64,000 nucleotides of DNA from an uncultured Flavobacteriaceae bacterium (lineage in GTDB: Bacteria > Bacteroidota > Bacteroidia > Flavobacteriales > Flavobacteriaceae): positions 534,178 to 598,177 of the forward strand of contig CALSTP010000001.1 of the NCBI GenBank assembly GCA_943789305.1. Reading direction: 5' to 3'. The translations under genes were made by a program, and so were the position numbers. This document shows positions 1 through 64,000 of this stretch, in pieces (the first letter of the stretch is position 1; the number at the start of each line of letters is the position of its first letter). The notes below the pieces were generated by a model that was not told the DNA's origin, did no database searches, and saw only the letters and a program-made list of their open reading frames with translations.

Positions 1-1
1 C

Positions 2-1237
2 CCATTAGTGGGTGGGACTGAAGATGAATTAGGAATCGATATTAAAAAACTTCGAGCTTTAACTGGGCTAGTTACTTTGGATCCAGGTTTTAAAAATTCT
101 GGTTCTTGCCAGAGTGGAGTTACTTTTCTAGACGGTGAAAAAGGTGTTTTGAAATACAGAGGATATGCTATTGAAGATTTGGCCAATGGAGCCGATTTTC
201 TTGAAGTAGCTTATCTGTTGATCTTTGGAGAACTACCTACTTCAGCTCAGTTGGATAAATTTCAGTCGGATATTAACGAAGAATCAATTGTTGATGAGGA
301 TTTAAAAGTAATTTTGAAAAGCTTTCCCAAAACTGCTCATCCTATGGGTATCCTTGCATCATTAACTTCAGCTTTGACAGCATTTAATCCTTCATCAGTT
401 GACGTAGATTCAGAGGAAGATATGTATAAGGCAATTGTAACGATCATGGCTAAATTTCCTGTTATTGTGGCTTGGACACAACGAAAGGTTAAGGGTCTTC
501 CTCTTAATTACAGCGACAGTAAATTGTCTTATGTAGACAATGTTGCTAAAATGATGTTTAAAAAGCCGAACTCCGATTATGATTTAAACCCAACGATAAC
601 AGCAGCGTTAAATAAGTTGTTGATTCTCCATGCTGATCACGAGCAAAACTGTTCAACTTCAACAGTTCGTATTGTTGGTTCTTCTCATGCAGGATTATTT
701 GCTTCAATTTCAGCAGGGATTTCTGCACTTTGGGGACCGCTCCATGGAGGAGCAAATCAAGCGGTTATTGAAATGCTGGAAGCTATAAAAGCTGACGGTG
801 GCGATACCAAAAAGTTTATGGCTAAAGCCAAAGATAAGAACGACTCTTTCCGTTTAATGGGATTTGGTCATCGAGTGTATAAAAATTTCGATCCTAGAGC
901 TAAGATCATCAAAGTAACTGCTGATGAAGTTCTCAATGAACTTGGAATTGTAGATCCTATTTTGGACATAGCAAAAGGTTTAGAACAAGAAGCACTTTCC
1001 GACACTTATTTTGTAGATCGTAAATTATATCCCAACGTTGATTTTTACTCTGGAATAATATACAGAGCTCTTGGAATACCAACTGAAATGTTTACCGTAA
1101 TGTTTGCTTTGGGTCGTTTACCTGGTTGGATTGCTCAATGGCGTGAAATGAGAATGAACAACGAACCTATTGGACGTCCAAGACAAATATATACTGGAGC
1201 GACCGAAAAAGTCTTTAAAACTCTTAAAAAAAGGTAG
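2..1237 (+). CDS. gltA: Citrate synthase (5' truncated by window edge)
   Basis: Frame is open to the window edge (PLVGGTEDELGIDIKKLR...); citrate synthase motifs LTSALTAFNPSS, LHADHEQNCSTSTVR, GPLHGGANQAVIEML, GFGHRVYKNFDPRAKI. Confidence 0.95.
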   Translation, partial: PLVGGTEDELGIDIKKLRALTGLVTLDPGFKNSGSCQSGVTFLDGEKGVLKYRGYAIEDLANGADFLEVAYLLIFGELPTSAQLDKFQSDINEESIVDEDLKVILKSFPKTAHPMGILASLTSALTAFNPSSVDVDSEEDMYKAIVTIMAKFPVIVAWTQRKVKGLPLNYSDSKLSYVDNVAKMMFKKPNSDYDLNPTITAALNKLLILHADHEQNCSTSTVRIVGSSHAGLFASISAGISALWGPLHGGANQAVIEMLEAIKADGGDTKKFMAKAKDKNDSFRLMGFGHRVYKNFDPRAKIIKVTADEVLNELGIVDPILDIAKGLEQEALSDTYFVDRKLYPNVDFYSGIIYRALGIPTEMFTVMFALGRLPGWIAQWREMRMNNEPIGRPRQIYTGATEKVFKTLKKR

Positions 1238-1248
1238 AAAACAGGTCT

Positions 1249-2673
1249 CTATCTCTTTTTTGCAATGTTCTTAATCATTCCATTGAATATAAAGAAATGA
1301 AAGGGGACCAAACTATACCAATACAATCTTCCCCATAAACCACGTGGGCGAAAGGTAGCCGTTTGAAATAGTGTATTTTTTACAATCTTAAACTCAAGCC
1401 AAGCTTCACCAGGCAGTTTCATTTCGGCATAAAGCAACAGTCTTTTTTCTTTTTTATCTGCAAGTAAAACTCTCCAAAAGTCCAAGGAATCCCCAGTGAA
1501 AATTTTGTTTGGGTGTGTTCTGCCTCTTTGTAAACCAACTCCCCCGATCAACTGATCTAAATATCCTCTTAATTCCCATAACCAATTTGCATAATACCAA
1601 CCCTGATCTCCTCCAATCTTCCATAAAGATTCTAAGGTTTGTTCAGGGTCAATAGAATTCAATTGTTGGGTGTCTTTAAGAACTCCGAATTTTGGAACCT
1701 GAATGAATTGATTAAAGCCTTTTGGCAGTCTACCACTCACCATACTGTCTTTCCAGCTGCTTACTACAAGGTTTTGTTCGATTTTTTTAAAAGCCATTTG
1801 AATGGCTTCCTTATAAGAGTAAGGATTTATTTTCAGTATGGTTTGTAATCTATTATCTTTAGCGACAACCTCCATTTTCATACTATTTACTAATTGTACA
1901 GCAAGAGGATAAGATGTAGAAGTAACAAAGTGAAGCCAGTAAGATGAGAGCCTAGGAGTCATAACTGGGATGATCCAAATCCAATTTTTAAAGCCTCTAA
2001 TACGTGCATATGAATGCAACATTTGATTGTAAGTTAGAATATCCGAACCCCCGATATCAAAAGAATCATTCATGCATTTAGGATGCATAAGAACCCCAGT
2101 CAAGAACTCAATAACGTTTCTTATAGCTATGGGTTGAGATTTGGTTCGAACCCATTTTGGGGTAATCATAAACGGAATTTTTTCGCACAAATCTCGAATA
2201 ATTTCAAAAGAGGCACTACCAGAACCGACTATGATTCCAGCTCTAAGAACTGTTAAGTCAAAAGAAGCATTTTTCAGAATTTGTTCAACGTTTTTTCTAG
2301 AACGCAAATGCTTTGATAAGTTTTGATCGTTTACAATTCCACTCAAGTAGATGACCTGTTTTATGGTTGTTTTTTCAAGAAGGCTACAAAAGTTATGGGC
2401 ACAAAGATTTTCTATTTTTTCAAAATCTCCACTATCTGAAGACATTGAATGAAGTAAATAATATGCTGCATCAATATCGTTGGGAACTTTCTCAGCCTCT
2501 GATAAATCCGAAAAGTCAATTGTAATAACTTTAATTCTGTTAAGAATATCTTTTGTAATTGATAATCTTTTTGGATCCCTTACAGTACAGATTACCTCAT
2601 GGCCAGCATCGAGTAATTTTGGAAGTAAACGCATGCCAATGTATCCATTTGCCCCTGTCAATAAAATTTTCAT
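1249..2673 (-). CDS. SDR-family NAD(P)-binding protein with DUF2867-like C-terminus
   Basis: N-terminal MKILLTGANGYIGMRLLPKLLDAGHEV Rossmann motif; C-terminal region ...GDSLDFWRVL...PGEAWLEFKI...TATFRPRGLWGRLYWYSLVPFHFFIFNGMIKNI typical of DUF2867 proteins. Confidence 0.85.
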   Translation of the reverse strand: MKILLTGANGYIGMRLLPKLLDAGHEVICTVRDPKRLSITKDILNRIKVITIDFSDLSEAEKVPNDIDAAYYLLHSMSSDSGDFEKIENLCAHNFCSLLEKTTIKQVIYLSGIVNDQNLSKHLRSRKNVEQILKNASFDLTVLRAGIIVGSGSASFEIIRDLCEKIPFMITPKWVRTKSQPIAIRNVIEFLTGVLMHPKCMNDSFDIGGSDILTYNQMLHSYARIRGFKNWIWIIPVMTPRLSSYWLHFVTSTSYPLAVQLVNSMKMEVVAKDNRLQTILKINPYSYKEAIQMAFKKIEQNLVVSSWKDSMVSGRLPKGFNQFIQVPKFGVLKDTQQLNSIDPEQTLESLWKIGGDQGWYYANWLWELRGYLDQLIGGVGLQRGRTHPNKIFTGDSLDFWRVLLADKKEKRLLLYAEMKLPGEAWLEFKIVKNTLFQTATFRPRGLWGRLYWYSLVPFHFFIFNGMIKNIAKKR

Positions 2674-2686
2674 TCAAGCTTATTTT

Positions 2687-3112
2687 TTATAACTCATCAA
2701 TAGTTGTAGGTAATATGCTGATTTTTTGGGCATTAATTTTCTTGAAATATCGGTGGATGTTTTTTTCAGTTGCAGTAACTTTAATACAATAGTGATCTCT
2801 GTAAATAGAATATTCTTGGGCTTGACCTTTATAAACCTTCAATTTGTAATAAGGAATTATAAGACCATAAGTTTCTAAAAGACTTCTAAAGCGGACGATA
2901 ATTCCTTTTGGTCTAAGTTCTATATTACAACTGTCATTATTGTTATCCAAAACTAAAAGGTTGTGGATGTCAATAGAAGCGTATGTAATGTTCAATTTTG
3001 AGGAACCAATTCCTCCCAATTCCCAGCGTTTTCTTAAAGAAAAAGGGGCCCCAACTTCACTTTCGATTTGTTTTTTTATTTTTGGATCGTTATACGAAAC
3101 ATTTAAAAGCAT
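2687..3112 (-). CDS. Conserved hypothetical protein
   Basis: 141-aa ORF between two coding genes; no family recognised. Confidence 0.6.
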   Translation of the reverse strand: MLLNVSYNDPKIKKQIESEVGAPFSLRKRWELGGIGSSKLNITYASIDIHNLLVLDNNNDSCNIELRPKGIIVRFRSLLETYGLIIPYYKLKVYKGQAQEYSIYRDHYCIKVTATEKNIHRYFKKINAQKISILPTTIDEL

Positions 3113-3189
3113 TTTTTACTTTAAATATAATGGATATCTATTAGACCTAATAATTTGTCCATAATAATTATATTTGCCGAAATTCATTT

Positions 3190-4971
3190 ATGAACAACAT
3201 ATCCATTCAACTTTCACCAGCTCTAGAGCAAATTATCGAAGAAACCTATAATGTATCGGTTACTGATTTTGAATTTCAAGCAACTCGCAAAGAATTTGAA
3301 GGAGATATAACCTTGGTTGTTTTTGCTTTACTTAAGGTTGTAAAAGGAAATCCTACTCAGATAGGAAAAGACATTGGTAATGCTCTGTTAGAGCGTTTAA
3401 AATGGGTAAAGGGATTTAATGTTGTTAAAGGATTTTTGAACATAGAAATTTCAGATGCTTTTTTTATTCAAGAATTACAAAACATCAGGAATAAACCCAA
3501 CTATGGAAAACTTTCCTTAGATGATTCCAGTGGCACCGTTCTTGTAGAATATTCATCTCCAAATACCAATAAACCTCTTCATTTGGGACACATTCGAAAT
3601 AACCTCTTGGGTTTTGCTGTGGCTAATATTTTGGAAGCTAGCGGTAAAAGAGTTGTGAAAACTCAAATCATTAATGATAGAGGAATCCATATTTGTAAGT
3701 CTATGGTTGCGTGGCAACATTTTGGTAATGGAGAAACTCCACAGAGCACAGGCTTAAAGGGAGATAAATTGGTAGGCAATTATTACGTTTTATTTGATAA
3801 AAAATACAAAGAAGAAGTCGCAGTTTTAATTTCAGAAGGGTTGTCGGAAGAAGATGCAAAAACAAATGCTCCTCTATTTATCAAAGCAAAGAAGATGCTT
3901 AAATTATGGGAGTCCGGAGATTCTGAAACAGTCAATTTATGGAAGACCATGAATTCATGGGTTTACGATGGATTTGCTAAAACGTATAATTTAATGGGAG
4001 TTTCTTTTGATTCGTATTATTATGAAAGTGAAACCTATTTATTGGGTAAAGAATTGATCGAAGAAGGATTATCCCGATCCGTTTTTTATAAAAAAGAAGA
4101 TGGTTCGGTTTGGGTTGATTTATCGAATGAAGGGCTCGATGAAAAATTATTGTTACGTTCTGATGGAACTGCCGTTTATATGACACAAGATTTAGGAACC
4201 GCTTTACAGCGTTATCGAGATAATCCATCGATGACAGGGTTGGTTTATACTGTAGGTAATGAGCAAGACTATCATTTTCAAGTACTTTTTTTGGTTTTAA
4301 AAAAATTAGGATACGATTGGGCGCAATCTCTTTTTCATCTAAGTTACGGAATGGTAGATTTACCTCAAGGGAAAATGAAGAGTAGAGAAGGAACGGTTGT
4401 AGATGCTGATGAATTGATGGATGAAATGAAACAAACAGCACAAATGATTTCCCAAGAATTGGGTAAATTAGATGGATTGTCAGATGAAGAGAAAACTTCC
4501 TTATATGAAACAATCGGTTTGGGGGCGCTCAAATATTTTATATTAAAAGTAGACCCCAAGAAGCGTATTCTATTTGACCCTGAAAGTTCGGTTGATTTTG
4601 CTGGAAATACAGGACCCTTTATTCAATATACCTATGCAAGAATACAATCAATACTAAGAAAAGTAAATCAAGAGGATATTAACATCAAGAGTGATTTGAT
4701 TTTGGATTTGAGAGAAAAAGAGATTATAAAACACCTTATGCTTTATCCCGGAGTAATCCAACAAGCAGCAAAAGTTTACAGTCCTGCTATTATTGCTAAT
4801 TACAGTTACGATTTGGTAAAGATGTTCAACTCTTTTTATCAGAATATATCCATACTTGGAGATACTCAAGATGAATTTAAGAATTTCAGAGTAGCATTGT
4901 CTTATGAAGTTGCCAAAATTTTAAAAGATTCATTTGGTTTATTGGGTATAAATGTACCCGATCGTATGTAG
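3190..4971 (+). CDS. argS: Arginyl-tRNA synthetase
   Basis: Class I motifs PNTNKPLHLGHIRNN (HIGH) and KMKSREGT (KMSKS-like); C-terminal DALR-type anticodon-binding region. Confidence 0.96.
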   Translation: MNNISIQLSPALEQIIEETYNVSVTDFEFQATRKEFEGDITLVVFALLKVVKGNPTQIGKDIGNALLERLKWVKGFNVVKGFLNIEISDAFFIQELQNIRNKPNYGKLSLDDSSGTVLVEYSSPNTNKPLHLGHIRNNLLGFAVANILEASGKRVVKTQIINDRGIHICKSMVAWQHFGNGETPQSTGLKGDKLVGNYYVLFDKKYKEEVAVLISEGLSEEDAKTNAPLFIKAKKMLKLWESGDSETVNLWKTMNSWVYDGFAKTYNLMGVSFDSYYYESETYLLGKELIEEGLSRSVFYKKEDGSVWVDLSNEGLDEKLLLRSDGTAVYMTQDLGTALQRYRDNPSMTGLVYTVGNEQDYHFQVLFLVLKKLGYDWAQSLFHLSYGMVDLPQGKMKSREGTVVDADELMDEMKQTAQMISQELGKLDGLSDEEKTSLYETIGLGALKYFILKVDPKKRILFDPESSVDFAGNTGPFIQYTYARIQSILRKVNQEDINIKSDLILDLREKEIIKHLMLYPGVIQQAAKVYSPAIIANYSYDLVKMFNSFYQNISILGDTQDEFKNFRVALSYEVAKILKDSFGLLGINVPDRM

Positions 4972-4978
4972 ATAACAA

Positions 4979-5007
4979 AAAAAACCGCTCGAAGAGCGGT
5001 TTTTTAA
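4979..5007 (+). terminator. Rho-independent terminator after argS
   Basis: aaccgctc-gaa-gagcggtt hairpin followed by T run. Confidence 0.85.
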
Positions 5008-5031
5008 ATTTAAAGCCATAGCCTTTGAAAT

Positions 5032-5757
5032 TTATTTTGAACTAACAGCGAGGTTGTAAACAACTAAACCGAATCCAATTTTGTTGATTGCATCTCCAAT
5101 GTTGTAAATCACATCCATTTCAAGACCTCCAAAGATACCACTGTACCATCCTTCAGTACCAGCCATGTATCCGATAGGATAAATAGCCCATCCAATTAAA
5201 ACGAATTTACATAAAGTGTTGTGTGCAGATTCAACAGCTCCTCCTGCAGATTTGGCAAGCTTAGCAGCTCCACCCATCCAAATTTCATACACTATAACGA
5301 AGTATGCGATTCCAGAAGCAAGTCCCCAAAGAGCAGGTCCTGAACCAGTATTGTAAACAGCTTCTCCAAGATATCCTGTTACCAACATTACAACAGAAAG
5401 GAAAATTAATTTCCACATCAATTGTTTTGTAGCTCCAGCTGCTTTTAGGATTAAATAAAATTCAACACACATTAATGGAACTGTAAGTACCCAGTCCACA
5501 TAGCGGAAGAATGTTGGTGATGTAGCATTTGTTGCCCAATAATCACGCATGTACCAGTAGTGAACAGCTGCGATGAATGTAATTAATCCAGAAACCAAAA
5601 TAGAGGTTCTCCATTTGTCGTCGAAAGAACTCATTGAAAGGAAGAAAAACGCCGATGCTGCCATCATTGCCATACATCCTACGAAGAATGTGAATCCTAC
5701 ATAATCGTCTGTAGCCATCTCAGGAACTACAGCCATAAAACTTAAAAATTTTTCCAT
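5032..5757 (-). CDS. Proteorhodopsin, green-tuned type (Met at position 105 equivalent)
   Basis: Seven-TM rhodopsin; RYVDWVLTVPLMCVEFYLILKAAG carries the D97/T101/E108-equivalent residues; GDAINKIGFGLVVY carries the retinal Lys. Confidence 0.96.
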   Translation of the reverse strand: MEKFLSFMAVVPEMATDDYVGFTFFVGCMAMMAASAFFFLSMSSFDDKWRTSILVSGLITFIAAVHYWYMRDYWATNATSPTFFRYVDWVLTVPLMCVEFYLILKAAGATKQLMWKLIFLSVVMLVTGYLGEAVYNTGSGPALWGLASGIAYFVIVYEIWMGGAAKLAKSAGGAVESAHNTLCKFVLIGWAIYPIGYMAGTEGWYSGIFGGLEMDVIYNIGDAINKIGFGLVVYNLAVSSK

Positions 5758-5858
5758 AATAAAATTTAATTATTTGTTTTTGTTTAGGTAAATTTAAATA
5801 AAATTAAACTTACTTACTATATATATATTAATAATTTTAACAAAAATTTCAATTTATC

Positions 5859-6737
5859 GTGATATTAAAGGTTAAATATTATCAAATTTCTATTTGGGTT
5901 ACAATTGTGTTAATTCTTTTAGGACATCTTGTAAACACTAGTTTTCAAGACTTGTTAGGGTTGGTTTTAATTTTTTCTGCGGGGCTTATTCATGGAGCAA
6001 ATGACATTCAGTTGTTACAAAAAAAATACAGCAATACAGATTTCATTTTTTTAATTGCGCTCTACCTTGCTGTAGTTTTGTTTGGAGGTTTTTTATTTTT
6101 TTATTCTCCTAAGTTTGGACTTTTCTTTTTTATTCTATTTAGTGGTTTTCATTTTGGAGAACAGCATTGGTCTTCTTTTTTAAATCAAAAGGTTGCTCCT
6201 GTTTTTTTAAATAAGATAGCTTATGTATTTTATGGGCTTTTAATTTTTGCACTCTTATTTATTTTCCAGGTTGAAGAAGTCAAAACCTTAATCAAACAAA
6301 TAAGCGAACTTAGCATTACTGTAAATTTCTTTTATTGGGCTGCTTCGATTTTGGGAATTGGTTTTAGTGGGCTAGCATTTTTTTTACCGATTGACCTCAA
6401 GTTGTTCGCAAAAGAGATCTTGGCTTTGGTTCTTTTATGCATCCTATTTGCTAATACCAGTTTACTTTTATCTTTTTCAGCTTATTTTGTTTTTTGGCAC
6501 AGCATTCCTTCGATTCAAGACCAAATACTTTATTTAAACGATGAAATTTCGTTGGCTGCACTCAAAAAGTATTTAAAGTCATCTTTTCTTTATTGGATAA
6601 TGTCCTTGTTTGGTTTGTTTGTTTTTTATTTTTACTTTAATGTTGATTCCGATTATTTTATTCCACTATTTTTCACTTTTCTAGCGGCAATTACTTTTCC
6701 ACATACCTTAGTCATAGGAATGATTGATTACGAATAA
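5859..6737 (+). CDS. blh: Brp/Blh family beta-carotene 15,15'-dioxygenase (retinal synthesis)
   Basis: Multi-TM protein with AGLIHGANDIQLL and FHFGEQHW motifs; adjacent to and divergent from proteorhodopsin. Confidence 0.9.
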   Translation: MILKVKYYQISIWVTIVLILLGHLVNTSFQDLLGLVLIFSAGLIHGANDIQLLQKKYSNTDFIFLIALYLAVVLFGGFLFFYSPKFGLFFFILFSGFHFGEQHWSSFLNQKVAPVFLNKIAYVFYGLLIFALLFIFQVEEVKTLIKQISELSITVNFFYWAASILGIGFSGLAFFLPIDLKLFAKEILALVLLCILFANTSLLLSFSAYFVFWHSIPSIQDQILYLNDEISLAALKKYLKSSFLYWIMSLFGLFVFYFYFNVDSDYFIPLFFTFLAAITFPHTLVIGMIDYE

Positions 6738-6835
6738 AGAACTGTTTTTTGTTTTTGTTATGGCAAAAGCTGTTTTGAGATTGAAATCTATTGAATTCTA
6801 CTTTAGATTACTTCTTCAATTCCGTTAAAAAAAAG

Positions 6836-6843
6836 TAAATTTG
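6836..6843 (+). promoter_or_regulatory. Candidate Bacteroidota -7 element (TAAATTTG) upstream of ffh
   Basis: TAnnTTTG match 20 bp upstream of the ffh start; no clear -33 TTG at the expected spacing. Confidence 0.4.
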
Positions 6844-6862
6844 TTTAAATAAAACAATACTT

Positions 6863-8191
6863 ATGTTTGATAGTTTAAGTGGTAAGTTAGATAAAGCCTT
6901 CCAGGTTCTTAAGGGACATGGGAAGATTACTGAAATTAATGTTGCCGAAACTCTAAAAGAGGTAAGACGAGCATTGTTGGATGCAGATGTAAATTTCAAA
7001 ATCGCTAAAGAATTTACCAATCGAATAAAAGACAAAGCACTTGGACAAGATGTATTAACTACTCTTAATCCAAGTCAGCTTTTGGTTAAGATTGTAAAAG
7101 ATGAGCTTACCGATCTTATGGGGGGTGAGGTTGTAGGAGTAAATTTATCTTCTAAACCCAGTGTGATTTTGATGTCAGGTCTTCAGGGTTCTGGTAAAAC
7201 AACTTTTTCTGGAAAACTGGCGTTGCATCTCAAAAATAAAAAGAGTAAAAATCCACTTTTAATAGCCTGCGATGTATACAGGCCTGCTGCTATTGATCAG
7301 TTAACTGTTGTAGCAGAACAAGTTGGAGCTGCAATATTTAAAAATTTAGAGGAAAAGAACCCTGTTAAAATTGCATTGGATGGAATTGCTTTTGCAAAAG
7401 CTAACAAACACGACTTAGTAATTGTCGATACTGCTGGACGTCTTGCAGTAGATGAGGTTTTGATGAAAGAGATTTCGGAAATTCATAAAGCAGTTAAGCC
7501 TGACGAAACCTTGTTTGTTGTCGATTCCATGACGGGTCAAGATGCCGTAAATACTGCTAAAGCCTTTCATGATGTTCTGAATTTTGATGGAGTAGTCTTA
7601 ACAAAACTAGACGGTGACACTCGTGGAGGAGCTGCTTTGTCCATCAAAACAGTTGTTCAAAAACCTATCAAGTACATCGGTACGGGTGAAAAAATGGAAG
7701 CTTTGGACATATTCTATCCCGATCGAATGGCAGATCGAATTCTAGGAATGGGAGATGTAATTTCCTTAGTTGAGCGAGCTCAAGAGCAGTTTGATCAAGA
7801 AGAGGCTCGAAAAATAAACAAGAAAATTGCAAAAAATCAATTCGGTTTTGATGACTTTTTGTCACAAATACAGCAGGTTAAGAAAATGGGAAATATGAAA
7901 GATCTCATGGGGATGATTCCTGGAGTTGGAAAAGCAATTAAAGATGTTGATATTGATGATGATGCTTTCAATTATATTGAAGCAATAATAGGTTCTATGA
8001 CACCCAACGAACGATCAAATCCTGAGCTTTTGAATTTAAATCGAAAAAAAAGAATTGCTAGAGGTGCTGGGCGTGACCTAAAAGAAGTGAATCAGATGGT
8101 CAAACAATTTCATCAAATGAGCAAGATGATGAAGATGATGCAAGGGGTTAAAGGAAAACAAATGATGCAAATGTTTCAAGGTTTAAGATAA
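6863..8191 (+). CDS. ffh: Signal recognition particle protein Ffh/SRP54
   Basis: GLQGSGKTTFSGKLA, DTAGR, TKLDGDTRGGAALS, and Met-rich C-terminal M domain. Confidence 0.97.
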   Translation: MFDSLSGKLDKAFQVLKGHGKITEINVAETLKEVRRALLDADVNFKIAKEFTNRIKDKALGQDVLTTLNPSQLLVKIVKDELTDLMGGEVVGVNLSSKPSVILMSGLQGSGKTTFSGKLALHLKNKKSKNPLLIACDVYRPAAIDQLTVVAEQVGAAIFKNLEEKNPVKIALDGIAFAKANKHDLVIVDTAGRLAVDEVLMKEISEIHKAVKPDETLFVVDSMTGQDAVNTAKAFHDVLNFDGVVLTKLDGDTRGGAALSIKTVVQKPIKYIGTGEKMEALDIFYPDRMADRILGMGDVISLVERAQEQFDQEEARKINKKIAKNQFGFDDFLSQIQQVKKMGNMKDLMGMIPGVGKAIKDVDIDDDAFNYIEAIIGSMTPNERSNPELLNLNRKKRIARGAGRDLKEVNQMVKQFHQMSKMMKMMQGVKGKQMMQMFQGLR

Positions 8192-8195
8192 AATA

Positions 8196-9074
8196 ATGAA
8201 ATTACTAGACGGAAAGAAGACTTCCACAGAAATCAAAGAGGAAATTAAGTTAAAAGTTACGGCAATAAAAACTGCTGGTGAACGTGTTCCTCATCTAGCG
8301 GCTGTTTTGGTAGGAGATGACGGTGCTAGTTTAACCTATGTAGGCAGTAAAGTTCGTTCATGTAAATATGTTGGTTTTGAATCAACACTAATTCGTTTGG
8401 AGGAGGACATTACCGAAGAGGCATTGCTTCTAAAAATAGATGAATTAAACCAAAATGAAAACATAGATGGATATATCGTTCAGTTACCTTTACCCAAACA
8501 CATAAACGAAGAACGAGTTTTACTAGCTATAGATCCTAAGAAAGACGTTGATGGTTTTCATCCAGCAAACTTTGGTCGTATGGCTTTGGATTTAGATGCT
8601 TTTATTCCTGCTACACCTTTTGGAATTATCCAATTATTGGAGCGTTATGAAGTACCTACATCGGGAAAGCATTGTTTGGTTGTTGGTAGAAGTCACATTG
8701 TTGGACGCCCAATAAGTATTTTGATGAGTCAAAAAGGTCCCGCAGGTGATGCAACGGTGACCTTAGCTCATAGCCGAACCCAGAATCTTAAGAGCCTAAC
8801 CAAACAGGCTGACATTGTTGTTATGGCACTTGGAATTCCAGAATTCTTAACCGCCGACATGGTTAAAGAAGGAGTTACTGTTATTGATGTCGGAATTACA
8901 CGAGTAGCTGATGAAAGCCATCCTAAAGGTTATGTTATCAAAGGAGATGTTGCTTTTGATGAAGTAGCCGCAAAAGCAAATTATATTACCCCTGTCCCTG
9001 GAGGGGTCGGTCCTATGACCATTGCTATGTTGTTGCAGAATACATTATTGGCTAAACAGTGGAATCAATCTTAG
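8196..9074 (+). CDS. folD: Bifunctional methylenetetrahydrofolate dehydrogenase/cyclohydrolase
   Basis: YIVQLPLPKHINEERVL, DVDGFHPANFGRM, GRSHIVGRPISILM, TPVPGGVGPMT. Confidence 0.97.
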   Translation: MKLLDGKKTSTEIKEEIKLKVTAIKTAGERVPHLAAVLVGDDGASLTYVGSKVRSCKYVGFESTLIRLEEDITEEALLLKIDELNQNENIDGYIVQLPLPKHINEERVLLAIDPKKDVDGFHPANFGRMALDLDAFIPATPFGIIQLLERYEVPTSGKHCLVVGRSHIVGRPISILMSQKGPAGDATVTLAHSRTQNLKSLTKQADIVVMALGIPEFLTADMVKEGVTVIDVGITRVADESHPKGYVIKGDVAFDEVAAKANYITPVPGGVGPMTIAMLLQNTLLAKQWNQS

Positions 9075-9936
9075 GATTTTCCATTGCATTGAAAATTTGT
9101 AGAATCAACAAAGCAAAACCAACTCCCGTTAAAATAAGGATAATATTCAAAAAACCTTCGGCCGAAAATGAGAGTCGGATCAAAATAGTTGCTATAATAA
9201 AACCTGTATTTCTAATTAATTTACTGTATTCTTCGGTGTAACGAAAAGAGATTAAAAGTATAACTACATCGGTCAAAATTAGGAGTGTAAAAAACTGATT
9301 AAAAAACACACCATCAACATTGTATACTACCTCGTTGAAGTAAAAGTCCATAATCCAGTTTATGAGAGAATGAAAAGACATAACTACGAGTAATACAAGT
9401 AAAACAAGACTTACTGTTTTTTTGGAAGTAATAAAATTTAATAGTTTAGGGTCTTCAATAGCTCGTTTGGGAAGTCTTCTTTTCCCAACACTAAACCAAT
9501 AAATCAGCAAGAAAAGAATTAAAAATCCTATAAGATCGACCATCAATTCCAGATTATGCTGACTTAAATACCAGTCTCCTTTTAGATCCATCAAAGGAAT
9601 ATCTTTGAATATTTTTCGAATAACAATAAGTGAAATGATTTCAAATTGTTTTGAGACACAAGAAGTAAAAGATCTGGGCAAGTAAAATACAAGTAAGTAA
9701 ACTTCGTAAAACAAAATTAATGAAAATGGGGTGTAGATTGCTGTAATTGGATCATTTAGAAGTTCACTATTTATTTCAGCTAAAAAGCTTATTTTATTTG
9801 ATTTAAGAACAATTAGAAGTAAATGAACCAAAAACCCAACCCCAGCTAATATTAGTATAATTCGTTCAAAACGCTTTTGAATTTTAGGGTCAAAAACAGT
9901 TGAAAAAATACGATTTACTTGTGTGTTATAATTCAT
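9052..9936 (-). CDS. Multi-pass membrane protein of unknown function
   Basis: Several hydrophobic segments; the 3' end overlaps folD convergently by 23 bp. Confidence 0.75.
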   Translation of the reverse strand: MNYNTQVNRIFSTVFDPKIQKRFERIILILAGVGFLVHLLLIVLKSNKISFLAEINSELLNDPITAIYTPFSLILFYEVYLLVFYLPRSFTSCVSKQFEIISLIVIRKIFKDIPLMDLKGDWYLSQHNLELMVDLIGFLILFLLIYWFSVGKRRLPKRAIEDPKLLNFITSKKTVSLVLLVLLVVMSFHSLINWIMDFYFNEVVYNVDGVFFNQFFTLLILTDVVILLISFRYTEEYSKLIRNTGFIIATILIRLSFSAEGFLNIILILTGVGFALLILQIFNAMENPKIDSTV

Positions 9937-10359
9937 TTAGGTAGCGAATAATTGATCTGTATCTCTAAAGCATTTAAATTCTAAAGCATTACCAGAAGGA
10001 TCATAAAAAAACAAGGTCATTTGTTCTCCTGGTTTCCCTTCAAATCTGAGATAGGGGGGAATTTCGAAGCCTATGTTTTGTGAAATTAGGTGTTTACTGA
10101 AATTTTGAAAATCATCCCAAGGGAGTACAATTCCAAAATGTGGGACAGGAACTGATTTTTCATCCACATCATTAAAATGTTTATGTCCTTTAAAACCGAG
10201 ATCTTCATGCAATACCAATTGATGACCAAAAAAGTTGTAATCCGCCCAATGATCACTGACTCTTCCGGGTATCAACCCAAGTTTTTTTTCGTAAAATTCT
10301 TTCGCAACTTTAAGGTTGTTTACCGGGATGGCTAAGTGGAAAGGAGAAATATTTTGCAT
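9937..10359 (-). CDS. VOC (glyoxalase/bleomycin resistance) family protein
   Basis: FHLAIPVNNLKVAKEFYEKKLGL ... FFYDPSGNALEFKCF. Confidence 0.9.
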   Translation of the reverse strand: MQNISPFHLAIPVNNLKVAKEFYEKKLGLIPGRVSDHWADYNFFGHQLVLHEDLGFKGHKHFNDVDEKSVPVPHFGIVLPWDDFQNFSKHLISQNIGFEIPPYLRFEGKPGEQMTLFFYDPSGNALEFKCFRDTDQLFAT

Positions 10360-10452
10360 GCTTAAAGGTAAACTTTTTTTTGATTATTTTTTTTGGTACG
10401 GATTTATGGTGTTCTAGTCTTAGGCTTTTCAATATTCGATTATCTTTGTTGC

Positions 10453-11085
10453 ATGACAGAAATTGAGCTGAATCAAAAAGTAGATCAAGGAAAATATTTG
10501 CCTTTAATGGAGGCTTTTTATACGCTTCAAGGTGAGGGATATCACAAGGGGAGCGCAGCTTATTTTATTCGAATTGGCGGATGTGATGTAGGATGTCATT
10601 GGTGTGATGTAAAAGAAAGTTGGAATGCAAAATTACATCCTCCCACTGCTGTTGAACAAATTGTAAAAGAGGCTAAAAAATACGCTGAAACCGTTGTAGT
10701 TACAGGAGGTGAGCCTTTGATGTGGCCGATGCAGATTCTGACTTCAGAACTCAAAAACCAAGGAATTATTACTCATATTGAGACCTCGGGAGCCTATGAT
10801 TTGAGTGGCTCTTGGGATTGGTTTTGTCTCTCTCCAAAAAAAACAAAATTACCTACTTCAGAAGCCTATTTGGCCGCTGATGAATTGAAAATGATTATTC
10901 ACAATCAAAACGACTTTAAGTTTGCAGAAGAGCAAGCCCAATTTGTTCGTAAAGATTGTATCTTATTTTTACAACCCGAATGGAGTAAAAGAGAACAGAT
11001 GATGCCTCAAATGGTAGAATATGTTTTGAAAAACCCTAAGTGGAAAGTTTCTCTCCAAACCCATAAATATTTGAACATACCCTAA
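10453..11085 (+). CDS. queE: 7-carboxy-7-deazaguanine synthase (radical SAM); ORF extends to 10393 but MTEIEL at 10453 is the better start
   Basis: FYTLQGEGYHKGSAAYFIRIGGCDVGCHWCDVKESW, VVTGGEPLMWP, PKKTKLP. Confidence 0.93.
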   Translation: MTEIELNQKVDQGKYLPLMEAFYTLQGEGYHKGSAAYFIRIGGCDVGCHWCDVKESWNAKLHPPTAVEQIVKEAKKYAETVVVTGGEPLMWPMQILTSELKNQGIITHIETSGAYDLSGSWDWFCLSPKKTKLPTSEAYLAADELKMIIHNQNDFKFAEEQAQFVRKDCILFLQPEWSKREQMMPQMVEYVLKNPKWKVSLQTHKYLNIP

Positions 11086-11786
11086 AATGTCAATTTAGCA
11101 AGGTAGTCGAAATTGGGTCCTTTTTCTATAATTTTGAAATTCAGCCCTGATTTAATACAGGCTTTTTTCAGCTCTCTTGGATCAACATACAACCATGAAA
11201 ATTCTTCGGTCTCATTTTCAAAGCGAATACCATAATTAATCTCTCCGTAATATTCTTCGTCTTTTTTCCAAAGAGCAATATCTTCTTCATCAAAAAGATA
11301 AATTAAGTCAGAAGAATCAACAAAAATAGAACCTTCTGGGGTCAATAAGCTTTTTAGATGATTGATGAGTAAGGGTAATTTTTTAATTGATTTTCCAATC
11401 CCCATTCCATTCATAAGCATCAGAATGCTATCGAATTTTTGATTTTGAAAATCCCAAATTGAGGCACATTTTGTTTGACTTACTCCTCGTTTTTGAGCTA
11501 CTTTGATGGAACCTTCAGAGATGTCCAAAGCAGTAACATTTAATTTTTTATGGTTTTGTAAATAAAGGCTATGACTTCCTGATCCACAGCCAACATCAAG
11601 AACCCTACCCTTAGCAAGATCAAGTGCTTTTTTTTCTATTTTAGGCATTTGTTTATAGTCTCTAAAGAAGTAAGAGAGTGGGACGTCATCTTCTTCTGTA
11701 AGATTCGTCCAAGTCGTTAAAACTTGTTTTTTTTGATTGTAAAAATAAGCTTCTAGTGCTTTTCCAAAAATATCCTTTTCTTTCAA
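11082..11786 (-). CDS. SAM-dependent class I methyltransferase (ORF extends to 11822; TTG at 11786 is a plausible start)
   Basis: GRVLDVGCGSGSHSLYL motif I; the longest ORF start would overlap the divergent gene at 11817. Confidence 0.85.
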   Translation of the reverse strand: MKEKDIFGKALEAYFYNQKKQVLTTWTNLTEEDDVPLSYFFRDYKQMPKIEKKALDLAKGRVLDVGCGSGSHSLYLQNHKKLNVTALDISEGSIKVAQKRGVSQTKCASIWDFQNQKFDSILMLMNGMGIGKSIKKLPLLINHLKSLLTPEGSIFVDSSDLIYLFDEEDIALWKKDEEYYGEINYGIRFENETEEFSWLYVDPRELKKACIKSGLNFKIIEKGPNFDYLAKLTF

Positions 11787-11816
11787 TTTAGTTGTAATTT
11801 TATGAAAAATTAAAAT

Positions 11817-12311
11817 ATGCAAGCGCGTCTTCTAATCCTCATTAAACAAGCCAAAGATAAGGCAATTGAAACTAAAAAGTTTTTTAATAAACTTAAAAAA
11901 AGAACTCCAAAAAATTTAGATGTTCAAGTGGCTCAAATACATGAGGAGGTTTTTGAAAAGACTAATTGTATGTCTTGTGCGAATTGTTGTAAGACTACAG
12001 CTCCTCTTTTTGTAAAGCAAGATATTGAACGTATTTCAAAATATTTAGGAATAAAACCTGTTGAATTTGAACAACAATATTTAAGAGTGGACGAAGATAA
12101 TGATTGGGTGTTGAAAAAAACACCATGTGTTTTTTTAGGGGACGATAATGCTTGCACGATATATGATTTTAGACCCAAGGCTTGTAGAGAATTTCCGCAC
12201 ACCGATCGAAAGAAAATCTATCAAATCGCAAAATTAACTCAAGCAAATATGGCAATATGCCCAGCGGCATTTGATATCGTTGAACGAATGAAAACCTCCA
12301 TTAAGCTTTAG
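11817..12311 (+). CDS. YkgJ family cysteine-cluster protein
   Basis: NCMSCANCCKT ... TPCVFLGDDNACTIYDFRPKACREFPH cysteine pattern. Confidence 0.88.
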   Translation: MQARLLILIKQAKDKAIETKKFFNKLKKRTPKNLDVQVAQIHEEVFEKTNCMSCANCCKTTAPLFVKQDIERISKYLGIKPVEFEQQYLRVDEDNDWVLKKTPCVFLGDDNACTIYDFRPKACREFPHTDRKKIYQIAKLTQANMAICPAAFDIVERMKTSIKL

Positions 12312-13492
12312 TCAGCGTATAGTAAATACTTGGCTCTTATTTTTTTAAAAGTATTGATTTTAGGTTTCCAGCTGGCTTTGATTTCTTTTTCTGACAAGCC
12401 ATTTTTAATCTGGTTTTCAAGTGATTTAGTTCCTGCGATAAATTCAAATCTATCAAAGAAAAAACTATCTTTATCAGTAATCATTGAAAAGGCACCAATG
12501 AGCCATTGGAGCTCTATTTGATTGATTTTTGGATGCTTTCTTAAATCTACCCCATAACATTTTTGTCCTTCCTGCTTCGGGAATTTTGCTCCAAAATTCG
12601 AAAAAGGTGTGAACCTAAAATCAAGATTTTTAAAATCTGGATGTCCAAATATTTGAAATTGCATTTCGGTACCTCTTCCAATACTTACTGGGGTTTGCTC
12701 GAGCAAACAAAGGCTAGGATATAGGTTTATGGATTGATCATTTGGAAGATTTGGGGAGGGTCTAACTGCCAGTGAATATGGAGTTCGGTGATTGTAGTTT
12801 TTTATAGGAACCACAGATAACTCACAACGAACTTTATTTTTTAACCATGCTTCGTTGTTGATCATCTGCGCATACTCACCTAGGGTCATTCCATAAACTA
12901 TAGGGACGTTGTGTTTGCCCAAAAAACTCTTGAATTCATCTTCTAAAACTGGACCGTCAATATAATGAGCATTAGGATTGGGCCGATCTAAAATTAACAG
13001 GGGAATGTTGTTTTCAGCACAAGCTTCCATTACCAGATGAAGGGTTGATAAATAGGTGTAGAAGCGTACACCAACATCCTGAATGTCAAAGACCATAAGT
13101 TCAATTCCTTTAAGGTCTACAACTTGAGGTTTTTTGTTTTTACCGTGTAAAGAAATGATGGGGATTTGTGTTATAGGATCAATGGTATTTTCAACATTTT
13201 CTCCATTATCTGCTTTACTTCTAAAACCATGTTCAGGAGCAAAAACTTTTGTAATATTAACCTTAGAAGCTTGTAAAGTGTCAATTAAATGAACAAGTCC
13301 TTTTGGGGTTTTGATTAAACTTGAAGCATGAGCAACTACTCCTATTTTTTTATTTTTTAAAAGAGGTAAATAGGTTTTGGTTTGGTCGGCTCCAACTTTT
13401 ATGGAATCTTGTGCATTGCTTATGCCAAAAAGACACAGCAAAAACCAGAATAAAAGTGTATTTTTGAAAGCAACAACCATAGGATAAATCAT
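12308..13492 (-). CDS. DUF1343 protein (NamZ-like exo-beta-N-acetylmuramidase family), exported
   Basis: Signal peptide, KKIGVVAHASSLI, VFAPEHGFRSKADNGE, DIQDVGVRFYTYLSTL, LDRPNPN, PSPNLPNDQSINLYPSLCLLEQTPVSIGRGTE. Confidence 0.88.
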   Translation of the reverse strand: MIYPMVVAFKNTLLFWFLLCLFGISNAQDSIKVGADQTKTYLPLLKNKKIGVVAHASSLIKTPKGLVHLIDTLQASKVNITKVFAPEHGFRSKADNGENVENTIDPITQIPIISLHGKNKKPQVVDLKGIELMVFDIQDVGVRFYTYLSTLHLVMEACAENNIPLLILDRPNPNAHYIDGPVLEDEFKSFLGKHNVPIVYGMTLGEYAQMINNEAWLKNKVRCELSVVPIKNYNHRTPYSLAVRPSPNLPNDQSINLYPSLCLLEQTPVSIGRGTEMQFQIFGHPDFKNLDFRFTPFSNFGAKFPKQEGQKCYGVDLRKHPKINQIELQWLIGAFSMITDKDSFFFDRFEFIAGTKSLENQIKNGLSEKEIKASWKPKINTFKKIRAKYLLYAD

Positions 13493-14488
13493 TTGAATTT
13501 CGGATTATTTTTAGCGCATCGAATGCGCAACCAAAATATTGATAAAAGTAGTGCATCGAGTCGTATTATAAAAATCGCGATTTCGGCTATCGCTATTGGT
13601 CTAATTATGATGTTGATTGCAGTTGCAACAAGTTTAGGCCTTCAGCAAGAAATTAAAAAAAAAATAGTTGCTTTTAGCGGAGAACTTTTCATTGCACCTT
13701 TTGAAAATAATAATTCAAAAGTATCAACAAAACCCATTCAATTTTCTGAATTAAATCAAGAGAGCTGGAACACTTCAACCGATATTGAACATTATCAAAG
13801 CGTAGCTAATAAAGCGGCATTGGTAAAATCAAAAACAGATTTCGAGGGTTTGGTGGTTAAAGGAGTTGGTGCTGACTATTGGTGGGAAAACTTAAATTCA
13901 TATTTAGTATCAGGTGTTTATCCAGATACGGGATCAAAGTTGAATAATGAAGTATTGTTGTCTCAAACTTTAGCTAATCGACTTCGTGTAGGTATAGGTG
14001 ATCGAATAACAGCATATTTTCAAAACGAATCTAATACGGGAACCCCAAATACCCGCTACTTTAAGGTTGTTGGGATTTATGAAACTGGATTTCCAGATTT
14101 TGACACCACTTATGTTTTTGCAGATATTCGCCATATTCAAAGAATTAATAAATGGAATTCTGATGAGGTGGGAGGATTCGAAGTATTTTTAAAACAAAAT
14201 GTAGATTTAGATCAAAAAAACACTCAGATCTACAATCAAATCCCACCTTATATCGATGCAGTCACTGTTGATAAGATGTTTCCAAGTTTGTTTGAATGGA
14301 TTTCTTTGTTTGATTTTAATGTGTTGATTATTCTAACTTTAATGATTTTGGTGGGAACTTTGAATATGGCAACTGCTCTTTTGGTTTTAATTTTAGAACG
14401 CTCAAAAATGATTGGTTTATTGAAGGCGATGGGAGCAAAAAACAGTATGATTCAAAGTGTGTTTTTGTGGAATGCATTATGCACATAA
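13493..14488 (+). pseudogene. FtsX/LolE-like ABC transporter permease, N-terminal part of a frameshifted gene
   Basis: MacB-like periplasmic domain and TM helices; ends abruptly at KNSMIQSVFLWNALCT* while homology continues in another frame at 14467. Confidence 0.75.
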
Positions 14489-14730
14489 TTTTTAAAGGGT
14501 TGTTGATAGGAAATGTGATGGCTTTAATTTTTCTTTTTGGTCAACAAAAATTCAATTTTATTCAATTAGACCCCGCAACTTATTATGTTTCTGATGTGCC
14601 AATTCTATTGTCTGTCACTAACTTTTTGGCCTTGAATTTTGGTGTGGTTTTTATTTGCACTTTAGTTTTATATATTCCTTCTTTTATTGTTACCAAAATA
14701 GACCCCTCAAAGGTTATGCGTATACAATAA
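14467..14730 (+). pseudogene. FtsX/LolE-like permease, C-terminal part after frameshift
   Basis: ...MHIIFKGLLIGNVMALIF...VLYIPSFIVTKIDPSKVMRIQ is a typical C-terminus of LolE-like permeases. Confidence 0.75.
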
Positions 14731-14797
14731 AAATATATTGTTTTTCTTAATTAAAACCCATAGAATTAACGTAGATTTGAGATAATATTTTTATTGT

Positions 14798-15778
14798 ATG
14801 AAATACGCAGAAAATATACTGCAGACAATTGGTAACACTCCATTGGTAAAGTTAAATAAAATAACAAGTGAAGTTGATGCTTTGGTTTTGGCTAAAGTTG
14901 AGAGTTTCAATCCAGGAAACTCAACCAAAGACCGTATGGCGGTTAAGATGATTGAGGATGCAGAAACTAATGGGCGATTGAAACCAGGTTTTACTATTGT
15001 CGAAGGAACTTCAGGAAACACTGGAATGGGATTGGCTTTAGCAGCAATTGTAAAAGGATATAAGTTAATTTGTGTTTCAACCGACAAGCAGTCCAAAGAG
15101 AAATTTGATGTTCTCAAAGGAGTAGGCGCTGAAGTAGTTGTTTGCCCGACGGATGTTGCTCCTGAAGACCCGAGGTCGTACTACTCAATATCAAAGCGTA
15201 TTGCGGAAGAAACTCCTAATTCTTGGTATGTAAACCAATACGACAATCCATCCAACTCTTTGGCACATTACGAACAAACTGGACCTGAGATATGGAATCA
15301 AACCGATGGAAAAATCACCCATTTTGTGGTTGGAGTAGGGACTGGCGGAACAATATCGGGTGTTGGAAGATTTTTAAAAGAAAAAAACCCTGAAATTAAA
15401 ATCTGGGGAATAGATACCTATGGTTCTGTTTTTAAAAAATATCATGAAACTGGTGTTTTTGATGAAAATGAAATATACCCCTATGTGACCGAAGGAATTG
15501 GAGAAGATATACTTCCTAAAAATGTTGATTTTTCTGTGATTGATGCTTTTGAAAAAGTAACCGATAAAGATGCCGCAGTTTATACTCGAAAAATGGCCTT
15601 AGAAGAAGGTATTTTCGCAGGAAATTCCTGTGGAGCAGCGATTAAGGGATTGATTCAGTTGAAAGATAATTTTAGCAGTGAAGATGTGGTTGTTGTTTTA
15701 CTCCATGATTCAGGTAGCCGATATATCGGTAAAGTTTATAATGACGATTGGATGCGCGAAAAAAAGTTTATGGATTGA
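14798..15778 (+). CDS. PLP-dependent cysteine synthase family protein
   Basis: ILQTIGNTPLVKLNKI, SFNPGNSTKDRMA, EGTSGNTGMGLA, GVGTGGTISGVGRFLKE, GNSCGAA. Confidence 0.94.
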   Translation: MKYAENILQTIGNTPLVKLNKITSEVDALVLAKVESFNPGNSTKDRMAVKMIEDAETNGRLKPGFTIVEGTSGNTGMGLALAAIVKGYKLICVSTDKQSKEKFDVLKGVGAEVVVCPTDVAPEDPRSYYSISKRIAEETPNSWYVNQYDNPSNSLAHYEQTGPEIWNQTDGKITHFVVGVGTGGTISGVGRFLKEKNPEIKIWGIDTYGSVFKKYHETGVFDENEIYPYVTEGIGEDILPKNVDFSVIDAFEKVTDKDAAVYTRKMALEEGIFAGNSCGAAIKGLIQLKDNFSSEDVVVVLLHDSGSRYIGKVYNDDWMREKKFMD

Positions 15779-15877
15779 GCTCAAGCCTATCAAAAAATAT
15801 TGTGGTGGATTTGAAGAAATTTATTTACAATATTTATGTAAATTAAACGTTAAAATGTTGATATACTATATTTAGAT

Positions 15878-18800
15878 TTGATTAATAAAACGCTGACATA
15901 CTATAAACACCTATTTTTAGGTGTTATTTTGATGCTCTCATTTGGGAATGCTGTTGGTCAGGTTGATTTGGAAATAAATAGAAGTCAAGTAATTATTCCT
16001 GCTCAAGGAACACCTCCTCAAATTTGTACCACCGAGACCTCTCCACTTCAATTTAGAATTGATAATATAGGTAATCTGGATTACACTGTAACTAACGCAA
16101 GTAGTATAACAGTTACCTTAACCCTTTCGGGAGGTAATACTTTTTCTCCCTCAGGATTAACAACCAAGGTCCATTCGTATAGTTCAGCTCCCTCAGTTAA
16201 AGGTGGTAGTCCACCAAATACTTTAGAGGCCACTGGAGGCTTTGCTACGTTCGATTGGCCTGCTTCTAAACCAATTATTTTTTCAAATTCTATTCAGGCG
16301 AATATTAATATTGAAATTGCAACAGGAGTTGCCTCTGATACAACACCAGCTAACAACACAACAGATTATGTAGTCGATATAGTTCCAAATCCAATTACTC
16401 CTGTTTTATCAGCTGGACCATACGGAGATGGCACTATTAATCTTTGTCAAGGAGCTCTTGTAACATTTACGGTTTTGCCAAACACCGTTGGACTTCGACA
16501 TGAATTTGATATAGCTGGAGTTATTGTTCAAAACCTTGTTAATGTAAACACTTATGCAACTTCAGCACTTGTTACCAATCAACTAATTAATGTTACCACA
16601 TACAATACTAGCAACTGTGGTGTGACTGGAAATCCAATAAGGGCTTTAGTCCATCCTGTTCCTGTGGGAACTTTGATTTCCGATAAAAGTAATGATGTTG
16701 TTTGTCCGGGAGAAGATGTATTATTTACAGCATTGGCGACTGGAGCTGCAGCGGTAAGTCCCCGGTATGAGTTTTTCTTGGATAATATTTCAGTACAATC
16801 AAGTTCTACTCAAGCGACATTTTCTTTGGGTACTGCTTCGATAACTATCGATGGTCACGTTGTTAGGGTAAGAACATGGAACAACACAGGTGCTGGTGGT
16901 CTTTGTTATGATGATGACTCAATAACACTTCGTTTAAATACCTTTTCAAGTACCAACCAAATCACCAATACAACAACAAGTGTTTGTGCTGGAGTTGATC
17001 CAGATCCATTCTCAAGTCAATCAAGTTTTTCTTCTGATCTTGGAGGGGATATTGTTCATGTTTGGGAAGAGGATATAAATGGAGATGGAAATTTCTTACC
17101 AATCACTCCCGCAGCTAACGGACTAACATACGATCCACCGGTACTCACGAGAACAACTGCATATAGACGTCTGAGTTATCCGAGATTTAATACCATTACT
17201 TGTAATTCTTCGATTGCATCCGCAACTTCAAATGTTGTTACGATAACATTCAATCCAACTTCTGTTGCAAGTTTAAGGTCAAACGCTACAACTTCCAGCA
17301 ATACTCTATGCGCAGGAGATTCATTGATTTTGAATGCTTCTTTATCTTCAGGTGCCCAAAGCTATATCTTTTACAAAAATAATCAGCCACTACCTCCTTC
17401 GGCTCCACAATCTTTAGCTACATATACTCTGATAAGTGGCGCATTTGATGATAACGACGTAATTAAAGTAAGGGCATATTCTGGTACAGGAACTGACAGT
17501 TGTTTTTCAGAGGCTCAGTTTGTAATTCGAGTAAATTCTTTTTCTGGGGGGGCGACTCCAGTTCCAGGTAATACAATTGGAAACTCATTTAGTGTATGTA
17601 AAAATGAAACTCCTTTAATCTCATTTACAAGTATATCAACACCAACTCTTCCAAATTCAATACTCACAGATGGAGCAACTATTACCTATCAATGGCAAAG
17701 TAGATCTGGTACAAATACTTTTTTGCCAATTGCATTTCCTGCAGGAAGAGGGGAATTGTATACACCTTCCTCAGTATCAACTGACACTGATTTTAGGCGT
17801 GTGGCAATAAGTACTTTCAATGGTAAAACTTGTAGTCTAATAAGTAACACAGTCCGACTTTCAGTTTCTGCTGACCCTGTAGCTTCTTTGAATGGAACTA
17901 ATACAGCATGTTTGGGCGAAGCTGTCCTTTTTACTGCTTCTGGAGGAGTACGTTATGAGTTTTTTAATGGAGGAACTAGCCTAGGAGCAAGTAGTACGGT
18001 TTCTACTATTTCGAGAACAGATTTACTTGATCTCAATTCAATAACAGTTGAAGTTACTGATGGTAATGGTTGTTCCGTGATTTCTGATCCAATTATAATG
18101 AATATTACTTCGCCACCTTCTCCTTCAATTTCTTCGGGTAGAAGTGATAATAGAGCATGTTCTGGTGATTACCCTGTATTTACTGCTGGACCTCCAGTTG
18201 CGGGTTACACATATGAATTTTTTGTAAACAATACTTTGCAAACAACTGGTGTGTCGTCAAACACTTTTGATTCTAACCTAGCTTCAACAACTGTCAATTT
18301 TTTAAACGTTAATACAATAAGAGTTCGTGTTACTAACTCTGGTTGTTCAAGTCAAACAAGTATTCCTTTCTACGTAGATGGATTAACTGGTGCTAATTCA
18401 ATATCAGCAACTCAAACAATATGTGAAGGGGCAACACCCAACACATTAATTGGTTTATCAAATCCTTTAGCAAATTCTGCAGGAGCAACAGTTAGTTATC
18501 AATGGGAAGAAAAATTAATTGGTGGTAATTTTACACCTATTTTTGCCGCTACTGGTCCAGATTTTTCTCCAGGCTCATTAACTGTATCAAGAGTATATCG
18601 TCGATTGGTATACTCGAATTTCAATGGCACCATATGCCCATCTTCTAAAGACTTAGCTGCTTCAAATTCTGTTACAATTACAGTTGATAGTAATTCAGCA
18701 CCTGTAATAAACTTTACCTCAGGACTTCAGTCTGATGTTTTGTGTGCAGGAGATTCTGTTACTTTTGATGCCTCTGGAACTACAGGCGCATCTACTTATG

Positions 18801-21800
18801 AATTTTATGTACAAAATATTAGAGTAAGGGCCGCGTTAAACTCCAATACTTTTACACCAATTCTGGGCTCTCTAAATGACAATGATATTGTAAGAGTAAG
18901 AGCCAATTCTGCCTTAGGAACAAGTTGTTTTTCAGAGCAGAGTATTACAATTAGGGTTAATGAACAAGCAAATGCAAATACAATTACAGGTTCTCAAACA
19001 GTTTGTTTTAATGGTCCGGTTTCTACATTAAATGGTTCTACTGTGACAGGAACACCAACGATAACATATCAATGGCAGAGTAGAACTAACACAGACACTT
19101 TTAGTGATATTTTTGGAGCAGTAGGAGTTAATTATACTCCCTCAGGTTTATCCTCAACAACAGCTTTTCGTCGTAATGTTTTATCCACATTAAGTTCAAA
19201 GACTTGTGTAATTTCAAGCGGTGTAGTTACTGTTACAGTTAGTCCAGGGGCCACCCCTGTTGCTAGACTTGTAACTACAAGCAATATCGGATGTGGAGGT
19301 TCTACCCCTCCCATGGCATCAAGGAGTGACTTTATTTTTGATGCAAGTTCAAGTACAAACGACCTAAGTTATGAGTTTTTTGTGGGTGGTGCCTCTCAAG
19401 GTCCAGCATCTAGTGTTTCAACTATTTCCCTTACACTAACTGATAGTCAAACAGTTCGTGTAGATGTTTACCCGTTTGCTAATGGTGCTGGGTGTCCAAA
19501 TAGTACTTCTATCACTGTTAGAGTTAATTCAATTATAGGAGATAATATTATTGGTGGAACAGATTTAATATGTGAGAATGATGACGCTTCAGCACTAAAC
19601 TCTGTGAGTACACCTACATCCACCACTGGTACTTTAACTTATCAATGGCAAGTAAGGTCTGGTACAAATACTTTTACAAATATTAGCCCTGGTGGAAATG
19701 GAATAGATTACGATCCTAGTAACTTATCAACCACAACTTTCTACAGAAGACTTGCCGTAAGTACAATTGGTGGATTGGCTTGTTCAGTTCCCAGTAATGT
19801 TGTAACCATAACCGTAGATTCTTCTCCAATTATTACAGGAGTTCTAACATCAGATGCCCAAACTATTTGTATTGGAAATACTCCTAATACTCAAACAGTT
19901 TCTTTCACCGTATCAGCAGCAGCATCTAGTATTGTTTTTTATATTAACAATAGTGCTGTTCAAACAAGTACTTCGAGAACTTACACCGCTTCACAATCAA
20001 TTTTTTCAGAAGGTGATGTTGTGACAACCAGACTTATAAACAGTGCAGGATGTTTTAGCGAGCAAAATTTAATTATCAATGTGAATAACATAGCTCCGGG
20101 AAGTATTAGTGGTTCACAAGCTGTTTGTGCTGGTTCGACTCCTATACCATTTACATCAGTTAGTTCTGGCGTAATTAATGGAGTAACTGTTGTTTCTCCT
20201 GGCACGGGTAGTTATCAATGGCAAACTTCTACAGACACTTTTAATTGGATTGACATACGATTTGCCACCTCCGATACATACTCACCTGCAGCTGCTCCAC
20301 CAGCCACAATACACTACAGACGATTAACGATTAATACCCTTAATGGTTTTGAATGTAAAATTCCATCTAACAGTATAACAGTTAGTGTGGACGCACTACC
20401 TAATCCTGGCTTGACTGCAAATGGTGGTGCGTTTACTGCACCTGCAACGATAACCTCTTGTGCTAGTAATACCATAAGTTTTATTGCCTCTGGTGGTACT
20501 GAATATCAATTTTTTGTAAATAATATATCGGCTCAATCTCGAGATACTTCCTCTACCTTTTTAGCTTTAAATCCCTCTGATAGTGATGAAGTATTTGTTC
20601 GAGTGTACAAAACTGCTTTAGCAAGTTCTTGTTTTGCGGATTCAGGAATAATTAAAGTTGATCTTGAAGCACCACCTGTTGCGAGTATTTCCCCATCCGT
20701 TTCTAATCGCGTCTTTTGTTCAGGTACTGATGTATTATTTACAGCCGATTCGGGAGGAGTAGCATCAGCAACATATGAGTTTAAAGTTAACAATACCATT
20801 ATACAAACCTTTAGTACAACTAATACTTTCAATTCTGGGGATTACCCATCTCTTACTCTAGTTGGGAATCCTTTTATTGAAGTTACCGTAAGATCTCCTT
20901 CTGGATGTTCTAATATTGCTAGTGTAACTTTAATTGAAAATGCGATATCTTCAGTTGGAACCCTAACTTCATCAACCGCAACAGTCTGCCTTAACCAAAT
21001 TCCAGATCCTATTGTTGGCTCTACTGCCGTTGCCTCTGGAAGCATTACCTATGGCTGGCAGTCCTCGTCTGATGGAATTTTATATAGCCTAATTGGTGGA
21101 GCAACATCTACAACTTACACGCCAACTACAGGTTTAATATCGACTACTTTTTATCAAAGAGTAACCTACAGTGAAATTAATTCTGTTACCTGTTCATCAA
21201 CTTCAACACCTTTTAGAGTTTCAATTTCACCTGCTCCGATCCCCAACTTGATAGCTAGCCCCGGAGCTCTAACTGCCCCCGCAACATTAACCTTATGTGA
21301 TAATACAGGTGTTGGAATTTTTAATGCATCTGGAGGAGCAAGTTATGAATTTAGAGATGAGAACGGAATTGTATTACAAGCCAGATCTACAACCAGTACC
21401 TTTTCAGCAACCACTTCATCAACTTTATTGGATAATAGTCAGGTAATAGTTCGTGTATTTTCTAATGTGACAGGTGGATGTTTTGAAGATTCAAACCCCA
21501 TTATAATTCAAGTTTCTCCTCAACCTACAGTAAGTCTTAACACAATTGGAGGACTAACTACCTTCTGTACAGGAGATGTTGTAACAATGACAGCAACTTC
21601 TACTATTGCGGGTAGTAATTTTGAATTTAGAATAAACGGAGCTGAGATACAAAACGGAGCCTCCAACACCTATAGTCGAACGATAGATGCTTCTATACCA
21701 CCTATATTAGCAACTGGAAATTATATTGTAACAGTTGCAGTAACGAGTCCAGGTGGATGTACTGTAACAGATACTTTAACTTTATTTGAGAACAACATAC

Positions 21801-22081
21801 CAATACCTGCAGGATTAACTACAGCGAGTGCAACGATTTGTTCAGGACAAGTTCCACAGCCAATAGTAGGAGCAGCAGCAGTAGCTTCAGGAACAACAGT
21901 TGATTATGTTTGGATGCGTTCTACAGATGGTGGAGTTACTTATAATACTATAGGAGGCGCAGCCAATGCAGCCACTTATACTCCGACCTCAGCAATTGTC
22001 ACAACAACTTTTTATCGTCGAGATATAGTAAGTACGCTTGAACAGTTTCATGTACACTTGAAGGTGGACCAATCCAAGTAG
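15878..22081 (+). CDS. Giant SprB-like Ig-repeat surface adhesin, N-terminal part (frameshifted at 22039/22040; continues in the next frame to 38175)
   Basis: TTG start, signal peptide MINKTLTYYKHLFLGVILMLSFGNAVGQ, tandem Ig-like modules (YQWQ..., ASGG..YEFFVNG...); the last ~14 codons are out of frame relative to three internal repeat copies. Confidence 0.88.
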   Translation: MINKTLTYYKHLFLGVILMLSFGNAVGQVDLEINRSQVIIPAQGTPPQICTTETSPLQFRIDNIGNLDYTVTNASSITVTLTLSGGNTFSPSGLTTKVHSYSSAPSVKGGSPPNTLEATGGFATFDWPASKPIIFSNSIQANINIEIATGVASDTTPANNTTDYVVDIVPNPITPVLSAGPYGDGTINLCQGALVTFTVLPNTVGLRHEFDIAGVIVQNLVNVNTYATSALVTNQLINVTTYNTSNCGVTGNPIRALVHPVPVGTLISDKSNDVVCPGEDVLFTALATGAAAVSPRYEFFLDNISVQSSSTQATFSLGTASITIDGHVVRVRTWNNTGAGGLCYDDDSITLRLNTFSSTNQITNTTTSVCAGVDPDPFSSQSSFSSDLGGDIVHVWEEDINGDGNFLPITPAANGLTYDPPVLTRTTAYRRLSYPRFNTITCNSSIASATSNVVTITFNPTSVASLRSNATTSSNTLCAGDSLILNASLSSGAQSYIFYKNNQPLPPSAPQSLATYTLISGAFDDNDVIKVRAYSGTGTDSCFSEAQFVIRVNSFSGGATPVPGNTIGNSFSVCKNETPLISFTSISTPTLPNSILTDGATITYQWQSRSGTNTFLPIAFPAGRGELYTPSSVSTDTDFRRVAISTFNGKTCSLISNTVRLSVSADPVASLNGTNTACLGEAVLFTASGGVRYEFFNGGTSLGASSTVSTISRTDLLDLNSITVEVTDGNGCSVISDPIIMNITSPPSPSISSGRSDNRACSGDYPVFTAGPPVAGYTYEFFVNNTLQTTGVSSNTFDSNLASTTVNFLNVNTIRVRVTNSGCSSQTSIPFYVDGLTGANSISATQTICEGATPNTLIGLSNPLANSAGATVSYQWEEKLIGGNFTPIFAATGPDFSPGSLTVSRVYRRLVYSNFNGTICPSSKDLAASNSVTITVDSNSAPVINFTSGLQSDVLCAGDSVTFDASGTTGASTYEFYVQNIRVRAALNSNTFTPILGSLNDNDIVRVRANSALGTSCFSEQSITIRVNEQANANTITGSQTVCFNGPVSTLNGSTVTGTPTITYQWQSRTNTDTFSDIFGAVGVNYTPSGLSSTTAFRRNVLSTLSSKTCVISSGVVTVTVSPGATPVARLVTTSNIGCGGSTPPMASRSDFIFDASSSTNDLSYEFFVGGASQGPASSVSTISLTLTDSQTVRVDVYPFANGAGCPNSTSITVRVNSIIGDNIIGGTDLICENDDASALNSVSTPTSTTGTLTYQWQVRSGTNTFTNISPGGNGIDYDPSNLSTTTFYRRLAVSTIGGLACSVPSNVVTITVDSSPIITGVLTSDAQTICIGNTPNTQTVSFTVSAAASSIVFYINNSAVQTSTSRTYTASQSIFSEGDVVTTRLINSAGCFSEQNLIINVNNIAPGSISGSQAVCAGSTPIPFTSVSSGVINGVTVVSPGTGSYQWQTSTDTFNWIDIRFATSDTYSPAAAPPATIHYRRLTINTLNGFECKIPSNSITVSVDALPNPGLTANGGAFTAPATITSCASNTISFIASGGTEYQFFVNNISAQSRDTSSTFLALNPSDSDEVFVRVYKTALASSCFADSGIIKVDLEAPPVASISPSVSNRVFCSGTDVLFTADSGGVASATYEFKVNNTIIQTFSTTNTFNSGDYPSLTLVGNPFIEVTVRSPSGCSNIASVTLIENAISSVGTLTSSTATVCLNQIPDPIVGSTAVASGSITYGWQSSSDGILYSLIGGATSTTYTPTTGLISTTFYQRVTYSEINSVTCSSTSTPFRVSISPAPIPNLIASPGALTAPATLTLCDNTGVGIFNASGGASYEFRDENGIVLQARSTTSTFSATTSSTLLDNSQVIVRVFSNVTGGCFEDSNPIIIQVSPQPTVSLNTIGGLTTFCTGDVVTMTATSTIAGSNFEFRINGAEIQNGASNTYSRTIDASIPPILATGNYIVTVAVTSPGGCTVTDTLTLFENNIPIPAGLTTASATICSGQVPQPIVGAAAVASGTTVDYVWMRSTDGGVTYNTIGGAANAATYTPTSAIVTTTFYRRDIVSTLEQFHVHLKVDQSK

Positions 22082-25051
22082 CAGTTGCAGCCCCTCCAAC
22101 ACCTGGACTAACAGGAACAGCTATATCAGGAACAAGGACAGCATCTGACACTTTAGTTATTTGTCCAGGAGAGTTAGTTAATTTCCAAGCAACAGGAGGA
22201 GCTACTTATAGGTTCATTGGTCAAGGAGGAGTTACTTTACAAAGCAGATCAGCATCGAGTACTTTCAGTACAAATACATTAAACAACTTAAATACTGTTC
22301 AGGTAGAGGTATTCAATGCAGGAGGGTGTTCAAGTTTTTCAGACCTAATTACCATAAATATTGGACCAGGAAGTGGAGCACCAAATTTACAGACTACTAA
22401 TAGCACACTTAACAACACCTTCTGTACAGGAGATGTTGTAACAATGACAGCAACTTCTACCATCGCGGGTAGTAATTTTGAATTTAGAATAAACGGAGCT
22501 GAGATACAAAACGGTCTCTCCAACACCTATAGTCGAACGATAGACGCCTCTATACCACCTATATTACCAACTGGAAACTATATTGTAACAGTTGCAGTAA
22601 CGAGTCCAGGAGGATGTACTGTAACAGATACTTTAACTTTATTTGAGAACAACATACCAATACCTGCAGGATTAACTACAGCGAGTGCAACGATTTGTTC
22701 AGGACAAGTTCCACAGCCAATAGTAGGAGCAGCAGCAGTAGCTTCAGGAACAACAGTTGATTATGTTTGGATGCGTTCTACAGATGGTGGAGTTACTTAT
22801 AATACTATAGGAGGCGCAGCCAATGCAGCCACTTATACTCCGACCTCAGCAATTGTCACAACAACTTTTTATCGTCGAGATATAGTAAGTACACTTAGAA
22901 CAGTTTCATGTACACTTGAAGGTGGACCAATCCAAGTAGCAGTTGCAGCCCCTCCAACACCTGGACTAACAGGAACAGCTATATCAGGAACAAGGACAGC
23001 ATCTGACACTTTAGTTATTTGTCCAGGAGAGTTAGTTAATTTCCAAGCAACAGGAGGAGCTACTTATAGGTTCATTGGTCAAGGAGGAGTTACTTTACAA
23101 AGCAGATCAGCATCGAGTACTTTCAGTACAAATACATTAAACAACTTAAATACTGTTCAGGTAGAGGTATTCAATGCAGGAGGGTGTTCAAGTTTTTCAG
23201 ACCTAATTACCATAAATATTGGACCAGGAAGTGGAGCACCAAATTTACAGACTACTAATAGCACACTTAACAACACCTTCTGTACAGGAGATGTTGTAAC
23301 AATGACAGCAACTTCTACCATCGCGGGTAGTAATTTTGAATTTAGAATAAACGGAGCTGAGATACAAAACGGTCTCTCCAACACCTATAGTCGAACGATA
23401 GACGCCTCTATACCACCTATATTACCAACTGGAAACTATATTGTAACAGTTGCAGTAACGAGTCCAGGAGGATGTACTGTAACAGATACTTTAACTTTAT
23501 TTGAGAACAACATACCAATACCTGCAGGATTAACTACAGCGAGTGCAACGATTTGTTCAGGACAAGTTCCACAGCCAATAGTAGGAGCAGCAGCAGTAGC
23601 TTCAGGAACAACAGTTGATTATGTTTGGATGCGTTCTACAGATGGTGGAGTTACTTATAATACTATAGGAGGCGCAGCCAATGCAGCCACTTATACTCCG
23701 ACCTCAGCAATTGTCACAACAACTTTTTATCGTCGAGATATAGTAAGTACACTTAGAACAGTTTCATGTACACTTGAAGGTGGACCAATCCAAGTAGCAG
23801 TTGCAGCCCCTCCAACACCTGGACTAACAGGAACAGCTATATCAGGAACAAGGACAGCATCTGACACTTTAGTTATTTGTCCAGGAGAGTTAGTTAATTT
23901 CCAAGCAACAGGAGGAGCTACTTATAGGTTCATTGGTCAAGGAGGAGTTACTTTACAAAGCAGATCAGCATCGAGTACTTTCAGTACAAATACATTAAAC
24001 AACTTAAATACTGTTCAGGTAGAGGTATTCAATGCAGGAGGGTGTTCAAGTTTTTCAGACCTAATTACCATAAATATTGGACCAGGAAGTGGAGCACCAA
24101 ATTTACAGACTACTAATAGCACACTTAACAACACCTTCTGTACAGGAGATGTTGTAACAATGACAGCAACTTCTACTATTGCGGGTAGTAATTTTGAATT
24201 TAGAATAAACGGAGCTGAGATACAAAACGGTCTCTCCAACACCTATAGTCGAACGATAGACGCCTCTATACCACCTATATTACCAACTGGAAACTATATT
24301 GTAACAGTTGCAGTAACGAGTCCAGGAGGATGTACTGTAACAGATACTTTAACTTTATTTGAGAACAACATACCAATACCTGCAGGATTAACTACAGCGA
24401 GTGCAACGATTTGTTCAGGACAAGTTCCACAGCCAATAGTAGGAGCAGCAGCAGTAGCTTCAGGAACAACAGTTGATTATGTTTGGATGCGTTCTACAGA
24501 TGGTGGAGTTACTTATAATACTATAGGAGGCGCAGCCAATGCAGCCACTTATACTCCGACCTCAGCAATTGTCACAACAACTTTTTATCGTCGAGATATA
24601 GTAAGTACACTTAGAACAGTTTCATGTACACTTGAAGGTGGACCAATCCAAGTAGCAGTTGCAGCCCCTCCAACACCTGGACTAACAGGAACAGCTATAT
24701 CAGGAACAAGGACAGCATCTGACACTTTAGTTATTTGTCCAGGAGAGTTAGTTAATTTCCAAGCAACAGGAGGAGCTACTTATAGGTTCATTGGTCAAGG
24801 AGGAGTTACTTTACAAAGCAGATCAGCATCGAGTACTTTCAGTACAAATACATTAAACAACTTAAATACTGTTCAGGTAGAGGTATTCAATGCAGGAGGG
24901 TGTTCAAGTTTTTCAGACCTAATTACCATAAATATTGGACCAGGAAGTGGAGCACCAAATTTACAGACTACTGCTAGTACACTTAATAATACCTTCTGTA
25001 CAGGAGATGTTGTAACAATGACAGCAACTTCTACTATTGCGGGTAGTAATT
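21561..25051 (+). repeat. Tandem 858-bp (286-codon) repeat, ~4 copies: 21561-22417 (857 bp), 22418-23275, 23276-24133, 24134-24991, plus partial 24992-25051
   Basis: Anchor ccttctgtacaggagatg occurs at 21561, 22418, 23276, 24134 and 24992; copies 2-4 look almost identical at nucleotide level. Confidence 0.97.
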
Positions 25052-28000
25052 TTAGGTTTTCTGTTAATGGATCAATTCAACAAAATTTCTCAGTTGCAAA
25101 TACTTTTATTCCAATCCTTAACACTCCTGATGCAGTAACAGGTAATTATGTTGTGCTTGTAGAAGTGAATAGTCCAGGGGGATGTACTGTAACAGATACT
25201 TTAACTTTATTTGAAAATGTAATATCCTCAGTCGGAACTCTAACTACGGCAAGTTCAACGATTTGTTCAGGAGAGGTTCCACAACCAATAATAGGAACTT
25301 CAACAGTGGCCTCAGGTTCAATTAGTTATCAATGGGAGGAATCTTTTGATAATATAACGTATACTCCTATATTGGGTGCAGCAAATGCAGCTACTTATAC
25401 CCCTACAGTAGCACCATTATTATCAGCAACAAGAATTTTCTATAAAAGAATTACTACAAGTATACGAAGGGGTACTGCATGTACTGTCGAAACAGCACCC
25501 GTGTTAATAACAATTTCTTCACCTACACCTAGTTTAATAGCTGACCCTGGAAATATATCTGCTACTGGAACATTTACTATGTGTGAAGGAAGTGAAGCCA
25601 GATTCACAGCTGCAGGAGGATTGAGTTATGAATTTTATGTTAATGGTATAAAAAGAGGTGCAAGATCAAATCAATCAACTTTCACAATTTCAAGTCTTAC
25701 TAATTCACCATCACTTAGAAATAATGAAAGAGTCCGAGTACTTGTTTTTGATCAACTCACTGGGGCAGGTGGTTGTTCGGCTTTTTCTGATGAAATTATT
25801 GTTAGAACAATTGCTGTTCCAACGGTTAATTTAACACGAAGCGATACAACAGGATCAATTTTTTGTACAGGAGATGAACCATCTTTTACAGCAAGTAGTA
25901 GCTTATCATCAGCAACATATGAGTTTTACATCGGACCAACACCTTGGCAAAATTCTACATCCACGGTATTCACACCTATACAGTCCCTCTATGTTCCTTT
26001 TTTAACAGACGGAGATGTGATTAGTGTTGTTGTAAATGCTTCTGGAGTATCTGGTTGTAGTGCGACGGATTCAATTACAATGGTTGAAAATGCTTTTACA
26101 GTATCAGGACTTATTACTAACGCAAGCCCAATGATATGTAGTGGTGGTACTCCAAGTGTATTTACTAATGTTGCTTCAGCTTCAGGAACAGGTAGCATAA
26201 CTTATCGATGGCAAAGTGGATTATCAACAGCAACATTTATTGACATAGTTCCTTTTGTGACAACAGCAACATTTACACCAACCACGAGTTTAACAACACA
26301 TACTCTTTTCAGAAGAAGAGCGATAAGTACAATAGGTGTTGATGAATGTGAAAGTTTCAGTAATACAATAGAAATTAGAATTTCACCACCCTTAGATGGA
26401 GGTCTAATAAGCCCTGCTTTAATGGAAATTTGCACTGGGGATTCACCAGGTGCTTTATCTGTTACAGGTGGTTCAATAGGTCCCTTAATGACATATGAAT
26501 GGCAGATCTCATCCGATGGATTGATATTTACTGCTATTACTAGTGCAACTGGTCAAACATATACCCCATCTTCATTAAATACGACCACTTTTTATAAACG
26601 CATAGTTAATCTTAATGGAGGCGGTCCACCAGCAAGTTGTACTGCAGAAAGTTCAATTATACGAATTAACATCGTAGATCTTAACCCCGGATCGTTAGAT
26701 GAAAGAGTAGAACAAGCATATTGTTTTGGAACTATGCCACCTACTTTGACTAGTTCAATAACAGGTGGAGTTCAACAAGATGCATTTAGCAGTGTAGGAA
26801 CCATTTCTTATCAATGGCAGGAGTCTCTAAATGACGGAACATGGACTAATATTCCCTCAGCAACTCAGAATTATTATAATCCTCCCTCTTTAATACAGAC
26901 TACTTTTTTTCGTCGTATTGCAATCAGCACAACAATAAGTAATGTATGCACAGATTTTACTGAATCTTTAAGAATTGAGATTATTGATGATCTTGATGCG
27001 GGAACAATTTTACCGGCAGATCAAAATATTTGTTCAATTCTTACAGCGGCTGATTTACCTAGATCACTTGTTTTAACATCACCAGAAACCCAAACCACTT
27101 CGGTTACATATCAATGGCAACAATCATTGGATAAATCTGTATGGTTTGATATCCCCGGTCAGCAAAATCTGAATCTAAACTTTAGCTTAGGTTTAGATGG
27201 AGTAGCTGGAACTCCTGATGATGACTCCTGGTTACCATCATCTACATCAACTTCAACTTATTATCGTGTTGTAACAACCTATGTTGGAAATCCTAAACCC
27301 TTCGCCCAAGAACAGGTTAGGATTTTGTTAACGGATCAACCAAGGGTTATGGCAGTTGGAGAATATATGATCTCTGTTAATGGTGATAATCATGCTATTA
27401 ACACCACGCTAACGAGTACTTTAGATCAAATAGGTTCTGATTTAGCAGCTAAAATAACCTCGGATGATCCTATTGTTAATGCAGCTTACAACTCAACTAC
27501 TAATATTATCACTCTTCAGCCAATTATCCCAGGTACTTATAATGTTGCCTCTTCAATTTTGTTAACAGACGATACAATTGCCCTAAGTTTTCCTGATAAC
27601 CCACCTATATTTATGACAATATTGGTGTCTGGAAATACAGGAACTCGAACACCAAATGCAGGTTTAGATTCTTGCCAAATCTACTCAAGTATTGCTGAAA
27701 TTAGTTCAGAACCGCAACCTGAATTTATTTTGGTGAGTGGAATAGTTTCTCCACAACAAGTTTGTCGAGGAGACCTTATTATTCCTATTCAATATACATA
27801 TACAAGTAATGTAGATGAAATACAAATCAGAAATCTCGACCCTGGATTAATTCCAACCATATCAGGAGCTGGAACCGTTGTTGGTCCTTTTGATGTTGGA
27901 GGTCTAGGAATAGCTGGATGGTACAGAATAACTAATTCAGCTTCAAGAACATTCTCCATCACAGGTTCTGTGACTAATTCATCAAACTTTAGCATGGTAA

Positions 28001-31000
28001 CTATTTTAGATCCATTAAGTCAATGTAATCCAATTACTGAGACATACGTGATTCAAGTAACACCTAATGCAGTTCAACCAAATTTCATCAGAAAGGGTCA
28101 GAATTTACCAGGATATGAAGTTTTATCATCCCAGATGAGTTCTATTGCTTCAATAACAGCTATTACACCTGTTCGTTGGTATAATAATACTGTTTGTCAA
28201 GACAGACTTCCAGCACCAACAACAGAGTGGACAGATTTTTACGCCTGTTATTCCGACAACACATTTAATCAACTATCCAATTCGTACGAGTGGGAAGTGT
28301 CACCCCCTGAGGCTGGAAATATGACCAATAATAATTTTCAAGAAACCACAATTCAACTTAATACGTTGGCAGCTCCCGCACTAGGTGAAAATTATACTGT
28401 ATCCATTACAACTGTAGCTTCAGGAACCACAGCATATACAACCACCTCAACATTAGCAATTCAAACTACTGACGAAATAGGAATTGATTTAGCAAGTAAA
28501 ATTTCCCTTGATTCAGCAGTAGATGCTATATATAATAATGTTATTGATCAAATTATTATAGAAGCAGCAACACCTAACTTATCTTTTACCACAACAGTTT
28601 CCCCGCTTGCAATTGGTCAATCTACTCAATTTAGTATACCAAGTATTAGACAAATTATTAGAAGTGGAACGATGCAATGGAATCCTTCTTTTACAGGATC
28701 TTCTACTATCAGAGTTCGTTCAATTGGTTGTGGTAGTAATGTGTCTTCATGGACCTCAGTAGTAATTGATGTAATTCCAGAAACCGTTCCAATTAATCCA
28801 GCTTCAGATCTTTATCCACCTGTAGTTATTGACGCAGGTATTTGTAGTGGAGCAACTACAGGAATTGTACCTTTATGTCAGGTAGATGCCTTTACTTTAC
28901 CTACGCAGTTTTTTACTGCTAGTGATAATGCAGCTAATGTTAACGATTACGGTTCTCTTGAATGGAGAATGGAGAATATTGCTCCTGGTTCATTAACTGT
29001 AGCTACTCCAGGTACGATTGATCAAGCAACTGGAATAATAACTTGGAATATTGGATGGTGGGGAACTTTTGATCTTCAAGTGCGCCCTGTTGATTGTGAT
29101 GGAGGCTTTGGAGTCTGGTCAACATCAACCATCAGTATTGGTCCAACCAATGGACCTGTTACGGATGTTACTCCTATATCAGCTTTACCAGAATGTCCAA
29201 TTCCCGATAGTGGATTCTCTACTACATTGAGATCCAGTCAGGAAGTAAATTGGTATGTAAATAGTCGTCTTGGGCTAGTAAGCTCAACTACATTTATCAA
29301 TACGGTGACTTTTCAATTGACTCCTCTACCGAATAACGACTTGTTCTTGGACTTTGAACCTGGATTTTCGGGGAATATAATCATTACTGCTGAGCCTGCT
29401 CTTTGTCCAGGATCAACAGTAAATTACGTAATAAATATTCCAGATCCACCTACAATTGTTTTAACATCTGGTTTCAATTCTAACCTTTTAATAGGTCCAG
29501 ATTCAATTTGCAGAAATACAGCTATCAATACAATCACTTATCAGATAGAAGGAGCTGCAGACGCAGTAACTGTTACAGGTCTTCCTACTGGAGTTATCCC
29601 AGTTTTAGATATTACTCCACAGTCTACTTCATTGAATTTATCAAATACAGGTACAGCTTTTAGTGCTGGACAAATTTATTCGATTCAAATCAATAATAAT
29701 ACTTACAACTTTGTTACTACAGGACCAGGAAATGACATTGATACTGTTGGTGAAGGATTACGAGATGATATCAATTTAAGAACTACAAATTTTGTAGCAA
29801 CGTATGCCTCCCCTTTATTGTCTATAGAGCCCAGTGGGACTGGTAAAAGAGGTGACTCTTTTATTATAGCGCCATCAACACCAGTAGGAAATTCCGTTGA
29901 TATTGATCCGCCTTTGACTACTCCATTACAAAAAATATTAACCATTTCAGGAACACCATTAAATAGTGTTCCACCAGGTCAATATCCCTATATCATAACA
30001 ACACTAGCTCCCGCTGCTAATTGTGCAGTTGTTAGTGCCACTGGTATTATTGAAATTGAAGAATCTGCTTCAATTACAATAGTTAATGGAATTGCAAATA
30101 ATACAGGTGCAAATTCAATATGTAACGGTGCATCCTATACCCCACCAGCATCTTTATTGACTCTTGATATTATCAATGCATTTAACTTAAGAGTAGATCC
30201 TCTTACTCCACTGCCTAATGGACTTGCATTGTCATTATCAGCTAGTGGTACAGCAAACCAGTTTGAAATAACGGGGCAAATTAGTGAGTCCGTCTTTGTT
30301 CCGACAACTTTTGTTGTTAATCTCGTCACTACAGGTGCAAACTGTGAGGATGCAGTTTTACAAATTTCAATCGAAGTTGAACCTAATCCAACTATAGACC
30401 CTGCAGTTGGAGCCAATCTTGATCCATTTGTATGTTCATCAGAGCCATTAGTCCCAATTCGATTTGAAGTATTTAATCCTGCATTTGGATTAGGCGAAAC
30501 AGTATCTAGCACATTCCCTCCAGGTGTTGACGGGAGACTTTACCAACAAATTCAGGTATCTCAATTCACAGTTGACTTTTTACTTGGAGCTGGAGATACA
30601 ACAGCTGTAAGTGACACTTTTGTCTTTAACATTAACAATATCCCTTACACATACGCAACACCCAATACATCAACAAATATTCAATTGGCAGCTGAAATTA
30701 ACACGTTTTTAACTGCACAATTACCGGCTACTCAATTTACGGTACTTTACACTGCTGGAACAAATGTAATTCAGATTCAACATGTAAATGCGGGAATAGC
30801 ATTTAATGTAATATCATCGGATTCTGCTACTTTCTTGGATATAAGCGAAACTCAAATTATTACTCCACCATCTTATTATGAGATTTCGGGTACACCTTCG
30901 GTTACCCTTGGTGCTCCTACACCATATGTATACGAATTAACAACCTCCGGGCCCAATTGTACGGGTAGTACTTCTGTGAGTGGAACAATAACCGTACAAC

Positions 31001-34000
31001 CCAGCACTTCTGCAAGTTATCTATCTGGTGTTCTAAATCAAGTTATTTGTGATAACGAAACCATGACCGATATCGTTTATTCAACGGTAGGGGCAGTAGC
31101 AATAGCAATTGTTACACCAACAACTCCATCTTGGATAGATGTTGATTTTGATCCAATAACACAGCAGATAACAATTTCAACTCCGGCAGCTCCAAATCAA
31201 AATGTTACTACAACTACGGTTTATAATTATCAAATTAATTTACAAGGAAGCTTGTTTGGTTGTAACACTGTTCCATCTCCAATATCAGGTACAGTTACCA
31301 TATCACCATTAGATCAAATTTCACATATCATAACCTCTGGTGCAGAAAATCAATCGATTTGTGTGGGTGGTAATCCTGCTATACCTTTTGCAATTGATCC
31401 TATCGAATATCAACTATCAGGAGGAGCAACGGGAGCTACAGTTACTGGACTTCCGCCAGGAATTACTCCAACCTTCACAGCCTTAAATAGACTTATCCTT
31501 TCTGGAACAGCAACGGCAATCCCCTCACCGACCTTTACATACAACTATCAAATAATAACAACCCCTGCAGGTTGCGTATCGGCGACTGCGTCAGGTTCCA
31601 TAACTGTATTCTCACAACCAGAATTAACATTAGTAACCACAGCAACTACTGCAAATCAAGTTGGTGCAAATGCAATATGTGACGCTCAGCCAATAGAAAC
31701 CATAATTTACGAGCACAGTACAACTACTCCTGTCACAACTCAAGTGAATTTCACCTGGGTCGGTTCAAATACACTCTTTGGATTTGGAGTAACTGCTTTA
31801 TCATCTGGAACAAACCAATTTGTGATTTCTGGAACACCAACGACCAACGTGACAGAAACAACTGTATACAATTATCAAATTGAAACAGTGGGAAGTAATT
31901 GTGAGCCTGAGGTTGTTTTGACGGGAAGTATTCAGATAAATCCAAACCAAACCATTGACCTTATTTCACCTGTCAATTCCGATAATCAAACGGTTTGTGT
32001 AAACGATCAAGATAATCCAGCAACTGCAAATACATCAAGTTTTGTTTCTATAGAGTATCAATTGGTTGGTGGAGCAACTAATTACAATATTATAGGATTG
32101 CCACCCGGTTTAACACACAACAGAACAATTTCAAATACAGTTTTAATCGATGGATTTATCGATTCTTCAGCAACCACAATAGCTTCGCCAACTGTAATTT
32201 ATAATTATATAATTACAACTACCGGAACATGTTCAGATACTCAAGCTTTAGGTGTGATAGAAGTTCACTCTTTACCAACTTTGAGTTTAACAAGTTCGGT
32301 AACCTCAGCAGATCAAACTGGAATCAATGCGATATGTGATGGTACTCCAATGGAAACTATTATTTATGAAATGGGTGGTGGGGCAACACTAATGGACTTC
32401 ACATGGGTAGGTTCAAATACGCTGTCATTTGCTGGTTCAGGATTTGTTCAAACCAATACAGGAACCCAAATTATTCTTTCTGGAACACCAACGACCAATG
32501 TAACTCAAACTACTTACTACAACTACCAAGTTGAAACTCTTGGAAGTAATTGTATTCCTGAAATTGTGTTGACAGGAAGTATTCAAATAAATCCAAATCA
32601 AACGATAACCCTTGTGTCATCGCCAACATCAGACAATCAAGTGGTTTGTGTCAGAGACAATAATAATCCATTGGAACCAGAGACTTCTAATTTTGTTCCA
32701 ATAGTATACGAATTAGGAGGAGGAGCTACAGGAGCAATTGTAACAGGCCTTCCAGATGGAATTTCACCATCGACAACTGCTACAGCTATTATTATTAATG
32801 GCCAGCCATCGTCTTTAGCCACATCACTAGTTTCTCCTACAATTATTTACAACTATACGGTTACTACATTTGGTGGCTGTACTACTTCCACAATTAATGG
32901 TTCTATAGAAGTTCAATCTCTTCCAACCTTAACCCTAGTATCGACTGCAACAACTGCAAATCAGACAGGATTTGGAGGAGCAGTTTGTGTTAATCAAGAC
33001 ATAGTGCCAATTATCTATGAATATGGAGGAGGAGCTGAAGGGATAACCTTCAATTGGACTTCCCCTGCAAATGTTGCTCCTGTAACATCATTATCGCAGG
33101 TCTACTCAGGAACACAATTTATTATTTCTGGAAGACCAAGCCCGTCCGCTACTTTAACCACAACAACAATTTTTGAATATGAAATTGTAACACGTGATAG
33201 TAATTGTTTGCCTGAAATAACTCTTACCGGTAGAATTGAAGTTAAACCAGAGGATGCACTTGAATTAATCTCCGGAGTTGGATCAGATTTCCCAACAGTT
33301 TGTGTTGGAGGTCTTCCAACATCAGAGAGTCTTACCGATATTGTTTATGAATTGAAGAACGGAGCTGAGAGTGCCATAGTAACGGGCTTACCTCCTGGAA
33401 TATCTTACACGGTAACTACATCGAAAACGATTGTCATATCAGGAACAGCTCAGGCATCAGCATCACTATCCTCGACAACTCTAACTCCTTGGATTTATAC
33501 TGTAACTACAATTGGTTGTTCTCCAGTTGTTGCAAATGGAACCATAACAGTTACTCCTAAACCTGAATTAATTTTAATAGCTGGAACCGCAGTACAAACT
33601 CCTGTTTGTAATTTGACACCTATCATAGATGCACAATATATTTATAATCCTGCAGCAGGAGGACCACCAGTGGTAACCTGGCCAAATGGTCAACCTAACG
33701 GTGTAAATGTATCTTCTGGAGGATTTACAGATCGATTAACAATAGGAGGTATACCCTCGGTTGTAATTACCAGAACCACAATATATCCATATGAAGTTAC
33801 TTTTTCTGGTACTTGTTCTCCCTCTGTCGTCCTTCGAGGAAGTATAGGAGTTATTCCAACACCTGTGATCGATTCAAATTACATTCTTACAAATGATGTA
33901 ACTAATGTTAGCTGTTTTGATGCATCAGATGGATCAATTATAATTCCAGATGAAGCCTCACTTGGATTTAGTAATCGTATAACTGGTGGAATGTTGAGTA

Positions 34001-40694: not shown

Positions 40695-42491
40695 TTAAAA
40701 CGGATATTTATTTTCTTCGATAACCTTTGCAGCAATGCTTCTTCTAAGGTCAACGATGTTTGGGTAATTTTGGTATTTCGTGTATTGCTTTAAACCAGCT
40801 AGCATACCTTTCAACTCTACCCCCTCAGCAAAAGAAATAATAGCTTCCTTTCCTTTAGCATTAATCTTCTCAATAGCATCAAATAAATATAATTGAGTCA
40901 TTTCTATTTGATTTTTTTGAGTATCGATACCAAATCGAGCACAGTTTTTTTCGGTTCTAAGAATAGTAGATTCCGCAATATAAATCTCTATTAGAATATC
41001 TGAAAGGGCAAGAATAATTTGCTGTTCAGTATCAAACTTTGGCCCAAACTTTTGAACCGCTGATCCTGTGATCATCAAAAGTACTTTTTTAAGATTTTTG
41101 ACCAATTGCTTTTCTTCAGCCAAAACTTCATTGGAGATTTCAGCCTTTTGAATTCCTTGCATTAATTCTTGACCAACAGCAGTTGCTGGTCCCATCAAAT
41201 CAATTTCACCTTTAAATGCTTTTTTCAAGAGCATTCCTATTGAAAGCAATCGATTGATTTCATTTGTTCCTTCATAAATTCTTCCAATCCGAGCATCACG
41301 CCATGCCATTTCCATAGGTGCATCTGCTGAAAAGCCCATACCCCCAAAAATTTGAATTCCTTCATCGGTACAGCTTTGGGCTTTTTCAGAAACAGAAACC
41401 TTTAAGATAGAACACTCAATTGCAAATTCTTCAACTCCCTTGAGTTCAGCCTCTTGATGAGAAAGACCATTTTCTAGGAGCTGGGTAATTTTTTCTTCAA
41501 TATTGTAAGCAGCTCTGTAGCTCGCTGATTCGCTAGCATAGGTGTTAGTTGCCATATTGGCAAGTTTCAGTTGAATTGCACCGAATTGTGCAATAGGGGT
41601 TTTAAATTGAACACGCTCTGTAGCGTATTGAACAGCTAAACTTGTGGTATTTCTCTGTGCCTCGAGACAAGCAGCTGCTAGTTTTATACGACCTACATTA
41701 AGAGCATTCATACCGATTTTAAAACCGTCTCCTCTTCCAGCAAGCATATTTTCAACAGGGACAATGGTGTCGTTGAAGAAAACTTGACGCGTAGATGAAG
41801 CTTTAATACCAAGCTTTTTTTCTTCATCTCCTAATGTAATACCATTTTCTAAGTCTTTGGGAACAATAAATCCTGTTATGTTTCTGTCATCTTCAATACG
41901 GGCAAAAACAATGAATATATCCGCAAATCCAGCATTAGAAATCCACATTTTTTGACCTGTAATTTTGTAATGTGTTCCGTCTTCAGACATAACCGCTTTT
42001 GTTTTTCCAGAATTTGCATCTGAACCTGCACCGGGTTCAGTTAAACAATAGGCCCCAAACCATTCGCCAGTAGCCAGTTTAGATACATATTTCTGTTTTT
42101 GTTCCTCATTTCCGTATAGTGTAATGGGCATTGTACCGATACCAGTGTGTGCCCCAAAAGCAGTTGAAAAAGATCCATTGGCGCCTGAAATATAATCACA
42201 AACCAACATTGTTGATGTAAAGGGCATCCCCAATCCATTGTACTCCTCGGGAACAGCCACTCCCAAAAAACCAAGACTTCCCGCTTTGGCCATCATCTCA
42301 CGAGTTAAATCATAATCTTTTTGTTCAAAACGTTCTCTGTTTGGGATGATGTCTCTATTCACAAATTCTTGAACTGACTCTTTCATCATGAGTTGTTCTT
42401 CACTAAAATCTTCTGGAGTAAAAATTTTTTTTGCTTCTGTTTCTTTAACAACAAAGTCTCCTCCTTGTGTATTGATTTTTGTTTCTTCCAT
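40695..42491 (-). CDS. Acyl-CoA dehydrogenase family protein
   Basis: AYCLTEPGAGSDANSGKTKA, KMWISNAGFADIFIVFARI, QIFGGMGFSADAPMEMAWRDARIGRIYEGTNEINRLL. Confidence 0.95.
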   Translation of the reverse strand: MEETKINTQGGDFVVKETEAKKIFTPEDFSEEQLMMKESVQEFVNRDIIPNRERFEQKDYDLTREMMAKAGSLGFLGVAVPEEYNGLGMPFTSTMLVCDYISGANGSFSTAFGAHTGIGTMPITLYGNEEQKQKYVSKLATGEWFGAYCLTEPGAGSDANSGKTKAVMSEDGTHYKITGQKMWISNAGFADIFIVFARIEDDRNITGFIVPKDLENGITLGDEEKKLGIKASSTRQVFFNDTIVPVENMLAGRGDGFKIGMNALNVGRIKLAAACLEAQRNTTSLAVQYATERVQFKTPIAQFGAIQLKLANMATNTYASESASYRAAYNIEEKITQLLENGLSHQEAELKGVEEFAIECSILKVSVSEKAQSCTDEGIQIFGGMGFSADAPMEMAWRDARIGRIYEGTNEINRLLSIGMLLKKAFKGEIDLMGPATAVGQELMQGIQKAEISNEVLAEEKQLVKNLKKVLLMITGSAVQKFGPKFDTEQQIILALSDILIEIYIAESTILRTEKNCARFGIDTQKNQIEMTQLYLFDAIEKINAKGKEAIISFAEGVELKGMLAGLKQYTKYQNYPNIVDLRRSIAAKVIEENKYPF

Positions 42492-42502
42492 TTGGATTGA
42501 TA

Positions 42503-42940
42503 TTATTTAATATGTATTAATTCCTCTTTTTCAACCTCGGCTTTAATAAAATCGATCACTTCAAAAAAATGTTTCATTTTTTTTTCATCAACATGATTTA
42601 GAATAGAATTATTAAAATCAAGAACTGTTTTTTTTGAAAGGTCTCTTTTTTCTTTGCCTTGCTCGGTTAAATAAATTAAGACACCACGACCATCATTTGG
42701 ATTGGGTTTTCTGGTAATGTAAGCCCGTTCTTCCATGGTGTTTAAGATTCTAGAAAGGCTTGTAGGTTCCATTCCCATTTTTGGCCCCAATGCAGTAGAT
42801 GGTGTTCCTTCAGCATCAATAGAAAGTAGTGTAAAACCCATTGACATGGTTGAGTCATACTCCGCGGCTTTTTCGTTGTACATGTTCGTAATCAACTGCC
42901 AAGTGGTTCTTAATGCATATTCTATGGTAACCTGTTTCAC
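42503..42940 (-). CDS. MarR family transcriptional regulator
   Basis: wHTH: GPKMGMEPTSLSRILNTMEERAYITRKPNPNDGRGVLIYLTEQGKE. Confidence 0.92.
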   Translation of the reverse strand: MKQVTIEYALRTTWQLITNMYNEKAAEYDSTMSMGFTLLSIDAEGTPSTALGPKMGMEPTSLSRILNTMEERAYITRKPNPNDGRGVLIYLTEQGKEKRDLSKKTVLDFNNSILNHVDEKKMKHFFEVIDFIKAEVEKEELIHIK

Positions 42941-42978
42941 TCTATATTTTTTGAATTAATCAAAGATAGGTAAAAAAA

Positions 42979-43020
42979 CTATGCACGCATAATTATGCTT
43001 GCATAATTATGCGTGCATAG
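42979..43020. promoter_or_regulatory. Perfect 20-bp inverted repeat (2-nt spacer), candidate MarR operator
   Basis: ctatgcacgcataattatgc-tt-gcataattatgcgtgcatag; each arm contains the palindrome gcataattatgc; 38 bp upstream of the marR start. Confidence 0.8.
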
Positions 43021-43029
43021 TATATAAGT

Positions 43030-43058
43030 AAAAACAAACCCCTCATTATGAGGGGTTT
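43030..43058 (-). terminator. Rho-independent terminator downstream of acyl-CoA ligase gene
   Basis: aaacccctca-tta-tgaggggttt hairpin followed on the minus strand by gttttta. Confidence 0.8.
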
Positions 43059-43061
43059 ACG

Positions 43062-44831
43062 TTATTGATAAATTTTATCGAATAAAGCTTTGTATCTCTC
43101 TTTGACAGCCTTTCTTTTAACTTTCATGGTAGGAGTGAGGTGTCCGAGTTCGATGCTCCACAATTCAGGAGTAAGTTCAAATTTCTTGACTTGTTCCCAT
43201 TTTCCAAATGTAGGATTATACTCGTCGATATCTTTCTGAATTGCATCTTTTACCTCTTGACAAGAACAAATGGCTTTGGGTGAAGAATCGATATTGAGGT
43301 TTTGGTCTTCAATCCATGTAGCAATGTATTCAAAAGCTGGTTGAATTAATGCTGCTGGCATTTTTTGACCTTCACCTATGACCATAATTTGTTCAATAAA
43401 AAGAGACTGTTTCATTTTGTTTTCAATCAACTGAGGGGCGATATATTTTCCTCCCGAAGTTTTGAATAACTGTTTTTTTCGATCGGTTATTTTTAGAAAA
43501 CCATCTGCATCTATTTCTCCAATATCTCCTGTATGAAAATACCCATTTTGAATAACTTCAGCAGTTTTCTTTTCATCTTTGTAGTATCCCTGCATAACGT
43601 TGGGCCCTTTACATAAGATTTCACCGTCTTCGGCTATTTTGATTTCAACACCATCAATAGGTTTTCCAACACAACCAAATTTTAGGCCTTTGTTGTTGAT
43701 GTCACTTACCGTCAAAACAGGTGCTGTTTCGGTCAAACCGTAACCTTCTGAAATGGTTATTCCAGCTGCACTGAAAACTCGAGCTAAACGAGGTTGGAGT
43801 GCTGCACTTCCAGAACTGATGGTGTGTAAATTACCTCCTAAGGCTGCTTTCCATTTTGAAAAAATTAACTTTCGAGCTATTTTTAATTTCAATTCATAAA
43901 GAAATCCATTGGCTCCATAAGGTTCATACCGCAGTCCCAAGTCGACAGCCCAGTAAAACAGTTTTTTCTTAATACCGTCCAATTCAGCTCCTTTAGCGTA
44001 TATTTTATCGTAAACCTTTTCTAATAGTCTAGGTACGGCAGTCATAAAGTAAGGTTGTACTTCTTGAAGATTTTCTGATATCTTTTCGACAGATTCTGCA
44101 AAATAAATACCAATACCTTTATAGTAATAGATGTAGAGAATAACCCGTTCATAGATGTGACAAACTGGTAAAAAACTCAACGCATGTGTTTTTCCAATAT
44201 CAAGGGGCAATCTTTTTGAACTAGAAAGTACATTGGAAACGATGTTGTGGTGGTTAAGCATAACTCCTTTTGGAACTCCTGTTGTTCCAGAAGTATAAAT
44301 GATAGTAGCTAAATCTTCTGGATCAACAGCTGCTTTAGCAGCTTCAACAAGTTCCTTTGTTTTTGAATCTTCTTCTTCACTTAAAAGCGAAGTCCAAGAA
44401 GAGCAATTCGGAATAGAATCAAAAGAATAAACCTCTTTCAATTTTGAAATGTCTTTTCTTACAGTGTTTAACTTTTCTAGAATTTCAGCATCTGAAATAA
44501 AACAATATTGACTCTCTGAATGATTCAATACATATTGATATTCAGGACCAGTAATCGTTGGGTAAATAGGTACAGTAACAGCTCCAAGCTGTAAAATGCC
44601 CAAATCCATAATACACCATTCGGTTCTATTATTGGTTGATATCAAAGCAATTTTATCCCCTTTTTTAACTCCTAATTTGACTAAAGAACGGCTTACTTGT
44701 TGTACTTTTTGATAAAAGTCTTCGGTTGAAAGGCTTTGCCATTCCCCATTGTATTTTGTAGTTACAGACTTTTCTAGTGGTGTTTTATTTCTTTGAATTT
44801 CAATAAACTCAAAAAGCTTTGTTGGTTTCAT
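43062..44831 (-). CDS. AMP-binding long-chain acyl-CoA synthetase
   Basis: TIIYTSGTTGVPKGVMLNHHN, EGYGLTETAPVLTV, GYFHTGDIGEIDADGFLKITDRKKQLFKTSGGKYIAP. Confidence 0.94.
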   Translation of the reverse strand: MKPTKLFEFIEIQRNKTPLEKSVTTKYNGEWQSLSTEDFYQKVQQVSRSLVKLGVKKGDKIALISTNNRTEWCIMDLGILQLGAVTVPIYPTITGPEYQYVLNHSESQYCFISDAEILEKLNTVRKDISKLKEVYSFDSIPNCSSWTSLLSEEEDSKTKELVEAAKAAVDPEDLATIIYTSGTTGVPKGVMLNHHNIVSNVLSSSKRLPLDIGKTHALSFLPVCHIYERVILYIYYYKGIGIYFAESVEKISENLQEVQPYFMTAVPRLLEKVYDKIYAKGAELDGIKKKLFYWAVDLGLRYEPYGANGFLYELKLKIARKLIFSKWKAALGGNLHTISSGSAALQPRLARVFSAAGITISEGYGLTETAPVLTVSDINNKGLKFGCVGKPIDGVEIKIAEDGEILCKGPNVMQGYYKDEKKTAEVIQNGYFHTGDIGEIDADGFLKITDRKKQLFKTSGGKYIAPQLIENKMKQSLFIEQIMVIGEGQKMPAALIQPAFEYIATWIEDQNLNIDSSPKAICSCQEVKDAIQKDIDEYNPTFGKWEQVKKFELTPELWSIELGHLTPTMKVKRKAVKERYKALFDKIYQ

Positions 44832-44919
44832 TTTAATAATTTAGTTACTAAATGTACCCAAATATTTTTGAACTATAAAAGTATATGTAAATCTAATCCT
44901 AGATTAAGTAAATAATCTT

Positions 44920-47900
44920 TTATGGAATTAGCCATTTATAAGCATTTTCAAAAGCAATTATCCATGGAGAAACTTCATCTGTTCTACCCTTGGCATAATG
45001 TCCCCAATTCCATGGAAATGTTGAACGTTCAAGGTGTGGCATCATAGCCAAATGTCTTCCATCTTCACTACAAAGCATCGCAGTATTGTAGTCCGAACCA
45101 TTTGGATTTGCTGGGTATTCTGCATAACTGTATTTCCCAGGAATTTGATAATTTGACTCTGCCTCTGGAAGAAAGAATCTACCTTCTGCATGAGCAGACC
45201 AAACTCCAAGTGTGGTTCCTTCTAGACCTTTAAGTAAAACAGAACTACTGTCACTAATCGTTACTGTCGAAAAGACACATTCGAATTTACCGGATTTATT
45301 ATGAAGCATTTTAGGTTTAACCGAATGCTTTGGATTGATTAATCCCAGTTCAACAAAAAGTTGACACCCGTTGCATACTCCCAAAGAAAGAGTGTTGGGT
45401 CTTGCAAAAAAATTATATAATGATTTTTTTGCTTTTTCGTTGTATTTGAAAGCACCTGCCCATCCTTTTGCAGAACCCAATACATCAGAATTTGAAAAAC
45501 CTCCAACTGCAACAATAAAGTTGAGGTCTTCTAAGGTTTCTCTTCCTTCGATAAGATCAGTCATATGAACATCTCGAACATCAAAACCAGCAAGCTGCAT
45601 CGCGTAGGCCATCTCTCTTTCAGAATTACTTCCTTTTTCGCGAATAACTGCAGCCTTAATTTTTGATTTAGGAATAGCATTTAATTTCCCGTTAAAATCT
45701 TTTGGAAATTTAAATTGAAGAGGAAGTTTATCTAGGTTCTTGGATCGATCAGCCGAACAAGATTTTTCAGTTTGTTCTGCATCTAAAAGTGCAGAAGTTT
45801 TATTCCAAGTTTTTCGTAATTGATCTACTGAAAATTCAAACTTTAAATCATAGTTTTTTAGAGTAACTTTTGAATCAGTACGGACACTTCCAATTTTTCT
45901 ACAAACAATACCCTTTGCATCAAAATGTGCTGCTAGGTCTTCGGTGGATTGAAGTAGAACTCCAGTTTTTTCAGAAAATAAAACCCGTATGATATCCTTT
46001 TCTCCAAGGGTACTAAAATCGAGATCAAGACCGATATTAAGGCTGGGAAAACACAGTTCAAGAAGAGAAGTAATCAACCCGCCAGATCCAATATCGTGTC
46101 CAGAACTAATAATATTGTTTTGAATCAATTCTTGAATCTTATTGAATGCTTTTACAAAATACGGAGCGTCTTTTACTGTTGGAGCTTGATTTCCAATTGC
46201 ATTCTGTGTTTGAGCAAATGATGAACCTCCCAGATGAAATTCATCTTGAGATAAATCGAGGTAATAAAGATTTCCTCCTGTTGTTTTTAAAACTGGGGTA
46301 ATGATGTTGGTGACGTCTTTACATTGTGCTGCTGCAGAGATGATAACTGTTCCAGGTGCTTTTACTTCTTGATCCTTGTATTTTTGTTTCATGGAAAGAG
46401 AATCTTTTCCAGTTGGAATATTGATTCCTAAAGCAATTGCAAATTCTGAACAAGCCTCGACAGCTTGGTATAATCGAGCATCTTCCCCTGGATTATTACA
46501 AGGCCACATCCAATTTGCAGATAGAGAAACAGATTTTAATCCCTTTTCTAAAGGTGCCCAAACCAAATTTGTGAGAGATTCTGCAATTCCATTTACACTT
46601 CCCTTTTTGGGGTCAATAAGCCCAGTTAAAGGCGAGTGACCTAATGAGGTTGCAATTCCATTGGTGCCTGTGTAATCGAGTGACATTACCCCACAATTAC
46701 TTAAAGGCAGTTGAAGTTCGCCAACACATTGTTGTTGAGCAACACGACCTGTAACACATCGATCTACTTTATTGGTTAGCCAATCTTTACATGCGACTGC
46801 TTCAATTTGTAAAACCTGATCGAGGTATTCACTAAGGTCAGATTCGGTGTAATTTATTTCTTCATACAAAATTTTAGCTGAGTGATCATTCATCAAAGTT
46901 TTAGGAGAACTACCAAAAAGAGCACTTAAATCAAGGTCAATTGGGGTTTCATTTGATTTTTCAGAATAAAAAGAAAAATGTTTGTCATCGGTAACAACCC
47001 CTACATCATAAAATGGAGCCCGCTCTCGAGAGGCTATTTTTTCAAGAATATGAGCATCTTTTTCTGACAAGATTAAACCCATACGTTCTTGAGACTCATT
47101 TCCAATGATCTCTTTAGCGGATAGAGTAGGGTCTCCTAATGGAAGTTTGTCTATTTCAATTGCACCTCCTGTTTCTTCAACGAGTTCAGATAAACAGTTT
47201 AGATGACCACCAGCACCATGATCATGAATTGAGATGATGGGGTTGTGGGCACTTTCAACTAAAGCTCGAATCGCATTAGCAACTCTTTTTTGCATTTCGG
47301 GATTTGAACGCTGTATGGCATTAAGTTCGATCGAATTTCCAAAAGCTCCAGTATTTGCTGAGGAAACTGCCGCACCACCCATTCCAATTCTGTAATTATC
47401 TCCACCTAGAATTATGATGCGATCTCCTTTTGAGGGAGTGTCTTTTTGAGCTTGATCTTTTTTTCCAAACCCAATTCCTCCCGCCTGCATGATGACTTTA
47501 TCATATCCAAATTTATGATTTCCTTCTTGGTGTTCAAATGTTAAAACAGAGCCAGCAATTAAGGGCTGGCCAAATTTATTTCCAAAATCTGAAGCTCCAT
47601 TAGAAGCTTTGATTAAGATCTCAACAGGAGTTTGATACAACCATTCGCGTTTTGGAAATCCATTCTCCCATGAATTATCTTTGGATACTCGAGAGTAAGG
47701 AGTCATATAAACTGCTGTACCTGCAAGAGGTAAAGACCCTTTTCCACCAGCAAGTCTATCTCTAATTTCACCACCCGATCCCGTCGCAGCCCCATTAAAA
47801 GGCTCTACCGTAGTTGGGAAGTTGTGCGTTTCTGCTTTTAGAGAAAGAACACTTTCTATTGATTTTTTTTCATAAGAACTGGGACCATCTCCTTTTTTGG

Positions 47901-48567
47901 GAGCAAACTGTTCAATAATTGGACCTTCAATAAAAGCTACATTATCTTTGTAGGCTGAAACAATGGTGTTTGGGTTTTGTTTTGATGTTTCTTTGATCAT
48001 CTCAAAAAGACTTTGATCTTTTTCTTGTTGGTCTATTATAAAAGTACCATTAAAAATTTTATGTCTACAATGTTCAGAATTAACTTGAGAGAATCCAAAG
48101 ACCTCCGAATCGGTTAGTTGGCGTTTCAATTGTTTTGATAATGCTTCAAGATAATCAACCTCATCCTCATTTAAAGCTAAACCTTCTTTGGTGTTAAATT
48201 CAGCAATATTATCAATTAGATTTACCTTTTCTGGAGTTATTTCGGTTTCGAATATTTGATCATTTAAACCTTTAAAATTTTGAACTAACATGTAGTCAAT
48301 CACATTCGATTTGGCCTCAGGGGTGTATTTTTCGATTCGAGAAATACCTTCGATCCCCATGTTTTGTGTGATCTCAACGGCATTCGTACTCCAGGGTGTA
48401 ATCATTGTAGCACGCGGTCCAAAGAAACTTCCAGAAAGATTTTTTGGATCGATACTAGGGAGGTCACCGAATAACCATTGTAACTTTTGTTTTGCTTCAG
48501 CGGAAAGGCTTTTTTTTGTTTCGACGGCAAAAATATCTTCTTGCGGTAAGCCAAAAAAGTAGATCAT
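44920..48567 (-). CDS. purL: Phosphoribosylformylglycinamidine synthase (single-chain)
   Basis: SQVNSEHCRHKIFNGTF, KAETHNFPTTVEPFNGAATGSGGEIRD, C-terminal glutaminase GVCNGCQLFVELG and HAEGRF. Confidence 0.97.
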   Translation of the reverse strand: MIYFFGLPQEDIFAVETKKSLSAEAKQKLQWLFGDLPSIDPKNLSGSFFGPRATMITPWSTNAVEITQNMGIEGISRIEKYTPEAKSNVIDYMLVQNFKGLNDQIFETEITPEKVNLIDNIAEFNTKEGLALNEDEVDYLEALSKQLKRQLTDSEVFGFSQVNSEHCRHKIFNGTFIIDQQEKDQSLFEMIKETSKQNPNTIVSAYKDNVAFIEGPIIEQFAPKKGDGPSSYEKKSIESVLSLKAETHNFPTTVEPFNGAATGSGGEIRDRLAGGKGSLPLAGTAVYMTPYSRVSKDNSWENGFPKREWLYQTPVEILIKASNGASDFGNKFGQPLIAGSVLTFEHQEGNHKFGYDKVIMQAGGIGFGKKDQAQKDTPSKGDRIIILGGDNYRIGMGGAAVSSANTGAFGNSIELNAIQRSNPEMQKRVANAIRALVESAHNPIISIHDHGAGGHLNCLSELVEETGGAIEIDKLPLGDPTLSAKEIIGNESQERMGLILSEKDAHILEKIASRERAPFYDVGVVTDDKHFSFYSEKSNETPIDLDLSALFGSSPKTLMNDHSAKILYEEINYTESDLSEYLDQVLQIEAVACKDWLTNKVDRCVTGRVAQQQCVGELQLPLSNCGVMSLDYTGTNGIATSLGHSPLTGLIDPKKGSVNGIAESLTNLVWAPLEKGLKSVSLSANWMWPCNNPGEDARLYQAVEACSEFAIALGINIPTGKDSLSMKQKYKDQEVKAPGTVIISAAAQCKDVTNIITPVLKTTGGNLYYLDLSQDEFHLGGSSFAQTQNAIGNQAPTVKDAPYFVKAFNKIQELIQNNIISSGHDIGSGGLITSLLELCFPSLNIGLDLDFSTLGEKDIIRVLFSEKTGVLLQSTEDLAAHFDAKGIVCRKIGSVRTDSKVTLKNYDLKFEFSVDQLRKTWNKTSALLDAEQTEKSCSADRSKNLDKLPLQFKFPKDFNGKLNAIPKSKIKAAVIREKGSNSEREMAYAMQLAGFDVRDVHMTDLIEGRETLEDLNFIVAVGGFSNSDVLGSAKGWAGAFKYNEKAKKSLYNFFARPNTLSLGVCNGCQLFVELGLINPKHSVKPKMLHNKSGKFECVFSTVTISDSSSVLLKGLEGTTLGVWSAHAEGRFFLPEAESNYQIPGKYSYAEYPANPNGSDYNTAMLCSEDGRHLAMMPHLERSTFPWNWGHYAKGRTDEVSPWIIAFENAYKWLIP

Positions 48568-48659
48568 AAACAGTATGTATTTCTAAGCCGTAAATTTACG
48601 ATAATTTTATACAAGAGACCCTCTGAATTCTTGAGCTTTTTTGTCCAGTTTTCCCAATG

Positions 48660-49883
48660 TTATCCACAAACATTTCGAACCAATCGAGCGGCATAAAAAC
48701 CATCGAATCCAGTTTTATGAGCATAGAGAACCTCTTCTTTTTCTATGCTAAAATCTGCTCCTTCATCTTGGTTTAAAAACCATTGGATTTGACTTTGGTT
48801 TTCACTGGCTAGTACGGAACAGGTTGCATAGATAAGTTTCCCGCCCTCTTTAACCCATTTGGATTGTTCTAAGAGTATTTCTCGTTGAAGTCTGATAACC
48901 TCTAAAATACTCTCATGATTTAGTTTCCATTTCAATTCAGGATTTCGTTTTAAAGTACCTAGACCACTGCATGGAGCATCAATCAGAACCCGATCTGCCC
49001 ATCGGGTCAGAGACTTTTTGTATTCCGGGTCACCGACCCAACTGTTTGTAATGCATTTAACATTATTTCTTCGAGCTCGTTTGGACAATTCTTTGATTTT
49101 ATTTTTTTCGATGTCCAAAGCAATAATTTCTCCCCTATTTCGCATTAAAGAAGCCAAATGAAGGGTTTTCCCTCCGGCTCCCGCACATCCATCAATTACC
49201 TTCATTCCTGGTTTTACTTCTACAAAAGGAGCTATTTTTTGTGAATTGGCATCTTGTATTTCAAAGCATCCTTTAAGGTACAAAGCGTTCTTCCGAAGAT
49301 TTTTTCTTTTTTGTAATAACAAAGCATCCTCATATCCTTTGATGAACTCGGCTTCAATTTGGTACTTATCCAGTAATTCTTGTTGAAGTTTTTTTGGTGA
49401 AACCACAATTCTATTGACTCTAAGGATCAATTTTGCTTGCAAGTTTAGAGCTTCAAGTTCATCATCCCATTTTTCAGAGAGTTCTTTTTTACCTCTTTCA
49501 TGGAGCCAGTTTGGAATTGATTTTGAAATTTCAGAAGTAACTTTTTCTTTTTGATTGGCTTGTATTTGTTTAACATCTATGTCAGTGAACTCCTCCCAAT
49601 TGGGTAGTTCGATTGAATTTACAACCAACCAGGTTCCTAGTAGCTTCCAGAGTTTTGGTACATCAGTCAAGTTACTATCAGTACCCGATAAAAAACAGTA
49701 GTAATTCTTCCATCTGATGATTTCATAAGTTGCCAGATGAACATTGTTGCGGTCGCGAGCTCCCCATTTGGGGTTTGCAAGATTTATCTTTTCTAAAACT
49801 CGAGTAGCTCTTCCGTATTTATAAAATATGTTTGATAGTGCATCAACGATTCCTTGGGCAGTATTCCGATGTAATCTTTTCAT
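48660..49883 (-). CDS. RsmB/NOP family RNA (cytosine-C5) methyltransferase
   Basis: VKPGMKVIDGCAGAGGKTLHLA, DAPCSGLGTLKRNPELKW, GGKLIYATCSVLASEN. Confidence 0.93.
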   Translation of the reverse strand: MKRLHRNTAQGIVDALSNIFYKYGRATRVLEKINLANPKWGARDRNNVHLATYEIIRWKNYYCFLSGTDSNLTDVPKLWKLLGTWLVVNSIELPNWEEFTDIDVKQIQANQKEKVTSEISKSIPNWLHERGKKELSEKWDDELEALNLQAKLILRVNRIVVSPKKLQQELLDKYQIEAEFIKGYEDALLLQKRKNLRKNALYLKGCFEIQDANSQKIAPFVEVKPGMKVIDGCAGAGGKTLHLASLMRNRGEIIALDIEKNKIKELSKRARRNNVKCITNSWVGDPEYKKSLTRWADRVLIDAPCSGLGTLKRNPELKWKLNHESILEVIRLQREILLEQSKWVKEGGKLIYATCSVLASENQSQIQWFLNQDEGADFSIEKEEVLYAHKTGFDGFYAARLVRNVCG

Positions 49884-49925
49884 TAGAACGCGAATTTACG
49901 CCAGACACCTGAGCTTAATCTAATT

Positions 49926-50393
49926 TTAAGGGATGTTTTTTTTATTTCTTGATCCATGAACCATTTTCCGATGAAATTTTTCTTCAGCAATATGAATTCT
50001 TAAAACTTGTTTAGCGGTTAATTTAGTTTCTAAAGTATCGTTAAATTTTTTATAGAGAACCTCTTTTTGGCTTTTAAAATAGTTAATGGAATCAATTACT
50101 TCAGAAGCTTCTGCTTCGGTGAGTTCATCAATTTTCTTGAAGGTGTTGTGGCGAATTCCCTTCATTTTTTTATAATACTTTTTTCGCATATCTATTTCAT
50201 ATTGATCAAAAGCACGCCAAACAAATGTTTCTTGCTCTGTGGTCAAGTCTAATTGTTCAAGGATAAAATTAATTTTCAACGATTTTAATCGTTCGTAGCT
50301 CATTTTTTTATTTTTATCCTGTCCCCATAAAGATGAACTGAGAATCAGAAATAATAAACAAAGGATTGAATTTTTAATCTTCATAGTCTTCAT
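49926..50393 (-). CDS. Exported hypothetical protein in ECF sigma cluster (ORF extends to 50435; MKTMKIKNS start more likely)
   Basis: Signal peptide ending LSSSLWGQ; helical ILEQLDLTTEQETFVWRAFDQYEIDMRKKYY... ; overlaps the upstream gene end. Confidence 0.7.
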   Translation of the reverse strand: MKTMKIKNSILCLLFLILSSSLWGQDKNKKMSYERLKSLKINFILEQLDLTTEQETFVWRAFDQYEIDMRKKYYKKMKGIRHNTFKKIDELTEAEASEVIDSINYFKSQKEVLYKKFNDTLETKLTAKQVLRIHIAEEKFHRKMVHGSRNKKNIP

Positions 50394-50850
50394 ATAATAA
50401 GTAAAAGTTTGGATCATAGGCTTGTTGTAATTCAAAAATTGTTTCCGCTTTCATATTTTCAAAAGCAATTGTTTCAAATTCAAAACTTTCTGAAATATTC
50501 AGATCAAACAATTCAAAGCTTGTTAAGGGACTTTGTTGCTCTTCGAAGTAACGATCTAAAGCTGCATCAGTATTCAATTCCGTAGAAGAATAGCTTATTG
50601 AGAAAAACAGAGTAAAACAGGCGGCAATTGCTACTGCGTATGGGATTATATGAATTATTTTTATTTTCGATTTTTCATATGGAATTCGAAGCAAACGCAT
50701 TTCTGAAGTTGCAAAATATTCCTTTGGAACTTCAAAATTAGATTTAACCTCCGAAATCAATTTCAGGTTTTCCTTCAATTCCTCTGTCCTCTGAAAGTAA
50801 TTTTCAGGAACTTTAAATCCATGTGGTACTTTATTGTCCTTCAAGTTCAT
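50374..50850 (-). CDS. Single-TM protein following the ECF sigma factor, candidate anti-sigma factor
   Basis: One TM segment (IIHIIPYAVAIAACFTLFFSISY); overlaps the sigma gene; repeated GFKVPENYFQ / NFEVPKEYFA motif. Confidence 0.65.
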   Translation of the reverse strand: MNLKDNKVPHGFKVPENYFQRTEELKENLKLISEVKSNFEVPKEYFATSEMRLLRIPYEKSKIKIIHIIPYAVAIAACFTLFFSISYSSTELNTDAALDRYFEEQQSPLTSFELFDLNISESFEFETIAFENMKAETIFELQQAYDPNFYLLYEDYED

Positions 50851-51373
50851 TTTTTATTTTTTTAACAGCGTGGTGATAGGAAGCTTTCAGACCGCCAACA
50901 CTAGTTTCAAGAATTTCTGATATTTCTTCATATTTCAGCTCTTCATAATATTTAAGGTTAAAAATCAAGCGCTGTTTTTGGGGAAGTTTGGTAATAGCTT
51001 GTTGAAGTTTTATGGCAATTTTATCCCCTTCAAAATACGCATCTGCATGGAGTTCGTTGATTTGATGCTCGTTGTATTCGTTAATTGAATACCCCATTTT
51101 TTTTGACTTCTCTTTTATAAAACTTAAAGATTCATTAGTCGCAATTCGATACATCCAACTAAAAAGCTTGCTTTCTCCTCTAAATTTTTTAATGTTCTTA
51201 AAAATCTTAACATAAGTGTTTTGAAGCACATCATCAGCATCTTCATGATCAAGTACAATTTTTCGAATATGCCAATACAAAGGTTGATGAAATTCTTTTA
51301 CCAAAGCCTTGAACCCTTCTTCTTTAGTTTTAGGGTTTTTTAGTGCATCTACTAAAAGAGAGTGATCTTCCAA
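50831..51373 (-). CDS. RNA polymerase sigma-70 family ECF sigma factor
   Basis: DHEDADDVLQNTYVKIFKNIKKFRGESKLFSWMYRIATNESLSFI; ITKLPQKQRLIFNLKYYEELKYEEISEILETSVGGLKASYHHAVKKIK. Confidence 0.93.
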   Translation of the reverse strand: MEDHSLLVDALKNPKTKEEGFKALVKEFHQPLYWHIRKIVLDHEDADDVLQNTYVKIFKNIKKFRGESKLFSWMYRIATNESLSFIKEKSKKMGYSINEYNEHQINELHADAYFEGDKIAIKLQQAITKLPQKQRLIFNLKYYEELKYEEISEILETSVGGLKASYHHAVKKIKNELEGQ

Positions 51374-51382
51374 TATTTTATT

Positions 51383-51490
51383 TTAATACTTAGACTCTAA
51401 AAGTACAAAATAGTTTAAACCACACCTTTTTCCTGTAGGAGGATCTGAGTCAATCCCTATTTCAAAAGTTTTTATAGCTCTTTTTTCCAT
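51383..51490 (-). CDS. Possible 35-aa small ORF just upstream of the ECF sigma gene
   Basis: ATG...TAA encoding MEKRAIKTFEIGIDSDPPTGKRCGLNYFVLLESKY, ending 9 bp before the sigma start. Confidence 0.25.
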   Translation of the reverse strand: MEKRAIKTFEIGIDSDPPTGKRCGLNYFVLLESKY

Positions 51491-51625
51491 TCGACAAAAC
51501 TATCGAATAAGGGATTCCAGAAAATTACTAGAAGAATGATGATTACACATAATAAGTGTAAAGATTAAATAATGATGTCCTTATTATTTTTCATTTAACT
51601 TGAATTTTAACAAGTGTTTTTGCAA

Positions 51626-53446
51626 TTATATGGATTGCATTTCAACTAATTTCTTGTAAGTACTTTCATTGTCAATCAATTCAGTATGAGTTCCAATTTC
51701 AATTATTTTTCCCTCTTGCATTACCACAATTTTATCGGCTTTTTGAATGGTAGAAAGACGATGAGCTATGACCAAAGAAGTTCGATTACTCATCAAATTT
51801 TCTAAGGCCTCTTGAACTAATTTTTCAGATTCTGTATCCAAGGCAGATGTTGCCTCATCCAACACCATGATAGGAGGGTTTTTGAGAACAGCTCGGGCTA
51901 TGGAAAGACGCTGCTTTTGACCGCCAGATAACTTATTTCCTTGATCTCCAATGTTAGTTTCATAGCTATGGGGAAGATTCAAAATAAAGGAGTGTGCATT
52001 CGCTATTTTTGCTGCCTCTATAACTTGTTGATCTGTTGCTTCTGGATTTCCTATCCGTAAATTGTTTTGAACGGTATCATTAAATAAAATTGAGTCTTGG
52101 GTAACAATTCCAATCAGTTTTCTAAGCGAATGTGTTTTGATTTCTTTAAGGTCATTTCCATCAATGGAAATGCTTCCTTCTTGTACATCATAAAAACGAT
52201 TCAACAAATTGGCAACAGTTGTTTTTCCACTCCCAGATTGCCCTACAAGTGCTATTGTTTCTCCCTTTTTTAGGCACAGAGAGAATTGGTCTAAAACAAG
52301 TTTAGTGTCGTATTTAAATCCAATTTTATTAAAATGAATTTCTTTATTAAAATCATTGATATTTTTTGCATTTGGGTGATCTACAAGTTCGTTAGAAGCA
52401 TCTAAAATCTCCAAAACTCGTTCAGCAGCAGCATTTCCCTTTTTTATTGCATAAGAAGCTTTGCTAATTGCTTTAGCTGGAGTAAGAATGTTATAAGCCA
52501 AAGTCATAAAAGCCAAAAAAACTGTTCCGCTCAGGGTTTCTTCGATCAACACCATTGATCCCCCAAACCACAATAAGCCACCAATAACTCCAATTCCCAT
52601 AAATTCACTCAAAGGTGATGCTAGATTTTGTCGATTTAAAAGTTTATTGGAAAAGCCAAAAAATTGTGCGGTTGATCGAAAGAATTTTGAGGTAAATAAG
52701 CCTTCTGCATTAAATGCTTTGATGATGTTCAACCCACCTAAAGACTCTTCTACGATGGATAAAAATTCCCCTTGTTCTTGCTGAACATTTTGAGAATGCT
52801 TTTTTAAAGTTTTACCAATTGAGGAAATAATAATCCCAGAAACTGGTATAAATGTAAGCACAAATATGGATAATTTAACATTCAAGCTAAACATTACTGC
52901 AAGGGTGAAAATGATGGTAAACGGTTCTCTCACAATTAATTCCATTATGGATAGGAAGGAATGCTGAATTTCTAATACATCTGAAGTAATTCGGGCAAGG
53001 GTATCTCCTTTTTTCTTTTCTGTAAAATAAGATACCGGTTGGGATAGTATTTTTAAATACAAAGAATTTCGAAGATCTTTTAAAATACCATTACGCAAAA
53101 AAGTTATGAAAAACATAGCCAAATAGTTGAATAAATTTTTCAAAAAAAATAAAACTAAGATTAGCGCAATCGCAAAAATTAGGGCTACAAGGGGATCATT
53201 TTCTAAAGTTTCCCCAATTTTATAATTTATGGAATCTGTAACAAACGATTTTAGATGACTAATACCCTTGTAAACCGGTTTTGTGTCAACCTTGGGAGTT
53301 TGACCAAACAGCACATTGAGCATGGGGATAAGCGAAACAAAAGAAAGCGCACTAAAAAGTGCATACAGCGCATTGAATATGATGTTAAGAAAGGCATATT
53401 GCTTGTAAGGAATAGCAAAGAGTAATATTTTTTTAAAGGATTTCAT
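51626..53446 (-). CDS. ABC transporter, fused permease/ATPase (MsbA-like)
   Basis: ALVGQSGSGKTTVANLLNRFYD, KLSGGQKQRLSIARAVLKNPPIMVLDEATSALD, six-TM N-terminal domain. Confidence 0.94.
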   Translation of the reverse strand: MKSFKKILLFAIPYKQYAFLNIIFNALYALFSALSFVSLIPMLNVLFGQTPKVDTKPVYKGISHLKSFVTDSINYKIGETLENDPLVALIFAIALILVLFFLKNLFNYLAMFFITFLRNGILKDLRNSLYLKILSQPVSYFTEKKKGDTLARITSDVLEIQHSFLSIMELIVREPFTIIFTLAVMFSLNVKLSIFVLTFIPVSGIIISSIGKTLKKHSQNVQQEQGEFLSIVEESLGGLNIIKAFNAEGLFTSKFFRSTAQFFGFSNKLLNRQNLASPLSEFMGIGVIGGLLWFGGSMVLIEETLSGTVFLAFMTLAYNILTPAKAISKASYAIKKGNAAAERVLEILDASNELVDHPNAKNINDFNKEIHFNKIGFKYDTKLVLDQFSLCLKKGETIALVGQSGSGKTTVANLLNRFYDVQEGSISIDGNDLKEIKTHSLRKLIGIVTQDSILFNDTVQNNLRIGNPEATDQQVIEAAKIANAHSFILNLPHSYETNIGDQGNKLSGGQKQRLSIARAVLKNPPIMVLDEATSALDTESEKLVQEALENLMSNRTSLVIAHRLSTIQKADKIVVMQEGKIIEIGTHTELIDNESTYKKLVEMQSI

Positions 53447-55144
53447 TTAGATGCCCAGGCTTTGAATTAGTTTTTGACATTGGAGTTCCATTGTTTTTTT
53501 TAAATCAGTATAATTTTCTTTCTTTTGAAAAGTTGTGTTTACGCTAAAGTAGAATTTTATTTTGGGTTCTGTACCACTTGGCCTAACAGCAATTTGAGAA
53601 TTATCTTTCAAAATAAAACGAACAAGATTCGATTTTGGGAATTTTAAGTCTTCTTTTGTTCCGTCTTTTAAAAAGCTAAATTGTTTTTCAAAGTCCTCAA
53701 TTTTAATTACCTCAATCCCTCCAATTGACTTGGGTGGATTGGATCTAAAGTCACCCATTATTTTTTGAATTTCTTCAAATCCAGATTTTCCAGTTTTGGT
53801 TAAGGAAATAAGTTCTTCATGATAAAGTCCAAAGAGCTGATAGCTTTCGATGAGGTATTCATACAACGAACTTCCTCTATTTTTTTGAACTGCAGCAATT
53901 TCAGTGGCGAGTAGAGCAGAGGTAATTGCATCTTTATCACGCACTTGATCTCCAACCATATACCCAAAACTTTCTTCACCACCTCCAACAAAAGTTTGAT
54001 TCGGAAAGTCTTCAACCATTTTGGCAATCCATTTAAACCCTGTAAGCCCCAACTTACATTCAACTCCAAAATGATCCGCTATTTTCTGCATAATAGGTGA
54101 TGAAACCACCGTAGAGCCAATGAAGTGTTTAGCTGATAAAGCCTGAGGATGGTTTTCTAATAAGTAACGAGTTAATACAATCATGGTTTGATTGCCGTTA
54201 AGCTTCTCAAAATGCCCATCTAAATTTAGTACGGCAATACCAAATCGATCCGCATCGGGGTCAGTCACCACAACTAAGTCAGCGTTCAGTTCTTTAGCTT
54301 TTTTCAAGCCGAGTTCAAATGATTCCGGGTCCTCGGGATTGGGCGACTTTACTGTTGGAAAATTTCCGTCTGGGTTTTCTTGTTCTTTAATGCTATGAAA
54401 TTGGGAATATCCCGCTGCTTTGAATACCTTAGGCATTAAGGTTATTGCTGTTCCATGAAGTGAAGTGAAAACTGTAAAAAAATCATCTTTAACCTTTTGA
54501 GGGCAGCTGCTTATTTCAATTGCTTTTGCACAAAATGCTTCATCAATTTCTTTGTCGATCAGATGAATCTTTGATTGATCTGCTTCAAAACATATTTCAC
54601 CATAAGTTGTTTGCTCAATCTGTTGTATGATTTTGTAATCATTAGGGGAAACTATTTGTCCACCATCTTTCCAATATACTTTGTATCCATTGTACTCTGG
54701 TGGGTTGTGCGAGGCAGTCAATACAATACCACAATGCGCATTTAGGTATCGAACTGCAAAAGACAATTCTGGAGTGGGGCGGAGATCTGAAAAAAGAAAT
54801 ACATCAATTTCATTGGCAGAAAAAACAGCAGCAACTTTTTTTGCAAGAGTTTTGCTGTTATGCCGGCAATCATAAGCAATAACTACTTTGATCTTTTCAT
54901 TGGGAAATTTTTTTTTCAGGTACTTCGAAAGACCCTGCGAACTTTTCCCTAAAGTGTATTTGTTTATACGATTTGTACCTACACCCATAATCCCTCGGAT
55001 GCCTCCGGTTCCAAACTCCAAATTTTTATAAAAGGCATCTTCAAGTTCTGAGGGGTTTTTGAAGAGTTTAGATACTTTTTTTTGTGTTTCAACATCAAAA
55101 GGAGGCTCTAGCCATAAAGTTGCTATGTCTTTTGAATTATTCAA
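53447..55144 (-). CDS. Phosphoglucomutase/phosphomannomutase family
   Basis: GTGGIRGIMGVGTNRIN, LTASHNPPEYNGYKVYW, VTDPDADRFGIAV, GGEESFGYMVGD, RPSGTEPKIKFYF. Confidence 0.96.
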   Translation of the reverse strand: MNNSKDIATLWLEPPFDVETQKKVSKLFKNPSELEDAFYKNLEFGTGGIRGIMGVGTNRINKYTLGKSSQGLSKYLKKKFPNEKIKVVIAYDCRHNSKTLAKKVAAVFSANEIDVFLFSDLRPTPELSFAVRYLNAHCGIVLTASHNPPEYNGYKVYWKDGGQIVSPNDYKIIQQIEQTTYGEICFEADQSKIHLIDKEIDEAFCAKAIEISSCPQKVKDDFFTVFTSLHGTAITLMPKVFKAAGYSQFHSIKEQENPDGNFPTVKSPNPEDPESFELGLKKAKELNADLVVVTDPDADRFGIAVLNLDGHFEKLNGNQTMIVLTRYLLENHPQALSAKHFIGSTVVSSPIMQKIADHFGVECKLGLTGFKWIAKMVEDFPNQTFVGGGEESFGYMVGDQVRDKDAITSALLATEIAAVQKNRGSSLYEYLIESYQLFGLYHEELISLTKTGKSGFEEIQKIMGDFRSNPPKSIGGIEVIKIEDFEKQFSFLKDGTKEDLKFPKSNLVRFILKDNSQIAVRPSGTEPKIKFYFSVNTTFQKKENYTDLKKTMELQCQKLIQSLGI

Positions 55145-56090
55145 CTTTTTTCAGTTTTTTCTTAATGGTGTAACGTTTATTGTTTTTTTGTTGTAAAATC
55201 CAAAGTTCACCCAGAAAACCAGCAACAAAAAATTGAGTTCCCAAAACCATAGTAGTTAGAGCGATATAAAACTCCGGTAATTCTGCAATTAATCGGCCCC
55301 CCGGGTTGAGGAATAATTTGTCAATTCCTAGATAAAATGCGACGCTAAAACCGATAAAAAACATAACGGAGCCCCAAAAACCAAAAAAATGCATCGGTCG
55401 CTTCCCAAATTTATTTAAAAAACGAAGGGTCAGAAGATCAAGAAAACCATTCACAAATCGGATCCAGCCAAATTTGGTAACTCCATATTTTCGGGCTTGA
55501 TGTTGAACAATTTGCTCTCCTATTTTGTCAAACCCTGCATGTGCAGCCAAAACAGGAATATATCGATGCATCTCACCAAAAACTTCAATGGTTTTGATGA
55601 CCTCCTTTTTGTAAGCCTTAATACCACAGTTGAAGTCGTGTAAATAAATCCCAGAACTTCGTCTTGCTGCCCAATTAAATAATTTTGAAGGAATGTTTTT
55701 TAAAAACAAGGAATCGTATCGTTTCTTTTTCCAACCCGAAATTAAATCCAAATTTTCTTTTCGAATTCGGTTGTACAAATTTGGAATTTCACTTGGTGCG
55801 TCCTGAAGATCTGCATCAAGTGTTATGATAACCTCTCCAGTAGCCTCTGCAAACCCAGCATGAAGGGCTTGGGATTTTCCAAAGTTCTTCGAAAAACGAA
55901 TCCCATAAGTGTTGCTGTGAGATTCATGTAATTTTTCGATTTCTTCCCATGAAGCATCAGTGCTTCCGTCATCTATAAACAGAATTTCAAAACTTAGAGA
56001 AGTTGGAGTCAATTCGTCAAGAATCCACTGATGTAACACAGGTAAGGATTCTGCTTCATTGAGAAGCGGGATGATGATGGATAAATTCAT
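55137..56090 (-). CDS. Family 2 glycosyltransferase with C-terminal TM helices
   Basis: MNLSIIIPLLNEAESLPVL, ILFIDDGSTDASWEEI, ITLDADLQDAPSEIPN; two C-terminal TM segments. Confidence 0.93.
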   Translation of the reverse strand: MNLSIIIPLLNEAESLPVLHQWILDELTPTSLSFEILFIDDGSTDASWEEIEKLHESHSNTYGIRFSKNFGKSQALHAGFAEATGEVIITLDADLQDAPSEIPNLYNRIRKENLDLISGWKKKRYDSLFLKNIPSKLFNWAARRSSGIYLHDFNCGIKAYKKEVIKTIEVFGEMHRYIPVLAAHAGFDKIGEQIVQHQARKYGVTKFGWIRFVNGFLDLLTLRFLNKFGKRPMHFFGFWGSVMFFIGFSVAFYLGIDKLFLNPGGRLIAELPEFYIALTTMVLGTQFFVAGFLGELWILQQKNNKRYTIKKKLKKVE

Positions 56091-56127
56091 AGCTTGTTTT
56101 GCTTTACAAAGCTACAAAATTATAAGC

Positions 56128-56652
56128 TTATTCTGGTCGATTACGTTTGAGGATAAGACCTGTGATCAGAGAGAATATTAATCCAAAAAAGAGACTAAAA
56201 ATCAAAATAAAACTACTGGTCATGATTGGTCCAGAAAACTTTTCTTGCATCGATCTTACTTGATCTATCATTTCTTCACTTGCTTCAGGATTTTGATCCA
56301 TGAATTGATTCATTCCCATTTCAAGTGCCTTATTCATCATTTCGGGATCAAGAACATTAGACAAAAGAAGGAAATACAAAACGCCCATAATACCATTGAT
56401 AGCCGATGCTCCTAAACCAATTTTTATTCCTTGACCCAGAGACATGAATCCCTCATTGTCTTTTCGATAGGTAAATTGCGCAATCCCAATAACACCAACA
56501 GAAATAATAACATTAACAACAGTAACACTGGTTTCTTGTTGATAATGCATGTCTAAAAAAAAGAGCATTAATCCAAAGACAATAGATATCCCCCCCAGTA
56601 AACCCCCATAGGTTAAGATGTACTTTTTGATTTCTAGGTTTTCATTTTCCAT
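56128..56652 (-). CDS. DUF4199-like membrane protein
   Basis: Four-TM protein, YRKDNEGFMSLGQGIKIGLGASAINGIMGVLYF typical of DUF4199. Confidence 0.8.
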   Translation of the reverse strand: MENENLEIKKYILTYGGLLGGISIVFGLMLFFLDMHYQQETSVTVVNVIISVGVIGIAQFTYRKDNEGFMSLGQGIKIGLGASAINGIMGVLYFLLLSNVLDPEMMNKALEMGMNQFMDQNPEASEEMIDQVRSMQEKFSGPIMTSSFILIFSLFFGLIFSLITGLILKRNRPE

Positions 56653-56684
56653 AGTAAAAAGATTAAATTATTTATCGGTTAATA

Positions 56685-56716
56685 TTGGCTAAATTTAGAA
56701 AAAACAATTACATTTG
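56685..56716 (+). promoter_or_regulatory. Bacteroidota sigma-A-type promoter for rpmE2 (TTG-N21-TACATTTG)
   Basis: TTG at 56685-56687, TACATTTG at 56709-56716, ATG at 56739. Confidence 0.6.
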
Positions 56717-56738
56717 CACACGTTTTAAAAATAAATTT

Positions 56739-56990
56739 ATGAAACCAGGTATACACCCAGATAATTATAGACTAGTAGCTTTCAAAGACATGTCTAATGA
56801 TGATGTCTTTTTAACCAAGTCAACTGTTAATACCAAAGAGACTTTAGAAGTAGATGGAGTAGAATATCCATTGGTAAAACTTGAAATTTCAAGAACATCA
56901 CACCCATACTACACAGGAAAAACTAAACTAGTTGATACAGCAGGTAGAATTGACAAGTTTAAAAACAAATATTCTAAGTTTAAGAAATAA
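56739..56990 (+). CDS. rpmE2: Type B 50S ribosomal protein L31
   Basis: [30 protein letters not shown]...[37 protein letters not shown]. Confidence 0.95.
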
Positions 56991-57010
56991 AAAAAACCAA
57001 TAATGTTATC

Positions 57011-57045
57011 AAAAGCTGCCTGTTCTCACAGGCAGCTTTTTTTGT
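57011..57045 (+). terminator. Rho-independent terminator after rpmE2
   Basis: aaagctgcctgt-tctc-acaggcagctttttttg. Confidence 0.88.
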
Positions 57046-57125
57046 TTTTTCACAAGGATTAAGTCCTGAAAAAAAGCATTAAATTTAAAGCAGATACTTC
57101 AATACCCAAATGTTAAAAATATTTT

Positions 57126-58319
57126 ATGTCACAACAAAAAAACACTATTCTTTTTGATGGTCCTGAGCGTTTGAACTTACTTCCATTTACCTACATAAGG
57201 CCTGTTGCAGAACTTAGAATTGGTATTAATACCTTAAGAGAAAAATGGGAAGCTTTTCTAAAGAAAAGTTGTTCCTATGCTACTCAAGATTATTTATCCA
57301 AAAAATATCCCATACATACTTCTGAACTCAATTATTTCATCAATGCGAGTTATGTTCCAACAGAAGTTTTGGTAAGTCAAATAGAAAAACTCAAACCCAA
57401 TCAGGTATTGGTTTTTGAAAATAATCCTATTGCTTTTTACACAGAAAAACATGAGCTGCCTAAAGGTATGGATGATTTTTTTCAGGTTGAGGTTGAATCC
57501 GATCCACTCCATATCAAAACAAGTTCTGATTTATTTTCAAAAAATGCAGAAGTACTAGAATTGGATTTTGAACGACTTACTCAAGGAAAGAGAAATCAAA
57601 TTATAGCGGATAGTAGTAATCGTCTTATTTGTCCTGAACGAATTTTCATTGAACCGGGAGCAAAACTTTCTTGTGCCATCCTCAACGCGACTGATGGCCC
57701 AATATATATTGGAAAAAACACTGAAGTTATGGAAGGTGCCATGCTCAGAGGTCCAATTGCTTTATGTGATGAGGTGAAAATAAAAATGGGAACAAAGATT
57801 TATGGAGGAACAACCATTGGTCCAGGATCTAAGATAGGCGGGGAACTCAGTAATGTTTTGTTTATGGGGAATTCAAATAAAGGGCATGATGGGTTTCTGG
57901 GAAATGCAGTAATTGGTGAGTGGTGCAATATCGGATCAGCCACTGACGCTTCGAACCTAAAAAACAATTACAGCAAAGTTCGAATATGGAATTATTCCTC
58001 CAAAAATTTCGCAAAATCTGAATTGCAGTTTTGTGGTCTTCTTATGGGGGATTTCAGTCGTTGTGGGATTCATTCCATGTTCAATACAGCTACAGTGATT
58101 GGTGTCAATACGAATATTTTTGGAACAGGGTTTCCAAGAACTTTCATCCCTAGTTATAGTTATGGAGGAGCACAAGGCCTCAAAACCTATGCTTTTTCAA
58201 AAGCAATGGAAGCAAATAGTGCGATGATGAAACGCAAAGGGGTAGAACTTTCTGAACTGGATTTAGAAATTCTTCAGGCAGTTTTTGATCAGTCGGCAGT
58301 ATGGAGAAGAGATCCCTAA
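57126..58319 (+). CDS. GlmU-like sugar nucleotidyltransferase family protein with left-handed beta-helix
   Basis: ILFDGPERLNLLPFTYIRPVAELRIGI; hexapeptide region PIYIGKNTEVMEGAMLRGPIALCDEVKIKMGTKIYGGTTIGPGSKIGGE. Confidence 0.85.
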   Translation: MSQQKNTILFDGPERLNLLPFTYIRPVAELRIGINTLREKWEAFLKKSCSYATQDYLSKKYPIHTSELNYFINASYVPTEVLVSQIEKLKPNQVLVFENNPIAFYTEKHELPKGMDDFFQVEVESDPLHIKTSSDLFSKNAEVLELDFERLTQGKRNQIIADSSNRLICPERIFIEPGAKLSCAILNATDGPIYIGKNTEVMEGAMLRGPIALCDEVKIKMGTKIYGGTTIGPGSKIGGELSNVLFMGNSNKGHDGFLGNAVIGEWCNIGSATDASNLKNNYSKVRIWNYSSKNFAKSELQFCGLLMGDFSRCGIHSMFNTATVIGVNTNIFGTGFPRTFIPSYSYGGAQGLKTYAFSKAMEANSAMMKRKGVELSELDLEILQAVFDQSAVWRRDP

Positions 58320-58321
58320 AT

Positions 58322-59944
58322 TTATTTCTTTTGAACTCGTTTGAGGTTCAAAAGATTTATCGAATTCATTTCTAGTCCGCTTATATTTTTTCTTTTAAAC
58401 CGAATGGCTTGGTCATAGTACAGTGGGATTACAGGGTATGAAGACATCAATAAATCATCCATTTTTTTGTATAGGATAATTCGATCTACAGGATCTGAAA
58501 TCTTCATAGTTTCTTCATAGAGCTTGTCAAACTTTGCCTCTGAAAAATGAGTGTAATTGGGTCCTCTTGGACTGAAATTTTTTGAATAAAATAAAGATAA
58601 ATAGTTTTCGGCATCTGGATAATCTGCAATCCAACTCGCTCGAAAAGTTTCCAAATTCCCGGAGCTTTTGGCTTGTCTTAAGGTAGCTGTTGGCATAAGG
58701 TCTATGACAATATCAATCCCAATATTTTGATAAGCCCTTTGTAAATATTCACAAATATCAAGATAATTTATATCTGTAGCCAGTCGTATTTTTGGTTTTT
58801 CACCATATTCCTTTACGTATTCTTGAACCAATTCTTGAGCCAAACTCAGATTATATTCATTGAAAATTGCATTTCCATGTCCAGGAAGTCCCTTAGGAAT
58901 GAATCCTTGAAAAGCTGGAAATCCAATGGTATTTCTGAGGAAAAGGATCATTTTTTCTCGATCAAAACCAACATTCATCGCTTTTCTAATTTGTTTGGAT
59001 TTGACTGCACGGTTGCTGGCATCCAAATAAAAGCCAATGTATTCGGTGTTTAAATAAGGGCCTTTTTCCATTTTAATGTCTTGACTATATTTTTCTTGAA
59101 GGACTCCCAAAGGGGTTAGTAAATCATCTTTGTAAGAAGTATCCAGTGAATTTAAAAAATCAAATTTTCCTTGGATAAACATCATGAATTCACTTTGGAT
59201 GTCAGGTAAAAAACTTATGGCGATTGCTTCAAGGTAAGGGAGTTGTTCTCCATTTTGATCACGTTCAAAATAGAGTTCGTTTTTGCGGAGTACTAATTTC
59301 ACATCTTCTTCCCATTTTTTAAATTTAAACGGGCCAGTTCCAATGGGATTGGATCTAAAATCATCCTTATAATAGGTAATTCCCTCTTTTGGAACAACAG
59401 CGCAGTAACGCATGGTTAGTAAACCTAAAAAAGCAGGGAAAGGCTGTTTTAATTCAATTTGTAAAACACGCGTATCTGTGGCGTGATAATTTTTAACATT
59501 TTGAAGTACCCAGCCCCCTGGTGAACCTGTCTGTTCGTCTTTTAGGCGATCAAAACTAAACACAAAGTCTTCTGCAGTAACAGTTCTCGTTTGTTTTGAA
59601 CCAAAAACCTGGGATTTATGAAAGTAGACATCATCACGAAGTATAAAAGTATATACTGTTCCATCTTCATTAATCTGCCATGACTTTGCTATTTCGGGAC
59701 GTATTTTTAGTGAATCATCCAATTGAACTAAGCCATTGAATAGTTGTTGTATGGGCCATATGTTTTGGGGATTCCTTGCAAAAGCAGGATCAAGGGAGGT
59801 AATGTTCCGAAATTCGTTGTACCTAAAAACAGTAGTGTCGTTGATTTTAACTTCCGATTGACAACCTAGGACTAGAACTGTCAGGCAAAGAAAGAATTTT
59901 TGGAATAATTGCTTCGGTAAATTGATATTGAACTTGAAAATCAA
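58322..59944 (-). CDS. Peptide/oligopeptide ABC transporter substrate-binding protein (family 5), lipoprotein-like
   Basis: LTVLVLGCQSE lipobox; SLDPAFARNPQNIWPIQQLFNGLVQLD; WQINEDGTVYTFILRDDVYFH; DYPDAENYLSLFYS. Confidence 0.9.
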   Translation of the reverse strand: MIFKFNINLPKQLFQKFFLCLTVLVLGCQSEVKINDTTVFRYNEFRNITSLDPAFARNPQNIWPIQQLFNGLVQLDDSLKIRPEIAKSWQINEDGTVYTFILRDDVYFHKSQVFGSKQTRTVTAEDFVFSFDRLKDEQTGSPGGWVLQNVKNYHATDTRVLQIELKQPFPAFLGLLTMRYCAVVPKEGITYYKDDFRSNPIGTGPFKFKKWEEDVKLVLRKNELYFERDQNGEQLPYLEAIAISFLPDIQSEFMMFIQGKFDFLNSLDTSYKDDLLTPLGVLQEKYSQDIKMEKGPYLNTEYIGFYLDASNRAVKSKQIRKAMNVGFDREKMILFLRNTIGFPAFQGFIPKGLPGHGNAIFNEYNLSLAQELVQEYVKEYGEKPKIRLATDINYLDICEYLQRAYQNIGIDIVIDLMPTATLRQAKSSGNLETFRASWIADYPDAENYLSLFYSKNFSPRGPNYTHFSEAKFDKLYEETMKISDPVDRIILYKKMDDLLMSSYPVIPLYYDQAIRFKRKNISGLEMNSINLLNLKRVQKK

Positions 59945-59957
59945 AGTAGTATATTTG
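59928..59957 (+). promoter_or_regulatory. Bacteroidota sigma-A-type promoter for mtaB (TTG-N19-TATATTTG)
   Basis: TTG at 59928-59930, 19-nt spacer, TATATTTG at 59950-59957, CDS at 59987. Confidence 0.6.
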
Positions 59958-59986
59958 TCCCAAAATTAACCTTTTTTAGAGACATC

Positions 59987-64000: not shown

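What the first reader, a model, noticed from the sequence alone, without database searches (positions are those of the whole stretch)
15878..38175. One ~7,430-residue SprB-like adhesin gene hidden as two ORFs
The 2067-aa and 5243-aa ORFs are one gene. The span is 22298 nt; adding one base gives 22299 = 7433 codons exactly. The second frame is open from 22042 (TVSCTLEGG), directly after the divergence point. The product would have a signal peptide, Ig-like, PKD-like and SprB-type repeats, a PKD domain and a type-B T9SS C-terminal domain, and is followed with zero spacing by a PorP/SprF-family gene. By established knowledge (F. johnsoniae SprB, roughly 6,500 aa, with SprF) this resembles a gliding or surface adhesin. 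It sits next to a cysteine synthase gene rather than recognisable sprC/sprD genes, so it looks like a stand-alone giant adhesin/SprF pair.
Basis: partly seen in the sequence, partly recalled or inferred. Interest (0 to 1): 0.85.

Follow-up and report, generated by a model that had tools for sequence, protein, structure and literature searches.

The report
Giant surface adhesin split by frameshift
A marine bacterium carries one enormous surface-protein gene (about 7,400 amino acids) that this assembly shows as two pieces because of a single-base frame break; intact copies exist in the same species and genus, and it is most likely a long sticky fibre of a known kind but probably not the gliding adhesin SprB.

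Summary
ORF1 (15878-22081) and ORF2 (open from 22042 to 38175) are one gene broken by one frameshift at 22036-22041. The proof is external. Uninterrupted proteins of 6288, 6574 and 6579 aa (97-100% identical over the C-terminal 1,100 aa) exist elsewhere, and same-genus genomes hold single ORFs of 8173, 8372 and 6516 aa in the same gene order. 6574 + 3x286 = 7432 aa, exactly the predicted length. The break lies at the first junction of a nearly identical 858-bp array. Another four-copy assembly is also broken there, but with a different start, so a consensus error is likelier than a real mutation. The product is a T9SS cargo: signal peptide, ~38 Ig-like domains, 14 PIG-like domains, weak SprB-type repeats, a PKD domain and a divergent type-B CTD, paired with its own PorP/SprF carrier. 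'SprB-like adhesin' is fair as a class; SprB itself is not supported: the carrier lies outside the twin-cysteine (CxC) SprF clade and lacks those cysteines, and no sprC/sprD is adjacent. No carrier read in four genomes of the genus has the motif. Closest solved relatives are GhpA and RemA. New member of a known kind. Array copy number differs between assemblies (0, 1, 1, 4, 4).

The parts
15878..22039 (+). N-terminal part of the giant adhesin gene: TTG start, signal peptide (MINKTLTYYKHLFLGVILMLSFGNAVGQ), 12 IgA-type and 8 IgB-type Ig-like domains
   Evidence: ORF; colinear with intact P0003 residues 1-2054; domain HMMs
22036..22041 (+). site of the single-base frame break, at the first junction of the 858-nt array (copy spacing 857 instead of 858)
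21560..25053 (+). tandem array of a 286-aa (858-nt) triple-Ig module; the first two full units are identical, the third differs by 2 nt; a 64-nt block recurs at 21559, 22416, 23274, 24132 and 24990
   Evidence: AF2 model pLDDT 83
22042..38172 (+). rest of the giant adhesin gene (open frame 5377 aa; first ATG at 22444): 10 IgA, 8 IgB and 14 PIG-like domains, weak SprB-type repeats near 33889 and 34522, PKD-like domain
37867..38172 (+). divergent type-B T9SS C-terminal domain
   Evidence: PF13585 E 0.007, below cut-off; hhalign to the genome's other type-B CTDs (five of six above the TIGR04131 cut-off) probability 95.2%, E 2.9e-8
38176..39192 (+). PorP/SprF-family carrier, 338 aa, zero spacing, no cysteine in the protein
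   Evidence: PF11751 E 3e-20, TIGR03519 91 bits vs cut-off 90.55, tail

Best explanation
One gene encodes a giant, mostly Ig-like T9SS cargo of about 6.3-8.4 thousand residues in this marine flavobacterial genus. Steps inferred from known families: the Sec signal peptide exports it to the periplasm, the type-B CTD carries it through SprA, and the co-encoded PorP/SprF protein takes it from the translocon and stays bound, anchoring it as a fibre (rough estimate 250-300 nm) on the outer membrane. Because the carrier lacks the twin-cysteine tail used to couple SprF to the moving GldK track, I expect a mainly static adhesion fibre (cell-cell, particle or prey contact) rather than the SprB gliding adhesin. 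The frame break in this assembly is most likely a consensus error at the edge of an almost identical 858-bp array, so the protein is probably made in full.
For: Intact same-species versions; intact same-genus genes with conserved neighbours lolE-cysK-giant-sprF-M28 peptidase-acyl-CoA dehydrogenase; G006 frame open across the junction region at DNA level. Another four-copy assembly (P0001) is broken at the same place but starts differently. dN/dS of 0.12-0.23 downstream of the break. T9SS and gliding core: SprA, GldL, GldJ, GldG, GldK-like protein with both conserved cysteines. CTD by profile-profile match. Carrier family; carrier outside the CxC clade with 100/100 support and no CxC in its tail; no carrier read in G000, G009, G012 or G013 has CxC, while G019, G022, G023 and G024 do. 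Cognate-carrier and static/dynamic model: PMC12618676 and PMC12635249. Ig modules match GhpA (E 1.6e-25) and RemA (E 1.5e-14) by profile and GhpA by fold.
Against: F. johnsoniae static type-B pairs tend to sit with a PorE-like gene, and this pair does not, resembling the dynamic ones. Gliding-associated GldJ and GldG are kept. SprF without its cysteines still shows brief track contacts (PMC12635249). Both four-copy assemblies are broken at the same site, which a real lesion in that lineage would also give. Ligand unknown; adhesion itself is inferred.
Confidence: 0.68

Rival explanations
1. The gene is the SprB orthologue of this genus and drives gliding: the carrier moves on the GldJ/GldK track without the twin-cysteine link.
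For: It is the only gene of the genome with any SprB-repeat signal; giant size; no PorE-like neighbour; GldJ, GldG and a GldK-like protein present.
Against: Carrier far from the CxC SprF clade (branch 3.1); no CxC tail; no sprC/sprD beside it; SprB repeats below cut-off. In F. johnsoniae either cysteine is essential for gliding (PMC12635249).
Confidence: 0.15
2. It is an ixotrophy-type grappling-hook filament, a relative of GhpA used to catch other cells.
For: Best solved relatives of the Ig modules by fold (E 1.6e-11, TM about 0.6) and by profile (8 stretches, E 1.6e-25) are GhpA; GhpA also ends in a type-B-like CTD (E 0.0017).
Against: GhpA is one of few giant T9SS Ig proteins in the PDB and RemA also matches, so the match may only reflect shared Ig repeats. 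Single-sequence searches of the gene find no PDB relative. No T6SS sheath protein VipB in this genome or relatives, though a divergent Bacteroidota sheath could be missed.
Confidence: 0.1
3. The frame break is real: in this strain the gene is a recently broken pseudogene, or makes a 2067-aa protein without CTD that stays in the periplasm.
For: The break is not in a homopolymer and lies beside a second base difference; P0001 is also broken there.
Against: The two broken assemblies appear to differ at the site (P0001 DNA not seen); other alleles are intact; a second frame break in the window lies in the neighbouring lolE-like gene, as expected of an assembly with residual indels.
Confidence: 0.17
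4. Programmed ribosomal frameshifting joins the two ORFs.
For: A -1 shift would be the right direction (frames).
Against: No slippery heptamer before the stop; relatives and sister copies of the repeat need no shift.
Confidence: 0.02

Closest known systems
SprB/SprF of Flavobacterium johnsoniae (SprB 6497 aa, PMC9870892)
   Same: Giant T9SS cargo with type-B CTD, followed by a PorP/SprF carrier; host has the T9SS core
   Different: Carrier outside the CxC clade and without twin cysteines; no sprC/sprD neighbours; SprB repeats only weak; next to cysteine synthase
Static type-B substrate/carrier pairs such as Fjoh_3952/Fjoh_3951 (PMC12618676)
   Same: Type-B CTD protein with dedicated carrier, static anchoring proposed
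   Different: That pair sits with a PorE-like gene; this one does not; this protein is giant
GhpA grappling-hook protein of Aureispira (PDB 9flp and others, 5898 aa)
   Same: Giant T9SS-secreted Ig-repeat protein; module folds and profiles match; C-terminal domain similar
   Different: No shared architecture shown beyond Ig repeats and CTD; no T6SS sheath gene found; oligomer state unknown
Homologues in marine Flavobacteriaceae, e.g. Candidatus Arcticimaribacter protein P0024 (4392 aa)
   Same: 43% identical over the C-terminal 1100 aa; several homologues are named gliding motility-associated C-terminal domain proteins by their sources
   Different: Uncharacterised; shorter or partial

Membership tests
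Type-B T9SS substrate | Sec signal peptide | tested here: met
   Hydrophobic N-terminus MINKTLTYYKHLFLGVILMLSFGNAVGQ, read by eye from the sequence; no predictor run
Type-B T9SS substrate | Type-B CTD (PF13585/TIGR04131) | tested here: met
   Below cut-off alone (PF13585 E 0.007; TIGR04131 none); P0005 and P0010 carry precomputed PF13585; hhalign E 2.9e-8 to the genome's type-B CTDs
Type-B T9SS substrate | Cognate PorP/SprF carrier | tested here: met
   PF11751 E 3e-20, zero spacing, conserved in the genus and in G022; actual pairing not tested
Type-B T9SS substrate | Host T9SS | tested here: met
   SprA, GldL, GldJ hits over cut-off; a 464-aa GldK-like protein beside GldL
SprB gliding adhesin | SprB repeats (PF13573) above cut-off | tested here: not met
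   26.7 bits against cut-off 28; a distant homologue passes with 30.1 bits
SprB gliding adhesin | SprF with twin-cysteine C-tail, same clade as CxC carriers | tested here: not met
SprB gliding adhesin | sprC-sprD-sprB-sprF gene order | tested here: not met
   Upstream genes are lolE-like and cysteine synthase-like
SprB gliding adhesin | Helical movement and gliding phenotype | not testable with these tools
   Uncultured organism
GhpA grappling hook | Ig repeats homologous to GhpA | tested here: met
   also matched by RemA, so not specific
GhpA grappling hook | T6SS present for ixotrophic killing | tested here: not met
   No PF05943 match in 9 genomes; divergent sheaths may be missed
GhpA grappling hook | Heptameric hook | not testable with these tools
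   Needs structural work on the protein

The most novel reading that the evidence does not exclude
A giant outer-membrane fibre whose reach is tuned by recombination: the 286-aa triple-Ig module expands and contracts (0, 1, 4 copies seen) between 64-bp blocks, and frame breaks at the array edge switch the fibre off, so the adhesin is length- and phase-variable within one marine species, in a genus where no twin-cysteine carrier was found.
Probability: 0.13. Interest if true: 0.62.

Novelty: new member of a known kind. Interest (0 to 1): 0.4.

Why it matters
It corrects a mis-split giant gene (about 1.1% of this 2.08-Mb genome) and shows that 'SprB-like plus SprF' need not mean gliding. The twin-cysteine test published in 2025 can be read from sequence, and applied to this genus it finds no such carrier in four genomes, although track proteins are kept. 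That gives a testable prediction about which type-B adhesins move and which are static.

Tried and rejected
Programmed frameshifting: no slippery site. C-terminal structure model from two sequences: failed (mean pLDDT 31), not used. Single-protein PDB searches of the CTD region, the carrier and the giant: nothing significant. Several Pfam hits in the array (baeRF_family11, Wzt_C, Nis1, Fibulin_C, MiAMP1) fall on the repeats and were taken as chance. First reading of minus-strand carrier loci was in the wrong orientation and was redone. A literature search on repeat-length variation in flavobacterial adhesins found nothing on point.

Full report
OBSERVATION. The window is G000:C1:534178-598177 of a 2.08-Mb, two-contig genome; its named relatives are uncultured Flavobacteriales/Flavobacteriaceae MAGs, taken here as marine. 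ORF1 (15878-22081) and ORF2 (open 22042-38175) are in frames one base apart; the span is 22298 nt, one short of 7433 codons. The break lies at the first junction of an 858-nt tandem unit: copy starts are spaced 857, 858, 858 nt, the first two full units are identical and the third differs by two bases. Beside the missing base there is one further base difference. No slippery heptamer precedes the stop.

ONE GENE. A protein search found uninterrupted versions P0002 (6288 aa), P0003 (6574 aa) and P0004 (6579 aa), 100, 100 and 97% identical over the C-terminal 1,100 aa. P0003 is colinear without gaps with ORF1 residues 1-2054 (99.0%) and continues as ORF2. 6574 + 3x286 and 6288 + 4x286 both equal 7432. 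Same-genus genomes hold single ORFs of 8173 (G009), 8372 (G013) and 6516 aa (G012) with the same neighbours; G006 is open across the corresponding region; G005 is split into four ORFs. The frame after the break evolves under purifying selection (dN/dS 0.12-0.23 against G016 and G006).

REAL OR ERROR. P0001, with the same four copies and 3 differences in 5377 aa from ORF2, is also broken at this junction, but begins with two residues that the window DNA does not give. I infer a different base change there, though its DNA was not seen. Two disagreeing consensus calls at the edge of an almost identical array point to error. Comparison with G012 and G009 over the window finds one other clear frame break, in the lolE-like gene upstream. 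I put about 80% on an assembly error.

COPY NUMBER. P0002, P0003, P0004, P0001 and the window carry 0, 1, 1, 4 and 4 VSCTLEGG units (window by inspection, proteins). P0002 and P0003 are otherwise nearly identical in the parts compared (one difference each in the N-terminal 1,915 and C-terminal 4,200 residues), and the boundary of the missing 286 aa falls inside the repeated block TFCTGDVVTMTATSTIAGSNF, as expected of recombination between repeats. Short-read collapse of an array would look the same, so this remains open.

ANATOMY. Iterated HMMs find 22 IgA-type and 16 IgB-type Ig-like domains and 14 PIG-like domains, then weak SprB repeats, a PKD-like domain and a CTD that fails TIGR04131 and scores E 0.007 with PF13585 but matches the genome's other type-B CTDs by profile comparison (95.2%, E 2.9e-8). 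The module model (pLDDT 83) is nearly all beta and best matches GhpA in the PDB; by profile it matches GhpA (E 1.6e-25) and RemA (E 1.5e-14).

CARRIER AND GLIDING. G000 has 7 PorP/SprF genes and T9SS/gliding genes SprA, GldL, GldJ and GldG. A GldK-like protein has cysteines at positions matching the two conserved in F. johnsoniae. In F. johnsoniae a Cys-X-Cys motif in the SprF tail is disulfide-bonded to GldK and needed for gliding (PMC12635249). The window carrier has no cysteine at all. None of the carriers read in G000, G009, G012 and G013 has the motif (a fragmentary G013 match was not read), while carriers of G019, G022, G023 and G024 do, so the check can detect it. In the tree the carriers of the giant form one clade (100/100), far from the clade that holds all CxC carriers; the genus members inside that CxC-containing clade lack the cysteine tail. 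Some type-B substrates are static in F. johnsoniae (PMC12618676). Against a static reading, static pairs there tend to sit with a PorE-like gene, which is missing here although three other carrier loci of this genome have an OmpA-domain gene nearby.

CONCLUSION. A real, single, giant T9SS type-B adhesin gene with its own carrier; SprB-like in kind, not shown to be SprB, more likely static than gliding; the frame break is probably an assembly error.

Noticed in passing
13493-14730 (+): The lolE-like gene upstream is also frame-broken (331 aa; 411 aa intact in G009 and G013); G012 has a break in the same gene at another site.
   Followed up: partly
5859-6737 (+): Brp/Blh-family beta-carotene 15,15'-dioxygenase (TIGR03753 over cut-off), a retinal-synthesis gene typical of proteorhodopsin-bearing marine bacteria; among the less conserved genes of the window (55%).
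   Followed up: no
L086:3938-7509 (G000 C1, about 1691.9-1695.5 kb): A carrier that groups inside the clade containing the CxC SprF proteins but lacks the cysteine tail, paired with an 852-aa type-B protein; the same in G009 and G012.
   Followed up: partly
L046/L047 (G005:C2:124001-164000): The orthologous giant gene is split into four ORFs in G005, probably several assembly frame breaks.
   Followed up: no
L083:3-16320 (G000 C2): Another giant type-B protein of this genome appears as two overlapping ORFs (2287 aa, cut by the stretch, and 3182 aa), possibly another frame break.
   Followed up: no
L085:1-7153 (G000 C1): Two overlapping ORFs (1762 aa, cut by the stretch, and 658 aa) before a PorP/SprF gene, possibly another frame-broken type-B adhesin.
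   Followed up: no
49926-51373 (-): Three small overlapping ORFs (169, 158, 180 aa) are conserved as three separate genes in G012, so not a split gene; the middle one is fast-evolving (45%) and had no NCBIfam match at E 1e-10.
   Followed up: partly
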